This document shows positions 1 through 64,000 of a stretch of 64,000 bases of DNA, one piece after another. Location of the stretch: the NCBI GenBank assembly GCA_913045175.1, contig CAJWQG010000001.1, forward strand, positions 1 through 64,000, read 5' to 3'. Position numbers and translations under genes: made by a program. Numbering within the stretch: position 1 is the stretch's first letter; every line of letters begins with the position of its first letter. The notes beneath the pieces were generated by a model. The model was not told where the DNA came from. It searched no databases and was given only the letters and a program-made list of their open reading frames with translations. This DNA comes from an uncultured Gammaproteobacteria bacterium (lineage in GTDB: Bacteria; Pseudomonadota; Gammaproteobacteria; Pseudomonadales; Azotimanducaceae).

Positions 1-23
1 CAGTAACTGATACCAATCGACAG

Positions 24-1058
24 TTATTCTATCGCTGGGCTTCGCCTGGGGTCGAAGGCATCTCTTACTGCTTCACCGATGAATATCAGCAACGTCAGCA
101 TGACAGCCAGTGTGATAAAACCGGTGAGACCCAGCCAGGGAGATTGAATGTTTGATTTTCCCTGGGCCAGCAGTTCACCCAATGACGGTGACCCGGGCGG
201 CAAACCGAAACCCAGAAAGTCCAGCGCGGTCAGCGTCGTGATTGATCCATTGAGTATGAACGGCAGATAGGTAAGCGTCGCCACCATGGCGTTGGGTAGC
301 ACGTGTTTGACCATGATCTTGCGGGAATCAACGCCCAGTGCACGGGCTGCGCGAACGTGGTCAAAATTCCGCGTTCTCAGGAACTCTGCCCGCACCACAC
401 TCACCAGTGTCATCCAACTAAAAAGTACCAGCAGGCCTAACAACCAGCCAACACCGGGCTCAATCATGCTGGACAGGATAATGAGCAGAAACAGCATAGG
501 CAATCCGGCCCATACTTCAATGATTCGCTGCCCAATAAGGTCCACAAGGCCCCCGTAATACCCCTGTACCGCCCCGGCAGCGATACCGATGATTGATGCA
601 ATGATAGTAAGGGCAAGACCAAAAGCGACAGAAAGGCGAAAACCATAGAGCAGGCGGGCGACCACGTCCCGTGCACCGTCGTCGGTCCCGAGCCAGTGTC
701 TGGCAGAAGGTGGCGCCGGCACTGGCTCGTCGATGAACCAGTCAATCGTGTTGTAGTTGTAGCGGATAGGTGGCCATAGCATCCAGCCGCCCCGATCCAG
801 AATGAGTTGCTGGACAAATGGATCTTCGTATTTGGCCTCGGTGGAAAACTGCCCACCGAGTTCGTTCTCGGTGTAGGTGACGAAAATCGGCATCATGAGG
901 CGGCCATCCAGTTGCATGACAATCGGTTTGTCGTTAGCGAGAAATTCTGCAAACAGAGAAATGCCAAACAGGGTGAGGAAGATCCATAGAGAATAGTACC
1001 CGCGGCGGTTGGCGCGGAAATTTGCGAGGCGTCGTTGAGTTGGCGGTGACAATTTCAC
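24..1058 (-). CDS. yejE: ABC transporter permease, YejE-like (oligopeptide/microcin C type)
   Basis: 344 aa ORF with multiple TM segments and a BPD_transp_1-like stretch (RAARALGVDSRKIMVKHVLPNA); overlaps the upstream permease ORF by 4 nt. Confidence 0.85.
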   Translation of the reverse strand: MKLSPPTQRRLANFRANRRGYYSLWIFLTLFGISLFAEFLANDKPIVMQLDGRLMMPIFVTYTENELGGQFSTEAKYEDPFVQQLILDRGGWMLWPPIRYNYNTIDWFIDEPVPAPPSARHWLGTDDGARDVVARLLYGFRLSVAFGLALTIIASIIGIAAGAVQGYYGGLVDLIGQRIIEVWAGLPMLFLLIILSSMIEPGVGWLLGLLVLFSWMTLVSVVRAEFLRTRNFDHVRAARALGVDSRKIMVKHVLPNAMVATLTYLPFILNGSITTLTALDFLGFGLPPGSPSLGELLAQGKSNIQSPWLGLTGFITLAVMLTLLIFIGEAVRDAFDPRRSPAIE

Positions 1059-2143
1059 TCGCGCGTCTCGAAATCGATTCTTGGGTCAATAAGCGTATAG
1101 GTAATGTCGCCGATAAGATTCAGAATCAGGCCGAAAATGGTGAACACAAAAAGCGTACCGAACATTATCGGGTAGTCACGGGTTATCACCGCTTCAAAGC
1201 CTAATAGCCCGATACCGTTCAGGCTGAAGATCACTTCAATCAGCATGGAGCCGGTGAACAGAATTCCGATCAGTGCAGCGGGAAATCCCGCGATGACAAT
1301 TAACATGGCGTTGCGGAATACGTGACCATACATAACCTGGCCTTCCGTCAGACCTTTTGCACGGGCCGTCAGTACGAATTGCTTACTGATTTCCTCGAGG
1401 AAAGAGTTTTTAGTCAGCATCGTTAGCGTCGCAAATCCACCGATGGTTAACGAGGTGATGGGCAGCGCGAGATGCCAGAAGTAGTCGCGGATCTTGCCAG
1501 GGAGGGACATCTCGGCCCAGTTGTCACTCACCAGTCCGCGCAACGGGAACCAGTCAAAGTAGCTACCACCAGCAAATACGATGATCAAGATAATGGCGAA
1601 CAAGAATCCCGGGATGGCATAGGCGACAAAAATTACTGCACTGGTCCAGATGTCGAAACGTGTGCCGTCCTTCACGGCCTTATGAACACCCAATGGGATC
1701 GAGATCATGTAAATAAGCATAAGTGACCACAAGCCCAGGGATATGGATACGGGCAGACGATCCAGAACCAGGTCGACCACGGGCGTGTCCTGGTAATAGC
1801 TGTCTCCGAAATCAAAGGTCGCGTAATTCCAGATCATGATGAAGAAACGTTCGTGCAGTGGTTTGTCGAAGCCGAACTGTTTCTCTAGTTCGGCCAGAAG
1901 TTCGGGGTCCAGTCCCCTTGCAGCAGGATTGTTACCACCGTCAACCAGGGATGAAGACCCCATGTCTGATGCGGCACCTGTCGCCCGCGTCGATACCGTA
2001 CCACTGTCGGTGCTGGACATCTGTTCAATGATTTGGTCGATCGGACCGCCGGGTGCGAATTGAACCAGAATGAAATTGACCAGCATGATGCCAAACAGTG
2101 TGGGGATCATCAGCAGTATGCGTTTCAGGATATAGTTAGCCAT
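1055..2143 (-). CDS. yejB: ABC transporter permease, YejB-like
   Basis: 362 aa; N-terminus MANYILKRILLMIPTLFGIMLVNFILVQFAPGGPIDQ typical of YejB/DppB permeases. Confidence 0.87.
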   Translation of the reverse strand: MANYILKRILLMIPTLFGIMLVNFILVQFAPGGPIDQIIEQMSSTDSGTVSTRATGAASDMGSSSLVDGGNNPAARGLDPELLAELEKQFGFDKPLHERFFIMIWNYATFDFGDSYYQDTPVVDLVLDRLPVSISLGLWSLMLIYMISIPLGVHKAVKDGTRFDIWTSAVIFVAYAIPGFLFAIILIIVFAGGSYFDWFPLRGLVSDNWAEMSLPGKIRDYFWHLALPITSLTIGGFATLTMLTKNSFLEEISKQFVLTARAKGLTEGQVMYGHVFRNAMLIVIAGFPAALIGILFTGSMLIEVIFSLNGIGLLGFEAVITRDYPIMFGTLFVFTIFGLILNLIGDITYTLIDPRIDFETRE

Positions 2144-2203
2144 AACTATCGCTGCCCCTTACTAACAATGTTAGTACTGCACCTTTCATCAGTCCCCATT
2201 TCA

Positions 2204-4141
2204 TCAGTCCCCATCGCCTGCAGTCTTCAGGTAGGCATCTACAGCATCTGACTTATCGGCATCAGTCCACCAGGTTTCGGGAAAAGAATAGTACCGATTC
2301 TCAGCGGATTTTTCGGGTCTGCCGAACCGGTCCCAGTAACTCCATCGCGCACCGGGCTCCACCTGGGTAGGAATCAGGAAGTAATTGTGCAGCATGACTC
2401 GATCCAGTGCTCTGCCGGTAGCGAGCAGTTCATCCCGGTCGAAAGTGCTAAGGGCACGTTCAATGAAATAGTCAACGACTTCGTTACTAATACCTGCCCA
2501 GTTCTCGGTAAGCAAAACCTTGGCGCTGTCTGAGTGGTAGTAAGACTTCAGGTAGGTACCCAAGGTTGGTGACGCCGAGTATCCGCGGTAACAGGCGTCG
2601 AACTTAAAATTGCGCACCCGGTTACGAAACTGCGCCATATCTGCCGTACGGACTCTTGCGTCGATACCCAGTCGCTTCAGCGCGGCAACGTAGGGTAAAG
2701 CACTGCGCTCTTCACTGGCGTTGCGGGTCAGCAATTCGAACGTAAACTGCTCGCCGTTCTCATTGAGCAGTTTGCCGTCTATTACGTTCCACCCCGCCTC
2801 ACTGAACAGTCGCTCCGCTTCGAGCATATTCTCCCGGTTGAGCCCAAGACCGTCAGAGCTGGGAAGTGAGAAGACCTCGGTAAACACCTCCGCCGGCAGC
2901 TTGTCTCTGAATTTATTGAGTAGTTCCAGTTCCCGACCTTGTGGCAATCCTGTTGCAGCCAGTTCGGAATTGTCGAAATAGCTTTTCACACGCAGGTAGA
3001 AGTCGTAATTCAGTACACGGTTTATCCATTCAAAATCATAAGCGTAGGTTAATGCCTTGCGAACCAGCCGGTTTTCAAATTTGCTGCGTCGGTTATTAAT
3101 GAGAATGGAACCCGCCATCGAGGTGATGGTTCGTTGTTCGGCGATTTCCTGGATGAAGTAACCATCTTTCACGGCGGGAATGTCCGCATAAGAGGTCATC
3201 CAGTCCTTGGCGACGTCTTCGCCGCGAAAATTCAGGATGCCTTTCTTGGCAGCTTCGCGGGCAACTGTGTTGTCTCTAAAATATTCAAAGATGATTCGCT
3301 GGAAATTGTACTTACCTCGAACAGAGGAAACCTGCCATCCCCAGTAGTCTTCAACACGTTCATATACGATACGTTTGCCGGGATCAAATTCGGTAATCTT
3401 GTAGGGTCCACTGCCCAGTGGGGGTGTTGTTAGAGACGTTTTGCTGATGTCGTTATCTCTCCAGTAGTGTGCGGGGAGAATCGGCAGATGGCCAATAGTC
3501 AGTCCGGAACTTGGGTTGCGGAAACCAGCATCATCGATATGAAAAGTCACTTCCATGGGGCCTGTTTGCAGGGCGTCGCCGAAATGTTTGAATGACGCAC
3601 GGATACCGGCGGTCGAATGGTGACGCATGAAATCCATCGTGAATATCAGGTCTGCTGGAGTCACCGGTGTGCCGTCGTGCCACCGCGCGCGTGGATCAAT
3701 TCGGACCTTGAACCAGCTGTAGTCTGCCGCGTGTGCGATGGATTGCCCGAGGCGGGCATAGTGTGCTGCAGGTTCATCATCACTGGGTTCCAGAATCCGA
3801 TCAAACAAAAAGTTCCATGCACCTACAATGCGATAGCCCGTCGGGTTGAGGCCTTTTTGAATCCATGGCGTGAAACTGTTGAAAGTTCCGATTACCGGCA
3901 CGACCAGATCGCCGCCGATGGGCGCGTCGGGGTTCACATAGTCGAAGTGCGGGAAATCGACCGGGTATTGCAGGTCACCATAAAAAGAAAATCCGTGGCG
4001 AAACTCGGGTTCAACATCTGTCTGTTCAGATGCGGCAAGCCCCGCCACAGGAAGCAGAAATGCGATCAGCAGAGGAAACAGGCGACGCCTGGCGAATTGC
4101 GCCCACTCTACGACGTTGGGTACGGACTGTATTCGACTCAA
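2204..4141 (-). CDS. yejA: extracellular solute-binding protein, YejA-like peptide-binding protein
   Basis: 645 aa, signal peptide, HGFSFYGDLQYPVDFPHFDYVNPDAP...GG motif and SBP_bac_5-like body; immediately upstream of yejBE-like genes. Confidence 0.85.
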   Translation of the reverse strand: MSRIQSVPNVVEWAQFARRRLFPLLIAFLLPVAGLAASEQTDVEPEFRHGFSFYGDLQYPVDFPHFDYVNPDAPIGGDLVVPVIGTFNSFTPWIQKGLNPTGYRIVGAWNFLFDRILEPSDDEPAAHYARLGQSIAHAADYSWFKVRIDPRARWHDGTPVTPADLIFTMDFMRHHSTAGIRASFKHFGDALQTGPMEVTFHIDDAGFRNPSSGLTIGHLPILPAHYWRDNDISKTSLTTPPLGSGPYKITEFDPGKRIVYERVEDYWGWQVSSVRGKYNFQRIIFEYFRDNTVAREAAKKGILNFRGEDVAKDWMTSYADIPAVKDGYFIQEIAEQRTITSMAGSILINNRRSKFENRLVRKALTYAYDFEWINRVLNYDFYLRVKSYFDNSELAATGLPQGRELELLNKFRDKLPAEVFTEVFSLPSSDGLGLNRENMLEAERLFSEAGWNVIDGKLLNENGEQFTFELLTRNASEERSALPYVAALKRLGIDARVRTADMAQFRNRVRNFKFDACYRGYSASPTLGTYLKSYYHSDSAKVLLTENWAGISNEVVDYFIERALSTFDRDELLATGRALDRVMLHNYFLIPTQVEPGARWSYWDRFGRPEKSAENRYYSFPETWWTDADKSDAVDAYLKTAGDGD

Positions 4142-4176
4142 TTTTGATCCTGTCTCAAGAAGGAACCGGGATACTG

Positions 4177-5400
4177 TCAGACATCGGTATCGCCTTTGAG
4201 CAGCCTTTGTACGATCGTGCGATTGAGGATTTCGTTTGAGCCATCGGCAATGTTGATGATACGCAGCGATTGCCAGGCCTCAGACAGACCGAGTTCGTTA
4301 GTCAGGCCCATCGCACCATGAGCCTGTATGGCCCGATCGAGCGCCTTGATTCCTTGCTCGACTGAGTATTTCTTGGTCATGGAGAGTTCCTTGATCGCGG
4401 CTTCCCCCTGGTCCAGTAGCCCTGTCGCATTGAGACCCATCAGGTGTGCGGCATGAAGCTCAGTAGCTGATTCCGCCAATGGAAAGGTGACCCCCTGGTA
4501 TTCCGAAATGGGCTTGCCGAATGTTTCCCGGATTTTCGCGTACTCCAGGGCCATCTCGATCGCCCATCGCCCCAGGCCCACTGCCCGGGCCGAGTTGTAA
4601 ATGCGGCCCAGGGAGACGCCAAATAACGCGGCGGCGAAGCCGTTGTGTAGCTCGCCTACCAATTGCCAGGGCTCGACCCGAAGATTCTCAATGCGCAGCT
4701 CTGCTTCATCACCACCAATATGGCCAAACAGCTTCACCACGCGCTGAACTTCAAACCCCGGTGCATCGGTTGGGACCATGAATGCTGATATCGCACCTCT
4801 TTTTGTCGGGTCGGTTACCGCAAAGATAACGCAGTAATCCGCGATGGGCGCGTTCGAGATCCAGATCTTTCGACCATTGATAAGCCAGCCATCGCCATCT
4901 TCAACGGCTCTGGTTTTGATCATTGCGGCATCGGACCCGGCATCCGGTTCAGACAGGGCAAAGCACATGGATTTTTCGCCTGTCATCAGTGGTTCAAGAA
5001 ATTCCTCACGAGCGCGGTCCGTGACTTTCTCCAGTAAGCGGCTCGGGCCAAATGCCCAGTGCGCAAGCGCGTACAGCGTCATCCAGTTTTGCGCACCACA
5101 GGTATGGAACAATTCCTCCCAGCACGCGTAGTAGGCCTGCATCCCAAAGCCACTGCCACCGAGACTCTCGGGAACGCACATGTGATAGTAACCGGCGCTG
5201 GCCGAGGCCACTCGTATTTCCTTAATTAACTGACGTACCGGCGCAGAAAGGCGGCCGTCTTCCTCGAACTTGAGGCGTGGGTTTTCCAGCAGTTCGCGGT
5301 TCGCGTCGTGTCTGGGGATGACTTCGGCTTCTGCGAAAGCACGAATGCCGTCGCGGACCTGTTTAATATCTTCTGGTAATTCAAATGCTATCGCACTCAC
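4177..5400 (-). CDS. acyl-CoA dehydrogenase family protein
   Basis: 407 aa; motifs CFALSEPDAGSDAAMIKTRA and QAHGAMGLTNELGLSEAWQSLRIINIADGSNEI. Confidence 0.9.
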   Translation of the reverse strand: MSAIAFELPEDIKQVRDGIRAFAEAEVIPRHDANRELLENPRLKFEEDGRLSAPVRQLIKEIRVASASAGYYHMCVPESLGGSGFGMQAYYACWEELFHTCGAQNWMTLYALAHWAFGPSRLLEKVTDRAREEFLEPLMTGEKSMCFALSEPDAGSDAAMIKTRAVEDGDGWLINGRKIWISNAPIADYCVIFAVTDPTKRGAISAFMVPTDAPGFEVQRVVKLFGHIGGDEAELRIENLRVEPWQLVGELHNGFAAALFGVSLGRIYNSARAVGLGRWAIEMALEYAKIRETFGKPISEYQGVTFPLAESATELHAAHLMGLNATGLLDQGEAAIKELSMTKKYSVEQGIKALDRAIQAHGAMGLTNELGLSEAWQSLRIINIADGSNEILNRTIVQRLLKGDTDV

Positions 5401-5440
5401 CGTATTCTCCTTATCGGCGTTAGTGTTGCTCGTTAACCGC

Positions 5441-6595
5441 TCAACCCTTGGCTTTGCGTATCATGTCTCTTGCGATGACGGTTTGCTGGATCTGGGAGGT
5501 GCCTTCGTAAATCCTGAACAAACGGACATCACGATAGAATCGTTCGATGCCGTAGTCTTCGATATAACCGGCGCCACCGTGGATCTGAACCGCCCGGTCT
5601 GCAACCCTGCCGGCCATCTCTGTTGAAAAGAGCTTACATGATGCAGCAAGTGCGGCGACATTCTCGCCAGCATCACGCCGTTTGGCGGCATCGGCAATCA
5701 TACACTTTGCCGCATAACATTCGGTTTGACTGTCCGCTAACATCGCCTGAATCAGTTGAAAATCCGCGATCGGCTGGCCGAACTGCTTTCTCTCCATAGC
5801 GTATTGCAGGCTATCGCTAATCAGCCGTTCTGCAACCCCGACGCTGATTGCACTGATGTGCAGCCGGCCCTTGTCCAGAACCTTCATCGCCGTTCTGAAT
5901 CCTACATTCTCGGCGCCGCCGACCAGCCTGTCTGCTGGCACGTGAACGTCTTCGAAAATGACATCACATACGTGAGCGCCTTGCTGACCCATTTTGTTGT
6001 AGGGTTTCCCCATGGATACGCCGGCCGTGGATCGATCAACCAGAAAAGCAGAAACACCTCTGGAACCCTTTTCTTCAGGATTGGTGCGTGCAAATACAGT
6101 GAGCAAATCGGCCTGAGGTGCATTGGTGATGTATCGTTTAGTGCCGTTCAGTACGTAGTCATCGCCTTGCTTCCTGGCTGTGGTTTTGACGGCTGCTGAA
6201 TCGGATCCTGCTTCCGGCTCTGTCAGGCAGAAGGAGCCAACAATTTCACCCGTAGCCATCCCGGGCAGGTAGTGCTGTTTTTGCTCTTCGGTGCCATCGA
6301 TAACAAGGGACTGTGATCCGATTCCCACGTTAGTACCAAATGCGGAGCGAAACGCCGGAGAGGTGTGGCCAAATAGTCTTGCGACTTCGACCTCTTCGGA
6401 CATATTGAGCCCGAGGCCACCATATGATTCGGGTATTGTCAGCCCATAGAAACCCAGCGCCTTCATCTCTACAATGACATCGTCAGGGATCCTGTCCTCC
6501 TCGCCGACCTGAGACTCCAACGGCCGTAGCCGCTCATTTACAAATTTGTCTACCGTATCAAGTAGCTGGTTCAGGGTTTGGTCATCAAGCGCCAT
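5441..6595 (-). CDS. acyl-CoA dehydrogenase family protein
   Basis: 384 aa; GSFCLTEPEAGSDSAAVKTTA, QIHGGAGYIEDYGIERFYRDVRLFRIYEGTSQIQ. Confidence 0.92.
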   Translation of the reverse strand: MALDDQTLNQLLDTVDKFVNERLRPLESQVGEEDRIPDDVIVEMKALGFYGLTIPESYGGLGLNMSEEVEVARLFGHTSPAFRSAFGTNVGIGSQSLVIDGTEEQKQHYLPGMATGEIVGSFCLTEPEAGSDSAAVKTTARKQGDDYVLNGTKRYITNAPQADLLTVFARTNPEEKGSRGVSAFLVDRSTAGVSMGKPYNKMGQQGAHVCDVIFEDVHVPADRLVGGAENVGFRTAMKVLDKGRLHISAISVGVAERLISDSLQYAMERKQFGQPIADFQLIQAMLADSQTECYAAKCMIADAAKRRDAGENVAALAASCKLFSTEMAGRVADRAVQIHGGAGYIEDYGIERFYRDVRLFRIYEGTSQIQQTVIARDMIRKAKG

Positions 6596-6768
6596 CGATC
6601 ATCCTCGTAAATTTCGTAATAGGACAGTTTACGAGATTCGAGGGGTGGTTGACGACAGCCCACGGTACGCTCGCAGGAAAATAAAAGCCGCGGCTAGCGG
6701 CAGAGGACTAGTCAAACTCGGCCGGTGTATGGCGATTTTGAAAAGGCCGTCTATGAGGCAATCACCGA

Positions 6769-7254
6769 TTAATGGAGTGATTCGCCCAGGGATTCGCCAA
6801 GAGGTAACTCCGTGTTGTACACCACCTGCTTCAACGTAATGCTGGATTGAATATTAGCAACGTCCGGGATGCGGGTAAGCTTGTCCGCGAGGAATTTTTC
6901 GTAACTCTCGAGGTCAGGTACCACGATACGCACCAGGTAATCGGAACTTCCGGTCATCATGTAACACTCCATCACCTCGCGGTAGGACTTAATTCGTTGC
7001 TCGAATTCCTCTAACCCGGAACGTTCCTGACGCACCAGCGATACGCTGATAAAGATCGAAATGGGTAGGCCCACTGCACCCGCATCAACAATGCCAGCGT
7101 AGTGTTTGATGACACCCGCGTTCTCCATCGCCCTGACTCGGCGCAGGCATGGTGCTGGCGACAAACCGACAGCGTCTGCCAGGTCGACATTACTAATACG
7201 GGCGTTGTTTTGTAGAAAATGTAGTATGCGGTAATCGGTCTGATCAAGATTCAT
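6769..7254 (-). CDS. Lrp/AsnC family transcriptional regulator
   Basis: MNLDQTDYRILHFLQNNARISNVDLADAVGLSPAPCLRRVRAMENAGVI is a canonical AsnC HTH; the track ORF starts at 7326 but the internal Met at 7254 is the likely start. Confidence 0.9.
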   Translation of the reverse strand: MNLDQTDYRILHFLQNNARISNVDLADAVGLSPAPCLRRVRAMENAGVIKHYAGIVDAGAVGLPISIFISVSLVRQERSGLEEFEQRIKSYREVMECYMMTGSSDYLVRIVVPDLESYEKFLADKLTRIPDVANIQSSITLKQVVYNTELPLGESLGESLH

Positions 7255-7389
7255 ATTAAGCAATATATATACATAAATTTTACTAATATAATTTATATAT
7301 TGCGTATTATAAATACATACAGCCATAAATAGAAATCCTATATTTCCAGATATCTCTATACTGGTGTGTATTGAACCAAACGCTGACTG

Positions 7390-9993
7390 ATGACCCCCGA
7401 GGACTCCCAGACATTAATCGATGAGTTAGCGCCGGACCGTGTCGAGTGGGTCCAGGCGCTCGACGATATTTACAATGAATTTGGCGAGCGAGGCGTTCGG
7501 GAAATTCTGCGCACGCTGCAGGATCATGTATTGGACCGTGGCATTCCTCTGGCTGAAGCGACGCTTAACACGCCCTACATCAACTCAATTCTGCCTTCGG
7601 AAGAACCTCGTTATCCCGGGGACACCGAACTTGAAAAGAAGATTGAAAGTATTATCCGTTGGAATGCTATGGCCATCGTGTTGCAGGCAGTGGACGCCGG
7701 GATAGGGGTAGGGGGTCATATCGCCACCTACGCTTCTGCCGCCACGATGATGGAGGTTGGTTTTCATCATTTTTTCCGTAATCGAACGGACGAGTATGGC
7801 GGTGATATGGTGATGCCCCAGCCGCACGCCGCGCCGGGGATCTACGCCAGGGCGTATCTCGAAGGACGTTTAAGCGATGTTCAGATGGCGAATTTTCGTC
7901 GTGAGCTACAACCGGGCGGAGGGCTCTGCTCTTACCCGCATCCACGATCCATGCCTGATTTCTGGCAGATGCCAAACGCATCAATGGGATTGTCTACACC
8001 ATCGGCGATCTACCAGGCACGCTTTACCAAGTACCTGGAGAACCGCGGGCTAAAGCCTAAAAATGGTGGCAGGTTCTGGTGTTTTATCGGCGATGGTGAA
8101 TCCGATGAGCCCGAGGTGATGGGCACCATTAACATGGCCGCACGGGAAAAACTCGATAATCTGGTACTGGTAATCAACTGTAACCTGCAGCGCCTTGATG
8201 GTCCGGTGCGTGGAAACGGCAAGATTATTCAGGAACTGGAACGCAGCTTTCGCGGCGCTGACTGGAACGTGATCAAGGTGATCTGGGGCAGCGGATGGGA
8301 CGGCCTGTTGGCGCGAGATCATGACGGGGTATTGCGACGCCGCATGGAAGAGTGTGTCGATGGAGACTACCAGCGGTATTCCATTCTTCCTGGTGAAGAA
8401 CAGCGCGAACACTGGGTCGACGGCGACCCTGAACTGGCGCAGATGATGGACTCTCTGACGGATACTGAGATAAAGCAGATTCGTCGTGGTGGTCAGGATC
8501 CAAAGAAAATATATGCTGCCTATGCCAAAGCGTGCGACAGTGTTGATAAACCCACTGTGATTCTGATCAAAACGGTGAAAGGGGACGGCATGGGTGCCGA
8601 GGGGCAAAATACCGCTCACCAGAAGAAGGACCTCAGTGTCGAGGAACGTCTCGCCTGCGCCAGTGACTATGGCATACCGCTCTCGGAGGATGTCATCGCC
8701 AGGGCGGAGCTGTATCGTCCGGCTGACGATAGTCCTGAGGTGCAGTATCTGCAGCAACATCGTGCCGAACTCGGCGGTTACCTTCCGGAACGGCGTGTAG
8801 ATTGTATCCCGCTGCAAACACCATCCCTGGATTCATTGTCGGCGATTACCGGGGGTAGCGGTGATCGGGTGCTGTCGACCACCATGGTCATGGTAAGAAT
8901 GATTGCGACCCTGATGAGGGATAAAGCAATTGGTCAATATGTCGTGTCGATCGTTCCAGATGAAGCGCGCACCTTCGGTATGGACGGTCTGTTCAAGCAG
9001 GCCGGTATTTATTCTCCCGAAGGGCAACACTACACGCCCGTAGATGAGGGCTCGTTAATGTCCTATCGAGAGGCAGTGGACGGACAAATACTGCAGGAAG
9101 GAATTTGCGAGACCGGTGCGTTGGCTTCCTTCATGGCGGCAGGTACTGCCTATGCGGTACATGGCGTGCCGACCATTCCGTTTTATATTTTCTATTCCAT
9201 GTTTGGCTTTCAACGCGTAGGAGACATGATATGGGCTTGTGCGGATATGATGTGCCGCGGCTTCTTGCTCGGTGGCACGGCTGGCCGCACCACGTTGAAT
9301 GGTGAGGGATTGCAGCACCAGGATGGCCACTCGCTGGTCTTAGCCAGCACCGTGCCCAACCTCAAGAGCTATGATCCGGCCTTTGGCTATGAGCTGGCAG
9401 TCATTGTGCGTGATGGTATTCACCGCATGTACGAGCAGGACGAAAAGGTTTTCTATTACCTCACCTTATACAACGAAAACTATCCGATGCCGGCGATGCC
9501 AACAGAGGATGTCACGACAGGAATCATTCGGGGAGCCTATTGCTGGCGGCGAAGCGATATAAAGGGAGAACCGGTACACCTGCTCGCCAGTGGATCACTG
9601 ATGTCGCAAGCCATCTCCGCTGCACAGTCGTTGGAAGATAAAGGAATTGCCGCGCACATCTGGAGTGTTACCAGTTACACGGAGCTTGCGCGAGAAGCCG
9701 AAGACTGTGAACGATATAATCGTTCACACCCGGCAGAGCAACCGCGAGTGCCCTGCATAGAATCCTTGTTTGTCGATGAATCCGGACCGATCGTTGCTGT
9801 GACCGACTATATGAAAGCATTGCCCAATAGCATTGCTCGCTGGATGCCGGACACCTATACAACCCTGGGTACAGACGGTTTTGGTCTTAGTGAGGCGCGT
9901 GAAGATTTGCGCCAGCATTTTGAGGTCGATGACGAGCATATTGTCGAGGCTGTGCTCGCAGGGCTACGAAAGCTGTGGAAGCTCGCACTGTAA
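7390..9993 (+). CDS. aceE: homodimeric AceE-type pyruvate/2-oxoacid dehydrogenase E1 component
   Basis: 867 aa; ThDP motif GDGESDEPEVMGTINMAAREKLDNLVLVINCNLQRLDGPVRGN and transketolase-like C-terminal half; no aceF/lpd neighbours, so substrate is uncertain. Confidence 0.9.
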   Translation: MTPEDSQTLIDELAPDRVEWVQALDDIYNEFGERGVREILRTLQDHVLDRGIPLAEATLNTPYINSILPSEEPRYPGDTELEKKIESIIRWNAMAIVLQAVDAGIGVGGHIATYASAATMMEVGFHHFFRNRTDEYGGDMVMPQPHAAPGIYARAYLEGRLSDVQMANFRRELQPGGGLCSYPHPRSMPDFWQMPNASMGLSTPSAIYQARFTKYLENRGLKPKNGGRFWCFIGDGESDEPEVMGTINMAAREKLDNLVLVINCNLQRLDGPVRGNGKIIQELERSFRGADWNVIKVIWGSGWDGLLARDHDGVLRRRMEECVDGDYQRYSILPGEEQREHWVDGDPELAQMMDSLTDTEIKQIRRGGQDPKKIYAAYAKACDSVDKPTVILIKTVKGDGMGAEGQNTAHQKKDLSVEERLACASDYGIPLSEDVIARAELYRPADDSPEVQYLQQHRAELGGYLPERRVDCIPLQTPSLDSLSAITGGSGDRVLSTTMVMVRMIATLMRDKAIGQYVVSIVPDEARTFGMDGLFKQAGIYSPEGQHYTPVDEGSLMSYREAVDGQILQEGICETGALASFMAAGTAYAVHGVPTIPFYIFYSMFGFQRVGDMIWACADMMCRGFLLGGTAGRTTLNGEGLQHQDGHSLVLASTVPNLKSYDPAFGYELAVIVRDGIHRMYEQDEKVFYYLTLYNENYPMPAMPTEDVTTGIIRGAYCWRRSDIKGEPVHLLASGSLMSQAISAAQSLEDKGIAAHIWSVTSYTELAREAEDCERYNRSHPAEQPRVPCIESLFVDESGPIVAVTDYMKALPNSIARWMPDTYTTLGTDGFGLSEAREDLRQHFEVDDEHIVEAVLAGLRKLWKLAL

Positions 9994-10103
9994 GGGAAGG
10001 CTCATACGCTCCCACGTTGTTCGATCGCAAGCTACGGGAGTAACCGGTAAGCCAAAGCGATCCTACGCATTGCCAACTCTCTCGCTTAAAAGCCGCTTTG
10101 GTT

Positions 10104-10244
10104 TTACTTCGAGTCTTGAAGATTATCGTCGCGTTGTGCAGACAGACTTTCGGTGCGCTGCATGGAGCGGAATTCAATGGCAGTAAGCACGATGCCGATC
10201 ATCATCATTATGAATACGAATATTGCCCAGTAAATCAGGTTCAT
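10104..10244 (-). CDS. small membrane protein (about 46 aa)
   Basis: MNLIYWAIFVFIMMMIGIVLTAIEFRSMQ..., RBS-like AGGAAAGG upstream, ATGA overlap with preceding small ORF. Confidence 0.5.
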   Translation of the reverse strand: MNLIYWAIFVFIMMMIGIVLTAIEFRSMQRTESLSAQRDDNLQDSK

Positions 10245-10426
10245 GATCCTTTCCTTCCTATAAGTGCCAGCAGTTTGAAGTAGATGCCGAACGTCAGAAT
10301 GGAGGGGACCCACAAAGCTGTGAAAATTGCTTGCTCGCGATCTCCAATGACGAACCACAAGTAGGCCGAGATGAAAAAAGAAACAGCTACAGCGAGCAGC
10401 AGGAAGAAATCAGACAGTTTGAACAT
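10241..10426 (-). CDS. small two-TM hypothetical protein
   Basis: 61 aa MFKLSDFFLLLAVAVSFFISAYLWFVIGDREQAIFTALWVPSILTFGIYFKLLALIGRKGS; stop/start coupled to next ORF. Confidence 0.6.
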   Translation of the reverse strand: MFKLSDFFLLLAVAVSFFISAYLWFVIGDREQAIFTALWVPSILTFGIYFKLLALIGRKGS

Positions 10427-10442
10427 GGTCAGTTTCCAATAA

Positions 10443-10670
10443 TTAAGAGTTAAGATCTCGCAGTTCGTAGAGCACCGAGCTCACGAGGCAGGCACCAACC
10501 GTGATGGTGAGGACCACCCGAAGGCCCGGCACTGGTCCGATCTCGAATAGCATCGGGGGAACTGCGCCAGAGATAATTGCTACGAGGGTGATGACACCGG
10601 TTACAGCAGCAGTGTTGCATAGCCATCGCAGAAATTTTAAAAAATACATTTGTGTTAGTTGCATGCCCAT
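10443..10670 (-). CDS. small membrane hypothetical protein
   Basis: 75 aa, two hydrophobic segments, same orientation as the two ORFs that follow. Confidence 0.5.
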   Translation of the reverse strand: MGMQLTQMYFLKFLRWLCNTAAVTGVITLVAIISGAVPPMLFEIGPVPGLRVVLTITVGACLVSSVLYELRDLNS

Positions 10671-10814
10671 GAGTACGTATGCCTCGCGAACTTGGATCGC
10701 TGTATACAGAAAAATAACCAGAACGCGGAGGGAATTGGTTTCATCTGCAGCGTCGTAGACGACGCGAAGCGTTCGGGTATTCTAGCGTTGGCTTCCACGT
10801 CGATTCGATCGCAC

Positions 10815-10936
10815 CGCTTGCGCGAGAAGCTGAAGACTGTGAACGACACAATCGTTCACACCCGGTAGAGCAACGGCGAGTACCCGTCGAGGTTGCGCTC
10901 GCAGGGCTACATAAATTAGGGAAGCTCGCACGATAA
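10815..10936 (+). pseudogene. degenerate fragment duplicating the 3' end of aceE
   Basis: GCTTGCGCGAGAAGCTGAAGACTGTGAACGACACAATCGTTCACACCCGGTAGAGCAACGGCGAGTACCC closely matches aceE from about 9684; then, after an internal deletion, GTCGAGGTTGCGCTCGCAGGGCTACAT...GGGAAGCTCGCACG matches the extreme aceE 3' end (about 9943-9993). Confidence 0.85.
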
Positions 10937-11023
10937 ACCTTTTCGCCCCTTAGCTACGAGATGGATAAGCTGGTGGTCTGTGGTAATGTCTTTGACCAAC
11001 CGAAAGCAGGCGCGAGCTGAGGT

Positions 11024-12475
11024 ATGTCAGAACGAAATAGACAGATCAGTGCGAAAACAAAGTTCTCGTTCGCATCGGGTTCGCTTGAAGAAGCAATGAT
11101 TACCGCCGCCAGTGTGGCGACGATGATCTTCTACAATCAGGTTCTGGGTGTGTCGGCCGCTCTCTGCGGCACGGTCTTTTTGATCGCGAGTATGGTCGAT
11201 GCGGTATCGGACCCCTTTGTGGGCGCCTTGTCCGATAGCGTAAATACCCGGTGGGGCAGGCGTCACCCCTTTATGTTTCTGTCAGCATTTCCGATGGGCT
11301 TATTTTTCTACGGACTGTACCAACCGCCTTCAGGGTTGTCTGAGCATCAGCTGTTTCTGTGGTTCACGGTGATGATGGTCGGTCTGCGATTGTGCAAGAC
11401 CTTCTATGCCGTGCCGCACAGCGCCCTGGGCGCGGAGTTGACCGATAACTATGACGAACGAACTTCGATATTTGGCTGGAACTTCACGGTATATAGTATT
11501 GGTTCTGCGTTGTTGGGTGTATTTATTCTCTACGCCATCTTTCCGTCGGTGGAAGGTGTGGAAAATGGACTGCTACGGGAAGAGCAGTATCCCCTTCTGG
11601 CCGCGATTGGCGGCGCATTTGTCACCGCCGCGATACTCTTTTGCACCTTTACGACGGCCGACCAGATTCCTTACCTGCACGACACGAAATCCGTAGGTGA
11701 GCGTACTAAGCAGAACTTTAGAAGTTTCCTTAAAGACATATTCGGAAATCTATGGGTGCTGGTACATAACCCATCGTATATTTCTGTTTGTGTATGCTGG
11801 CTGATCCTGGCGATATGTGCCGGTCTGGTTGCCGTGGTGTCGACCTACACGTTTGTCTATGCATTCGAGTTTTCTACTGAAGAGATAGCCATTCGTGGAT
11901 TGATCGCGCTGCCGGGCGCCTTCCTCGGGGTGATTTTTTCGCGTTGGCTGGTCAATATTTTTGATAAAAAATATACCGTGATCTTCACGATTATGATCAC
12001 CGCCTTTCTACTTGCGCTCCCGTTCTGTCTGCGACTGATTGGCTGGTTTCCCGAGAACGGCACCATCTGGACGCTGATCGCATTCTTTGCAATCTGGACG
12101 CCCGCGCTGATCTTTTTACCCGTGGTCCCCATTGTTATCGATTCACAACTCGTAGACATCACCGACGAACATGAACTTCAGACGGGTAACCGATCCGAAG
12201 GCGTTATTTTCTCCATTCGAACGTTTGCCATTAAAATGACCTCAGGCTTGGGTGGGTTGATTGCAGGCTTTGGGCTGGAGCTCATTGGTTTTCCACAGAA
12301 TGCTTCGGTGGAAACGCTCGATCCGGCGGTGATCGACGGTCTGTTATGGATGATGGGTCCGGTTTACCTAGCTATTATCTATGCAGGACTTGGATTTGCG
12401 TTTCTCTACCGCATTGACCGAAAACGACATAAGGAAATTCTCGAAGAACTGGAACTACGTCGCGCTGTCGCATGA
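11024..12475 (+). CDS. MFS transporter, glycoside-pentoside-hexuronide (GPH)-like
   Basis: 483 aa, about 12 TM; DAVSDPFVGALSDSVNTRWGRRHPFMFLSAFPMGLFF is a hallmark of the GPH family. Confidence 0.85.
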   Translation: MSERNRQISAKTKFSFASGSLEEAMITAASVATMIFYNQVLGVSAALCGTVFLIASMVDAVSDPFVGALSDSVNTRWGRRHPFMFLSAFPMGLFFYGLYQPPSGLSEHQLFLWFTVMMVGLRLCKTFYAVPHSALGAELTDNYDERTSIFGWNFTVYSIGSALLGVFILYAIFPSVEGVENGLLREEQYPLLAAIGGAFVTAAILFCTFTTADQIPYLHDTKSVGERTKQNFRSFLKDIFGNLWVLVHNPSYISVCVCWLILAICAGLVAVVSTYTFVYAFEFSTEEIAIRGLIALPGAFLGVIFSRWLVNIFDKKYTVIFTIMITAFLLALPFCLRLIGWFPENGTIWTLIAFFAIWTPALIFLPVVPIVIDSQLVDITDEHELQTGNRSEGVIFSIRTFAIKMTSGLGGLIAGFGLELIGFPQNASVETLDPAVIDGLLWMMGPVYLAIIYAGLGFAFLYRIDRKRHKEILEELELRRAVA

Positions 12476-12483
12476 GTGCGAGC

Positions 12484-12557
12484 GGGGGACAGTGTACTTA
12501 ATTCGCCTTATTGTTCGTCGACTGTCGCTGAATTCCGAATTGAGTACACTGTCCCCC
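12484..12557. repeat. palindromic repeat element A (copy 1)
   Basis: arms GGGGGACAGTGTACTTAATTCG (12484-12505) and CGAATTGAGTACACTGTCCCCC (12536-12557) are inverted with one mismatch; the same arm recurs at 46047-46122. Confidence 0.9.
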
Positions 12558-12566
12558 GATTAGAGA

Positions 12567-13007
12567 TTAGAGTAGGCTCTGCCGCATTTCGGTGCCAACC
12601 ACTTCCATGCCGTAACGCTCGTAGAAAGGGCGATTGTGTTCCGTTCGTTCGACCAGATAAAGTCCATATTCAGCACAGCCTCTCTGCCGTGCATTGTCGA
12701 TGGTGTGTTGCACTAGTAAGCCGCCGGCATTCTGTCCGCGCGCCGCGGGATCAACAATGAGTTCCTCCAGCTGGCAGTATTCGCCCTTGTATCGCATGGC
12801 GAGGTTGTAGCTAACAGTCGCCATACCGAGAACCGTATCGCCGTCGACAGCGACGAAGACTTCTCCTCTTTCATGGTTGAGCAGGCGTTCGAACACGGCT
12901 CGTTCGCCGTCGGCAGGCGTATCTTTGGGTGCCTTTCTGGGGGCTAGTAACAGTTCGATACGGCGATCGACATCCGGGGCCTCAGCGGCACGAACTGAAA
13001 TCGTCAT
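12567..13007 (-). CDS. GNAT family N-acetyltransferase
   Basis: 146 aa; YCQLEELIVDPAARGQNAGGLLVQHTIDNARQRG. Confidence 0.85.
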   Translation of the reverse strand: MTISVRAAEAPDVDRRIELLLAPRKAPKDTPADGERAVFERLLNHERGEVFVAVDGDTVLGMATVSYNLAMRYKGEYCQLEELIVDPAARGQNAGGLLVQHTIDNARQRGCAEYGLYLVERTEHNRPFYERYGMEVVGTEMRQSLL

Positions 13008-14632
13008 TTCTCTAGCGAGAATCCGTCGTAACCATTCTCGGCTACCTCAGTTATTCGTTCACGAAACTTCGGTGCACCTCCCCAAAAGATGAGATAGCGC
13101 AACTTATCGTGACCGTCTACATTGGAGTTGAACCCGGTAAACCAGCTCTTGGTATTGGCGATCAAGAGGCCCTCATAGTAACTCTTGATGGTCTCAACCC
13201 ATTCGTCTTCAGCTTCAGCGGTAGCTTCTATGCGGTGGTAGCCGTTTTCCTTAAGGTAGGCGACGAGATTGGCAGCCCAGTCCACAGCGTCTTCAATACC
13301 GCGGGGAAAATTGGATGATACGGATCCACTTTGTGGTCCTGCCAGTGTGATGAGATTGGGAAAATCGTGTGTTTGAAGGCCCAGGTAAGTGATGGGCCCG
13401 TCAGCCCATTTATCATTCAACCTGCGACCATCCACCCCGCTAAACTCCATCCTGTCGAATGCACCAGTGATCGCATCGAAGCCCGTCGCGTAAATAATTA
13501 GGTCGAATTCAAGCTCACCTTCGCTGGTGAGGATGCCTTTTTCAGTGCCTTCGACAATGGGGGTCTCATTGATATCCTTGAGATGCACATTGTCCCTGTT
13601 ATAGGCCTCGTAGTATTTGGTTTCCAGTGGCACTCGTCGAGTACCAAAACCATGATCCTTGGGAATTAATTTTTCCGCCACAACCGGATCGTTTACCCGT
13701 TCACGGATTTTTCCTGCAATAAACTCCGAGTACTCAGCGTTGGCATCCTCGTCCATAAAAATGTCGCGGAAGTTTGACAGCCAGACGCCAAATCCGCGCG
13801 ATGCATAGAGTTTTTCCCACAGAGCCAGGCGTTCCTCTCTCGGTACTTCTTTAAACTCACGTCGATCGGGCTGGTGAATGAAACTCCCCGGTGTCTTTTT
13901 GCAAAGCGCAAAGATCTCATCGTAAGAGGCTTTTATTTTTGCCTGTTCCTCGTCATCGATCGGACCGTTGTGTAACGGCGCACACCAATTGGGTCTGCGT
14001 TGAAAGACGGTCAGGTCACCCACCTTGTCGGCGATCTCTGAGATCACCTGTACGCCCGTCGCACCGGTGCCGACAACCGCGACTCGTTTGCCCTCGAGCT
14101 CAACGGGTGTACTTGGCCAGTAGTAGGTATGGAAGGATTCACCTTTGAATCTATCGACGCCGGGATACCTGGGCATTGTCGCAGCAGAGAGCATCCCAAT
14201 GGCAGTGAACAAAAACCGGGTTGTTACTTCACGCCGATCTTCCATACGCACAGTCCATACCTGGTTCTCATCATCCCAGGTACTCGCCTGCACATTGCAG
14301 TCGAACTGCATGTGGTCACGTAGTTGAAACTTCTCGACCACATATTGCAGGTAACGAAACGTCTCCGGCTGGCCGGAAAAATGCTCGCTCCAATCCCATT
14401 CCTCCAGGAGTTCCTTGGAAAAGGAGTAACCGTAGGTATAACTTTCCGAGTCGAAGCGTGCGCCGGGATAACGATTCCAGTACCAGGTGCCACCTGCGTC
14501 GCTGCCGCGCTCCAGTAAGGTTGCGTTGAGGCCCAGCTTCAGTAGTCGGTAGAGCATGTAGATGCCGCAGACACCGGCGCCGATAACGACGGCTTCGTAT
14601 TGTGGCGTGCCATTCTGGCTGGGTACGGCCAT
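13004..14632 (-). CDS. flavin-containing monooxygenase, Baeyer-Villiger type
   Basis: Rossmann GAGVCGIYMLYRL, BVMO fingerprint FKGESFHTYYWP (FxGxxxHxxxWP), second GTGATG motif; likely start at Met 14632 rather than 14668. Confidence 0.9.
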   Translation of the reverse strand: MAVPSQNGTPQYEAVVIGAGVCGIYMLYRLLKLGLNATLLERGSDAGGTWYWNRYPGARFDSESYTYGYSFSKELLEEWDWSEHFSGQPETFRYLQYVVEKFQLRDHMQFDCNVQASTWDDENQVWTVRMEDRREVTTRFLFTAIGMLSAATMPRYPGVDRFKGESFHTYYWPSTPVELEGKRVAVVGTGATGVQVISEIADKVGDLTVFQRRPNWCAPLHNGPIDDEEQAKIKASYDEIFALCKKTPGSFIHQPDRREFKEVPREERLALWEKLYASRGFGVWLSNFRDIFMDEDANAEYSEFIAGKIRERVNDPVVAEKLIPKDHGFGTRRVPLETKYYEAYNRDNVHLKDINETPIVEGTEKGILTSEGELEFDLIIYATGFDAITGAFDRMEFSGVDGRRLNDKWADGPITYLGLQTHDFPNLITLAGPQSGSVSSNFPRGIEDAVDWAANLVAYLKENGYHRIEATAEAEDEWVETIKSYYEGLLIANTKSWFTGFNSNVDGHDKLRYLIFWGGAPKFRERITEVAENGYDGFSLEK

Positions 14633-14716
14633 TAGAATTCTCTGATCATCGAGTCCATCGATTCTCACACACTTCTACTTTGCGCCGCAAACAAGCAAAG
14701 TGATACTTATTGAGGG

Positions 14717-15637
14717 TCAGTCGGATCCAATACCCACGGCACGGGGAAACGGCAGGGCGGGCGCTTGATAGGGGGCGCCGAAACCCGCCAGCGCTTTGAA
14801 GGTATCGGGATCGATACAATCTTCGGACAGTTCTCTTGAAAAATGGTTGGGAATATCGTCCTGGGGCATGATGGATGAGTGTCGGAAATAGTTTGAGATG
14901 GTAACTCGCAGGCCCGGTGTGGTTTTCGGGTAGGCGCCATGCCACAAGGCTCCGTGAAATGCGATCAGTGAACCACGCGGACACTCCACGGGTATAGCCT
15001 CATGCGCTGCATCCGGGGTGGGATGGCTGTTGCGTCGATGCGAGCCCGGCACAACGGCGAGGGACCCGCCTGCCTTATTGTAGTCCGTCAGTGCCCAGGT
15101 ACAGTTGGCATTAAGGGCTGTGTCGCCCCAGGGCAGTGGTACACCGCCTTGATCGCAGTGCAGACCCAGGGACTCACCGTAACCCTCGCCTTGCTATTTG
15201 ATAAACGAATTGAAGGAGCTGAAACGGGCGGCCCAGCTATCACCGAAACCCAGAAAGCGGCTGCTGCCAATCAGATGGCGAACGATCGCGATACTCGCAG
15301 GATTGACCGCCAGGTCGCGGAATGCGCGATGAATATTGCACAGTTGTATGAGTTGAAACTGGGCTGGTTTGACCCCGGAGATTTGCTCAAGGATGCTAGG
15401 GTAGTTGCCATAGTCGAGCTCGCACTCGGGACCGTCTGCCACGGTGAATTTGCAGCCAACGTATTTCTCGGATTCGTCGAGCAGGAGTTGGGTGAGTTCG
15501 TCGATCTGTCCGTTGGTCACGCCAGTGATGTCAGGTGGCACCACGGTATACCCCTGTTCGTCGATTTCTTTAATATACGGTTCAATGCCTAACGCTTTGA
15601 TGGTGTGCTCGAGCGCTTCCGCTCCTGTTTCGCTCAT
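14717..15637 (-). pseudogene. phytanoyl-CoA dioxygenase (PhyH) family gene interrupted by an in-frame amber (TAG) codon at 15194-15196
   Basis: ORFs ending at 15194 and beginning at 15052 lie in the same frame; translating through TAG gives ...FNSFIK*QGEGYGESLGLHCDQGGVPLPWGDTALNANCTWALTDYNKAGGSLAVVPGSHRR..., with the HxD and distal His (LWHGAYP) retained. Confidence 0.85.
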
Positions 15638-15671
15638 TGTGTTTTCAACTGCTGATGCAAGGGGTAGTAGA

Positions 15672-17051
15672 CTACACGCGCTTGCAAACACCCGCAAAGT
15701 CATACCTGTTGAGGACCGACTCTGTGGTTGTCAGGATCCTATCGAAATCACTTTCGTTGTGCGCAAAGGACATATAGATGTGGTTTGAGGTGGGAACCGA
15801 AAGGAAGATGCCTTCGTTAATCATCGCCAGGTAAAACAGTTCGATAAGGTCGTCGTCGAGGTCGAAACGGTTTTGGAAGTTAACTGCTTCGCTGGAGAAA
15901 TAAAGTACCAGCATCGAGCCCAGTCGGTTGATCTGCGCGGGGATATTGTGCAGCTCGAAAGCTGCTGCCATATCTTCCCTGAGAACTTTGGCTCGGTCGT
16001 TGAGCTGCTGATACCCCTGAGCTCCGAGTTCTTCATAGGTTGTCAGTGCACCGATAGCCGCGGCAAGTGCTGAGTTGCCATCGTTCATGGTGCCGGACTG
16101 ATAGACCCGCGGGGTGCCCCGTGGTGCTTCGGGGTCGACCGTGCTCATGATGTCTTCGCGGCCTGCGACGACCGCGAGTTTCTCGCCAGCTGCAACCGCT
16201 TTAGCATAGGTCGCAATATCCGGCATGACATTGAAAAATTCCTGTGCACCACCGGGTGCGAGGCGGAAACCGGTGATGACTTCATCGAAAATAAGGAGCA
16301 CACCTTTTTCCTGCGTGAGTTCTCGCAGCACGATGAGGAAGTCCTTATGGTCTTCTCTTCCCCACAGTCCACTGCGGTGCATCGCCGGGTCGAAGATGAC
16401 TGCAGCGGTGTCATCGTCCAGTGCCTGACGCACTGAATTAATGTTGGTGTATTCGGCGGTGTTGATATCGACGATGGCATCCCTGGGTATACCCGCTGAC
16501 GCGATTGCACGAGACCCATTCAGCGCGAACAGGACGGCGTCATCCTGGCCATGGTAGTGACCGTAGAATTTCAGGATTTTGCTTTTGCCGGTGAAAGCTC
16601 GGGCTATACGCAGCGCCGCAATTACTGCTTCCGTACCGGTGTTAAGAAATCGTACCCGTTCTGCACAAGGTACCAGCGTGGTGATTTTTTCAGCCACATC
16701 GATGAGCGTGCTCGGATTGAAGGGTAATGATCCCTGGGCTTTATGGTCCTCAATGCTCGCGACCACCGCAGGATGATTGTGACCCAACATCATGGGTCCA
16801 TTGGCACTAAAGCAATCGATATATTCGTTGCCATCTACATCGGTAATTTTGGATCCCTGGCTGCTTTGGGTGTAAAGCGGATAGGGTGAGAAAAATCGCA
16901 GATTGCCTGATACACCGCCCGCTAAAGATTTTCTTGCTCGATTGAATAGTTTGTCCGAGTTAGGGGTCTTTGCGCGGTAGTCAGAGAAGATACGGTCTCT
17001 AAGCTGGCTGAGCTTGTCCTCTGCTGGCATGAGGCGTTCCCGGGTTGACAC
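15672..17051 (-). CDS. class III aminotransferase, glutamate-1-semialdehyde aminomutase-like
   Basis: 459 aa; LAGGVSGNLRFFSPYPLYTQSSQGSKITDVDGNEYIDCFSANGPMMLGHNHPAV and LLIFDEVITGFRLAPGGAQEF. Confidence 0.88.
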   Translation of the reverse strand: MSTRERLMPAEDKLSQLRDRIFSDYRAKTPNSDKLFNRARKSLAGGVSGNLRFFSPYPLYTQSSQGSKITDVDGNEYIDCFSANGPMMLGHNHPAVVASIEDHKAQGSLPFNPSTLIDVAEKITTLVPCAERVRFLNTGTEAVIAALRIARAFTGKSKILKFYGHYHGQDDAVLFALNGSRAIASAGIPRDAIVDINTAEYTNINSVRQALDDDTAAVIFDPAMHRSGLWGREDHKDFLIVLRELTQEKGVLLIFDEVITGFRLAPGGAQEFFNVMPDIATYAKAVAAGEKLAVVAGREDIMSTVDPEAPRGTPRVYQSGTMNDGNSALAAAIGALTTYEELGAQGYQQLNDRAKVLREDMAAAFELHNIPAQINRLGSMLVLYFSSEAVNFQNRFDLDDDLIELFYLAMINEGIFLSVPTSNHIYMSFAHNESDFDRILTTTESVLNRYDFAGVCKRV

Positions 17052-17093
17052 GCATCGCAGTCTGCATGTTTACTTCTGCCACTTCAACACGTC

Positions 17094-17113
17094 GAAGTGT
17101 TGCACAACACTTC
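17094..17113. promoter_or_regulatory. perfect inverted repeat GAAGTGTTG-CA-CAACACTTC in divergent promoter region
   Basis: 9-bp perfect arms with 2-nt spacer between the aminotransferase (-) and PhyH (+) genes. Confidence 0.5.
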
Positions 17114-17168
17114 TTAGATCAGTTCACCAATCGTGCGATGAATGCAAAACAGAATTCGGAGCTATTCT

Positions 17169-18050
17169 ATGAGTGAAGCAGAAAACACACAGTTACAGGT
17201 ACCTAAAATCCTATACGACACACGTGAACCATTTGATCTCACGGACGATCTTCAAGCCAAAATAGAGGAGCTCGATCTTGTCGAGGCGGTCGAGCATGTA
17301 AAAGAGTATGGCTACGGCTATATTTACGATGCAGTCACGCAGGAATTTGCAGAGCGATTACGTGAGACCATTATTCGCATCGCGAATTCACCAGACGGTG
17401 CAATCGGTATCGACACCGGGGCGAATATGCTCCTGGCCAAAGATCCAGTATTCGAGGAAGGGGTGTTGAATCCCAAGATTCTGGCGATAGTCGAAGTTCT
17501 TTGTGGGAAGGGCGCCTTGCTTTCGCAGGTAGCGGGTTCCGTTAAGCCAAAGTCTGCGCCTGATCAGCCTGCCGTTGGCGGTTTGCACGCCGACCAGAAT
17601 TGGACGCCCGCACCATTCCCTGTACACAACCAGATGGTGACATTCTGTTGGGTGTGCGACGACTTTTCTGCCGAGGGCGGCTCCACAAAGGTGGTTCCCA
17701 AATCGCATCTTTTGCGCCGTCACCCTAACGATCAGGAAGTTGCTGAAGAAGAGGGTATCGTCTCAACCGAATGTCCCGCAGGGTCCGTCGTGTTCTGGGA
17801 TGGTTCATCCTGGCATTCGGGCGGCGGGCTACGAACGATTGATGGTGAGCGCGTTGTGCTTCATGTTACCTATAGCCGGCTGGCGCTCCGACCGGTAGAA
17901 AACTATGACTTCCTCGGGGATGACTGGCTTGCGGATAAACCCTACGAGATGCGCGTTGTACTCGGACGTGAGGATTTCCTCGCTACCCCTGATGGCGGGT
18001 TCGCCCATGGTGAGAAACTGGAGCGGACGTTTGCCTGGTCGAAGGAATAG
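17169..18050 (+). CDS. phytanoyl-CoA dioxygenase family protein
   Basis: HAD (GGLHADQNWTPAPFP) and distal His (SSWHSGGG) of the Fe(II)/2OG facial triad; likely start 17169. Confidence 0.9.
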   Translation: MSEAENTQLQVPKILYDTREPFDLTDDLQAKIEELDLVEAVEHVKEYGYGYIYDAVTQEFAERLRETIIRIANSPDGAIGIDTGANMLLAKDPVFEEGVLNPKILAIVEVLCGKGALLSQVAGSVKPKSAPDQPAVGGLHADQNWTPAPFPVHNQMVTFCWVCDDFSAEGGSTKVVPKSHLLRRHPNDQEVAEEEGIVSTECPAGSVVFWDGSSWHSGGGLRTIDGERVVLHVTYSRLALRPVENYDFLGDDWLADKPYEMRVVLGREDFLATPDGGFAHGEKLERTFAWSKE

Positions 18051-18083
18051 CATTCCCTGCTTTTTTGCCAGGCAGGTACGCTC

Positions 18084-19328
18084 TTGATACGTGTCTGGTT
18101 TGCCACCACCTTTGAGGCCTTAGGGAATCCACGGTTTCGACTGCTGTGGACAGCATCGCTGTTTTCAATGTTGGCCTTCATGATGCAGTGGACGCTGATG
18201 GCGGTGGTGGCCTTCGAACTCTCTGGTACCAACACGGCAGTGGGTCTGGTGCAGTTGGGTCTTGGTCTGTCGATGCTGATCCTTGGTCCGTTCGGCGGTG
18301 TTTTTGCAGATCGCGTCTCAAAGAAACCGTTAGTAATCTGGGGTGAAGCGCTTATCGGCGCTTCTTTCGCTGTCACCGGGGTCATGATTCTTACTGGCAC
18401 ACTCACATTGTTCTGGCTTACGGCACTGACCGCGGTCATGGGTGTGGTGTATGCGTTTCTTGGTCCTGCCCTGCAAGCCTGGGTAGCAGAAGTCGTACCG
18501 AGGACCATCTTGCCCAATGCGGTTGCGCTCAATCAACTCGCATCCAGCGCCAATCGTGTACTTGGCCCTTTTGTAGCAGGACTGATGCTCGGCAGCGCAG
18601 TGATTGGTTCTGGAGGCGCCTACCTTTTTATGGGGGCGCTGTTCGTGATGGTTGTGCTCACGGTCTCTCGGCTTCCAGCCACCACGCCCAAGCTGGATGC
18701 GGAACGTCGTGCTGTCTCAGTGGAGCTGATGCAAGGCATTCGTTACGTTGTGCGGAATCCTGTCATTCGTACGTTGATGCTGCTTTATATGACAGTGGTT
18801 GCTGTTGGATTTATGTGGCAAATCGCTTTGCCAGCCTTCCTTGAACGACACCTGGATCGTTCGCCCACTGATGTTGGACTCATTTTTACCATCAACGCGA
18901 TCTCATCGTTGGTGGCGATTGTGCCACTGACCGCAATTGTTGGGACCCGCTGGGCCTGGCCGGCAATGTATGTCTGTATTGGGCTATTGGGTGTCGGATT
19001 CTTCATGCTTGCCGTCGCCTCAACATTCACGATGACGGTGGTCGCAACGCTCGCCCTGGGTCCGGGAATGTCCGGATTCATACTGCTCAATAATACCCTA
19101 ACGATGGCTAATACTGACGCCGGTTTCTTTGGTCGCGTGATGTCTCTAACAATGCTGGCATGGGGATTTCAGGCAGCAACAGCGTTGCCATTCGGTATGC
19201 TGGCGGATGCTTTTGGTGAGCGTGAAATGCTGTGGAGTTTTGGCGCACTGCTTTTGGTCATCGCTTTTGTGTGTGGGTGGACCACCCGTAACCTGCAAAG
19301 GCAATCCTTAAATGTCAGTGAGCTTTGA
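18084..19328 (+). CDS. MFS transporter (EntS/MFS_3-like)
   Basis: 414 aa, about 12 TM; FRLLWTASLFSMLAFMMQWTLMAVVAFELSGTNTAVGLVQLG...GPFGGVFADRVSKK. Confidence 0.85.
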   Translation: MIRVWFATTFEALGNPRFRLLWTASLFSMLAFMMQWTLMAVVAFELSGTNTAVGLVQLGLGLSMLILGPFGGVFADRVSKKPLVIWGEALIGASFAVTGVMILTGTLTLFWLTALTAVMGVVYAFLGPALQAWVAEVVPRTILPNAVALNQLASSANRVLGPFVAGLMLGSAVIGSGGAYLFMGALFVMVVLTVSRLPATTPKLDAERRAVSVELMQGIRYVVRNPVIRTLMLLYMTVVAVGFMWQIALPAFLERHLDRSPTDVGLIFTINAISSLVAIVPLTAIVGTRWAWPAMYVCIGLLGVGFFMLAVASTFTMTVVATLALGPGMSGFILLNNTLTMANTDAGFFGRVMSLTMLAWGFQAATALPFGMLADAFGEREMLWSFGALLLVIAFVCGWTTRNLQRQSLNVSEL

Positions 19329-19360
19329 TAAGCACCACTGTTTGTTAGGATAATGCGGTT

Positions 19361-19975
19361 ATGTCAGAACCTATCCCCATACGCCAACAGCGCAAAGCGG
19401 AAACCCGTAACAAACTGATTACGGCTGCTAAGGAGCTCTTCGAAAAACAGGGCTATGAGTCCACTACCCTGGAAGGCATTGCAGAGCGCGCAGGGTTACA
19501 CGTGCAGACGCTGTATCGGCATTTCGGCAGCAAGGTTGAACTGGCTGCCGCCGGTGAAGAAACACAACTCGACCATTTTCGTGGGGCTATCAGGGATGAA
19601 AACCGTGAAGGTTCAACCATTGAATTCTGGCGCCAATATCTGGGCGGCCTCGCACATCGGGTTACCGATAGGGATGGCGGTAGAAGCTATCGGGATGTAT
19701 TGCACTATGAATTGGAGTCGCCAGCTGTATCCTTCCGTCTGGCGCAACTCAGCCAGGAGTATAAGGATCTGTTTGCCGAATCCCTGGAAGAAGACCTAAG
19801 TATTGAAGACTCAGAGGAACGTCGAAATACAGCACGACTGATTGTCATTACTTTATGGGGTGCCCATGAGTATGTGATGGCGCGATACGATCAGGACGTT
19901 GGTTTTGATCTCGCGACCGAATCAGTGGCTATGATTGATCGTGTAGAGCAGCTCTTCGCACATCTTTTGCAGTAG
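19361..19975 (+). CDS. TetR family transcriptional regulator
   Basis: N-terminal HTH KAETRNKLITAAKELFEKQGYESTTLEGIAERAGLHVQTLYRHFGSK. Confidence 0.92.
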   Translation: MSEPIPIRQQRKAETRNKLITAAKELFEKQGYESTTLEGIAERAGLHVQTLYRHFGSKVELAAAGEETQLDHFRGAIRDENREGSTIEFWRQYLGGLAHRVTDRDGGRSYRDVLHYELESPAVSFRLAQLSQEYKDLFAESLEEDLSIEDSEERRNTARLIVITLWGAHEYVMARYDQDVGFDLATESVAMIDRVEQLFAHLLQ

Positions 19976-20035
19976 GCCTAGGCTCGCAGCGCCCGCGCCT
20001 CATCGATCGCGCGGTGCAGGTTCGGAAAGCGCTAG

Positions 20036-20794
20036 TCAGCGCGCATGCGCCAGGCCACCATCAACAATAACCGTTTCGCCGACCACATAATCGCCAGCAC
20101 GGCTGGCAAGAAACACAGCGGCACCGGCCATGTCTTCCCAGGAGCCAACTCTTTTTATAGGAATGCCGTTGATGAGTTTTTCGGGCGTGTCCCGCGCCGC
20201 GCGATTCAAATTCGAGGCAAAGGCGCCCGGCGCTATCCCGGAAACGAGTACATTTTTACCGACCAGTTTCAGCGACTGATGTTTGGTCAGTTGAATCAGA
20301 CCGGCCTTCGAGGCTATGTAGCTGGGCGTATCGTTTTTCGAATTCCAAATACCGTCAACCGACGATATGTTGATGACCTTAGCAGGTCGTTCAGGCGATC
20401 CATTCGCCACGAGCCTGGGGAGCAGTTGCTGGGTCGTAAAAAAAACGGACTTAAGGTTGAGGTCCATCACTTTGTCCCAGCCGTTTTCGGGGAATTCCTC
20501 GATGGGTGCACCCCAGCTTGTACCAGCGTTGTTGACCAGAATATCAACCATGTCCGGAAGCTCCGCAACCACCGCTTCGATACCCGCAAGCGTTGATATA
20601 TCTCCTGGACAGGCAGAAATTTCACCAAACTCCGATAACTCCGTAACGGTCTGGGCACAGCGTTCGGCATTTCTGGCATTGATAATCACTGTCGCACCGT
20701 GTTCCAGAAAACCGCGTGCGATCATGGCGCCGATACCGGTACTGCCACCGGTTATGAAAGCTGTTCGACCTTCAAGACTGAATAATGTCGACAT
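20036..20794 (-). CDS. SDR family oxidoreductase
   Basis: TGGSTGIG, NNAGTSWG, YIASK motifs. Confidence 0.93.
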   Translation of the reverse strand: MSTLFSLEGRTAFITGGSTGIGAMIARGFLEHGATVIINARNAERCAQTVTELSEFGEISACPGDISTLAGIEAVVAELPDMVDILVNNAGTSWGAPIEEFPENGWDKVMDLNLKSVFFTTQQLLPRLVANGSPERPAKVINISSVDGIWNSKNDTPSYIASKAGLIQLTKHQSLKLVGKNVLVSGIAPGAFASNLNRAARDTPEKLINGIPIKRVGSWEDMAGAAVFLASRAGDYVVGETVIVDGGLAHAR

Positions 20795-20799
20795 GAAGT

Positions 20800-21225
20800 T
20801 TACTGTGCGGCTGGGGGAACACCCACGGCATTGCCCTGATGCTGCTCATTTGACGCCAGTGAATCGAGCAGTTCGACGACCTCATGAACGAGACCGTCCG
20901 TTGTCTTCGCAAATAGCACGTATTCAACGTTGTAGGGGTTGCCACGACGGCTCATCGCGCGAAACACGAAGCGGACCACGCTCGATGACTCGTCGCCAAT
21001 TTCGTCGAGAATCTCGACCGTTACCGACCCGGGCTCGTAGAATTTCGTAAAGACCGCCTCATTGAAGGCGCAGACTGCATCTTTACCGACATGGGGTCCC
21101 GCAATATTCGGAGCGAGTGAGTGGTTGAGGCGCCAGGTGACATCGGCTGTGTACATGTTTGCCAGGGCGTCAAGGTCGCCGAATGCTTCGATAAGACTGC
21201 GCGCGGGGGTGGGATTCGTCATCAT
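20800..21225 (-). CDS. nuclear transport factor 2 / SnoaL-like protein
   Basis: 141 aa; ARSLIEAFGDLDALANMYTADVTWRLNHSLAPNIAGPHVGKDAV typical SnoaL-fold pattern. Confidence 0.75.
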   Translation of the reverse strand: MMTNPTPARSLIEAFGDLDALANMYTADVTWRLNHSLAPNIAGPHVGKDAVCAFNEAVFTKFYEPGSVTVEILDEIGDESSSVVRFVFRAMSRRGNPYNVEYVLFAKTTDGLVHEVVELLDSLASNEQHQGNAVGVPPAAQ

Positions 21226-21267
21226 TTTTTCCTTTGTAAGTTTGCGTTCGTTTTACAATGCCATCCG

Positions 21268-21984
21268 TTAGGGAAGCAAGGCCCCGCCGTCGACATCAAT
21301 AGTAACGCCTGTCATAAATGTATTGGTCATGCAGAGAAAAATCGCAGCGGCGATTTCCTCGGCTTCGCCTACTCGCCCTAACAGAACACCTTTACCCATA
21401 TTTGCCAATACGTCGGCCTTCTTATCACCGAGACCGTCGAACATGCCCGTGCTGATGATGCCTGGTGCGACCACGTTTACTCGTTTCGGTGCAATTTCCA
21501 GTGCCAGCGCACGGGTAAGACCCTCCACGGCACAGCCGGTGCAGGAGACCGAAGACATCCCCACATTGGCTTTTCGTGCGGGAATACCACTGACAAATGT
21601 GAGAGAACCCTTTTCTGTGAGGAAGGGCACGCCCAGTCTGGCGACATTGGTGTAACTCCAGAATTTTTCAAAGGCCCCGCGGAACTGTTCATCGGTCTGT
21701 TCCATGAAGGGCTTCATGGTTCGCTCGGCGCCGGTAGCGGCAGAAACGATATGATCTACTGAGCCAACGGATTCGAATAGTGCCTTCAGGCCCTCATGGT
21801 CATGGGTATCGAGTTGCTGGAAGTTGATATCGGGATGGTCGGCGCTGGCTGCGCTTATTTTGGACTCGGTGCGACTGACCGCCCAGACGTTGGCACCCGC
21901 CTCCCGGGCTTTGATCGCCGTGGCGAGTCCGATGCCTGATGTGCCGCCGGTGACTATAACGTTTTGATTATCAAAGGCTCCCAT
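21268..21984 (-). CDS. SDR family oxidoreductase
   Basis: VTGGTSGIGLATAIKAREAGANVWAVSRT and C-terminal FLCMTNTFMTGVTIDVDGG; likely start MGAFDNQNV at 21984. Confidence 0.88.
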   Translation of the reverse strand: MGAFDNQNVIVTGGTSGIGLATAIKAREAGANVWAVSRTESKISAASADHPDINFQQLDTHDHEGLKALFESVGSVDHIVSAATGAERTMKPFMEQTDEQFRGAFEKFWSYTNVARLGVPFLTEKGSLTFVSGIPARKANVGMSSVSCTGCAVEGLTRALALEIAPKRVNVVAPGIISTGMFDGLGDKKADVLANMGKGVLLGRVGEAEEIAAAIFLCMTNTFMTGVTIDVDGGALLP

Positions 21985-22132
21985 GGATGCCCTCCTCCAA
22001 TTTGAAAGGGGGCAAAATAGCATCTGTGGGGACCATTACCAAGGTGGAAATCGGTGCGCCCTCTGGACCCGGGCGCCGACACCTGTTGCAAGATGCCCCC
22101 AGTTAGCTGAATATTCCACCGGAGGAAAAAAT

Positions 22133-22969
22133 ATGTCTCTTTTAACTGAAACCCGCGACGACACCCTGCCGCCGGATGAGATCTCCGACGAGCTGGCACC
22201 AACCATCGCTGAACTTGGTCTGGAAGACACCTGTCGACAGCTGGTGGAAGAGGGCTATGCGGTTATCGAAAATGTATCTTCTCCGGAGTTCAACGAACGG
22301 CTTCGGGAAACTATTCTACGCCTGGTTAAACCTGTTCAGGTCACCGGCAAGACCGCGGGTATGAACATGCTCCTGTTAAAAGACCCGGTCTTTGGCGAAG
22401 CGATAACCAACCCGAAGCTGATGGCGATGGCTGAGTTTTCCGTAGGACGCGGTTATCTCATTTCACAGGTGACATCCACAGTCACCCCACAGGGCGAGGG
22501 ACATTATGGGCTGCATGCCGACCAGGTCTGGCTGCCGGCACCGTTTCCCGAGCACAACATGAACCTGACCTTTTGCTGGGTGACTGATGGTTATAGCGCG
22601 GAGCAGGGCGCCACGGTGATTGTTCCGGGTAGTCACAGGCTGCGGCGTCATCCCAACCATGCAGAAATGGAAGCCCGGGAAGGTGCCATCCCGATTGAGT
22701 GTCCACCGAACTCGATCGTTATGTGGGACGGCCGTGCGTGGCATAGTTCATCGCCGCGAATATCGCCCGGTGAACGTGTTGTGTGTCATATCTCCTGTTC
22801 AAGACTCGCCATGCGCGTCATCGAGAATTATTCTGCGCATGCGGATGACTTGATCGAACGTCATGGTCAACGCATGGCACAGCTGCTAGGGCGCAACGAT
22901 AGTCTCGATTCACCTTCTGGTTTTCGCTACGAGAACGCTATCGAAACTTTTAACAATTCGAGAATCTGA
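22133..22969 (+). CDS. phytanoyl-CoA dioxygenase family protein
   Basis: YGLHADQVWLPAPFP and RAWHSSSPRISPGERVV; GGAGG RBS just upstream of ATG 22133. Confidence 0.9.
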   Translation: MSLLTETRDDTLPPDEISDELAPTIAELGLEDTCRQLVEEGYAVIENVSSPEFNERLRETILRLVKPVQVTGKTAGMNMLLLKDPVFGEAITNPKLMAMAEFSVGRGYLISQVTSTVTPQGEGHYGLHADQVWLPAPFPEHNMNLTFCWVTDGYSAEQGATVIVPGSHRLRRHPNHAEMEAREGAIPIECPPNSIVMWDGRAWHSSSPRISPGERVVCHISCSRLAMRVIENYSAHADDLIERHGQRMAQLLGRNDSLDSPSGFRYENAIETFNNSRI

Positions 22970-22977
22970 TCGCCATG

Positions 22978-23064
22978 AAAAAAAGGGGTCAGGTTCATTT
23001 TCCACCATATTCTGTCTGAACGGCCAAGTTTTCAGAAGGAAAAATGAACCTGACCCCTTTTTTT
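22978..23064. repeat. palindromic repeat element B (copy 1)
   Basis: left arm AAAAAAAGGGGTCAGGTTCATTTTCC (22978-23003) and right arm GGAAAAATGAACCTGACCCCTTTTTTT (23038-23064); inverted. Confidence 0.9.
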
Positions 23065-24870
23065 CTACTTCTAGCACTTTACTGTGCGTCCGCAATTGCA
23101 GACGATGAAGGGCAGTGGCAACACGGTGTTTCGATTTTTGATGAGTTCAAGTACGGCGCAGACTTTGAACACTTTGACTATGCCAACCCCGATGCTCCAA
23201 AAGGCGGCACCCTAGTGCTCTCCACGCCACTCGATTTCACCAGCTTTACACCGTTTCTACCCGCCGGTGTGCCAGCTATGGGCGTGCTCAACCCTGGGAT
23301 GCTGTACGACGCACTTTTCGTGCGAGCAAATGATGAAGCCTATAGCATCTACGGCAATCTCGCGAAACGAGTAAAATTTACCGAAGATCTTAGCGAAGTA
23401 ATGGTAGAGCTCCACGCTGATGCCTACTGGCATGATGGCGAACCTATCACCGCTGAAGACGTGAAGTTTACTTTCGATCATGTACTTAACCATTCGACCG
23501 CGGGTATACGTGCTGCCCTGTCGATCATAGAGTCGGTAGAAACTTTCGGTGAGCGAGAGGTCTTGTTCCGGTTTAGACGGATCGGTGAGTTGAGCAAGAA
23601 CTCATTCTCGAGTCCAGGGATGTATGTGAGCATCCTTCCGGAACACTACTGGCGTTCGCGGGACCTTTCCAAAACTACCCTTGAGCCACCCCTCGGCAGC
23701 GGGCCTTACCGTATATCCGATTTCGAACAGGGGCAGTTCCTGCAATATGAACGCGTGCCGGATTACTGGGGCCGTGATCTCCCGGTCCACCGTGGGCGGC
23801 ATAACTTTGAGTACATTCGCTACGAGCTTTATCGCGATGCGACCATCGCAAGGGAAGCATTGCGCAAGGGACTAGTAGATTATCGCGTTGAATCTGACCC
23901 CCACTTGTGGCGAACCGGTTATAACGTTCCGGTGCGTGAGAAAGGCTGGCTGGTCATGCGCCAGAACAATTCGAAGGTGTCATCAGGCTTTCAAAGTGCA
24001 TTGATCTTCAACACGCGACGTGAAAAGTTTACCGATGTCCGCGTGCGGGAGGCCCTGTCGTCGGTATTTGATTTTGAGTTTACCAATCGTGCCATCTACG
24101 CCGGCTTTTACACCCGTGCCGACAGCTACTTTTCGGGTACTGAACTTGCGGCCAGGGGTCTGCCCAGTGAGGCCGAATTGGCACTACTGGCACCGTTTCG
24201 GGAACAGTTGCCGGAAAGGGTATTCACGCAGCAATTTGTATTACCCAAGGGCGAAGAAAACCGTGAAGACCTATTGCGAGCGAGAGAATTATTGGCGGAT
24301 GCCGGTTGGAAGATTCGTGACGGTATCCTGGTCGATGCTGCAGGGCGACCATTCGAGATCGAGTTCCTGACGTTGTCGGCTAACGATAAGCGAACGCTGT
24401 TGCCCTACATGGATCAGCTCCGGCGCCTGGGCATTACATCTAACATTCGCTTTGTGGAAGCGGCACAGTATGTGAGCCGGTTGCGTGAGTTTAACTATGA
24501 TGCGCTGCTGCGAAGCATGCCCTATGGATTCCCCCCCGGCGTGATTATGCGGGCGTACTTGAGTTCAACGACCGCGAACGCCCCGGGCGGCGCGAACCTG
24601 GCGGGCATTAGCAGCCCGGTTGTCGATGCGCTGATCAGTGAAGTGCTGGGCGCAAGGGGCAGTCGCGAGCTTATCGCTGCCGGCCGGGCGCTCGACCGAA
24701 CCTTGCTGTGGGGCTATTACCTCATTCCGATCATCGGCCGCCCCGAGCCGCGGGTAGTGCACTGGGACAAGTTTGGTCAACCGGGTATCGAGGCCGAGTA
24801 CATCACCGACTTTCCTCATTCCTGGTGGTGGGATGAGAAGCGAGCCACCTGGATAAGTCTGAAAAACTGA
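23044..24870 (+). CDS. extracellular solute-binding protein, YejA-like (orphan paralogue)
   Basis: 608 aa; MNLTPFFLLLALYCASAIADDEGQWQHGVSIFDEFKYGADFEHFDYANPDAPKGG resembles the 2204-4141 protein; no adjacent permeases. Confidence 0.88.
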   Translation: MNLTPFFLLLALYCASAIADDEGQWQHGVSIFDEFKYGADFEHFDYANPDAPKGGTLVLSTPLDFTSFTPFLPAGVPAMGVLNPGMLYDALFVRANDEAYSIYGNLAKRVKFTEDLSEVMVELHADAYWHDGEPITAEDVKFTFDHVLNHSTAGIRAALSIIESVETFGEREVLFRFRRIGELSKNSFSSPGMYVSILPEHYWRSRDLSKTTLEPPLGSGPYRISDFEQGQFLQYERVPDYWGRDLPVHRGRHNFEYIRYELYRDATIAREALRKGLVDYRVESDPHLWRTGYNVPVREKGWLVMRQNNSKVSSGFQSALIFNTRREKFTDVRVREALSSVFDFEFTNRAIYAGFYTRADSYFSGTELAARGLPSEAELALLAPFREQLPERVFTQQFVLPKGEENREDLLRARELLADAGWKIRDGILVDAAGRPFEIEFLTLSANDKRTLLPYMDQLRRLGITSNIRFVEAAQYVSRLREFNYDALLRSMPYGFPPGVIMRAYLSSTTANAPGGANLAGISSPVVDALISEVLGARGSRELIAAGRALDRTLLWGYYLIPIIGRPEPRVVHWDKFGQPGIEAEYITDFPHSWWWDEKRATWISLKN

Positions 24871-24878
24871 GTAAAAAG

Positions 24879-24940
24879 GATAAAAAGGGGTCAGGTCTAT
24901 TTTCCCACCATGATAAAAATGGACCTGACCCCTTTTTATC
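24879..24940. repeat. palindromic repeat element B (copy 2), possible bidirectional terminator
   Basis: GATAAAAAGGGGTCAGGTCTATTTT (24879-24903) inverted with AAAAATGGACCTGACCCCTTTTTATC (24915-24940), with T-runs at both 3' ends. Confidence 0.9.
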
Positions 24941-26183
24941 AGCAAAGCGCCTCGTAGGTCATCTTCTCGAATTGGACCGCGGTTGGGAACATGTAGCCGA
25001 ACACTTGGGTGAAGAACAGGCCGAAAAGTTCCTCTTTGGGATCAACGAAAAACCAGGTACCGGCCGCTCCGGCCCAACCGAAGGTGCCAGCGGAACCCGG
25101 CGTAAAAGCGGGCCCGCCAGACTTGCGCACGAACATGCCGAAGCCAAAGCCGTAGTTAGGGGCAAACGAGTCTATGCAACGGTCACCAAGATGGTTCGTT
25201 CGCATCAGTTCAACGGTCTTGCGCCCGAGAATGCGTACCCCGTCCAGTTCTCCGCCGTTAGCGAGCATTTGGGCGAAACGCGCAAAGTCGTGTGGAGAGC
25301 AAACCAGTCCACCATTCGACCCATTACCAGACATCACACGTCTATCCCCGCGACCCGCCTTTTCCGAGGTCTCTGGTCGATCGCGGATCGCAAGTTTTTC
25401 CTCCACAGGGTTCCATTGATGTTCAGTCACCAGGCGTGAGAGAGCTTCCTCGTTACAATAAAAGGAAGAGTCGTGCATACCGAGCGGGCCGAGAAGTTTT
25501 TCCTGGAACAGTGCATCCAGGCTCTTGTCGGACACGCGTGTCAGGAAGAGCGTCAGCACATCGAAATCATAGCCGTAATTCCATACCTCGCCGGGTTGTG
25601 AGTGCAGAGGATTTGCCGCGATCGCCACAACCCTATCATCGTAATCCAGTGTTGGATCTGTATCTCCCAGCGTTATTCCTGCGGCTTCCATGGTTGGCTG
25701 ATACACCACAGGCGTTCGACCCAATGATGGCAGGCCGGAGGTCATCGTCAGAAGATCGAAAATCGTGATCTCTCTACGCGCCGGTGTGGTTAGAGCGTAG
25801 TCGCCGCGAACGGTATCCTGTGGTGGTTTTATGGTGAAAACGCCCGGTTTGGCGAATTCCGGAATCCATTTTGAAATGGGCTCATCGAGCAGGAATGCGC
25901 CTTCTTCAAAAAGTGTCATCAGGACTGCGGCGGTCATAGGCTTGGTCTGCGAGTACAGCCGAAACAAACTATCAGCAGCGACAGGCGCCGGACGTTCCAC
26001 GTCGAGCTTGCCGGTGACGTGTGAGTGCACCACCTTGCCCTGACGTGCCACGAGCGTTACGGCACCGGGCAGCTTACCCGCATCGACTTCAGCGTCGATC
26101 ATGTTACTGATTCTATCTAGGCGGTCGGGTGCAAAGCCCAGTTCGCTGGGATCACCTGAAGGTAGTTCTTGCGTCTTTTTCAT
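24939..26183 (-). CDS. serine hydrolase, class C beta-lactamase/esterase-like
   Basis: SxxK motif SQTK in SLFRLYSQTKPMTAAVLMTLFEEG; beta-lactamase fold, 414 aa. Confidence 0.88.
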   Translation of the reverse strand: MKKTQELPSGDPSELGFAPDRLDRISNMIDAEVDAGKLPGAVTLVARQGKVVHSHVTGKLDVERPAPVAADSLFRLYSQTKPMTAAVLMTLFEEGAFLLDEPISKWIPEFAKPGVFTIKPPQDTVRGDYALTTPARREITIFDLLTMTSGLPSLGRTPVVYQPTMEAAGITLGDTDPTLDYDDRVVAIAANPLHSQPGEVWNYGYDFDVLTLFLTRVSDKSLDALFQEKLLGPLGMHDSSFYCNEEALSRLVTEHQWNPVEEKLAIRDRPETSEKAGRGDRRVMSGNGSNGGLVCSPHDFARFAQMLANGGELDGVRILGRKTVELMRTNHLGDRCIDSFAPNYGFGFGMFVRKSGGPAFTPGSAGTFGWAGAAGTWFFVDPKEELFGLFFTQVFGYMFPTAVQFEKMTYEALC

Positions 26184-26206
26184 CTTTACCAGCCTCCAGG
26201 GGCTCC

Positions 26207-26704
26207 CTAGGGATTGATTTCCTGAAGCTTCTCAATCATGGCTCTGTACGCCGGGGGGCCCTGATCGGCTGTGGGTCGAGGGTGCCGTCCAAGGAAGCTG
26301 TGGTCGCTGGTGATTTTGCCGTCCGCATCGAATTTAAGGAATGCAGCAAAAGCTCCCGTACGCGATTGCCCTTCCTTGGAGGTGATTTCAACCGCCATCT
26401 GCACTGCGACCGTGTCACCCTGGGCAAGAATACTGACAATTTTCTCCTCCCGGTGACCGAATAATTCCGTTATCCCAATCTCTCCGTCCCGCCAGGGCTG
26501 ATTGCTATGCCCTTGTTTCGCATAGTACCAGTCCTGTAACGGTGTATAGATCTCAGTACTGTCCGCGTACAGGTCGCAGAAATGTTCGATATTATCGAGA
26601 TCGCCATAGGCCACGGACCATGCCTTTGTTAGCTCGAGGTTTCGCTTCTCCTCAGCGGTCAGGTTCGGGGCTGATATTGCCGCTTCATAGGCGTCTTCAC
26701 TCAT
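26207..26704 (-). CDS. nuclear transport factor 2 / SnoaL-like protein
   Basis: 165 aa; WSVAYGDLDNIEHFCDLYADSTEIYTPLQDW... SnoaL-like pattern. Confidence 0.7.
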   Translation of the reverse strand: MSEDAYEAAISAPNLTAEEKRNLELTKAWSVAYGDLDNIEHFCDLYADSTEIYTPLQDWYYAKQGHSNQPWRDGEIGITELFGHREEKIVSILAQGDTVAVQMAVEITSKEGQSRTGAFAAFLKFDADGKITSDHSFLGRHPRPTADQGPPAYRAMIEKLQEINP

Positions 26705-27405
26705 TACTCATCTCTCTTAATATTTTTTGTGGGCTTATGCCTAGGGATTGTAGGCGGTTCCTTTCCGACCGCCAGCATGTTGGCGGATTTCCACAATTGC
26801 ATCAGCTTGTACACGTCGTCGACGACCCCGGTGACTATCTCGACCAAATCGCTTCTTCCCTGATTGAGTACCCACTTTTGTGCGGCGTGATGGTTTCCTT
26901 CCCACAGCATGGCGGCAAAGAGTCTGGGGTAATGGCTGGTCTTTGGGTCGAGGGACAGTTCATCGGCGAGACCGTTTTCCAGCAGATCGAGGTACTCGTT
27001 TGCAAGCGCGTGGAATTGACTCATAACGGCCGGCGTTTGCAAGCTGCGCTTTCTTTGCAGATAGATCTCTCTATACATGGTTTGCGTCGTGTTCGAACTC
27101 GTTGCTGTCCACTCGCGCCAGAAGCTGGTAAATGGTAGCTCCGGATCCTTTTGACGAACCGCGGCTTTGAACAAATCGAGATTATCCTGTTCAGGTGCTG
27201 TTGCCAGCAATTCCTTACTGGGGAAATATCGGTAAAGCGTCTGAACGTGCAGGTTCGCCCTTTCGGCCACGGCCTCTAGTGTCGTTTCGGCATACCCGAG
27301 TTCCGCAAAGAGTTCTACTGACGCCTGCATCAGCGCGGCTCGGCTCTTTAATCTCCTGGATCGCTTGCTTGGGGGCTTCGCTGCAGGGGCATGATTTGGG
27401 TTCAT
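26704..27405 (-). CDS. TetR family transcriptional regulator
   Basis: SRAALMQASVELFAELGYAETTLEAVAERANLHVQTLYRYFPSKELL; likely start MNPNHAPAAKPP at 27405. Confidence 0.9.
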   Translation of the reverse strand: MNPNHAPAAKPPSKRSRRLKSRAALMQASVELFAELGYAETTLEAVAERANLHVQTLYRYFPSKELLATAPEQDNLDLFKAAVRQKDPELPFTSFWREWTATSSNTTQTMYREIYLQRKRSLQTPAVMSQFHALANEYLDLLENGLADELSLDPKTSHYPRLFAAMLWEGNHHAAQKWVLNQGRSDLVEIVTGVVDDVYKLMQLWKSANMLAVGKEPPTIPRHKPTKNIKRDE

Positions 27406-27557
27406 TTCGTTGCAGTGCCTCCGAGCGGCGTCATGCACGTGACAAGGTAAGCAGGCCTGTTGCCACCGGTCATGTCGTATCTTCGTTTTGTTTGCAGCCT
27501 GAAAGTTACCATGGTTATAGGTTGAATAGTTAGAAACCAACTCAAGTTCGACGTTCG

Positions 27558-27579
27558 TACTTTACTATATAGTGTAGTA
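27558..27579. promoter_or_regulatory. candidate TetR operator TACTTTACTATATAGTGTAGTA
   Basis: 22-bp imperfect palindrome in the divergent TetR/PhyH intergenic region; core ACTATATAGT is a perfect palindrome. Confidence 0.5.
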
Positions 27580-27625
27580 TCATTTTTGGCATCCGGATAG
27601 ACAGGTAAATAAAACCGAGGAAGGT

Positions 27626-28537
27626 ATGAATAGTCTTGAGCAATACAAGGACTCATCTCATTACCGGAAAATCTACGAGCAAATCGAAACACTCGGTCTC
27701 GTTGAACACATCAATCATCTGGATGAATACGGATACGCGGTCATTCCTTCCGAACTGGTTGCCCCCGAGGAATTCCAGGATCGCTTGCGTCAGGCGGTAC
27801 TCGATGTCAATGAACGAAGGACCGGACAGAAGATCGATCTCAAAGATATTGAAACAGCCAAACTCAGCCGGGATGCACCGGGTGAAGGGCATTGGGGACT
27901 TCTCACCGAGGACCCGGTGTTTCAGGAAATGCTCATGAACCCCACGGTGCTCGCCATGGGGAAATACCAGTGTGGTAACAGCGCTTTATTGAGTGACATG
28001 CTTTGCATACTGAAACACAAGGATGAACGGTTTACACATCCACTACATACCGATCAACACGGTACGCCGCCACCTCTGCCGCCTTACGCGCAGGTCAGCA
28101 ATGTGACCTGGACGTTGACCGACTACAAGGTGGGCAACGGACCGGTTGCCATTGTACCCAAGAGTCATTTGAAAGGGCGCTACCCGTTGCCCGAAGAAGG
28201 CAACTTTCTGCGCGAGGATGCGCCGGTTAAACCGATTCCCATCGAGGCAGCCGCCGGGTCGCTGATCGTCTGGGACGGCAGGACGTGGCACGGTTCATAT
28301 CCGCGGGAAAATGAGGGTTTGAGAATGAACGTCATCCTGGTCTTCACGCGGGTCTATATGAAGCAGATTCGCGATTTTCGCAGTACGGTTCCGCAAGAGA
28401 TACTCGATCAACACCCGGTTGAGTTCGCGCACCTTATCGGCGCCAACAGTATGTACCCGTTCAGAGATGGCAAACCGCCAGCAACTAAAGAAGAAAACGC
28501 CTATATGATGGCGGCAGGCTACAATCCTTGGGCATAG
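27626..28537 (+). CDS. phytanoyl-CoA dioxygenase family protein
   Basis: HPLHTDQHGTPPPLPP and RTWHGSYPRENEGLRMNV. Confidence 0.9.
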   Translation: MNSLEQYKDSSHYRKIYEQIETLGLVEHINHLDEYGYAVIPSELVAPEEFQDRLRQAVLDVNERRTGQKIDLKDIETAKLSRDAPGEGHWGLLTEDPVFQEMLMNPTVLAMGKYQCGNSALLSDMLCILKHKDERFTHPLHTDQHGTPPPLPPYAQVSNVTWTLTDYKVGNGPVAIVPKSHLKGRYPLPEEGNFLREDAPVKPIPIEAAAGSLIVWDGRTWHGSYPRENEGLRMNVILVFTRVYMKQIRDFRSTVPQEILDQHPVEFAHLIGANSMYPFRDGKPPATKEENAYMMAAGYNPWA

Positions 28538-28627
28538 CAGTATCTACAGCTCACTATATACTTGGCTATACCGCCGATTGATAAAACGATGATATTTGTA
28601 GAGGTTGGCTATCGGCTATAGAGGTCA

Positions 28628-29431
28628 TCAAAACATTTTTCCAAGTCCTGGCGAATCGGTCAGTCCGGCGTCGACAGATATAATCTGTGAGGTCACATAA
28701 TTTGCGGCGTCGGACGCAAGGAACAGCGCCACCGTCGCAATGTCGACTGGCTGGCCGACTCTGCCCAGGGGAACAAATTTACCGACGGCTTCCCAGTTCT
28801 CTGGCTTGTCGCCTACGTCTATCGCCAGCATATCGGTCTGGATAGTACCGGGGGCAATGCAATTCACCCGGATGTTATGCGGTGCCAGATCCTGGGCGAG
28901 TCCTGTGGTCATGAAGTTGACCCCCGCCTTGGCGATGCCGTAGAGCCGTGCACCCCGGGAATTAAAAAAACTGGCGATTGAAGAAATGTTAATAATGTTG
29001 CCGCTGCCGCGTTCGATCATGCCAGGCGCCACAGCGTGACAACACAGATACGCGCCTTTGAGGTTGATATCGATCACCTCGTCCCAGCGATCTTCGTCAC
29101 TACCCAGCATGTTGGGCCCCTGTCCACCGGTCGCGGCGTTGTTGACCAGAATGTCGATCTGGCCCAAATCTCGATCGACGGTATCGACCAAGTTGTCGAC
29201 ATCTGTTTTCTTCGAGACATCCGCAGAGACGGGTAATGCACGTTGACCGAAGTCAGTGATCTCCTTAGCGACGTCCTCGAGAGGTCCAATTCGTCGTCCC
29301 GATATCGCGACGACCGCGCCGGCTCTGGCGAACTCAAGTGCGATACCTTTTCCTATACCGGTGCCACCCCCGGTTACCAGGGCGACTTTACCCTGCAGTG
29401 AAAGGCTGGGAGTACTTTCTCCGACTGTCAT
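28628..29431 (-). CDS. SDR family oxidoreductase
   Basis: VTGGGTGIGKGIALEFARAGAVVAISGR, NNAATGG, YGIAK; likely start MTVGESTPSLSL at 29431. Confidence 0.92.
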   Translation of the reverse strand: MTVGESTPSLSLQGKVALVTGGGTGIGKGIALEFARAGAVVAISGRRIGPLEDVAKEITDFGQRALPVSADVSKKTDVDNLVDTVDRDLGQIDILVNNAATGGQGPNMLGSDEDRWDEVIDINLKGAYLCCHAVAPGMIERGSGNIINISSIASFFNSRGARLYGIAKAGVNFMTTGLAQDLAPHNIRVNCIAPGTIQTDMLAIDVGDKPENWEAVGKFVPLGRVGQPVDIATVALFLASDAANYVTSQIISVDAGLTDSPGLGKMF

Positions 29432-29653
29432 TATGGATCTCCGCCAGGCGATGTGTTGTGAACCGATTCTGCTCGTATGGGTACTTAATTCATACCGAAG
29501 CAATGTGTTAATATATATTTGTTATTTCGTCAGAATCCGACTAATACTCGGTGTAGCTTACTATATAGTGTTTGGCGTCGCTTGTTTGCGCTGATATCAT
29601 TCGGTTCAGCCATGCACTCCTGGCCCGGACGTCAAGTTAGAGAGGGGAAAAGA

Positions 29654-31978
29654 ATGAACAGATGGATAGCGCTTTGCGCTTTGTCAATAATTGTGCCCGG
29701 CACAGCAGTAGCTGCCGAATCCGAGGAAGAAGCGACGATAGAAGAAGTCGTCGTCACAGCGACCTACCGTGAAACTGATTTGATGGAGACGCCTGTTTCC
29801 ATCAGTGCTGTAACGGGCGAAATGGTAGAGGATACCGGAGCGCAACGCATGGAAGAGCTTTTCACCATGATCCCGGGCCTGAACATGGTGGGCGGTGGGA
29901 ACGGCCAAAATGGCTCGTCTCGCTATAGCATTCGTGGCGTCTCCTCCCAGAGCGGGGAAATCGGTTATGCCCCTACGCTGGGTACCGTGGGTATTTATCT
30001 TGACGGCACGCCGATTAACTCTGCATTAGGGCCGGATAATCAAACGAGCGGCACCTTGTTCGACATAGATCGGGTAGAAGTATTGAAGGGTCCCCAGGGA
30101 ACCCTGTTTGGAGAAGGCTCCCAGGGTGGCACGATCCGTTTTATCTATAACCAGCCTGACCCGAGCGGCCTTGATTACGCATTCAACGCGAGTTTCGCCA
30201 GCATGGACGAATCCGATGACAGCTCGACCCGTGTTGACGGCATGGTGAACATCCCGTTGGGCGACAGCGCAGCCCTGCGACTGACAGTCTGGAGTGCGGA
30301 GACGGCTGGCTTCATCGATAACCTGACGCCGGCTGAGCCGGATTACAACACCGGTGAATCGGTTGGTGGGCGTGCGGCACTACGTTTCGACGGTGATTCC
30401 TGGGCAGTTACCGGTACCCTCCACCACAGCAAGCAGAGTACCGCAGGTGCCTCTGGTACACGTGATCCATACACAGTGATGACCGCACGACTGCCTGGAC
30501 TCGTGCCGCATTCTGTGGATGAGGTTGACATTTACAGCCTCACGATTGAAAAGGACCTTGGCTGGGCAACATTTGAATCACTGACATCTTTTACCGACCG
30601 TACCGTCGATGGCGTTACCGAAGGCACCGCTGATGGCGCGTCCTTGCTTGATTTCTTCTACTTTGGTGCTCTGGCAGCCAACGAAGATAACCATGAGGGG
30701 TGCGCAGGCGCGGTTTCAGTGGGAGCGGCGTTCGGCCTCCCTGGTCTTTGTGGATTCTGGCCGGGAATATTCAATTTGGCAGGTCCGGTGTTTACGGGTG
30801 ACGGTCGAAACATACTTGCAATCTCGAGTGTTCAGGATTTCTACACCGAGCAGTGGGTACAGGAGTTTCGCCTGGTGTCTCCGTCTGATCAACGGCTCCG
30901 TTGGACCCTGGGCGCGTTTTGGAAAGACAGTGAGGATCACACCGGCGGTAATCAGGTCGTTGGTTATTATCCTGGTCGGGACGGCGCACAGAAGGCGGCT
31001 TTTGACCCGCTCTTGCAGGATAATCCTGCGAACAATCACAATGACTTTATCGAAGAGATAGCGGTTTTTGGCGAAGTGAGTTACGACCTCTCGGAAAACC
31101 TCGAGGTCACACTGGGTGTTCGGGTCGCCAATGTGGAGCAGCATTTCCAGCGGAGCGATCGTCAAACTGATGATACGTCGGTATCCCCTAAGTTGGTGTT
31201 TTCCTGGATGCCTCGGGATGAGCTCTTAGTGTACGGTGGTTATACCACCGGTTTTCGTCCGGGTAACGTGAATAACAACCTGGCGTGGTACAACGACACC
31301 TTCTTCGCCAATGCCGGATTTGACTCTTCGGATATTCTCTCCGGGCTTTTCTTCGATGGCGATGAAGTTGACAACTACGAGCTTGGTGTCAAGACGACGG
31401 TGTTGGATGGCCGTGTACAGCTAATGGCTGCGGCGTATTTTGTTGAGTGGAAAGACATGATCGTCCACGAGCAGAATCCGGCAGTTGGCACCGGTGACAT
31501 CTACAACGTTAACAGCGGTGGCGCGGATATCAATGGTGTAGAGCTGGAGGTGAAAGCGTATGTCACTGACAACCTTCACATTCGTCTCGCTGGCGATGTT
31601 AATGACACTGAAGTCACCCGCGCGGCGGAATTTTCGACAACCCTGACGGGTACTGAACTCACCTATGCGCCGGACCACAGCTTGTCCCTGTCTGTCGACT
31701 ACACCTGGTCGTTGGCAAATGGCGCGACGGTGGATTTTTACCTTGATCGCTCCTGGGTCGCGAAGCAGTTCACCGACAGCCGGAATACCCTGCCGCTCCC
31801 CAAATATGAGCGGTCCAACGGACGGATTACGTTCCGCAGTGCAGACGAAAAATGGCGCGTTGCACTGTACGGCACGAACCTCGAGGATGACCAGATCCTG
31901 CGTGGCCGTACCTCGACGGGCACATTGTTCTGGCACAATCCCCGTCAGATCGGGATGGAATTCGGCTACACGTTGTAA
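29654..31978 (+). CDS. TonB-dependent receptor
   Basis: signal peptide, EEVVVTATYRETDLMETPVSISAVTGEM, VEVLKGPQGTLFGEGSQGGTIRFIYNQPD plug, C-terminal aromatic beta-strand. Confidence 0.93.
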   Translation: MNRWIALCALSIIVPGTAVAAESEEEATIEEVVVTATYRETDLMETPVSISAVTGEMVEDTGAQRMEELFTMIPGLNMVGGGNGQNGSSRYSIRGVSSQSGEIGYAPTLGTVGIYLDGTPINSALGPDNQTSGTLFDIDRVEVLKGPQGTLFGEGSQGGTIRFIYNQPDPSGLDYAFNASFASMDESDDSSTRVDGMVNIPLGDSAALRLTVWSAETAGFIDNLTPAEPDYNTGESVGGRAALRFDGDSWAVTGTLHHSKQSTAGASGTRDPYTVMTARLPGLVPHSVDEVDIYSLTIEKDLGWATFESLTSFTDRTVDGVTEGTADGASLLDFFYFGALAANEDNHEGCAGAVSVGAAFGLPGLCGFWPGIFNLAGPVFTGDGRNILAISSVQDFYTEQWVQEFRLVSPSDQRLRWTLGAFWKDSEDHTGGNQVVGYYPGRDGAQKAAFDPLLQDNPANNHNDFIEEIAVFGEVSYDLSENLEVTLGVRVANVEQHFQRSDRQTDDTSVSPKLVFSWMPRDELLVYGGYTTGFRPGNVNNNLAWYNDTFFANAGFDSSDILSGLFFDGDEVDNYELGVKTTVLDGRVQLMAAAYFVEWKDMIVHEQNPAVGTGDIYNVNSGGADINGVELEVKAYVTDNLHIRLAGDVNDTEVTRAAEFSTTLTGTELTYAPDHSLSLSVDYTWSLANGATVDFYLDRSWVAKQFTDSRNTLPLPKYERSNGRITFRSADEKWRVALYGTNLEDDQILRGRTSTGTLFWHNPRQIGMEFGYTL

Positions 31979-32326
31979 CCTCTAGACCACAAAGCCATCG
32001 CGCTGCCGTGAGCGGCACGATGGTGAAGCTTTCTTAGTAGTACGTCCTAATCTACCCGGAAAGGTTTCTCACGAGGTGCTGAGTGTAACGCTGCGCTCTT
32101 CGCGAAGAGCCGCGCTGACTATTTCCGAGCCATTACGATAGTACGCCTGCAAAACGATGGTGAGGTGATGGAGTTGATATATAAGCGGTATTTGATCACA
32201 ATCCGTCATAGCATATTCGATGTAGCTAGCTATACAATAAAATTGCAGAAGTTTATTTAGCTAATAGTGTTTGGCCGACCCTGTAGCAGCAGTGGCTGGA
32301 CGTCATATTAAAAGAGGGGACTACAG

Positions 32327-34618
32327 ATGAAGAAACTGATAGCACTATGCGCTTTGCCGCTACTTGCTTCAAATTCAGCATTCGCTGAATCTGAGGGGAA
32401 AGAAGAAGGAGTAATAGAAGAGGTTGTCGTTACGGCGACCTACCGTGAAACGGACCTGATGGATACCCCGGTATCGATGAGCGCCGTCACCGATGAAATG
32501 GCTAGAAATACGGGTGCACAGGATATGAAAGGCCTGTTCACACTGATCCCTGGTCTCAGCATGGCTGGTTCAGGTCGGTCCGGAGATGGTGAAAACCGCT
32601 ATACCGTCCGGGGTGTTACCTCGCAGGCTGGTACTGCCGTTTTCGCGCCTACATTGGGTACGGTAGGTGTCTACCTTGATGGGATACCAGTGACATCAAA
32701 CTGGGGACCAGATAAACAGATGAGTGGTACCCTCTTTGACATAGAGCGGGTGGAGGTGTTGAAGGGCCCCCAGGGCACATTGTTCGGGGAAGGCTCGCAA
32801 GGTGGCACCATTCGCTATATTTACAAGAAACCGGATCCGAGTGGCCTCGATGTTGCGGTTAACGCTAGTTTTTCAACCATGGAAGAATCCGATGATAACT
32901 CTTCCAGGCTAGATGTCATGGTAAACCTCCCGCTGGGCGATGCCGCTGCCGTTAGGGTTATGGTATGGGATTCGGAAACGGGAGGCTTCATCGACAATCA
33001 GACACCGGTTGAGCTGGATTACAATACGGCCGGGTCTGAGGGGCTTCGCGCTACGTTCTTAATAGATGCGGAAATATTCACGGCGACAGCGAGCTACCAC
33101 TTAAGCGAGCAGTCGACTGCCGGCGGTGTGGCCACATCTGAACCTTTCACGGTACGGTCTGCTCGAATTCCAGGTCTGCCGCCTCAATCTTATGATGAGG
33201 TTGATTTGTTCAGTCTGGATATTCAAACAGAATTTAGCTGGGGTAGTTTGCAGTATCTGACATCTATTTTGCATCGCGATCAGGATGTGATCATCGAAGG
33301 TAGCGATATCGGTGCTAAAGGTTTGGATTTTTACTATTTCGGTGCGACGGAGGCTTTGGATCATCCGCTGTGTGGTAATTTCCCTCAGTACTGTGGCGTG
33401 TGGCCCGGTCAGTTTAATTTTTCAAGCCCGGTCCAGATTACCATACCCGATGGTAGAAACATGGATGCTATGTCGGGAAAACTTGAGCGCTTCAGCAAGC
33501 AGTTGACGCAGGAGATTCGACTTGTATCAAACGCGGATGGGCGACTGCGATGGACGGCCGGTTTCTTCTGGAAAGACAGCGAAAACTACCAGAGGAACAA
33601 CCAGATAGCTGGTTATCATCCTGATCGGGCAGCGTTGTTGGATAGGCTCTTTAGCCCGCTTATAGTTGAGAATCCGGCTAACAATCACCAGGACTTTTTG
33701 GAAGAGACGGCGCTTTATGGCGAAATCAGCTATGACCTGACCGATACTCTTGAGGTCACCGCGGGTGTTCGTTGGGCTGACATCAAGCAAACATTCGAGC
33801 GAGCGCCGGACGGTAGTACGGAAGACACGCCGGTATCGCCCAAACTGGTGTTTTCATGGAAGCCCAATGATGAGTTGATGGTGTATGGCGGCTATACCAC
33901 TGGATTTAGACCCGGCAACGTCAATAACCAGACGGCATGGTTCGTAAATACCTTTGGGGCGCCTGTGTCAGATCTCGAGGTTCTATTTTTCGGTGGTGAC
34001 GAGGTAGACAACTACGAGGTGGGTGTCAAGACGACCTTCTGGGATGGTCGGGTGCAGTTACAAGCTGCGGCCTTTTTCCTTGATTGGAAGGAAATGATCG
34101 TTTCGGAAACATCCCCAATGATCAGTTTCGGTGGGCTTCCTTACAACCGCAACAGCGGTGGTGCAGAGGTTAGAGGTGTCGAGATGGAGCTGACGGCTTA
34201 TGTGACGGATAATCTGCATATTCGCTTCGCCGGTGACGTCAACAACGCGGAAGTCACCAAGGCAAACCAGTTTTCGTCAAGCGCGCAGAATGCTGACCTC
34301 GCTTTTTCTCCGGACCACAGCTATTCCATCGGGATCGATTACACCTTAGCGCTGCAAAATGGCTGGAGGCTGGAGTTCTATGTGGATAACGCCTGGGTTG
34401 CGAAGCAGTTCGCCAATACTGCTAACGACCTGATATTGCCGGATTACACACGGGCCAACGGCAGGGTAACGCTGCATAGCCAGGATGAAAAATGGCGTGT
34501 GGCGCTCTATGGCAACAACCTTACGAATGAACAGATCCTGCGGGGTAGGGGTGCCTCGGGTGAATTATTCTGGTTCGATCCGCGGCAGGTTGGCTTAGAG
34601 TTTGGCTACCAGCTGTAA
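32327..34618 (+). CDS. TonB-dependent receptor (tandem paralogue)
   Basis: EEVVVTATYRETDLMDTPVSMSAVT, VEVLKGPQGTLFGEGSQGGTIRYIYKKPDPSGLD; similar to the 29654 protein along its length. Confidence 0.93.
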   Translation: MKKLIALCALPLLASNSAFAESEGKEEGVIEEVVVTATYRETDLMDTPVSMSAVTDEMARNTGAQDMKGLFTLIPGLSMAGSGRSGDGENRYTVRGVTSQAGTAVFAPTLGTVGVYLDGIPVTSNWGPDKQMSGTLFDIERVEVLKGPQGTLFGEGSQGGTIRYIYKKPDPSGLDVAVNASFSTMEESDDNSSRLDVMVNLPLGDAAAVRVMVWDSETGGFIDNQTPVELDYNTAGSEGLRATFLIDAEIFTATASYHLSEQSTAGGVATSEPFTVRSARIPGLPPQSYDEVDLFSLDIQTEFSWGSLQYLTSILHRDQDVIIEGSDIGAKGLDFYYFGATEALDHPLCGNFPQYCGVWPGQFNFSSPVQITIPDGRNMDAMSGKLERFSKQLTQEIRLVSNADGRLRWTAGFFWKDSENYQRNNQIAGYHPDRAALLDRLFSPLIVENPANNHQDFLEETALYGEISYDLTDTLEVTAGVRWADIKQTFERAPDGSTEDTPVSPKLVFSWKPNDELMVYGGYTTGFRPGNVNNQTAWFVNTFGAPVSDLEVLFFGGDEVDNYEVGVKTTFWDGRVQLQAAAFFLDWKEMIVSETSPMISFGGLPYNRNSGGAEVRGVEMELTAYVTDNLHIRFAGDVNNAEVTKANQFSSSAQNADLAFSPDHSYSIGIDYTLALQNGWRLEFYVDNAWVAKQFANTANDLILPDYTRANGRVTLHSQDEKWRVALYGNNLTNEQILRGRGASGELFWFDPRQVGLEFGYQL

Positions 34619-34657
34619 CCATCTGTGCCGGCTGTAGGCACTTAGCTTGAAACGATG

Positions 34658-34697
34658 CCACTGTTCTATCCGTTGGATGGAACAGTGGTTTTTTTTT
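34658..34697 (+). terminator. rho-independent terminator-like hairpin
   Basis: CCACTGTTCTATCC GTT GGATGGAACAGTGG followed by TTTTTTTTT. Confidence 0.88.
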
Positions 34698-34711
34698 ACT
34701 GAGGACATGTA

Positions 34712-35521
34712 ATGCACGCATCCCCCATAAATGATCCTTGTCTTGATGAGATCAGTCGTTTGCAGCTCGAGCGCAATGCGCTGGAGCTCGATGTTGCGGG
34801 TTACACCGTAGTAGAAGATGTACTCGATCCGGATTTAACCGCACGAGGTTTAGAGGCAGCCCTTAAAACGTTTGGTGACAGAACCGGAAAGCTTCCGAAC
34901 GTCGAGACGGGCGAGAGTTACGACGGTTACTTCGTTCAACGGTATCTGTTGCTGAGAGATCAGGCGTTTGAAGAAATCATCATGGCGGAAAAGGTACTGG
35001 CGCTGATCGATTTTCTCGTCGGTCAGGACTGCATTCTCAGTACGCTGACAGGACACATCCGTGGCGAAGGTTGCGGTGAGACGTTGCCAACTGGATATCT
35101 TGGTTTGCATGGGGATGACACCACGCCGATGCCGAGCGCGAACTACTTTAATTTCGCGACGGTGAACATTTGCCTGACGGATGTGGATGAAGCGTCTGGT
35201 TGCCTTGCATTTGTTCCGGGCAGTCACAAATTACGACGGCAGCCGACGGGGCCGGAGCGGGTATTGGCAGGGGAGGGCGCTAATTCAAACGCGGTTCCCT
35301 GCGTAGCCCCGGCGGGCAGCGCAATCATCTGGCCGTCACACACCTGGCATGGCTCATGGGTATCGGAAACTCCGGGTTTGCGGGTGACCCTGGCGGAACT
35401 CTTTTGCCGGCCTTACCTGCAGACCTATGAAATGTATCGGGAAACGGTCCCGCAAGAAGTGCTGGAGCGTAACTCTCCACGCTTCGCGACATTAATGGGC
35501 ATGGATACCATCACCGGTTGA
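34712..35521 (+). CDS. phytanoyl-CoA dioxygenase family protein
   Basis: LGLHGDDTTPMPSANY and HTWHGSWVSETPGLRVTLAE. Confidence 0.88.
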   Translation: MHASPINDPCLDEISRLQLERNALELDVAGYTVVEDVLDPDLTARGLEAALKTFGDRTGKLPNVETGESYDGYFVQRYLLLRDQAFEEIIMAEKVLALIDFLVGQDCILSTLTGHIRGEGCGETLPTGYLGLHGDDTTPMPSANYFNFATVNICLTDVDEASGCLAFVPGSHKLRRQPTGPERVLAGEGANSNAVPCVAPAGSAIIWPSHTWHGSWVSETPGLRVTLAELFCRPYLQTYEMYRETVPQEVLERNSPRFATLMGMDTITG

Positions 35522-35609
35522 AATGACAACCAGGATGACTGGATGAAGCCGTGGAGTGACCGAGACCGAGCCCGTTACAAACCACCGGTCGGTTAGGGTA
35601 GGGGTTACC

Positions 35610-36506
35610 TCAGGGAGCGTTTAGTAATCGCTCAGCCAATAGTGCATTGAATGCCGGTAGGTCCCGCCAGTTGGTTGCAACCCGGATGGATTTTCCATTT
35701 TCGTCGATGACGGTTTTTCCGTCGTCATCAACGGTGACGTTTATCTCTGATATTTCCAATAGTTCCTCGCTGAACGCGAGGTAAATAGCAACCGTATCGA
35801 ACAGGACGGATGATCGGCTGGCGTTGATATCTGCCGCCCCGTTAGCCGTGAGCCAGACCTGATAATTTTCTATTACCTCTGGCATCGAGGCATTGTCTGC
35901 TTCAGCCACCTTCTTATAGTCTTCACCTTCCAGCCGAACGATACCGCACGTATCGAGGGGTGTAATCGTCATATCGAAGTCAGAGCTGAACACGGTCTTG
36001 GCAGTCGATAGGTGTTGAACGACGTTGTACTCCGCATGTATCTCATCGCTGCCTCCATATCCTTTATAGATGGCCCCATGCATACCCACGAACCTCGTTT
36101 TTTCGACGACGCCAGGTTCTATCTCTAGCAGCCTGGCAATATTGGGGAGTGGTCCGATACATACCAGCGTGATCTTTTCATCCGATTGTTTAATCATCTC
36201 GGCCATCGCGGTAACACCATCCTCATGGAGCACACCTGAATAGCTGTCGAGGTCGTAGTCATCGATGTATTCGCGTTGATGTTCCAGCATGCTCTCGAAA
36301 GGCAGGCCAATACCGACGGGTATATCGGTACGCCCGACACGTTCAAGAAACTTGCATACGATCTTTGTGCGAAAGCGGGTATCCCCGGTACAGGTTACGA
36401 TCATTTTCACATCGAGTTCAGGGCAACCAAGCGCCATCGCCAGGGCCCAGGTGTCGTCGATATCGGAGCCGATGTCGGTGTCAATGATGATGGGAATTTT
36501 TTTCAT
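35610..36506 (-). CDS. nucleoside hydrolase (inosine-uridine preferring type)
   Basis: N-terminal IIIDTDIGSDIDDTWALAMALGCPELDVKMIVTCTGDT matches the DxDxGxDD signature. Confidence 0.9.
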   Translation of the reverse strand: MKKIPIIIDTDIGSDIDDTWALAMALGCPELDVKMIVTCTGDTRFRTKIVCKFLERVGRTDIPVGIGLPFESMLEHQREYIDDYDLDSYSGVLHEDGVTAMAEMIKQSDEKITLVCIGPLPNIARLLEIEPGVVEKTRFVGMHGAIYKGYGGSDEIHAEYNVVQHLSTAKTVFSSDFDMTITPLDTCGIVRLEGEDYKKVAEADNASMPEVIENYQVWLTANGAADINASRSSVLFDTVAIYLAFSEELLEISEINVTVDDDGKTVIDENGKSIRVATNWRDLPAFNALLAERLLNAP

Positions 36507-36625
36507 AGTACGCTCAACGTTGTTGGCCTGGAGTAAGCAGCACCGGGGTCTGTACTGTCAAGGCATTGATCGGAATGGGGATATCGCTTATAAGTTCAGC
36601 GGATAGATAAGGACAGGGCTGAAGA

Positions 36626-37837
36626 ATGAAGATCACTGGGTTTGATACATTGCACGCTGATGCGGGGAGATCATTCTCGTTTCTCAAGATCACGACTGAC
36701 GAAGGCATTACCGGCTGGTCCGAGTTCACCGGTATTTCCGAACGTAATCGTCGCACCGTTCTCGATGCGCTTATTCGGGCCATGATGACCGGACTTGTAG
36801 GCAGGGACCCCAGAGAAATCGAGCGCATCTTCAGCGATCTTATGTGTGGCATCCGCCAATCTCAGTCGGGCTTTAATCATCAGGCTATTGGTGCGATTCA
36901 GAACGCCTTAATCGACATTGCGGCCAAGGCACTGGGCGTACCGGTTTACCAGCTGTTCGGTGGGGCCCTGCGTACACGCATTCCTCTGTACTGGTCCCAC
37001 TTTGGGGGCGTCCGTATGGGTAGAAATGCAGAGCTTTACGAGAAACCGCTAATCACAACGCTGGAACAATTCGCCAACCATGCGCTTGATGTCAATAATG
37101 CAGGATACAGTGCCCTTAAAACGAAGATTCATTACTTTGACGAGAATGGCGGTAACTCTTTCTTTCCGACCTATGGGGTGAATCCCGGTGCACCAGAGGT
37201 CAACCTTGAGCCTAGCATGCTGAAAGCGATCGTTGATCAAATGGCCGCGCTCCGGGGCGCGGTAGGTGATGACTTCGATCTGATCCTCGACATTAACTCC
37301 AATTTCAAAGCTGATGGTGTGGTGCGTATTGCGCGCGCCGTGGAACAATTTAACCCGCGTTGGCTTGAGGTCGACTTCTTTGACGCGGAAACGATGCGAG
37401 CCGTGCGTGATCGATCGCCGGTTTCAATCGGTGGGTGTGAAATGATCTGTACCGCAAGAACCTATAAGCCGTTTATCGTTGAGCGCGCCATCGATACACC
37501 GTTAGTTGATGTTGCTTGGAATGGTCTGATTGAGGCGATTCGAATAGCCAATGTCGCCGATGTGTTCGACCTCAATGTTTCCCCGCACAACTTTACCGGG
37601 CATCTGTGCTCTATGATGCACGGTCATTACTCGGCTATAACCCCAAACTTTCAGATCATGGAGTTTGACGTCGATGAGGTTCCCTGGTTGGGCGAGTTCT
37701 TTACGGAACCGCTGGTAATAGAAGACGGGGAACTGGTTCTTAACGACAAGCCAGGATGGGGCATGGATGTGAATGAGGACGCGGTCCGCGCTCGACCGGC
37801 GCGAGCGCTGGAAAAGTTTAAACCACCGTTGGCGTAG
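36626..37837 (+). CDS. mandelate racemase/muconate lactonizing enzyme (enolase superfamily)
   Basis: 403 aa; GAIQNALIDIAAKALGVPVYQLFGGALRTRIPLYWSH; C-terminal SPHNFTGHL. Confidence 0.9.
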   Translation: MKITGFDTLHADAGRSFSFLKITTDEGITGWSEFTGISERNRRTVLDALIRAMMTGLVGRDPREIERIFSDLMCGIRQSQSGFNHQAIGAIQNALIDIAAKALGVPVYQLFGGALRTRIPLYWSHFGGVRMGRNAELYEKPLITTLEQFANHALDVNNAGYSALKTKIHYFDENGGNSFFPTYGVNPGAPEVNLEPSMLKAIVDQMAALRGAVGDDFDLILDINSNFKADGVVRIARAVEQFNPRWLEVDFFDAETMRAVRDRSPVSIGGCEMICTARTYKPFIVERAIDTPLVDVAWNGLIEAIRIANVADVFDLNVSPHNFTGHLCSMMHGHYSAITPNFQIMEFDVDEVPWLGEFFTEPLVIEDGELVLNDKPGWGMDVNEDAVRARPARALEKFKPPLA

Positions 37838-37858
37838 CTGGTTCTTGTCCCAAAGCGC

Positions 37859-38512
37859 TTAAGCGTTACCGAAGTCGAGCTCTTTCTGCTTGTAGGCCAC
37901 GTCGCCAATATTTTCTGGCGCCTCCCAGAGATGCTGATTTGCCTTGTAACCCTCGATCAGCTTGTCGATAGCATCCAGTGAGAGTTCGTCTATGCGCATG
38001 CCGGGTGCGTCTGCGACACCGCCGCCTGCTCTGAACTCCAATATCTCGACGCCGGCTGGACCTGCAGTATATTTGTAGGGTTGGCCATTGGGAATAAACA
38101 GCGTAGAACCCGGTCCCAGTTTCTTCCTCCCCATGCTAATTTCTCCGGCGAGAATAAAGTAAACGGAGTCTCCGTACTGGGGGTGGCTGTGCCGAAACAG
38201 TTCGAAGTTTGCGCCAAACCACACGTGCGCCAGACTCATGCCGTTAGGACCATCCTGCATCAACAAAACCGTTGTTGTGGCGCCGGAGATTCCCGCCTTC
38301 AACATCTCGGTCAGCTTCTCTCGAGTGGGCTGTTCACCATGCTTTTTTGCCAACGCGCTGTGTTCAAAATAGGCCGCGGTACCTTCTTCGGTGACTGCAT
38401 CTTCGGCGGCGGGTTGGTTCAACTTTGGGTTTTCATTGAGTTGAAACGGTCCACGTTCTGATACATAGCCGCGGGTAACAACCTCAAGTTTCTGCTCACT
38501 CATGGAAGACAA
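37859..38512 (-). CDS. cupin domain-containing protein
   Basis: 217 aa; HSHPQYGDSVYFILAGEISMGRKKLGPGSTLFIPNGQPYKYTAGPAGVEILEF. Confidence 0.8.
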   Translation of the reverse strand: MSSMSEQKLEVVTRGYVSERGPFQLNENPKLNQPAAEDAVTEEGTAAYFEHSALAKKHGEQPTREKLTEMLKAGISGATTTVLLMQDGPNGMSLAHVWFGANFELFRHSHPQYGDSVYFILAGEISMGRKKLGPGSTLFIPNGQPYKYTAGPAGVEILEFRAGGGVADAPGMRIDELSLDAIDKLIEGYKANQHLWEAPENIGDVAYKQKELDFGNA

Positions 38513-38576
38513 CTCCTGATTTCAGTTTTGCTCATGTTAACGCTAGTGGGATAGCCCCTACAAACGTCAATTGCCC

Positions 38577-40013
38577 TTATTTAAAGGGGTTTTTGCGCTT
38601 TATCTTGTAGACAAAGGCGTGCTCGCAGGGTCGTTCCTTAGGAGGAGTTACCTCCAATCCGTCCCTGGTTAAGGCCCATGTTAACTTTTCTTCCGATCCG
38701 AGCATGCTGACAGAGTCAATCTCACCAGCATATAAGCTGCGCATACCCTTGATCGTGGCTTTATCGGCAGGCCAGCCGAGGCAGGTCGCGTACACCGCAT
38801 CATCTGTGCAGGTAAAACGGTAGTCTTCTGCAGTGTAGGTAACCTCATGTTCTTCACTGAACATTCCGGCGTCTGTCATCTCTGTTGGTCCTTCGCCGTA
38901 ATCCATCCAGGGCGTTGTGCCATAGATCGCTTCTCCATTAATGTCGAGCCAGCTACCCATGTCGTTCAACAGTGCCTTCGATTCCTCAGGGATGCTGCCA
39001 TCGGCCTTGGGTCCCACATTCAACAGCAGATAGCCGTTCTTGCTGACGTTGTCGACCAGGTTATGGATCAAGGTACTGGGTTTCTTGAATCCGGCGTCAT
39101 GCACGAATGCCCAGGCGCCCTGATTATCCACGGAAGTGTCTGTCATCCAGTCGTAGTAGGTCAGCTTGTCCATGCGTCCCAGTTCGTAGTCAATTAATGC
39201 GGCGCCTGGTGCCAGGTCGTGGGTCTTATAGGTGACGGCCAGCTCGGTGCCCCATTCGGCTTCCTTGTTGTAGTAGTCTGCCAGCATCTGCTTTTTGTGG
39301 TTTTCCTGGACCCAGCGGAGACCAAAATCGAACCACATCAGATCGGGACGATAGTTGTCGATCACTTCATCGATCTTGGTACGCCAGAAGTCGTTGAATG
39401 CGCCGTCCGGTCTATCCTGTGTGACCCAGTCGTGAACAGACTCATCGATACCATCGAGATTGTGCAAGGGGCCATAGAGCCCCGCATACTGTGGATCGGA
39501 AACATCGCAATCGCTACGCCAGTGAGGGTAGAACCACCATTGCTCAAAATGATGAAACGCGGTCATGAAGCGCATGCCTGTGCCTCTTATCGCTTTTTCC
39601 AGTTCGCCGACCACGTCTCTTTTGGGCCCCATCCTGGCAGCATTCCATTCATTGACCTGGCTATCCCACATTGAAAAGCCGTCGTGATGTTCGGCGACCG
39701 GCCCGGCAAACTTTGCACCTGAGCGTTTAAACAGCTCCGCCCACTCTTCTGCGTCAAATTTGTCCGCCGTAAAAATAGGAATGAAATCCTTGTAACCAAA
39801 CTCCGATGCTGGCCCAAAATTTTTCTCGTGGAACTCGTACTGCGGATTGCCTTTCCGGTACATATTGAACGCATACCAGGAGCCGTTCTCGCCACAGGCG
39901 GGGACACTGTATAGACCCCAGTGGGTATAAATGCCGAATTTGCCATCACGTAGCCACTGCGGCGTTTGATGGTTTTGTAGTGATGACCAGGTGGGTTCGT
40001 ATTTCTGGGACAA
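38577..40013 (-). CDS. alpha-L-fucosidase (GH29-like), no evident signal peptide
   Basis: 478 aa; KFGIYTHWGLYSVPACGENGSWYAFNMYRKG, FAGPVAEHHDGFSMWDS, LLLNVGPKADGSIPEES. Confidence 0.9.
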   Translation of the reverse strand: MSQKYEPTWSSLQNHQTPQWLRDGKFGIYTHWGLYSVPACGENGSWYAFNMYRKGNPQYEFHEKNFGPASEFGYKDFIPIFTADKFDAEEWAELFKRSGAKFAGPVAEHHDGFSMWDSQVNEWNAARMGPKRDVVGELEKAIRGTGMRFMTAFHHFEQWWFYPHWRSDCDVSDPQYAGLYGPLHNLDGIDESVHDWVTQDRPDGAFNDFWRTKIDEVIDNYRPDLMWFDFGLRWVQENHKKQMLADYYNKEAEWGTELAVTYKTHDLAPGAALIDYELGRMDKLTYYDWMTDTSVDNQGAWAFVHDAGFKKPSTLIHNLVDNVSKNGYLLLNVGPKADGSIPEESKALLNDMGSWLDINGEAIYGTTPWMDYGEGPTEMTDAGMFSEEHEVTYTAEDYRFTCTDDAVYATCLGWPADKATIKGMRSLYAGEIDSVSMLGSEEKLTWALTRDGLEVTPPKERPCEHAFVYKIKRKNPFK

Positions 40014-40161
40014 TGGGTATTCCTAACGCAGAATGAGCGGCTACTGTATTCTTTCGTTGATTTATTAGTCAACTGGCGCTTTGCCTCCGCCAAAGGCATT
40101 ATCTGAAACAACGAAAGACCGAAAACCGAAAAACCGAAGACCGAACTTAGAGGAGTGAAAC

Positions 40162-41067
40162 ATGACGACCAGAATGCCGGCCCTGAGCCTTGCGGCGGTA
40201 CCGGGTAGAAGAAAGGCGACCGTTGAGTTGGCCACGGAAATTGAGAACAAGGGATTTAGTGGTATCTACGGTCCCAGCCTTGGAGATTCTCTGGCATTGT
40301 GCGAAGCCATTGCCTTTGCAACTAACGAGATACATTTGGGCACGACGATTACGCCCATGTACTTTCGTCAGGTAGTGGATTTTGCCAGTACGGTATCATT
40401 CATCCATGAGATCTCGGATGGCAGGTTCAAGTTTGGCATTGGTGTCAGCCATGCGCCGGCCCTTGACGCGCGTGGCATCTCGACCGGTAAGCCCCTGGGG
40501 GATACCAGGAACTTCGTAACGGAATTAAGAAATGTTCCCAGAGTTGGTGAACTACCACCGATTGTGCTGGCGACCCTGCGTAAAAAAATGATTCAGCTAT
40601 CCGAGGAGATTGCTGAGGGTATGGTCTTTGCCAATGGGGCAAGATCGCATATGGCAGAGAGTCTTGGTGTTGTTTCGGATGAAGCGAAGAGCTCGGATGA
40701 CTTCTTTATTGGCGATATGATCCCAACCTGCATTAGCGATGATGTTGAGGCCGCCAAGGCTGTCAATCGCAAGACGCTGACTTCGTACGCGTATCTGCCT
40801 AACTACCGCAATTACTGGAAAGAGGCGGGCTATGTTGAGGAGATGGAGGGGATAGAGAAAGCACTCGCAGATGGCGACCGTGAAAAGGTGCCACACTTTC
40901 TTACGGACAAGTGGCTCGCGGATACGACATTGTTTGGTTCCGCGACGCAGGTGCGGGACGGCGTTGAGGTATGGTTCGACGCCGGTATCAAAACACCCAT
41001 TCTGGTTCCGTCATCAGCGAATGGGGGGCAGATGGTCGCCTTTGAGGAAATGTTAGCAATCTGGTAG
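40162..41067 (+). CDS. luciferase-like (LLM class) flavin/deazaflavin oxidoreductase
   Basis: 301 aa; GTTITPMYFRQVVDFASTVSFIHEISDGRFKFGIGVSH. Confidence 0.85.
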   Translation: MTTRMPALSLAAVPGRRKATVELATEIENKGFSGIYGPSLGDSLALCEAIAFATNEIHLGTTITPMYFRQVVDFASTVSFIHEISDGRFKFGIGVSHAPALDARGISTGKPLGDTRNFVTELRNVPRVGELPPIVLATLRKKMIQLSEEIAEGMVFANGARSHMAESLGVVSDEAKSSDDFFIGDMIPTCISDDVEAAKAVNRKTLTSYAYLPNYRNYWKEAGYVEEMEGIEKALADGDREKVPHFLTDKWLADTTLFGSATQVRDGVEVWFDAGIKTPILVPSSANGGQMVAFEEMLAIW

Positions 41068-41087
41068 TTAAAAAAGGGGGATAGACG

Positions 41088-42320
41088 ATGACGAAGCATT
41101 GGTCAGAACTTGAAGTTAGAAAGGGCGGCACGCTATCGGCGAGAAAGCTCGCTGATGATCCACCCGCCGGGCTAACCAGGCTGCTCGATGAGCGCCTGGT
41201 CGATTTGCCTAATCCGGTCCAGGGAATCACTACCGATGGTGTCGTCCGCCAGGGTCTTTTCCCGCTAGCCGCCACAGGTGTTTCCACCAAGCCGATCACC
41301 GAAGCAGCGAATAGGTTTCTGCAGGCACTGAGTGCAGAGCAGCGGGGACGCGCGCTGTTTGCAATCGATGCAGACGAGTGGCGTATCTGGAACAACATCC
41401 ATGTCTACTGCTGGCGTCATGGTGTGATGTTGGAGGACCTGCCTGATGCGACTCGCAAGCTAGGGCTTAACGTGCTTGCCGCGTCGTTGTCTGCAAGAGG
41501 GTTCGAGCAGGCGCGCGATATTATGCGACTCAATGGTTTGCTCGCTGAGGTCACCGGGAGTGCCGAAGAGTTTGGCGAGTGGCCCTATTTTCTTTCTTTC
41601 TTTGGTGAGCCGTCTGAAACTGAACCCTGGGGTTGGCAGATCGATGGACATCATCTCAACATCAACTGCGTGATACTCGGTGATCAACTGGTGATGACAC
41701 CTACATTTATGGGGTCGGAACCTTGTGATGCCCACGAGGGTCCGTTGGCTGGCACACGCGTATTCGATACTGAAGAACGCGTTGGACTCGACCTTATCCG
41801 TTCCCTTGATGAAACTCAGCAAGGCATTGCAGTGACTCGCTCATCAATCCATCCGGACGATCTGCCGCAGGAACTGCAGCATCCGTTCGATGGCCGTATG
41901 GAAGGCGGGACCGGTCACGATAATGCGGTTGTGCCTTATGAAGGAATTGTTGGCAGTAAACTTTCCGATGCACAGCGCGGTCTGCTGCGGTCGGTAGTTG
42001 GCGCCTATGTTGGCTGGACTAACGATGGTCATGCTGAGGTTAAAATGAGTGAGGTAGAAGCTCACCTTGATGAGACCTGGTTTTCCTGGATGGGTTCGAC
42101 CACCGATGATGGACCTTTTTACTATCGGGTACACAGTCCTGTAGTAATGATTGAGTTCGACCACCACCCCGGTGTTGTGTTCAACAATCCGGTGCCTTCA
42201 CGAAACCATATTCACACTCTTGTGCGTACGCCAAACGGGGGTGACTATGGTGCAGATCTTCTGCGGCAACATCATGAACGATTTGACCATTCGCACGGGA
42301 CACATAAGCCCCGTCATTGA
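41088..42320 (+). CDS. DUF3500-like protein
   Basis: 410 aa; RALFAIDADEWRIWNNIH, PWGWQIDGHHLNINCVILGDQLVMTPTFMGSEPC, HHPGVVFNN resemble the DUF3500 family. Confidence 0.75.
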   Translation: MTKHWSELEVRKGGTLSARKLADDPPAGLTRLLDERLVDLPNPVQGITTDGVVRQGLFPLAATGVSTKPITEAANRFLQALSAEQRGRALFAIDADEWRIWNNIHVYCWRHGVMLEDLPDATRKLGLNVLAASLSARGFEQARDIMRLNGLLAEVTGSAEEFGEWPYFLSFFGEPSETEPWGWQIDGHHLNINCVILGDQLVMTPTFMGSEPCDAHEGPLAGTRVFDTEERVGLDLIRSLDETQQGIAVTRSSIHPDDLPQELQHPFDGRMEGGTGHDNAVVPYEGIVGSKLSDAQRGLLRSVVGAYVGWTNDGHAEVKMSEVEAHLDETWFSWMGSTTDDGPFYYRVHSPVVMIEFDHHPGVVFNNPVPSRNHIHTLVRTPNGGDYGADLLRQHHERFDHSHGTHKPRH

Positions 42321-42445
42321 GCCGCTAGCTTGTTGTTTTGATAAGTCGCTTGATTTAGCTATGGTCGAGGCATACCCTGCGCCCTTTATTTGGCTGTGAT
42401 CTTTAAGGGGTAGAGCGCACTCAAGAACTACCAAAATGAGGTCTC

Positions 42446-43054
42446 ATGGCAACTGTAGCGGAAAAACAAACAATCAAGAAAGAGCAGGTAGCCCGTGTTA
42501 CCTGGCGATTACTGGCAAAAAACGGCTATGAATCTGCCAGTATGAGAGAGATTGCCCAGGCACTTGGCACTACCACCGGTACCCTCACTCACTATTTCCG
42601 CGATAAAGAAGACATGATCCAGTACACCTATGAGTACATGTACTCATTTGTGAGAGAGCGGGTCGATAGTGCTCACGCTGAAGGGCCGGCCTCATCGAGA
42701 CTATGGCGATGCATAGAAACATTACTTCCAATCAAAAAGCCACATCTGGATAATCACAAGGTGTGGCTGAGTTTCATCACTACCAGCTTCGGCAAAATCA
42801 GTGTAAAACGACGTAATAAGAAAGCGATACAGCATCATAGAGAGATACTTCTGGAGCTTGTTGAAAATGATCGCGCGAACCGAAAGCAGAAACCGGCAAT
42901 GACGTCAGCCGATGAGACAGACCTGCTTATCTGTATCACTGAAGCGCTCGCGACGCTCGCCGCCATAGATGAAAAGACTTACTCACCCGAAAGAACTCGA
43001 CATCTGGCTAAAGTCGCTTTCGAAAAAATCATTGGCAGGAAAGCTTCCGCATGA
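42446..43054 (+). CDS. TetR family transcriptional regulator
   Basis: KKEQVARVTWRLLAKNGYESASMREIAQALGTTTGTLTHYFRDKEDM. Confidence 0.9.
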   Translation: MATVAEKQTIKKEQVARVTWRLLAKNGYESASMREIAQALGTTTGTLTHYFRDKEDMIQYTYEYMYSFVRERVDSAHAEGPASSRLWRCIETLLPIKKPHLDNHKVWLSFITTSFGKISVKRRNKKAIQHHREILLELVENDRANRKQKPAMTSADETDLLICITEALATLAAIDEKTYSPERTRHLAKVAFEKIIGRKASA

Positions 43055-43704
43055 AACAGGATGACTTTGGCCTGGATGCCCAGGTTACACTCGATGTTTC
43101 TATTCCCTATCGTGTCTATCTCCCCACCGACTACGATGCTTCGGGGGATGGTTACCCCATGTTGTATTTTCTTCATGGCGCCGGTGAGCGTGGCAATGAT
43201 CTGGACTGGATGGCGCGAATCGCGTTACCGAAATATATAGAAGATGGCGCCGAATTGCCTTTTGTTACTGTCTGCCCCCAGTGCCCTTCGGACAAGAGAT
43301 GGGACGCCCTGACCTTAACGACGCTGCTTGATAAGGTAGTTGATGACTACAATATTGATACGTCTCGTATCTACCTGACCGGGCTAAGCATGGGTGGTTG
43401 GGGAACCTGGGACCTGGCCAACCGAATATCAGATCGATTAGCTGCAGCGATTCCGATTTGCGGGCCATTCCTGCGCGTTATTCCGGAACACTTTAAAGAC
43501 CTGCCGGTCTGGTGCTTTCACGGCGTCATGGATTCGGTTATTCCCGTCGCCGACTCAGTCCGAATGGTTAAGTCGCTTCGCGACGCTGGCTGTAATGTCG
43601 AATTCACAACCTATGCCAATGCCGACCATGATTCCTGGACAGAGACCTACCAGAATCCTGAGATCTACGACTGGCTGCTGTCACACCGTAAGGCTCAGGG
43701 CTAG
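43051..43704 (+). CDS. alpha/beta hydrolase (dienelactone hydrolase/PHB-depolymerase-like esterase)
   Basis: LYFLHGAGERGND, GLSMGGWGTWDLANRI nucleophile elbow, ADHDSW. Confidence 0.87.
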   Translation: MKQDDFGLDAQVTLDVSIPYRVYLPTDYDASGDGYPMLYFLHGAGERGNDLDWMARIALPKYIEDGAELPFVTVCPQCPSDKRWDALTLTTLLDKVVDDYNIDTSRIYLTGLSMGGWGTWDLANRISDRLAAAIPICGPFLRVIPEHFKDLPVWCFHGVMDSVIPVADSVRMVKSLRDAGCNVEFTTYANADHDSWTETYQNPEIYDWLLSHRKAQG

Positions 43705-45164
43705 CTCTCCTGGGCCCAAAGTTTCCGATGAATCTCATCGGGATCATTCGATACATGACTAGAGCCATCCAGATGCATGACCTGTCGGTCAGGATCACCG
43801 TACTGTGACCATTCAGGCAATCCTGCTCCGTTAGGATCTCCTGTCCAGGCAAATCGGGTTAGTGCGCCGGACCACCGTTCTGCTAGATTGCGAACTTCGG
43901 CTAGTTCAGGATCGTACATTGCAAACACCACGCAGTCTGGATCGGCGTAGGCGTTGAAGGTGAAAGCCATCTCGCAGGCGTGCATTGATCCGGTTAGTTT
44001 TCCGTTGTACTCAAGGGTTGTCGGAAGATCGAAACGGTATAACCAGCTCCCGGATCCCGCAGTGGAAGCACTATCGGCAATCTCAACGGCGATACGACGG
44101 AAACTATCCGTCATCGTAACCTCGAACAGCCTTTTCGCATTCTGATCAGGGTAGGCTGCCTTGATACCTTCCACATAGTCTTGTGGATCTGAATCACCAA
44201 TCACCCACTTGGCAGTCCCTGGAAGCATCTTTTCGTATCGCTCGATGTCTTCGTCGTCGGTGTCGGGTGGCGTAAATAGTGTCGCTTCAGTCCGGTTGGT
44301 GCCGACGATGATTGGCACGCCCGCGCTGCCTTTCTCAAGGATCGCGTCGTTTGACGATTGGGTCACAACGGTGCCGTCGACAGCGTAGCCTACCGGTAGT
44401 CCGGCTTCGATTATTTCTTCTGCGGATGCTTCGCGCAGCTTCTCAAGTAGTTGTGATTGGTCGACCCCTAGTTTATCCGCGATCTCGCTGGTCTTGTCTC
44501 CGCCTGCCCAGTTTGGTCCGTTGGGGCTATTTGCTATCACCTTGTGGAACAGACCGTCTGCTGCTGGCACGGCGTTGAGTCCCAGTACCGCAATACCGCC
44601 GGCGGATTCCCCGAAGATCGTAACGTTTTCCGGGTTGCCGCCGTAGTCAGCGATGTTGTCTCTCACCCACTCGAGGGCAAGGACCATGTCACGAACTCCG
44701 TTGGACACTGACCCTTTGAATTCTTCTCCCACTGGTTCGAGGTCCATGAATCCGAACGGACCTAATCGATAGTTGATAGTAACCACAACCACGTCACCCT
44801 GACTTGCCAGTACGCGGCCGTCATATTCGTTGGCGGCGCCGCTGGCGAATCCGCCGCCGTGAATCCATACCATCACGGGGCGCGAGGCGTTGTCAGTCGA
44901 GGGAGTGTATACATTAAGAAACAGACAATCCTCGCTTAGATCGCCAGGCACTTCCTGGCCCATGGAGCCGGCGATCTTTCCCTGCATCGCGCGATTCGGA
45001 TACTGCGTGGCATCAAGGATATCGTCCCAGCCGCCGGCAGCGACGGGTGGCATGAAACGTAGCTCACCAGTAGGTGGCTTGCCATACCGTATTCCTAGAA
45101 AGGCGTGGCTGCTGCCGTGATCCAGGCCGGTGATTTTTCCAAGACGTGTGTCAATTGTTGTCAT
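43701..45164 (-). CDS. type B carboxylesterase
   Basis: GIRYGKPPTGELRF, EDCLFLNVYTP, VTIFGESAGGIAVLGLNAVP. Confidence 0.93.
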   Translation of the reverse strand: MTTIDTRLGKITGLDHGSSHAFLGIRYGKPPTGELRFMPPVAAGGWDDILDATQYPNRAMQGKIAGSMGQEVPGDLSEDCLFLNVYTPSTDNASRPVMVWIHGGGFASGAANEYDGRVLASQGDVVVVTINYRLGPFGFMDLEPVGEEFKGSVSNGVRDMVLALEWVRDNIADYGGNPENVTIFGESAGGIAVLGLNAVPAADGLFHKVIANSPNGPNWAGGDKTSEIADKLGVDQSQLLEKLREASAEEIIEAGLPVGYAVDGTVVTQSSNDAILEKGSAGVPIIVGTNRTEATLFTPPDTDDEDIERYEKMLPGTAKWVIGDSDPQDYVEGIKAAYPDQNAKRLFEVTMTDSFRRIAVEIADSASTAGSGSWLYRFDLPTTLEYNGKLTGSMHACEMAFTFNAYADPDCVVFAMYDPELAEVRNLAERWSGALTRFAWTGDPNGAGLPEWSQYGDPDRQVMHLDGSSHVSNDPDEIHRKLWAQES

Positions 45165-45194
45165 TGATTGTTATCCGAAGGGCTTGTTTATTTT

Positions 45195-46025
45195 TCAGCT
45201 AGCAACTATCGCGTCCAGCAGGCGGACATCATCGTCACTTAACTTAATCTTGCTAGCTTCAAGGTTTTCTTTTTGCCGTTCGCTGTTACTGGATTTAGGA
45301 ATCGTGACGACGTTTGGTTGGCGGACTAACCAGTTAATGGCGACCTGTGCGTGCGTTGCAGAGATTCTGTCCGCGATCTCGCTGACTGTTTCGTTGGTGA
45401 GGGAAGCGCTCGATTGTGCAGCTTTGCCAGACCCATCCTTTAGCGGCCAGTAGGCAGTCAGGGTCATGTCATTTTCCCTGCAAAATGTCAGGGTGCCATC
45501 TTCTTGTGGCTTACGGAAAAACAAACTGTAATGTACCTGGTTGCCAAAGAGTGGCGTTTCGGACAAGGCCGCTGCCTGCTCCAGAAGTGGCCGGTCGAAA
45601 TTGCTTACGCCAATACGTCTGATCTTTCCGGTATCCACCAGGTGATTAAGCGCGCAAAAACTATCGGTGAGTGGAATATCAGGATTCGGCCAGTGAATAA
45701 GGTATAGGTCTATATAGTCGGTTTGCAGATGTCTTAGACTCCTATCACAGGCGGCCAGCAGGTCATCGTAGGCGAGGTTCTCTCTATTGACCTTGCTTGT
45801 AATGATGAGGTCACCTCGGTCCTGCCCGATCAGCGCACGACCCAGCAACTCTTCCGAGTGCCCGGAAGCGTACATTTCGGCTGTGTCGAAATGACGATAC
45901 CCAAGGGAAATAGCGTGTTGTAGTGCGGTTACTTCTGGCTCATCCCGAGAGTGGTCCGGGCTCATCTCCCCACCGTAATCCCACATCCCCATGCCAATGG
46001 GCGGTAATCGAAAGTCGTCGGTCAT
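45195..46025 (-). CDS. aldo/keto reductase
   Basis: GYRHFDTAEMYASGHSEELLGRAL, DYIDLYLIHWPNPDIPL, NWLVRQPNVVTIPKSSN. Confidence 0.93.
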   Translation of the reverse strand: MTDDFRLPPIGMGMWDYGGEMSPDHSRDEPEVTALQHAISLGYRHFDTAEMYASGHSEELLGRALIGQDRGDLIITSKVNRENLAYDDLLAACDRSLRHLQTDYIDLYLIHWPNPDIPLTDSFCALNHLVDTGKIRRIGVSNFDRPLLEQAAALSETPLFGNQVHYSLFFRKPQEDGTLTFCRENDMTLTAYWPLKDGSGKAAQSSASLTNETVSEIADRISATHAQVAINWLVRQPNVVTIPKSSNSERQKENLEASKIKLSDDDVRLLDAIVAS

Positions 46026-46046
46026 CTTTCCGTTCTAAGAAATTTG

Positions 46047-46122
46047 GGGGGACAGTGTACCTAATTCCGAATATACGCGGCGTACTTATTTTGATTGAAA
46101 CGAATTAAGTACACTGTCCCCC
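46047..46122. repeat. palindromic repeat element A (copy 2)
   Basis: GGGGGACAGTGTACCTAATTCC (46047-46068) inverted with CGAATTAAGTACACTGTCCCCC (46101-46122). Confidence 0.9.
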
Positions 46123-46148
46123 GATTTCACGGTAAAGTGCGCCCCGCC

Positions 46149-48074
46149 ATGAAGTCATCTTCTGTATTTTCAATATTCAAACGGATGCGTGCGCTGCCGC
46201 TAGCGTTACTGGTAAGTAACGGGTTCGCTGACGAGCAGACTTTGCCGCGCGCCTGGTTCGAGCCCGTCAAGACCGCGAGTGAAGTTGGTATCAAAGAATT
46301 TTCCCAGAGCCCGTTGCTGGATACCTGGGACTTGCCGAGTGTTGAAAAACGTCTGCCAAATGACCCCGTTGTAGTAACGCCGCTTGCCGGGAACGGACGT
46401 TATGGCGGCACCATGCGCACTACGACCAACGAGTGGCTGACCTATCCGAATCGTGAGGCGCCGCTGACTATCGCAGCAGATATGCGCACCATACTGCCGA
46501 ATCTTGCTGAATCCTGGGAAGTAAGTCCCGATGGCCGTCGGCTCACGCTCACTTTGAGAGAGGGTATCAGATGGTCTGACGGTGTTCCCCTGACCAGCGA
46601 TGACTATCTGTTTTTGTTTAACGATCTGTGGCTCAACGAGGAGTACGCGCCGGTTCAAAGCCGAATCGTCAGAGGTGGCAGGGCAGTCAGGGTCGATGAC
46701 CAGACCTTCTACTATGAGTTTGATGAGCCCAAGCCGCTTTTAGTCAACTATCTTGCCCAGTATGGCGACTTTATGGTGTTGCCCAGGCACTTTTACCGGC
46801 AGTTCCACCCTACCTACACAGATCGTGAAGTGCTGAACCAAAAAATTTCAGATCTGGGTTTTATCTCCTGGATGACATTTATTGATGCCTGTCGGCGAGA
46901 ACTGATTGAAGAGAGCGCGAATGAACCGACTTTGGAAGCCTTCAAGGTCGTTGAGCGAACACCTACGTTAGTTCGTTTTGAACGTAATCCCTACTACTTC
47001 AAGGTTGACCCTTCTGGTCAGCAGTTGCCGTATATCGATCGGGTGGAGTCCCGGATCATCGACAGCAAAGAAGTCATAGCCGCTATGGCGACAACTGGCC
47101 AACTCGACTTCTCGGCATTTGAACTAAAGACCCAGGATATCCCGCTGTTGAAGCAGGGGGAGCGAAACAAGACGATCCGTGTACTGATATGGAACCGTCT
47201 GCATTCCAGCGATGTGGTCATTGAGCCCAACTACAATCACAAAGATAAGAAATTGAGCGCGCTGTATTGGAAGCGCCCCTTCAGGGAAGCGTTATCTATC
47301 GCAATCAATCGTGATGAAATGAACGAGATCATTTACTTTGGTCGCGGTACGCCCCGCCAGGTTACCGCGCATCCGACCAGCAGCATGTTTGAACCGAGGT
47401 TCGCTACTGCCTACACCCGGTATGACCCTGATCGCGCCAATGCCCTGTTGGATGAGTTGGGTTTGAAAGATATCGATGGCGATGGGCTACGGGAATACCC
47501 AGACGGGACGCCGCTTACCATTACGCTGGAGTTTGTCGACTGGGAAACACCCAAAGGAATTACGTTGGAGCTGGTCAGTCTCTACTGGCGAGAGGTGGGT
47601 ATTGACCTGCGGCTGAAAATTGTTGATCGGGCGCTACAACGAGCCCGTGCACAGACCAGTGAAATGCAGATGACCGTATGGCATGCAGATCGAGTTACCG
47701 AAATTCTGCTGCCGTTAAGTCCGGGCTGGTGGGCACCGGTTCATAGCGGTTGGGACAATACCCTGTGGAATGACTGGGTTAACTGGCATCTCACAGATGG
47801 TCGATTAGGTGTAAAGCCACCACCTGTTATACGCGAACTACAACGCTGGGCGGAGGAAATGTATTCCACTGTTGATGGCCAGCGCCGGATTGAACTCGGC
47901 AAAAAAATACTTGCCAGTCATGCCGATAACCTCTGGAATATTGGTACTGTGGGTCTTGCACCTCAGCCGGTTGTTGTTTCGCGCAATCTGCGAGGTATAC
48001 CAGATGTAGGGATCTGGGGCTGGGATAACCGTTGGACCCTGACCTATCACCCTGCTACCTGGTTCTTTGAATGA
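46149..48074 (+). CDS. ABC transporter substrate-binding protein (peptide/opine-type, orphan)
   Basis: Likely start 46149 (MKSSSVFSIFKRMRALPLALLVSNGFADEQTLPRAWFEP); very similar to the 61115-63148 protein. Confidence 0.88.
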   Translation: MKSSSVFSIFKRMRALPLALLVSNGFADEQTLPRAWFEPVKTASEVGIKEFSQSPLLDTWDLPSVEKRLPNDPVVVTPLAGNGRYGGTMRTTTNEWLTYPNREAPLTIAADMRTILPNLAESWEVSPDGRRLTLTLREGIRWSDGVPLTSDDYLFLFNDLWLNEEYAPVQSRIVRGGRAVRVDDQTFYYEFDEPKPLLVNYLAQYGDFMVLPRHFYRQFHPTYTDREVLNQKISDLGFISWMTFIDACRRELIEESANEPTLEAFKVVERTPTLVRFERNPYYFKVDPSGQQLPYIDRVESRIIDSKEVIAAMATTGQLDFSAFELKTQDIPLLKQGERNKTIRVLIWNRLHSSDVVIEPNYNHKDKKLSALYWKRPFREALSIAINRDEMNEIIYFGRGTPRQVTAHPTSSMFEPRFATAYTRYDPDRANALLDELGLKDIDGDGLREYPDGTPLTITLEFVDWETPKGITLELVSLYWREVGIDLRLKIVDRALQRARAQTSEMQMTVWHADRVTEILLPLSPGWWAPVHSGWDNTLWNDWVNWHLTDGRLGVKPPPVIRELQRWAEEMYSTVDGQRRIELGKKILASHADNLWNIGTVGLAPQPVVVSRNLRGIPDVGIWGWDNRWTLTYHPATWFFE

Positions 48075-48142
48075 TGCTCTAGCCCTGTCTCGCTCGGGCT
48101 CGTGCTACACTTTTCGAGTTGAAAAATGGAGTAGGACACAGC

Positions 48143-48916
48143 ATGGCATCGGTACTGATAACTGGAGGAGCCAGGGGGATCGGCAAAGGTATTGCGATGG
48201 CTTTTCTTCAGGCGGGGCATCAGGTCATGATCGCGGATCTGGCTGGTGGCGAAGACTGGAATTACGACCTTGCCACAGAAGGAGTGATGGCCGAGACCAT
48301 CGCGGAACTCGAAAGTCTCGGCGACATCCGGGGTGTCAACCTGGACGTCACGAATGCCGGTTCATGTGACAAGGCTGTGGCAGCAACTGTCGATGCTTTT
48401 GGGGGGCTGGATATCTTATGCAATAACGCTGGTGTGCTCGCCAGCGGTCCAATCGAGGAATTTTCAGAATCAGATTGGGACCGCGTATTCGATGTAAATG
48501 TAAAAGGTATCTACCACATGACGCGTAGTGCACTGGATTCACTTCGTGCATCCGGCAGCGCTGCCATCGTCAACACCGCATCTATCGTGGCTAAGAAAGG
48601 CGCCCGGGGGATGTGCGCCTACTCGGCATCCAAATCAGCGGTGATAGGGCTGACCCAGTCTTTAGCAATGGAGTTTGCACCGGAAGGAATTCGAGTTAAC
48701 GCGGTTTGTCCAGGCATCGTTGGGACCGCCATGTGGCATGACCACCTGATGGCTAACCAGGGCGGGGAGGCATTTGAGGATCGGGTCCAGGATTTGGTTC
48801 CTCTCGGCAGGCCGTCATCGACACTGGATATTGGTGAGGCGGTACGTTATCTGGCAACGGCCGAGAATGTTACCGGGGTCTCGCTCAATGTTGCCGGTGG
48901 AATGGTAATGAACTAA
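48143..48916 (+). CDS. SDR family oxidoreductase
   Basis: MASVLITGGARGIGKGIAMAFLQAG, NNAGVLASG, YSASK. Confidence 0.92.
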   Translation: MASVLITGGARGIGKGIAMAFLQAGHQVMIADLAGGEDWNYDLATEGVMAETIAELESLGDIRGVNLDVTNAGSCDKAVAATVDAFGGLDILCNNAGVLASGPIEEFSESDWDRVFDVNVKGIYHMTRSALDSLRASGSAAIVNTASIVAKKGARGMCAYSASKSAVIGLTQSLAMEFAPEGIRVNAVCPGIVGTAMWHDHLMANQGGEAFEDRVQDLVPLGRPSSTLDIGEAVRYLATAENVTGVSLNVAGGMVMN

Positions 48917-48918
48917 AG

Positions 48919-48999
48919 CGTCATCCTGAGGGAAGCTAGGTAACTCAGGGATTAGGGCGAACTCACATCGAGAGATCCTTCGCTTCGCTCAGGATGATG
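48919..48999. repeat. intergenic inverted repeat CGTCATCCTGAG...CTCAGGATGATG
   Basis: 12-nt arms with one mismatch plus GAGATCCTTCGCTTCGCTCAGGATGA. Confidence 0.65.
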
Positions 49000-49052
49000 T
49001 GAAAGAGATACTCGGTATGACTATAGGTGGGAGTTAAAATAGAAATCGCAAT

Positions 49053-49075
49053 GCTCCCCGGAGAACCCGGGGAGC
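49053..49075. terminator. GC-rich hairpin GCTCCCCGG-AGAAC-CCGGGGAGC near the 3' end of the TonB receptor
   Basis: perfect 9-bp stem, 5-nt loop, no strong T-run. Confidence 0.45.
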
Positions 49076-49091
49076 GTTACTGGATGACAAG

Positions 49092-51506
49092 CTAGTTAGC
49101 TCTGTAAGACAGTCTTACTCCAAAGGTTCTTGGAATCAGACCCCTGTGGCTAAACTCGAACGTATTGTTCTGGTCGATTGCTATCGAGCCATCGTCATTA
49201 AGGAGATTCTCGCCAAAGAACGACGCGCGCCAATTCTGATTCGAGAGACCAACACTGAAGTTCAGGTTGTTGTATGTATCCGTAAGTTGATAAGTGACGT
49301 TAGGTGAAATCCCGCCCCCGCCTGCAACATTTGGAAACGAGTTAGGCACGTCACCCACGTGTTGGAGGTCTGCTCGAGCATACCAGTCAAAACCATTCAG
49401 GAAAGATGAAGGCGCTGTGTATTGCGCGAAAGCCACCGCACTGAACTCTGGTGATTGCAGTCTATCGCCGACGCTGCCACCGGTCATAAACGACTCAACC
49501 TCGCTGATTGTATCGATCTCTGCTCTTATCAAAGATAAGTTAAGTCCTAACTCCAGATTAGAATCGGGTAGATAGACGAACTCAGCCTCGACTCCTTTCG
49601 AAACAGCCTTACCGACGTTGGTAGTAAAACCAGCGGCATCCGATCTACGTCGAGCAAAGAACTGGAAACCCTCCCAGTCAATCATAAAGAGAGACACATT
49701 GGCACTTAATGCGCCGTCGAGAAACATGCCTTTCATGCCCAATTCATAGTTCCATAGCCCATCACCGGCGGATTTCGCTGGAATTATGACATCCTGGACA
49801 GGACTACCGTCCTCGTTGAGAGCTCTGGTTGCGCCACCATTGGTGTTCGCACCAGGATTGGCTACTCCGCCACGGAATCCTTCGGAGGCCAGGGCAAATA
49901 GGTTGACCTCTTCGGTCGCCTGCCACATCACACTGACTTTGAAAGTATTCACGTCTTCTTGTTGTTCGTCGAGTGTTGCGCTATTCGGAGCAATCGACAT
50001 TTGCCATTCCTCGGTTGGATCGGCCCTCCACGAACTTGCACTAGCGAGAATTGAGCTCCAACCACTGCCTTCTGTACTACTCCCCTGGGGCCGTCGATCA
50101 GTCAGCGCCACCTCTCCGGATCTTGCACCCAGCGCCATCGTCAATGTATCGGTAACATCGAAAGTCACCTCGACAAAAAACGCCTGGTCCGTGTCGTTAT
50201 TCATTCTAGAAGGTGTGCTAGACCATGCGGTCAAAATACCATTCGGAAAACCTTCCCAGGTACGCTCTGGCCTTTGTATCAATCCATTGAGATTCCTTCT
50301 CTCGGCAAACTCGGGTGCCGTAAAGTGGATCCAGTCGAAGTCATTGTCGCTTTCACGATTGAAATAGCCTACGACATAATTGAAACGAGATTCACCGTTA
50401 GAGACTAGCCGCAGTTCCTGAACAGAATTTTCGTGCCGATCCATTCTGTGCATTGCCCAAGGCCAGGCCCATGAGGCGTTAATTATGATCTGGTTGAGAT
50501 CGATCACGGTTTCACTGGTAAATTCATAGTAGTTTGTTGACGATGTGATGGTCGCCGGACCAAAATCATAACTAAGCGTCAGGTTCCAGTTGGCAAAATC
50601 GGATTCAATACCATGTGCGAGCCAACTCCCGGTGATTAATCTGCCGCGGTCAGGATCGAAAACGTCGTAATCATTCGTATCCATGACTTGTAACAAATAA
50701 TTCGCCGTCGCAGTGAAGTTATCACTAGCCTCCCAAACTAAAGATGCTCTCAAGCCTTCATCTTGATTCGAATTCGAATTTTCTCTTCCAGGCGCGACCA
50801 GATCGTAATTGTCGCCATTAGCAATGCTATAATTGGCACCAATATTGGTCATGTAACCATCTTCGTCGCGGATGGCGGCAGCAACTCGAAGCGCTAATCT
50901 ATCGCTGAATGGAATATTTATCATGGCATTGTAGCGATGCCGCAACGAACCGCTGGTCGTAGCAAATTCTGACCCTATGCTCCAATCGAACCCTGAAGGG
51001 TCTGCCTTGTTGGCAATAATGCGTACCACGCCCGAGAGCGTTCCCGCGCCAAACAACGTGCCTTGTGGGCCCTTTAATACCTCAACCCGGTCGATATCGA
51101 ACATTCGGAAATCCGGTTGGGTTCCCGCGTTGTTACTGGTAATCGGAATATCGTCCAGATAGACCGAGGTCGGTCTGGTCAGGTCCGTTCCCGGGTTACT
51201 GCCGGTACCGATACCTCTGATGAGAAAGCTGGAGTCCAGCTCTCGTCCCTGTCCGGTTTTGATCATACCGGGAATCGAACGGGCAAGATCGTCGCCACTT
51301 TCAAGTCCTCGAATAGCAATATCATCCCCAGTTAAAACGTTAATCGTTATAGGAACGTCTTGTAAACTTTCGGCTCGCTTGGTAGCTGTGACAACAATTT
51401 CTTCAATCATGACGTTTGATGTTTCAGCAGCATTTAACGAACAGACCCCGAACATCGGCAGGATACCGAGTACCAGAGTCTTAGAATTTTTGATCAAATT
51501 TTGCAT
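49092..51506 (-). CDS. TonB-dependent receptor
   Basis: IEEIVVTATKRAESLQDVPITINVLTGDDI, VEVLKGPQGTLFGAGTLSGVVRII, C-terminal LIPRTFGVRLSYRAN; likely start MQNLIKNSKTLVLG at 51506. Confidence 0.93.
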   Translation of the reverse strand: MQNLIKNSKTLVLGILPMFGVCSLNAAETSNVMIEEIVVTATKRAESLQDVPITINVLTGDDIAIRGLESGDDLARSIPGMIKTGQGRELDSSFLIRGIGTGSNPGTDLTRPTSVYLDDIPITSNNAGTQPDFRMFDIDRVEVLKGPQGTLFGAGTLSGVVRIIANKADPSGFDWSIGSEFATTSGSLRHRYNAMINIPFSDRLALRVAAAIRDEDGYMTNIGANYSIANGDNYDLVAPGRENSNSNQDEGLRASLVWEASDNFTATANYLLQVMDTNDYDVFDPDRGRLITGSWLAHGIESDFANWNLTLSYDFGPATITSSTNYYEFTSETVIDLNQIIINASWAWPWAMHRMDRHENSVQELRLVSNGESRFNYVVGYFNRESDNDFDWIHFTAPEFAERRNLNGLIQRPERTWEGFPNGILTAWSSTPSRMNNDTDQAFFVEVTFDVTDTLTMALGARSGEVALTDRRPQGSSTEGSGWSSILASASSWRADPTEEWQMSIAPNSATLDEQQEDVNTFKVSVMWQATEEVNLFALASEGFRGGVANPGANTNGGATRALNEDGSPVQDVIIPAKSAGDGLWNYELGMKGMFLDGALSANVSLFMIDWEGFQFFARRRSDAAGFTTNVGKAVSKGVEAEFVYLPDSNLELGLNLSLIRAEIDTISEVESFMTGGSVGDRLQSPEFSAVAFAQYTAPSSFLNGFDWYARADLQHVGDVPNSFPNVAGGGGISPNVTYQLTDTYNNLNFSVGLSNQNWRASFFGENLLNDDGSIAIDQNNTFEFSHRGLIPRTFGVRLSYRAN

Positions 51507-51696
51507 TATTTCTCCCCTAAAATTAATTGGCCGAATGGTCAGTTTCAAATTACTATCGGCTACAGCAAAAAGTGGAATCACCCACCGCTACCCTCTGTTT
51601 TTTATGCCCTTTGCGCGGATATGTCAATAGTCGAGTATCATTAAGTAGAAAATAAGATACTATTCGTCAGAGGGGACAACTAGCCATGGACTACCG

Positions 51697-52899
51697 ATGA
51701 ATACTGACAGACCCGTAAGTACCGCGCCGCATCTGGATATGGAGCACGAGATTGCTGAGCTTCGTGCCGAGATCGCGCACCTGCGGGCAAGGCTGGCGCA
51801 GAATCCGAATCGCGATACGAAGGATGGCGAGTGGCCAACCGAGATCACCTATGGTCAGCAGATGAGATCGCTTACCCAGTTTGCCGGCGTCAGTAAGGAC
51901 CTAGATGCAATAGGCAGAACCTCGGACCATCCAAAGTTACCTCAACCCTCAAGAGAACAGGCGCAACTGGAAGCAGATTTTATCCGCTGGGGTTATTGCC
52001 TGGTAGCAGATGCAATGACATCCGAGCAGGTCGATGCACTGGTCGAACGACTACTGGATCAGGCCGAGGCAGAAAGAACAGCCGGCATCGCACACGTGAC
52101 TCACGAGGGAACAACACAGTTTGTACCTAACCTGCTCCCTAAGGGGCAAATTTTTCGCGACCTGGCGTCGCTAGAGGAAAACGCGGCAGTCGGCGCGCCA
52201 CTGGTTGAGACCCTGTTACGCAAGATCCTGGGGGAAGACTTCTATCTTGCGACTGCCCATGGGTCCATCGTGCAGCAGGGAGGCGGTATTCAGGAACTGC
52301 ACCAGGACCAGGGTTTCGTGCCCTTACCACATCCACCCTATCCACTTTATAGCCTAATCATCTGGGGGTTCTCTCCATTTAGCCTGGAGGAGGGTGCCAC
52401 CTACTTGTTGCCTGGATCACACCGAGCACCCGATGGTGCAAATCTTGTGCATCCGGATACAGATTTCAAAGCGTTCGCCAGGGGCAAACTGTTAGCGCTG
52501 GACATGCCACCGGGAAGTTGTGCAATTCTTGACAGTCGCTTGCTGCATTCTGGGGGTGAAAGAACTGCCCCCGGTAAGCGTCTGGCATCACGAGTGCTGT
52601 ATTGTCGCGGCATGATGCGGCAACAGGAGAATCTCATTGCTTGTGCCGATCCAATACTTGATCAGCTGTCACCGAAACTCAAACGGCTCATTGGCTATTA
52701 CAGTTACTACAGCCTCGGCATGATCGATGGCAATCGTAGCGACCCGGCGAAGCCCAAAGTACCCATTGGGGAGCTTTCAATGAGCCGCCCGGAAGAGTTT
52801 GAACAGGATTTCGATTTTCGCCATACGGAGTTTGCCAGGGAGTTGGCAGAAAACGAATGGAATGAATGGGTGGACTATCGGGGTCCGGAGCAGGAATGA
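51697..52899 (+). CDS. phytanoyl-CoA dioxygenase family protein with N-terminal extension
   Basis: QELHQDQGFVPLPHPPYPLYSLIIWGFSPF and RLLHSGGERTAPGKRLASRV; N-terminal coiled-coil-like MEHEIAELRAEIAHLRARLAQ. Confidence 0.85.
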   Translation: MNTDRPVSTAPHLDMEHEIAELRAEIAHLRARLAQNPNRDTKDGEWPTEITYGQQMRSLTQFAGVSKDLDAIGRTSDHPKLPQPSREQAQLEADFIRWGYCLVADAMTSEQVDALVERLLDQAEAERTAGIAHVTHEGTTQFVPNLLPKGQIFRDLASLEENAAVGAPLVETLLRKILGEDFYLATAHGSIVQQGGGIQELHQDQGFVPLPHPPYPLYSLIIWGFSPFSLEEGATYLLPGSHRAPDGANLVHPDTDFKAFARGKLLALDMPPGSCAILDSRLLHSGGERTAPGKRLASRVLYCRGMMRQQENLIACADPILDQLSPKLKRLIGYYSYYSLGMIDGNRSDPAKPKVPIGELSMSRPEEFEQDFDFRHTEFARELAENEWNEWVDYRGPEQE

Positions 52900-52908
52900 T
52901 CGCGCATA

Positions 52909-54531
52909 TCAGGCAGTGAGATTGAAGCCCGTATAGTCGTTTTCAGCTATGTCATCGCATTGCTTGCGGTAGTTACCGAGACCGCCAATATAGGGCATAA
53001 ATATTCTGGGCTTGCCTGGGATGTTGGCGCCGAGGTACCAGGAATTGCAGGATGGCGCTGTCAGCATTGAACCCTGGGCGGTCTCATAGACGTGTTTGAT
53101 CCAGTCTTTTTCTGCCCGCTCGGTTGCCTCAATAGCGCGTAGCTGATGGGAATCCATGTAGGTAATGCAATCCGCGATCCAGTCGACGTGCTGTTCGATG
53201 GAAGTCATCATGTTGCTGCGCACCGAGGGGCTACCGGGACCGGTGATGGTGAAGAGGTTTGGAAAACCGTGCACTTGCAGACCCAGGTAGGTGCGTGGTC
53301 CGGCTTCCCAGTAATCTGACAGTGTTACACCGTCGCGGCCGCGGATATCCATGTTCAATAGTGCGCCCGTCATTGCATCGAAACCCGTGGCGTAAATCAG
53401 GGCGTCAAATTCATAATCTCCCTGCTGGGTCTGAATACCTTTGGCGGTGATTCGTTCGATACCACCGCGGCGAAGATCCACCAGAGTGACGTTGTCCCGA
53501 TTGTATGCTTCATAGTATTGGGTATCGATAACAGGACGTTTACAGCCGATTGGATAGCCGCGCGGCATAAGGCCCTCTGCAGTTTGGGGGTCTTCGATAA
53601 TCTGATCGATATGTTTACGATACATTCCACATGCCAGCTCATTGGCTTCAAGATTCAGCCCGACATCGACGTACTGGTGAATCGCCCCAAATCCATGCTC
53701 AAGTACCGCCGCATGACGTTCGTCCTCGGTCGTGTCCATGATCAGTGCGGTAGGTGGTGTTCGCGTGTTGCCACCAAACCCAAAGCCATAGCCGATAATG
53801 CCAAACTCGGATTCTCGTTGTTGTTGGCGGATTGAGGCATAGTCGGCCTTAACCTTTTCAATGAATTCGGCCGTCATGGGTTTGTTGTCTGCAGGCATCG
53901 TGTAGTTTGGTGTGCGTTGGAACACCGTCAGGTGCTTTGCCTGTTCTGCAATTACCGGGATCGCCTGCACACCGGATGAACCTGTACCGATAATACCGAC
54001 TGAGGTGTCAGAGAAGTCGACACCTTTGTGTGGCCATTGACCCGTGTGGTAGACCGGCCCGCCGAAATCTCCGGCGCCTTCGACGTCTGGCGTATTCGGC
54101 ATAGAAAGACAACCGGTTGCCATAATGCAATAACGCGTGTGAAAGCGATGTCCTGTATCGGTGCTGATGGTCCACTGCTTGTCGTCTCCGTAATATACGG
54201 AGGACACCCGGGTGTTGAACTGGATGTCCCGGCGCAGGTCGAAGCGATCAGCGACGTGATTGGCATAAGCCAGAATCTCCGGTTGCGCCGCCATTACCTC
54301 CGTCCAGGTCCATTCCTGTTCCAGTTCCGGTGAGAAGCTGTAGGAGTATTCCATGCTGGGTACGTCGCAACGTGCCCCGGGATATCGATTCCAGTACCAG
54401 GTGCCGCCAACGTCGTCGCCTGCTTCCAGCGCGCGTACTGTCAGACCAAGATTGCACAACCGATGAAGCATATACATACCGGCGAAACCTGCGCCGACGA
54501 TGATGACGTCATAATCCCGAGATTCGGCCAT
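52909..54531 (-). CDS. flavin-containing monooxygenase, Baeyer-Villiger type
   Basis: GAGFAGMYMLHRL, FGGPVYHTGQWP (FxGxxxHxxxWP), GTGSSGVQ. Confidence 0.92.
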   Translation of the reverse strand: MAESRDYDVIIVGAGFAGMYMLHRLCNLGLTVRALEAGDDVGGTWYWNRYPGARCDVPSMEYSYSFSPELEQEWTWTEVMAAQPEILAYANHVADRFDLRRDIQFNTRVSSVYYGDDKQWTISTDTGHRFHTRYCIMATGCLSMPNTPDVEGAGDFGGPVYHTGQWPHKGVDFSDTSVGIIGTGSSGVQAIPVIAEQAKHLTVFQRTPNYTMPADNKPMTAEFIEKVKADYASIRQQQRESEFGIIGYGFGFGGNTRTPPTALIMDTTEDERHAAVLEHGFGAIHQYVDVGLNLEANELACGMYRKHIDQIIEDPQTAEGLMPRGYPIGCKRPVIDTQYYEAYNRDNVTLVDLRRGGIERITAKGIQTQQGDYEFDALIYATGFDAMTGALLNMDIRGRDGVTLSDYWEAGPRTYLGLQVHGFPNLFTITGPGSPSVRSNMMTSIEQHVDWIADCITYMDSHQLRAIEATERAEKDWIKHVYETAQGSMLTAPSCNSWYLGANIPGKPRIFMPYIGGLGNYRKQCDDIAENDYTGFNLTA

Positions 54532-54575
54532 TAGCTAGTTTTCATCCTGAAACTCAACACCGTGCCTGTAGTTTC

Positions 54576-55673
54576 TTAAACAAAGAGATCCTTTTTATTG
54601 TAGCCGTGGAGCTGATCACGACTTGCATTCCATTGAATGTTTTCGTCTGCGAGTGGTTGGTATTCATAGGATTGTTCTTCAGGGTACGCCTGTGCTCTGG
54701 CAGCTGCGGCCAGCGCAATAACCCGGGAGCGATCAATGACTCGCGCTTCGTCATAAGGCACATTGTCAAAGTCATGGCTCTTGAGTACCGAGGCCCGTCG
54801 GTGAAAGCCAAACACGAAGGTTGCACGCATATCAGCTGAGGTGTTGGCAAAGGAGCCATGAAGCATCTGTCGGTTACAGATTGCTACGTCTCCCGGATTG
54901 CATAGCATTGGCACTGCGTCAGGGAGTTCAATGGAATTGTTATTGGCGGCGACTCTTCCTTTGATATCGAGTTTGCCTGAATCGTGGGTGCCGGGGACGA
55001 TCCAAAGGGCATTTTCCGCGTTGGTGGCATACAGGTTGACCATGAAATTAAAGCCATGTGTTCCTCTATCGTGGTCCGGTTCGTTCCACAGGGTAGTGCC
55101 GTCCTGATGCCATGAAACAGATGCTCCCAACCCGCCGTGCTTGATCCAGATGGTGTCAGTAAAAGGCACAAAGTCCGGGCCATTGATCTGTTCTGCGATA
55201 GCGAGAAGCTCGGGGTGACCATACAGGTGCAAAGTAGAGTCCATGAAATGGAAGGTGCCGTGCACCTGTAACAACACCTCGTCCGGTGCATCTGCCGGCG
55301 CATCAGGCTCGACCATTCTTACTTCGTACCGACCGCCAATGGCATCAGTGCCGCCATGAGGGTCGGAAAGTGGCTTTACGAATCTGAAACACGGCACCTC
55401 GTGGTTCAGGCCAACCGCCGGACGACCGTGACGGTCTACGTTCGCGTCGCCATTAACAGGGGTGTGTTCGAGCAGGTCTTCAAATTCTGCGACAAGCTGC
55501 TGCATTTCCTTGGGCTCGATAGCTCCCTCGAACACGTAGAAGCTGTGCTTCCAGTACGCGTCGAGGATATGGGAAGCAAGACGCCCGCTCTTGTCGAACT
55601 CAATCGGACCGCGGTTCCTCAGTTCAAAGGCGCGCTTTTCGCCTTGTTTTAGATAGGCGTTGTCCATAGTCAC
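54576..55673 (-). CDS. phytanoyl-CoA dioxygenase family protein
   Basis: VSWHQDGTTLWNEPDHDRG and RQMLHGSFANTSADMRATFVFGFH. Confidence 0.88.
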   Translation of the reverse strand: MTMDNAYLKQGEKRAFELRNRGPIEFDKSGRLASHILDAYWKHSFYVFEGAIEPKEMQQLVAEFEDLLEHTPVNGDANVDRHGRPAVGLNHEVPCFRFVKPLSDPHGGTDAIGGRYEVRMVEPDAPADAPDEVLLQVHGTFHFMDSTLHLYGHPELLAIAEQINGPDFVPFTDTIWIKHGGLGASVSWHQDGTTLWNEPDHDRGTHGFNFMVNLYATNAENALWIVPGTHDSGKLDIKGRVAANNNSIELPDAVPMLCNPGDVAICNRQMLHGSFANTSADMRATFVFGFHRRASVLKSHDFDNVPYDEARVIDRSRVIALAAAARAQAYPEEQSYEYQPLADENIQWNASRDQLHGYNKKDLFV

Positions 55674-55842
55674 TCCTGATGATGTGAAGGCACTTTACTT
55701 TGGAGCGGTCATCTTTTTCAACATATTGTGTGTTTGGCACCTTTGATCATTCGTCTGGGTGTTTCGCGTTATTGGCACAAGTGTTTTAATGGGCGCCGAA
55801 TCGTCGATAAGTTCAAATGCGCTAACGTCCGGAGCCATCTCA

Positions 55843-56094
55843 ATGAAAATAGATGAGGTGAACGTTGCGCCCCACAATTTTTATGGGCATCTGGCCAGTG
55901 CGATGAGCGCTAACTTTTGCGCCGCTTTACCAAACTTTCGCATCATGGAAATTGAAGTTGATGATGTGGCCTGGAAAGATGACCTCGTCACCCATCCTCC
56001 GGAAATCAGAAACGGTGAAGATGTAGTATCGGATCGTCCTGGCTGGGGAACTGATGTCAATGAAGAAGCGGTACGGGCACATCCGCCGAACTAA
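55843..56094 (+). pseudogene. truncated C-terminal fragment of an enolase-superfamily enzyme
   Basis: VNVAPHNFYGHLASAMSANFCAALPNFRIMEIEVDDVAWKDDLVTHPPEIRNGEDVVSDRPGWGTDVNEEAVRAHP aligns with NVSPHNFTGHLCSMMHGHYSAITPNFQIMEFDVDEVPWLGEFFTEPLVIEDGELVLNDKPGWGMDVNEDAVRARP of the 36626 gene. Confidence 0.8.
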
Positions 56095-56154
56095 AGTTTT
56101 GAGTTTTGTGTAATTAGTTTTGATTTAATAACAATAAAAAAAGGGGGTTTTGTG

Positions 56155-57009
56155 ATGGGAACACAGGTAGAGATATCAGGGGCATTTACTGACAAGGTGG
56201 TCTGGATTACCGGCGCGTCATCGGGTATTGGCGAGGGTATGGCAAAGGCGTTTGCGTCCGCAGGTGCAAATGTCGTCCTCTGTGGCCGTAATGTGGATGA
56301 GCTTAACCGTGTAAAAGACGAGTGTGTCGCAGCGGGCGCGCAGGAAGATCACCTGATGGTGCTGCTGCTGGATGTCCTGGACTATGATGCCATGCCTTCT
56401 ACTCTGCAGGCTGTGCTCAATCGGTTCTCCCGCATTGATATGTTGATCAACAATGCAGGCCAGGGGGCGCGGGACAGGGTGCTGAATATATCGATGGATG
56501 TTTACCGCAAGGCGATGGAGGTCAATCTCTTTTCTGCTGTCGCGCTGACTAAAGAAGTGCTGCCAGTCATGATCGAGCAAGGTGCCGGACGGATTGTCGG
56601 TCTCTCCAGTATGGCAGGCAAGATTGGTGTGCATCTGCGAACAGCATACTGTCCGGCCAAGCACGCGGTAGTGGGATTTTGTGATGCGTTACGCGCAGAA
56701 ATGGCGCATTACGGTATCAAGGTAACGACGATAGTACCGGGCGTGGTTCGTACGGAGTCGGCGGCGAAAGCAATGATTGGCAATGGTGAGTTACTTGGGC
56801 CGGAAAGAGGTGTGATGGTAGGCGGCCTGTCCGTAGACGAGGCAATTGAAATTATTATGTCTCAATTGGCAGGGGGTGCGGATGAAATCATTGTGGCCGC
56901 TGAAGGTGAAGTCCAGTTGATGAAACAAAAGCGTGAAGATCCGGTCGCTGTATTCCGCTTTATGGAGGAGGCAGCAGAACAGGAAATTTACGCAGATCCC
57001 GGGGAATAG
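56155..57009 (+). CDS. SDR family oxidoreductase
   Basis: ITGASSGIGEGMAKAFASAGANVVLCGR, NNAGQGARD, YCPAK. Confidence 0.92.
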   Translation: MGTQVEISGAFTDKVVWITGASSGIGEGMAKAFASAGANVVLCGRNVDELNRVKDECVAAGAQEDHLMVLLLDVLDYDAMPSTLQAVLNRFSRIDMLINNAGQGARDRVLNISMDVYRKAMEVNLFSAVALTKEVLPVMIEQGAGRIVGLSSMAGKIGVHLRTAYCPAKHAVVGFCDALRAEMAHYGIKVTTIVPGVVRTESAAKAMIGNGELLGPERGVMVGGLSVDEAIEIIMSQLAGGADEIIVAAEGEVQLMKQKREDPVAVFRFMEEAAEQEIYADPGE

Positions 57010-57010
57010 T

Positions 57011-58018
57011 GTGGCTGATTTTTGGTTTATGACGTTTCCGGTTCCAGGTGAAAGTGAAAACATTGCACGCAATATAGAGGATTCGGGCTGGGACGGCCTG
57101 TATTTTCCTGATACCCAGTGCTTGTCTGGCGATATGTATAGTGCAATGTGTCTCGCTGCGAAGGCGACAAAACGATTGAAGGTTGGCACTGCGGTAACCA
57201 ATCCGGTGACGCGTCATCCTTCTGTCACTGCTTCAGCCATCGCAACCGTGCAGGTTGAGTCAGATGGCCGTGCGGTACTGGGTATTGGTCGAGGTGATTC
57301 GTCGCTTGGCTACATCGGGCAGAAACCAGCGCCGGCAGGAAAACTGGAGAGCTATCTGGACCAGGTACAACGCTATCTCCGGGGTGAATCCGTCGACCTG
57401 GACGGGTACGAGAGTCGCAACATGTGGATCAGCGATTCTGGCCAGCCCAAGGTGCCGGTAGATGTTGCGGCAACGGGACCACGTGTCATCGCGCTTGCTG
57501 GGCGCCTGGCAGAGCGGGTTACCTTTGCGGTTGGCGCAGATAAAGAGCGCCTTAAAGCATCGATGGAAATCGCCCGTTCGGCGCGCAGCAGTGCCGGTCT
57601 AGATCCGGAAGAACTGTCGTTTGGTTCGTACATCAACCTCGCGTGTGATGACGACCTGGCGCAGGCGCGTTCGATTATCCAGGGAAGCACGGGGGCCTTT
57701 GCCCACTTTAGTGGTATGTCGGAAGCCAGCAGCAGGGGCACAGGAGATGCCCGGATTTTTGAGCGAGTCGGCGCCAACTACGATATGGCGAATCATGGAA
57801 GTAATGAGGCGGCACACGTTAAAGCCATGCCCGATGATTTCATTAGCCGGTTTGGTGTAACCGGGTCAGTCGATTATTGTGTAGAACGGCTGGGGCAGCT
57901 CATTGAACTTGGTCTCGACAGGTTGGTTCTGCTTACAGGATCGTTGGACAGCGATCCCGCGTTGACTCAAGCGAGCTTTGAGCGAATCTCAAATCAGGTG
58001 TTCCCGCAGTTACGGTGA
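57011..58018 (+). CDS. luciferase-like (LLM class) oxidoreductase
   Basis: GTG start after the preceding stop gives VADFWFMTFPVPGESENIARNIEDSGWDGLYFPDTQ; ATASAIATVQVESDGRAVLGIGRGDSSLGYIG. Confidence 0.85.
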   Translation: MADFWFMTFPVPGESENIARNIEDSGWDGLYFPDTQCLSGDMYSAMCLAAKATKRLKVGTAVTNPVTRHPSVTASAIATVQVESDGRAVLGIGRGDSSLGYIGQKPAPAGKLESYLDQVQRYLRGESVDLDGYESRNMWISDSGQPKVPVDVAATGPRVIALAGRLAERVTFAVGADKERLKASMEIARSARSSAGLDPEELSFGSYINLACDDDLAQARSIIQGSTGAFAHFSGMSEASSRGTGDARIFERVGANYDMANHGSNEAAHVKAMPDDFISRFGVTGSVDYCVERLGQLIELGLDRLVLLTGSLDSDPALTQASFERISNQVFPQLR

Positions 58019-58039
58019 ACGAGGCCCGATTGACCACGC

Positions 58040-59227
58040 TCAGATGGTCGGTCCCCAAACTTCCCGGTTATTCACGCGCTCAACGCGACGCGAAGTCTTA
58101 AGGTCGAGTAAGGCTTCAAGGCCCGTTGATCGGCAAACGCTGCGCACTTTCGCCTGCTCGTCCAATGTCGCGGTCGCGAGGTCATCCTGCAAGCGTTGCA
58201 GCAACCAGAATCGATAGGGAAGGACACCAGTCTCTATCTGTCGCCCTCGCCACTCAAAGGCGGTTAGCTCGCCGCCGCCCATACCCAATCCGCCTGTCAG
58301 TCCGCGCGCTGCTGGATCGTCCGCACCATTGGTGCCGTTTTCAAGATTGGGGTTGTCGGCAAGCCATCGGTTAGCCCGCTCTACATGTGCGCTGATCTCC
58401 GGAAGATACTCTTCAGCAACAAAGCGCATCATGGCTAACAGAGTATCTGGCAACTGGTCATCGGCGATCAGATACTCTGAAGCGTCCGGTTCGAGATAGT
58501 AGGGCTCGATAGTCGACATTCGCTCGACCCAGCGGCCAACGCGCGGGGCGGTACGTTTGATTAAAAATTGGGGTACGGGATCACGAAACAGGTGCTGCCA
58601 CATGGTAGCCATCAGACCATAGTCACCGAGGGTGGCATGACCGCCTAACAAATAGGAATGATCGATCAGGTGGGCACTGAACAGTCGCAACCATTCCTGG
58701 AAAGCCGCCTCGATTACCGGTGCCGTGTCGGCGTTTACGCCAAAACTTCGGGTTGCCTGCCGCATGCGGGTACTGGCGTTATCAAACGCTTCATCTGCTT
58801 CATCCTGGGAATAACTGCTGGGGAAACACAGCGCAAACTCGGATCGAATGAAGTTCAGGTTCTCGTTGTCAAAGTTCCAGCGGTAATGCATCGCAGGACG
58901 AAGTAACCCTTCGCCGCCAAACATTTCAAAAATGTGGCTGACTGCAAGATGAACGGGTGTTGTTGGGTAGGCTGAACAGCGCACCAGATGCTGTGCTGGT
59001 CCGCGCTCAAAATGATCAATGATGTCGACCGTATCCTGAATGAGTTCACCATCCGGTGTCTCCATGACCGGATTAATCCATCGCCCGACAGCGGGGACAA
59101 TATGATTGCGAAAATGATTGCTACCTGGTGCGACGTCAATGAAATCGATTGCCTGTTTACGAAGATACGATCGTGCTTTGCCTGGATATAGTCCCGCAGG
59201 TATACCGTAAAGCCTGTAAGGCATCAT
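58040..59227 (-). CDS. glutathione S-transferase-like protein
   Basis: N-terminal thioredoxin-like YRLYGIPAGLYPGKARSYLRKQAIDFIDV...PVMETPDGELIQDTVDIIDHFE and helical C-terminal domain. Confidence 0.8.
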   Translation of the reverse strand: MMPYRLYGIPAGLYPGKARSYLRKQAIDFIDVAPGSNHFRNHIVPAVGRWINPVMETPDGELIQDTVDIIDHFERGPAQHLVRCSAYPTTPVHLAVSHIFEMFGGEGLLRPAMHYRWNFDNENLNFIRSEFALCFPSSYSQDEADEAFDNASTRMRQATRSFGVNADTAPVIEAAFQEWLRLFSAHLIDHSYLLGGHATLGDYGLMATMWQHLFRDPVPQFLIKRTAPRVGRWVERMSTIEPYYLEPDASEYLIADDQLPDTLLAMMRFVAEEYLPEISAHVERANRWLADNPNLENGTNGADDPAARGLTGGLGMGGGELTAFEWRGRQIETGVLPYRFWLLQRLQDDLATATLDEQAKVRSVCRSTGLEALLDLKTSRRVERVNNREVWGPTI

Positions 59228-59264
59228 TAGAATTCATCCTTTCTGAGTCGCGGATTGTACACGC

Positions 59265-60281
59265 TCAAGGCTTCACCAGTATCTTTGCGTGCTTCTCCGG
59301 GTTGGCAAGCTCGGTAAATGCGTCGGCCACACCTTCGAGGTTGGTTTCTCCGGTAATGAGTGGCGTAACGTCAAAATCACCGGTACCGATATATTCCAGT
59401 GTTTCCTGGAATTCCTCGGTTGTATAGCCAAGCACATACTGGACATTCAGCTGTTTATTCACCGCGATCAATGGCCTGCTGATGTCCTGTTGCAGACAGA
59501 CACCGACGATAACCAGTCGCGCATTTTTTTGAGCACCGAGAAACATCTGGTCAATCATTCCCTGCACCCCGACACATTCGAAATAGACACATTGCTCTGA
59601 CTTCATTAGGTTGGGATGGGCATAGGGGTCGGTGATTGCGGGATCGATAACGTCGTCTGCGCCCACCAGAGCAGCAAGGTCGCGACGGCCTGGAGATAAA
59701 TCGACGGCGATGACTGGCCCTGCGCCGCGTTGTTTAAGTGCAATGATCACGGCCAGTCCAACGGGCCCGCAACCGATAACAAGGATGGCCTCATCACCTT
59801 CGAGTCTGGCTTTGTTGACGGCATGAAAGGCGACTGCCATGGGTTCAGTCAGGGCGGCGTGCTCTGCCGACAATCCCGACGGCACGGGTGTCATTATGGA
59901 CTCTGTTAACAGCATAAACTCTGAGAATCCCCCGGGTGCATCCACCGAGAAGCCGATTGGCTCAGGTGGCTCGCGCTTCAGCATGGGTGGGCAACAGACG
60001 AGTGTGCCAGGGCGTAAACTGCGTTCCGTTTTTGGGCCGTAGTCGACCACTTCTGCGCAGAATTCATGCCCGAGTACTACCGGCTCAAACGTCGTCAACT
60101 GAAAGGCACCACCGGATTCGCGGCTGGTGTTGACGAAATCTTCAGTGTGTTTGGCAGCATGAAGGTCCGATCCGCAAATGCCGCAAGCGCAGGTTCTAAC
60201 CAGGACTTCGCCTTCCTGTGGAATCAGGTCGGGTAACTCATCGACCGAGAACTTACCTCGTTGCATGGTGACAGCGCGCAT
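59265..60281 (-). CDS. zinc-binding alcohol dehydrogenase family protein
   Basis: VRTCACGICGSDLHAAKH, VVLGHEFCAEVVDYG, VIGCGPVGLAVIIALKQRGAG. Confidence 0.93.
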   Translation of the reverse strand: MRAVTMQRGKFSVDELPDLIPQEGEVLVRTCACGICGSDLHAAKHTEDFVNTSRESGGAFQLTTFEPVVLGHEFCAEVVDYGPKTERSLRPGTLVCCPPMLKREPPEPIGFSVDAPGGFSEFMLLTESIMTPVPSGLSAEHAALTEPMAVAFHAVNKARLEGDEAILVIGCGPVGLAVIIALKQRGAGPVIAVDLSPGRRDLAALVGADDVIDPAITDPYAHPNLMKSEQCVYFECVGVQGMIDQMFLGAQKNARLVIVGVCLQQDISRPLIAVNKQLNVQYVLGYTTEEFQETLEYIGTGDFDVTPLITGETNLEGVADAFTELANPEKHAKILVKP

Positions 60282-60383
60282 GATGCTTTTCTCCCGCTAG
60301 AATAAGTTTGCTTGCTGAAATAAATTGAAAAGGATACCTTGAGTTGTTGATATTAACGAGCGGCTTGTCGTGAGGCCTCACCT

Positions 60384-61040
60384 GTGACTATCGAATATCC
60401 GAAAAGAACCTACAAGAAGAACGCTAACACAGCGGAGATTGTCCGAGCGGCCAGTAGACTTTTTACAAGTAACGGATATCAATTCACCAAGCTTGAAGAC
60501 GTCGCGGTCGAGGCTGGTGTACATGTGCAGACCCTGTACCGTCACTTTAAGACCAAGGAAGCTCTGGCGGTCTCGGCGGCTGAGGAAGTCCTCACGACCC
60601 TCCGGGAGGCTTTCGAAATTGAATTCAGCCATCAAACAGCCTTTCGGATTTGGCGTAATTTCGTTGGACGTGTTTGCGTCACGCTCGCGCCTTTTGGGTG
60701 GGAAGATAAAAGGTCGCAATTGCATGCTGCATCTTCGCTGATGAATGATAGTTTTCTGGTGATTGTTTATTCCGGTTATGAAGACATTCTGACAGAGTAT
60801 TTGGCTAAAGATTTTCAGGTGAACCCGAAAAAGGATCGTTTGCCCAGACAGGTTGCTTCGTTTCTGTGTGGCAGCCAGGAAGCGGTCTTGAAACGTTGCA
60901 GTGGCCTTGACACAGGAACTGATATACTGAGCGATTCGGACGCTGTTCTGCATGAATGCCAGAGGAATATTGACGACATTGAGGCCATGTTTGCTTCATG
61001 CATTAAGAGTTCGAAGTTCGAAGGTCAGGGTTCAGGATGA
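60384..61040 (+). CDS. TetR family transcriptional regulator
   Basis: NTAEIVRAASRLFTSNGYQFTKLEDVAVEAGVHVQTLYRHFKTKEAL. Confidence 0.9.
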   Translation: MTIEYPKRTYKKNANTAEIVRAASRLFTSNGYQFTKLEDVAVEAGVHVQTLYRHFKTKEALAVSAAEEVLTTLREAFEIEFSHQTAFRIWRNFVGRVCVTLAPFGWEDKRSQLHAASSLMNDSFLVIVYSGYEDILTEYLAKDFQVNPKKDRLPRQVASFLCGSQEAVLKRCSGLDTGTDILSDSDAVLHECQRNIDDIEAMFASCIKSSKFEGQGSG

Positions 61041-61114
61041 CGGGTAGTAGCGATGGGTTCATCTTTTCTGAATGGTTGTACTCATTTTGAATTTCAAGTT
61101 ACAGTCGCACCTTC

Positions 61115-63148
61115 ATGAAAATATCATTAGCAAAATTCTCCATTTGGCGGACACTGTGCTGGGCGTCATTGGTGGTCGGGCTCGCTGGTCACGTAGTTGC
61201 GGATGACGTAGTTGCGGATAGCTCTGTTGCCCGCGATGGAGGTGGTGAAAACACTGCAGACGGCGCTAACGATGCAGTCTGGCCGCGTCAATGGCCACGT
61301 GCCTGGTTTGAGCCTGTCAAGACCGCCAGCCAACTCGGCATCAAAGAATTCTCACAGAGCCCCCGGCTGGACTCGAAAGACTTGCCGCCGGTCGAACAGC
61401 GGCTTCCGACAGATCCCGTAGTAGTAACACCGCTTGCTGACATTGGACGTTATGGCGGGACCATGCGCATAGACCGTAACGAATGGCTTACCTTTCCCAA
61501 TGTGGAGGGTTCACTGACGATCTCGGCGGACATGCGTACCGTGTTGCCGAATCTTGCTGAATCCTGGGAACTGAGTCCTGATGGTCGACGCCTGACTATG
61601 ACGTTGCGAGAAGGCTTGAAGTGGTCCAATGGTGTGCCCCACACGAGTGATGATTACCTCTTTGTATTCAATGACTTATGGCACAACGAGGAATATGAGC
61701 CGGTAACCCGACGCATAGCCCAGGGTGGCAGAGCAGTCAAAGTATCTGATCGTGTTTTCTACTATGAATTCGAAGATCCCAACCCGCAGATTGTTAATTA
61801 CATTGCCCATTACGGCAATTTCATGGTGTTGCCCAAGCATTACTATCAGAATTTTCATCCCGCCTACGTAGACCGGGAAACGCTGAATAGCAAGATAGCG
61901 GATATGGGATTCATCAGTTGGGTGATGTTCATTGAAGCCTGTCGGTTGCAGCGCATCGATGAGAGTGCGGAACCACCCACACTGGATGCGTTTCAGATCG
62001 TTGAGTACACACCAAAGCGGACCCGCATGGTTCGTAACCCGTATTACTTCAAGATTGACCCCACTGGCCAACAGTTGCCATACATTGATGCCGTTGTTTC
62101 CCAGGACATCGAAAGCAAGGAAGTCATCGCGGCTATGTCTGCCACCGGACAGCTCGATTTCTCCTCGTATGAGCTCAAGACCCAGGACATTCCGCTATTA
62201 AAACTCGGTGAGCAAAGTGGCGACATTCGTGTGCTCATTTGGAATCGATTGCACTCGGTCGATGTGGCCATAGAATTTAACTACAATCATGAAGACAAGA
62301 AACTGACTTCGCTCTACTGGGAGCGACGCTTCAGAATAGCGCTGTCTGTCGCGCTCAATCGTGAAGAGATGAACCAGATTATCTATTTCGGTCGTGGTAC
62401 ACCCCGCCAGGTGACAGCACATCCAAGCAGCAGCATGTTCGTACCGGAGTACGCTACGGCATACACAGAGTACGACCCGGACCGCGCGAGATCATTGCTC
62501 GATGAGCTTGGCCTTAAAGATGTTGATGGTGACGGGCTTCGAGAGTATCCAGACGGGGAGCCGCTCACCATTACCCTTGAGTTCATGGATTGGGAGACAC
62601 CGAAGGCGATCACGCTTGAATTGCTTAGTGTTTACTGGCGCGAAGTCGGTATCGATATTCGCCTAAAAATCGTCGATATGGCATTGCAAACTGCGCGCGC
62701 CCATGCCGGTAAGATGCAGATGACCGGTTGGCACGCCGATCGAGTTACCGATATTTTCTTACCGCAGATGGTGTGGTGGGCGCCGGTCCATAGCGGCTTT
62801 GACAATACCATGTGGAATGACTGGGTAAGATGGCATCGCACAGACGGGCAGATCGGTACCGAGCCTCCGGCAGTCATTCGCGAGCTGCAACAGTGGTCGG
62901 ACGAGCTATATGCCACAGTTGATCCTGAACGCCGCATCGAGTTGGGCAAAAAACTGCTGGAAAGTAATGCCCGGAATCTCTGGACCATCGGCACGGTGGG
63001 CCTGGCGCCCCAACCAGTGGTTATCTCGAGCAAACTGCGCGGCGTACCGGATCAGGGTATATGGGGTTGGGACAATCGCTGGACATTGTCATATCATCCC
63101 TCCACCTGGTACTTCGAATCTGGTGTTGCTAGCAATGAGTACGAATAA
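61115..63148 (+). CDS. ABC transporter substrate-binding protein (peptide-type)
   Basis: 677 aa with signal peptide; RAWFEPVKTASQLGIKEFSQSPRLDSKDLPPVEQRLPTDPVVVTPLADIGRYGGTMR; permease gene follows. Confidence 0.9.
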   Translation: MKISLAKFSIWRTLCWASLVVGLAGHVVADDVVADSSVARDGGGENTADGANDAVWPRQWPRAWFEPVKTASQLGIKEFSQSPRLDSKDLPPVEQRLPTDPVVVTPLADIGRYGGTMRIDRNEWLTFPNVEGSLTISADMRTVLPNLAESWELSPDGRRLTMTLREGLKWSNGVPHTSDDYLFVFNDLWHNEEYEPVTRRIAQGGRAVKVSDRVFYYEFEDPNPQIVNYIAHYGNFMVLPKHYYQNFHPAYVDRETLNSKIADMGFISWVMFIEACRLQRIDESAEPPTLDAFQIVEYTPKRTRMVRNPYYFKIDPTGQQLPYIDAVVSQDIESKEVIAAMSATGQLDFSSYELKTQDIPLLKLGEQSGDIRVLIWNRLHSVDVAIEFNYNHEDKKLTSLYWERRFRIALSVALNREEMNQIIYFGRGTPRQVTAHPSSSMFVPEYATAYTEYDPDRARSLLDELGLKDVDGDGLREYPDGEPLTITLEFMDWETPKAITLELLSVYWREVGIDIRLKIVDMALQTARAHAGKMQMTGWHADRVTDIFLPQMVWWAPVHSGFDNTMWNDWVRWHRTDGQIGTEPPAVIRELQQWSDELYATVDPERRIELGKKLLESNARNLWTIGTVGLAPQPVVISSKLRGVPDQGIWGWDNRWTLSYHPSTWYFESGVASNEYE

Positions 63149-63164
63149 TGTGCGGGAGTAGTAA

Positions 63165-64000
63165 GTGAGGAGCTACGTCATCAAACGCCTGATTGGCATG
63201 GTGCCAACACTATTGCTGATCTCGATGATCGTATTCGTTGTGATTCAGTTGCCCCCGGGTGATATCGTTACCTCGACGCTGGATCGGTTGCAGGCCCAGG
63301 GGGTAGAGATATCGGCGGAACAGGTGCAGAACCTGCGCGCACAGTACAAGCTCGACAAGCCCATGGTGCTGCAGTACCTGTATTGGATTGGGAACTTTGT
63401 AACCGGCGATATGGGGTACTCGTATCTATATAGCCGGCCCGTGAATGAACTGGTGTGGGAACGGCTTGGCTACACCCTGCTTATTTCGATATCCGCGCTC
63501 CTTTTTACCTGGGCTGTCGCTGTGCCGGCCGGGATGTTCTCTGCGGTTAGACAGTACTCAGTCGGCGATTACGTGCTGACGACGGTAATGTTAGTTGGTC
63601 TGGCGACGCCAAGTTTTTTGTTGGCGCTAGTGGCCATGTATGCAGGTTACGAATGGTTCGGTATAAGTATTGGCGGATTGTTCTCGCCGGAATATCGCGA
63701 CGTTCCCTGGTCGTTAGCACGGGTGGGAGATTTTCTGAGTCATCTGTGGATTCCAATGATCGTGGTTGGGTTGGGGGGAACAGCCTCCACCATGCGTATC
63801 TTGCGCGCTAATCTTCTTGATGAGCTGAATAAACCCTACGTGGTTACTGCGCGAGCGAAGGGAGTGCCGCCGATAAAACTTCTCATCAAGTATCCCTTAC
63901 GCATTGCCATCAATCCTTTTATCAGCACCATTGGTCTGCTGTTGCCGGTACTTATCTCCGGTGAGGCCATCGTTTCCATCGTGCTGAATCTGCCTACCAC
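63165..64000 (+). CDS. ABC transporter permease (DppB/OppB-like), truncated by window end
   Basis: GTG start: VRSYVIKRLIGMVPTLLLISMIVFVVIQLPPGDIVTSTLDRLQAQG...; no stop before 64000. Confidence 0.85.
   Translation, partial: MRSYVIKRLIGMVPTLLLISMIVFVVIQLPPGDIVTSTLDRLQAQGVEISAEQVQNLRAQYKLDKPMVLQYLYWIGNFVTGDMGYSYLYSRPVNELVWERLGYTLLISISALLFTWAVAVPAGMFSAVRQYSVGDYVLTTVMLVGLATPSFLLALVAMYAGYEWFGISIGGLFSPEYRDVPWSLARVGDFLSHLWIPMIVVGLGGTASTMRILRANLLDELNKPYVVTARAKGVPPIKLLIKYPLRIAINPFISTIGLLLPVLISGEAIVSIVLNLPT

Follow-up and report, generated by a model that had tools for sequence, protein, structure and literature searches.

The window, by which we mean the whole 64,000-nucleotide stretch of DNA analysed here, contains a gene for a YejA-like substrate-binding protein that lies between two copies of a palindromic repeat, repeat B. 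The gene product is a member of the SBP_bac_5 family (PF00496, E=7e-58) and its signal peptide can be read from the sequence. Copy 1 is an 89-bp inverted repeat (22977–23065) with two 25-nt arms that are 100% complementary and a 39-nt loop, while copy 2 (24879–24940) has two 25-nt arms that are 96% complementary and a 12-nt loop. The bracketing of the gene described in the original prediction holds. When up to 3 mismatches were allowed a 17-mer from the arm matched the window five times, against 0.31 matches expected from shuffles. The features are as follows, with the arms given as terminal inverted repeats (TIRs) and the strand given for genes.

22133–22969, + strand: upstream PhyH dioxygenase-like gene (PF05721), syntenic in the sister species G001, start set by comparison with G001
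22977–23001: left arm (TIR) of copy 1, GAAAAAAAGGGGTCAGGTTCATTTT, 7 nt past the PhyH stop codon
23002–23040: loop of copy 1, including the Shine-Dalgarno-like AGAAGGA at 23034–23040
23041–23065: right arm (TIR) of copy 1, AAAATGAACCTGACCCCTTTTTTTC, which holds ATG 23044 and codes for MNLTPFF
23044–24870, + strand: YejA-like (SBP_bac_5) substrate-binding protein gene, 608 aa, signal peptide MNLTPFFLLLALYCASA
24879–24903: left arm (TIR) of copy 2, 8 nt past the YejA-like stop codon
24916–24940: right arm (TIR) of copy 2, adjoining the stop codon of the convergent gene
24939–26183, − strand: convergent beta-lactamase-fold serine hydrolase gene (PF00144), absent at this position in G001

Two of these placements had been missed originally, namely that copy 1 follows the PhyH stop codon (22969) by 7 nt and that the 3′ end of copy 2 meets the stop codon of the convergent beta-lactamase-fold gene. 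The description of the YejA-like gene as an orphan is fair. The neighbours scanned within ~6 kb on either side encode PhyH, SDR, TetR, MFS, SnoaL and beta-lactamase-fold proteins, and no ABC permease or ATPase gene was found among them. The window genome holds at least 13 YejA-like matches, and a YejA-like paralogue outside the window (G000:C1:103002-104759) has two in-frame TAG codons. An imperfect inverted repeat of another kind (TCATCCTGAGGGAAGC.../...TCAGGATGA, 81%) is present at 48921–48997 of the window.

Repeat B and the transposase of its family

We compared the arms with three related genomes: the sister species (G001), another congener (G002) and a genome of the same family (G053). 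Arms of repeat B were found 5 times in the window genome, 0 times in G001, 57 times in G002 and 50 times in G053, and a reversed-pattern control gave 0. Four of the five arms in the window genome pair up as the two dimers, and the fifth stands alone on contig 13. In G053 arms at 4455 and 5252/5278 of one locus (C31, L085) bracket a single Y1_Tnp gene of 231 aa. Nucleotides 6–29 of copy 1 match the 5′ end of this transposon at 23/24 positions and GGAAAAATGAACCTGACCCCTTTT from the right arm matches its 3′ end, also at 23/24. The transposase reads NHVHLL, the HUH motif, and YIELNPVRA, with the catalytic tyrosine; it scores above the cut-off for PF01797 and just under it for NF047646 (74.3 vs 80 bits). 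The same arms lie around 53–57% identical transposases in Pseudoxanthomonas, Frateuria, Lysobacter and Rhodanobacter (L096, L125, L126, L133), flanking both sides at the Rhodanobacter lindaniclasticus locus (L096). According to Di Nocera et al. (2013, PMC3733652), the TIRs of TIRtrons have the motif GGGGWSAS in common and make up repeat families whose members occur singly, as dimers or in groups. All four window arms contain GGGGTCAG, which fits this motif; as a text string in the literature GGGGTCAG returned unrelated papers only. On these sequence matches repeat B is the TIRs of a TIRtron, the latter being a small element that encodes a RAYT-like transposase of the HUH/Y1 type. The window genome itself yielded no transposase flanked by arms, and its sole PF01797 gene (C58) is unflanked and 37% identical to that of G053.

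In G053 the stop codon (TGA) of the transposase itself lies inside its 3′ arm (L085:4455-4470), so that overlap between arms and gene ends extends to the parent element. Both Frateuria flava (L126) and Lysobacter bugurensis (L125) have a pair of such TIRtrons, divergent and adjacent to each other. A second TIR-like family (GGGGGACAGTGTACYTAATT) that also fits GGGGWSAS occurs in the window at 12483–12558 and 46047–46122. It has 22 arms in the window genome, 1 in G001 and 10 in G002, and an arm resembling it lies near a Y1 transposase in another genome (G006, L063).

The congener G002 holds arm pairs that still enclose pieces of a transposase gene. In a 177-bp remnant (L148:1064-1240) the 5′ end is fused to broken C-terminal transposase codons between two arms, and in another (L147:1415-1536) only a C-terminal piece of the transposase is left between the arms. 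This suggests that the remnants are steps from a TIRtron to a TIR dimer by internal deletion. Since such internally deleted remnants exist between arms, we read the window copies as probable MITE-like TIR dimers. The remnants bear on how REP/REPIN-like repeats form.

Several known systems share features with repeat B. As in TIRtrons/TIRYT (PMC3733652), inverted arms flank an HUH/Y1 transposase and also occur alone, as dimers or grouped without it. In contrast to these, here an arm replaced the start codon of a host gene and supplies the first residues of its product, and the window genome is without an arm-flanked transposase. REPINs and GTAG REPs with RAYTs (PMC3116915, PMC2817692) likewise consist of inverted dimers with large hairpins and a related transposase family, and are intergenic, often directly past stop codons, whereas repeat B has few copies in the window genome. 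The predicted fold energy is 0 kcal/mol for a single arm and −29.4 and −23.2 kcal/mol for the whole dimers, and no GTAG/GTGG head was found beside any window arm. We therefore rejected membership among the REPINs or GTAG REPs, the single arm not being palindromic and the GTAG/GTGG tag being absent. Rickettsia palindromic elements (RPEs; via PMC3733652) are also short palindromic repeats that add residues to a working protein, sometimes at the N-terminus. However, RPEs have a CGTC tag and no known transposase, while the repeat here gives the start codon itself. The MITEs that arise from insertion sequences by internal deletion are non-coding and consist of two joined ends of an autonomous element, as here, where deletion intermediates are seen in G002, but the parent in this case is a Y1 tyrosine transposase element and not a DDE element.

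The position of the elements was scored in G053 with a simple ORF caller (longest ORFs) and a null that ignores element length. On this measure 17 of 31 elements start or end within 15 nt of the 3′ end of a gene, compared with a fraction of 0.142 for intergenic positions drawn at random from the same loci (P about 1e-7). Published REPs are likewise found mainly downstream of genes (PMC3733652). Both window copies thus occupy ordinary positions for the family, as each lies directly after a stop codon. The G053 elements also cluster locally (P about 0.0003 with the transposase's own flanks left out), and two copies around one gene fit this clustering. In both G053 and G002 other genes stand between two copies, and they encode a TPR protein, a phytase-like protein, an ATP-grasp protein, an amidohydrolase and YdjM.

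The start codon and the repeat-free site in a sister species

The start codon ATG (23044–23046) of the YejA-like gene is part of copy 1, in its right arm. The frame is closed by a TGA at 23017, 27 nt upstream of the ATG, and downstream no further ATG, GTG or TTG was found until codon 58 (GTG 23215). Of the conventional starts, therefore, ATG 23044 alone preserves the signal peptide. The AGAAGGA of the copy 1 loop matches a Shine-Dalgarno site well. From this arrangement we infer that translation begins at ATG 23044.

The sister species carries an orthologue of the YejA-like protein with 90% amino acid identity, placed between the same PhyH and SnoaL-like neighbours and without repeats. The window is collinear with G001 at 21268–22977 (88%) and again at 23068–24861 (91%), and between these blocks G001 has 50 nt, with no repeat, in the place of copy 1. 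The orthologue starts at a native GTG and begins MRLITLWLLV... (MRLITLWLLVLYYSSAIADD), and the homologue in the congener G002 starts at an ATG and begins MRLNVLLLLV. Since both begin MRL, we take this to be the older state and MNLTPFF to be the arm-derived replacement. Compared with G001, copy 1 took the place of ~50 nt that included the start codon and about 7 codons. Native DNA was lost at copy 1 and not merely added to, unlike a clean IS200/IS605-type insertion. A loop made of surviving native DNA was ruled out, its similarity to the 50 nt of G001 being not above that of shuffles (P 0.77). At the level of sequence, copy 1 is present in the window and absent from G001, a presence/absence difference between species. 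Further downstream G001 has 37 nt where the window holds copy 2 and the beta-lactamase-fold gene (24862–26206), and the best G001 homologue of that gene is 60% identical and on another contig.

The claim that the start codon and first residues derive from the repeat was borne out by the native GTG start and the repeat-free locus of G001; these also indicate a true capture of a mobile-element arm as coding sequence. However, the suggestion that the gene was mobilised as a repeat-flanked unit was not, because the orthologue stands at the same locus without the repeat and the gene therefore predates it. Such a repeat-free orthologue was part of what the original prediction had named as evidence against itself.

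We consider it likely that a MITE-like dimer derived from a TIRtron captured the start codon of the YejA-like gene and that the gene itself was not mobilised. Repeat B would be a MITE-like dimer of TIRs whose parent carries its HUH/Y1 (RAYT-like) transposase between GGGGTCAGGTYYATTTT ends, and the dimers would settle, or persist, chiefly right downstream of stop codons. Copy 1 would have inserted 7 nt past the PhyH stop and replaced ~50 nt through the original start codon. Because the native gap between the PhyH and YejA-like genes is only ~40 nt, an 89-bp copy reaches the next gene. The outgoing strand of the arm, ..GGAAAAATGAACCTGACCCCTTTTTTT, would by chance have given a ribosome-binding-like sequence and an ATG. 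The exchange of MRLITLW for arm-derived MNLTPFF would have left a neutral, Phe-rich beginning to the signal peptide with the reading frame kept. In this account, the genomes compared show directly that the family has a cognate transposase elsewhere, that the site is empty in G001, that the N-terminus was replaced and that the G053 elements favour stop codons. A literature search for start-codon insertions of palindromic elements gave no match. With its empty site, the locus shows cleanly that a RAYT-type mini-element replaced the start codon of a host gene without breaking the frame: a known kind of element with one uncommon consequence.

Expression, selection and other readings of the locus

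In the predicted fold of the full 5′ leader (MFE −58.5 kcal/mol, z −7.6) the start codon is paired, and the three bases of ATG 23044 have unpaired probabilities of 0.17/0.00/0.00. This predicts that the copy 1 hairpin sequesters the start codon and lowers translation. A transcript beginning in the copy 1 loop is predicted to leave the start ~80% open. The native G001 start is likewise predicted to be paired, so folding does not tell how translation is affected on balance. Copy 2 is predicted to form a hairpin of 25 bp (−38.9 kcal/mol) with U-rich ends and a loop of 12 nt, which probably acts as a two-way transcription terminator between the convergent genes. An intrinsic terminator would normally have a shorter loop than the 39 nt of copy 1, and a terminator consensus scan limited to loops of 3–8 nt listed neither hairpin.

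We found dN/dS values of 0.23 for the YejA-like gene, 0.10 for PhyH and 0.08 for SDR, and the value of 0.23 indicates that the YejA-like gene is under purifying selection. Its lineage-specific residues number 19 in the window species and 19 in G001, and therefore give no sign of decay on the window lineage. The dS between the window species and G001 is 0.26–0.45. Beside this value the 0 mismatches among the 25 arm pairs of copy 1 suggest that, if the arms are neutral, the insertion is younger than the species split.

Copy 1 could have silenced the gene by terminating read-through from PhyH and burying the start, leaving a recent and still intact pseudogene. We regard this as unlikely. In its favour are the very stable predicted hairpin, in which the ATG is paired and CCCCTTTTTTT lies within codons 4–7, a signal-peptide start without any remaining positive charge and our finding no promoter-like site between PhyH and the YejA-like gene. 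However, the frame of 608 codons is intact, the window lineage has no excess of changes, the loop offers a usable Shine-Dalgarno match, and pairing is predicted for the native G001 start as well.

The hairpins could instead have been recruited by selection as regulators of translation or transcription, like the stop-codon-proximal REPs of E. coli. In E. coli, REPs less than 16 nt past a stop codon are reported to reduce translation (Liang et al. 2015, cited by PMC12306157), and copy 2, at 8 nt behind the YejA-like stop, falls inside that reported range. The arm pairing is also perfect or nearly so, but a young insertion would equally show perfect arms. Conservation has no comparator here, as the repeat is missing from G001 and we found no closer relative. 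Recruitment appears rather improbable to us.

A wider reading takes the arms as pre-adapted start sites (outgoing strand ..GGAAAAATGRACCTGACCCC..), so that insertion behind a stop codon would give the following gene a fresh start codon, an altered signal-peptide beginning and a built-in hairpin switch, recurrently rewiring translation initiation in operons. If true this would be a recurrent transposon route to new translation starts in operons; we think it very unlikely. Among 135 distinct arm occurrences in the fetched loci only 14 open frames reach 100 codons. We counted 94 distinct ATG-bearing arms, and the capture in the window is the only convincing case among these ~94. The arms were rejected as general suppliers of start codons: on close inspection two loci (L114 and L167) show evident starts further downstream, a third (L069) has a plausible one, and the remaining long arm ORFs look spurious. 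An SD-like sequence before the arm ATG was also rejected as a trait of the family, being present in only 18 of the 94. The start-codon capture in the window is thus best read as a rare accident, a by-product of the short intergenic gap. If accidental it is a curiosity, and the stop-codon preference and deletion intermediates are of more use.

We give little credence to a composite mobile cassette in which the two TIR dimers and the gene moved as a unit by a transposase acting in trans. The recurrence of bracketed genes in G053 and G002, the local clustering of elements beyond chance and the bracketed layout of the transposase gene itself would all suit such a cassette, but the bracketed genes elsewhere are unrelated, and stop-codon preference with local clustering is the simpler account. 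The two copies also differ in arms and loops, which argues against recent duplication of one end, and in G001 the gene occupies the same locus without them. The least probable reading is that the real start lies elsewhere and the arm merely looks coding, an annotation artefact of the kind suggested for many REPs at gene starts; such artefacts are common among published REP cases (PMC3733652) and two other long arm ORFs that we examined have better downstream starts, but here the in-frame stop at 23017 and the absence of any ATG, GTG or TTG before codon 58 leave a signal peptide that requires ATG 23044.
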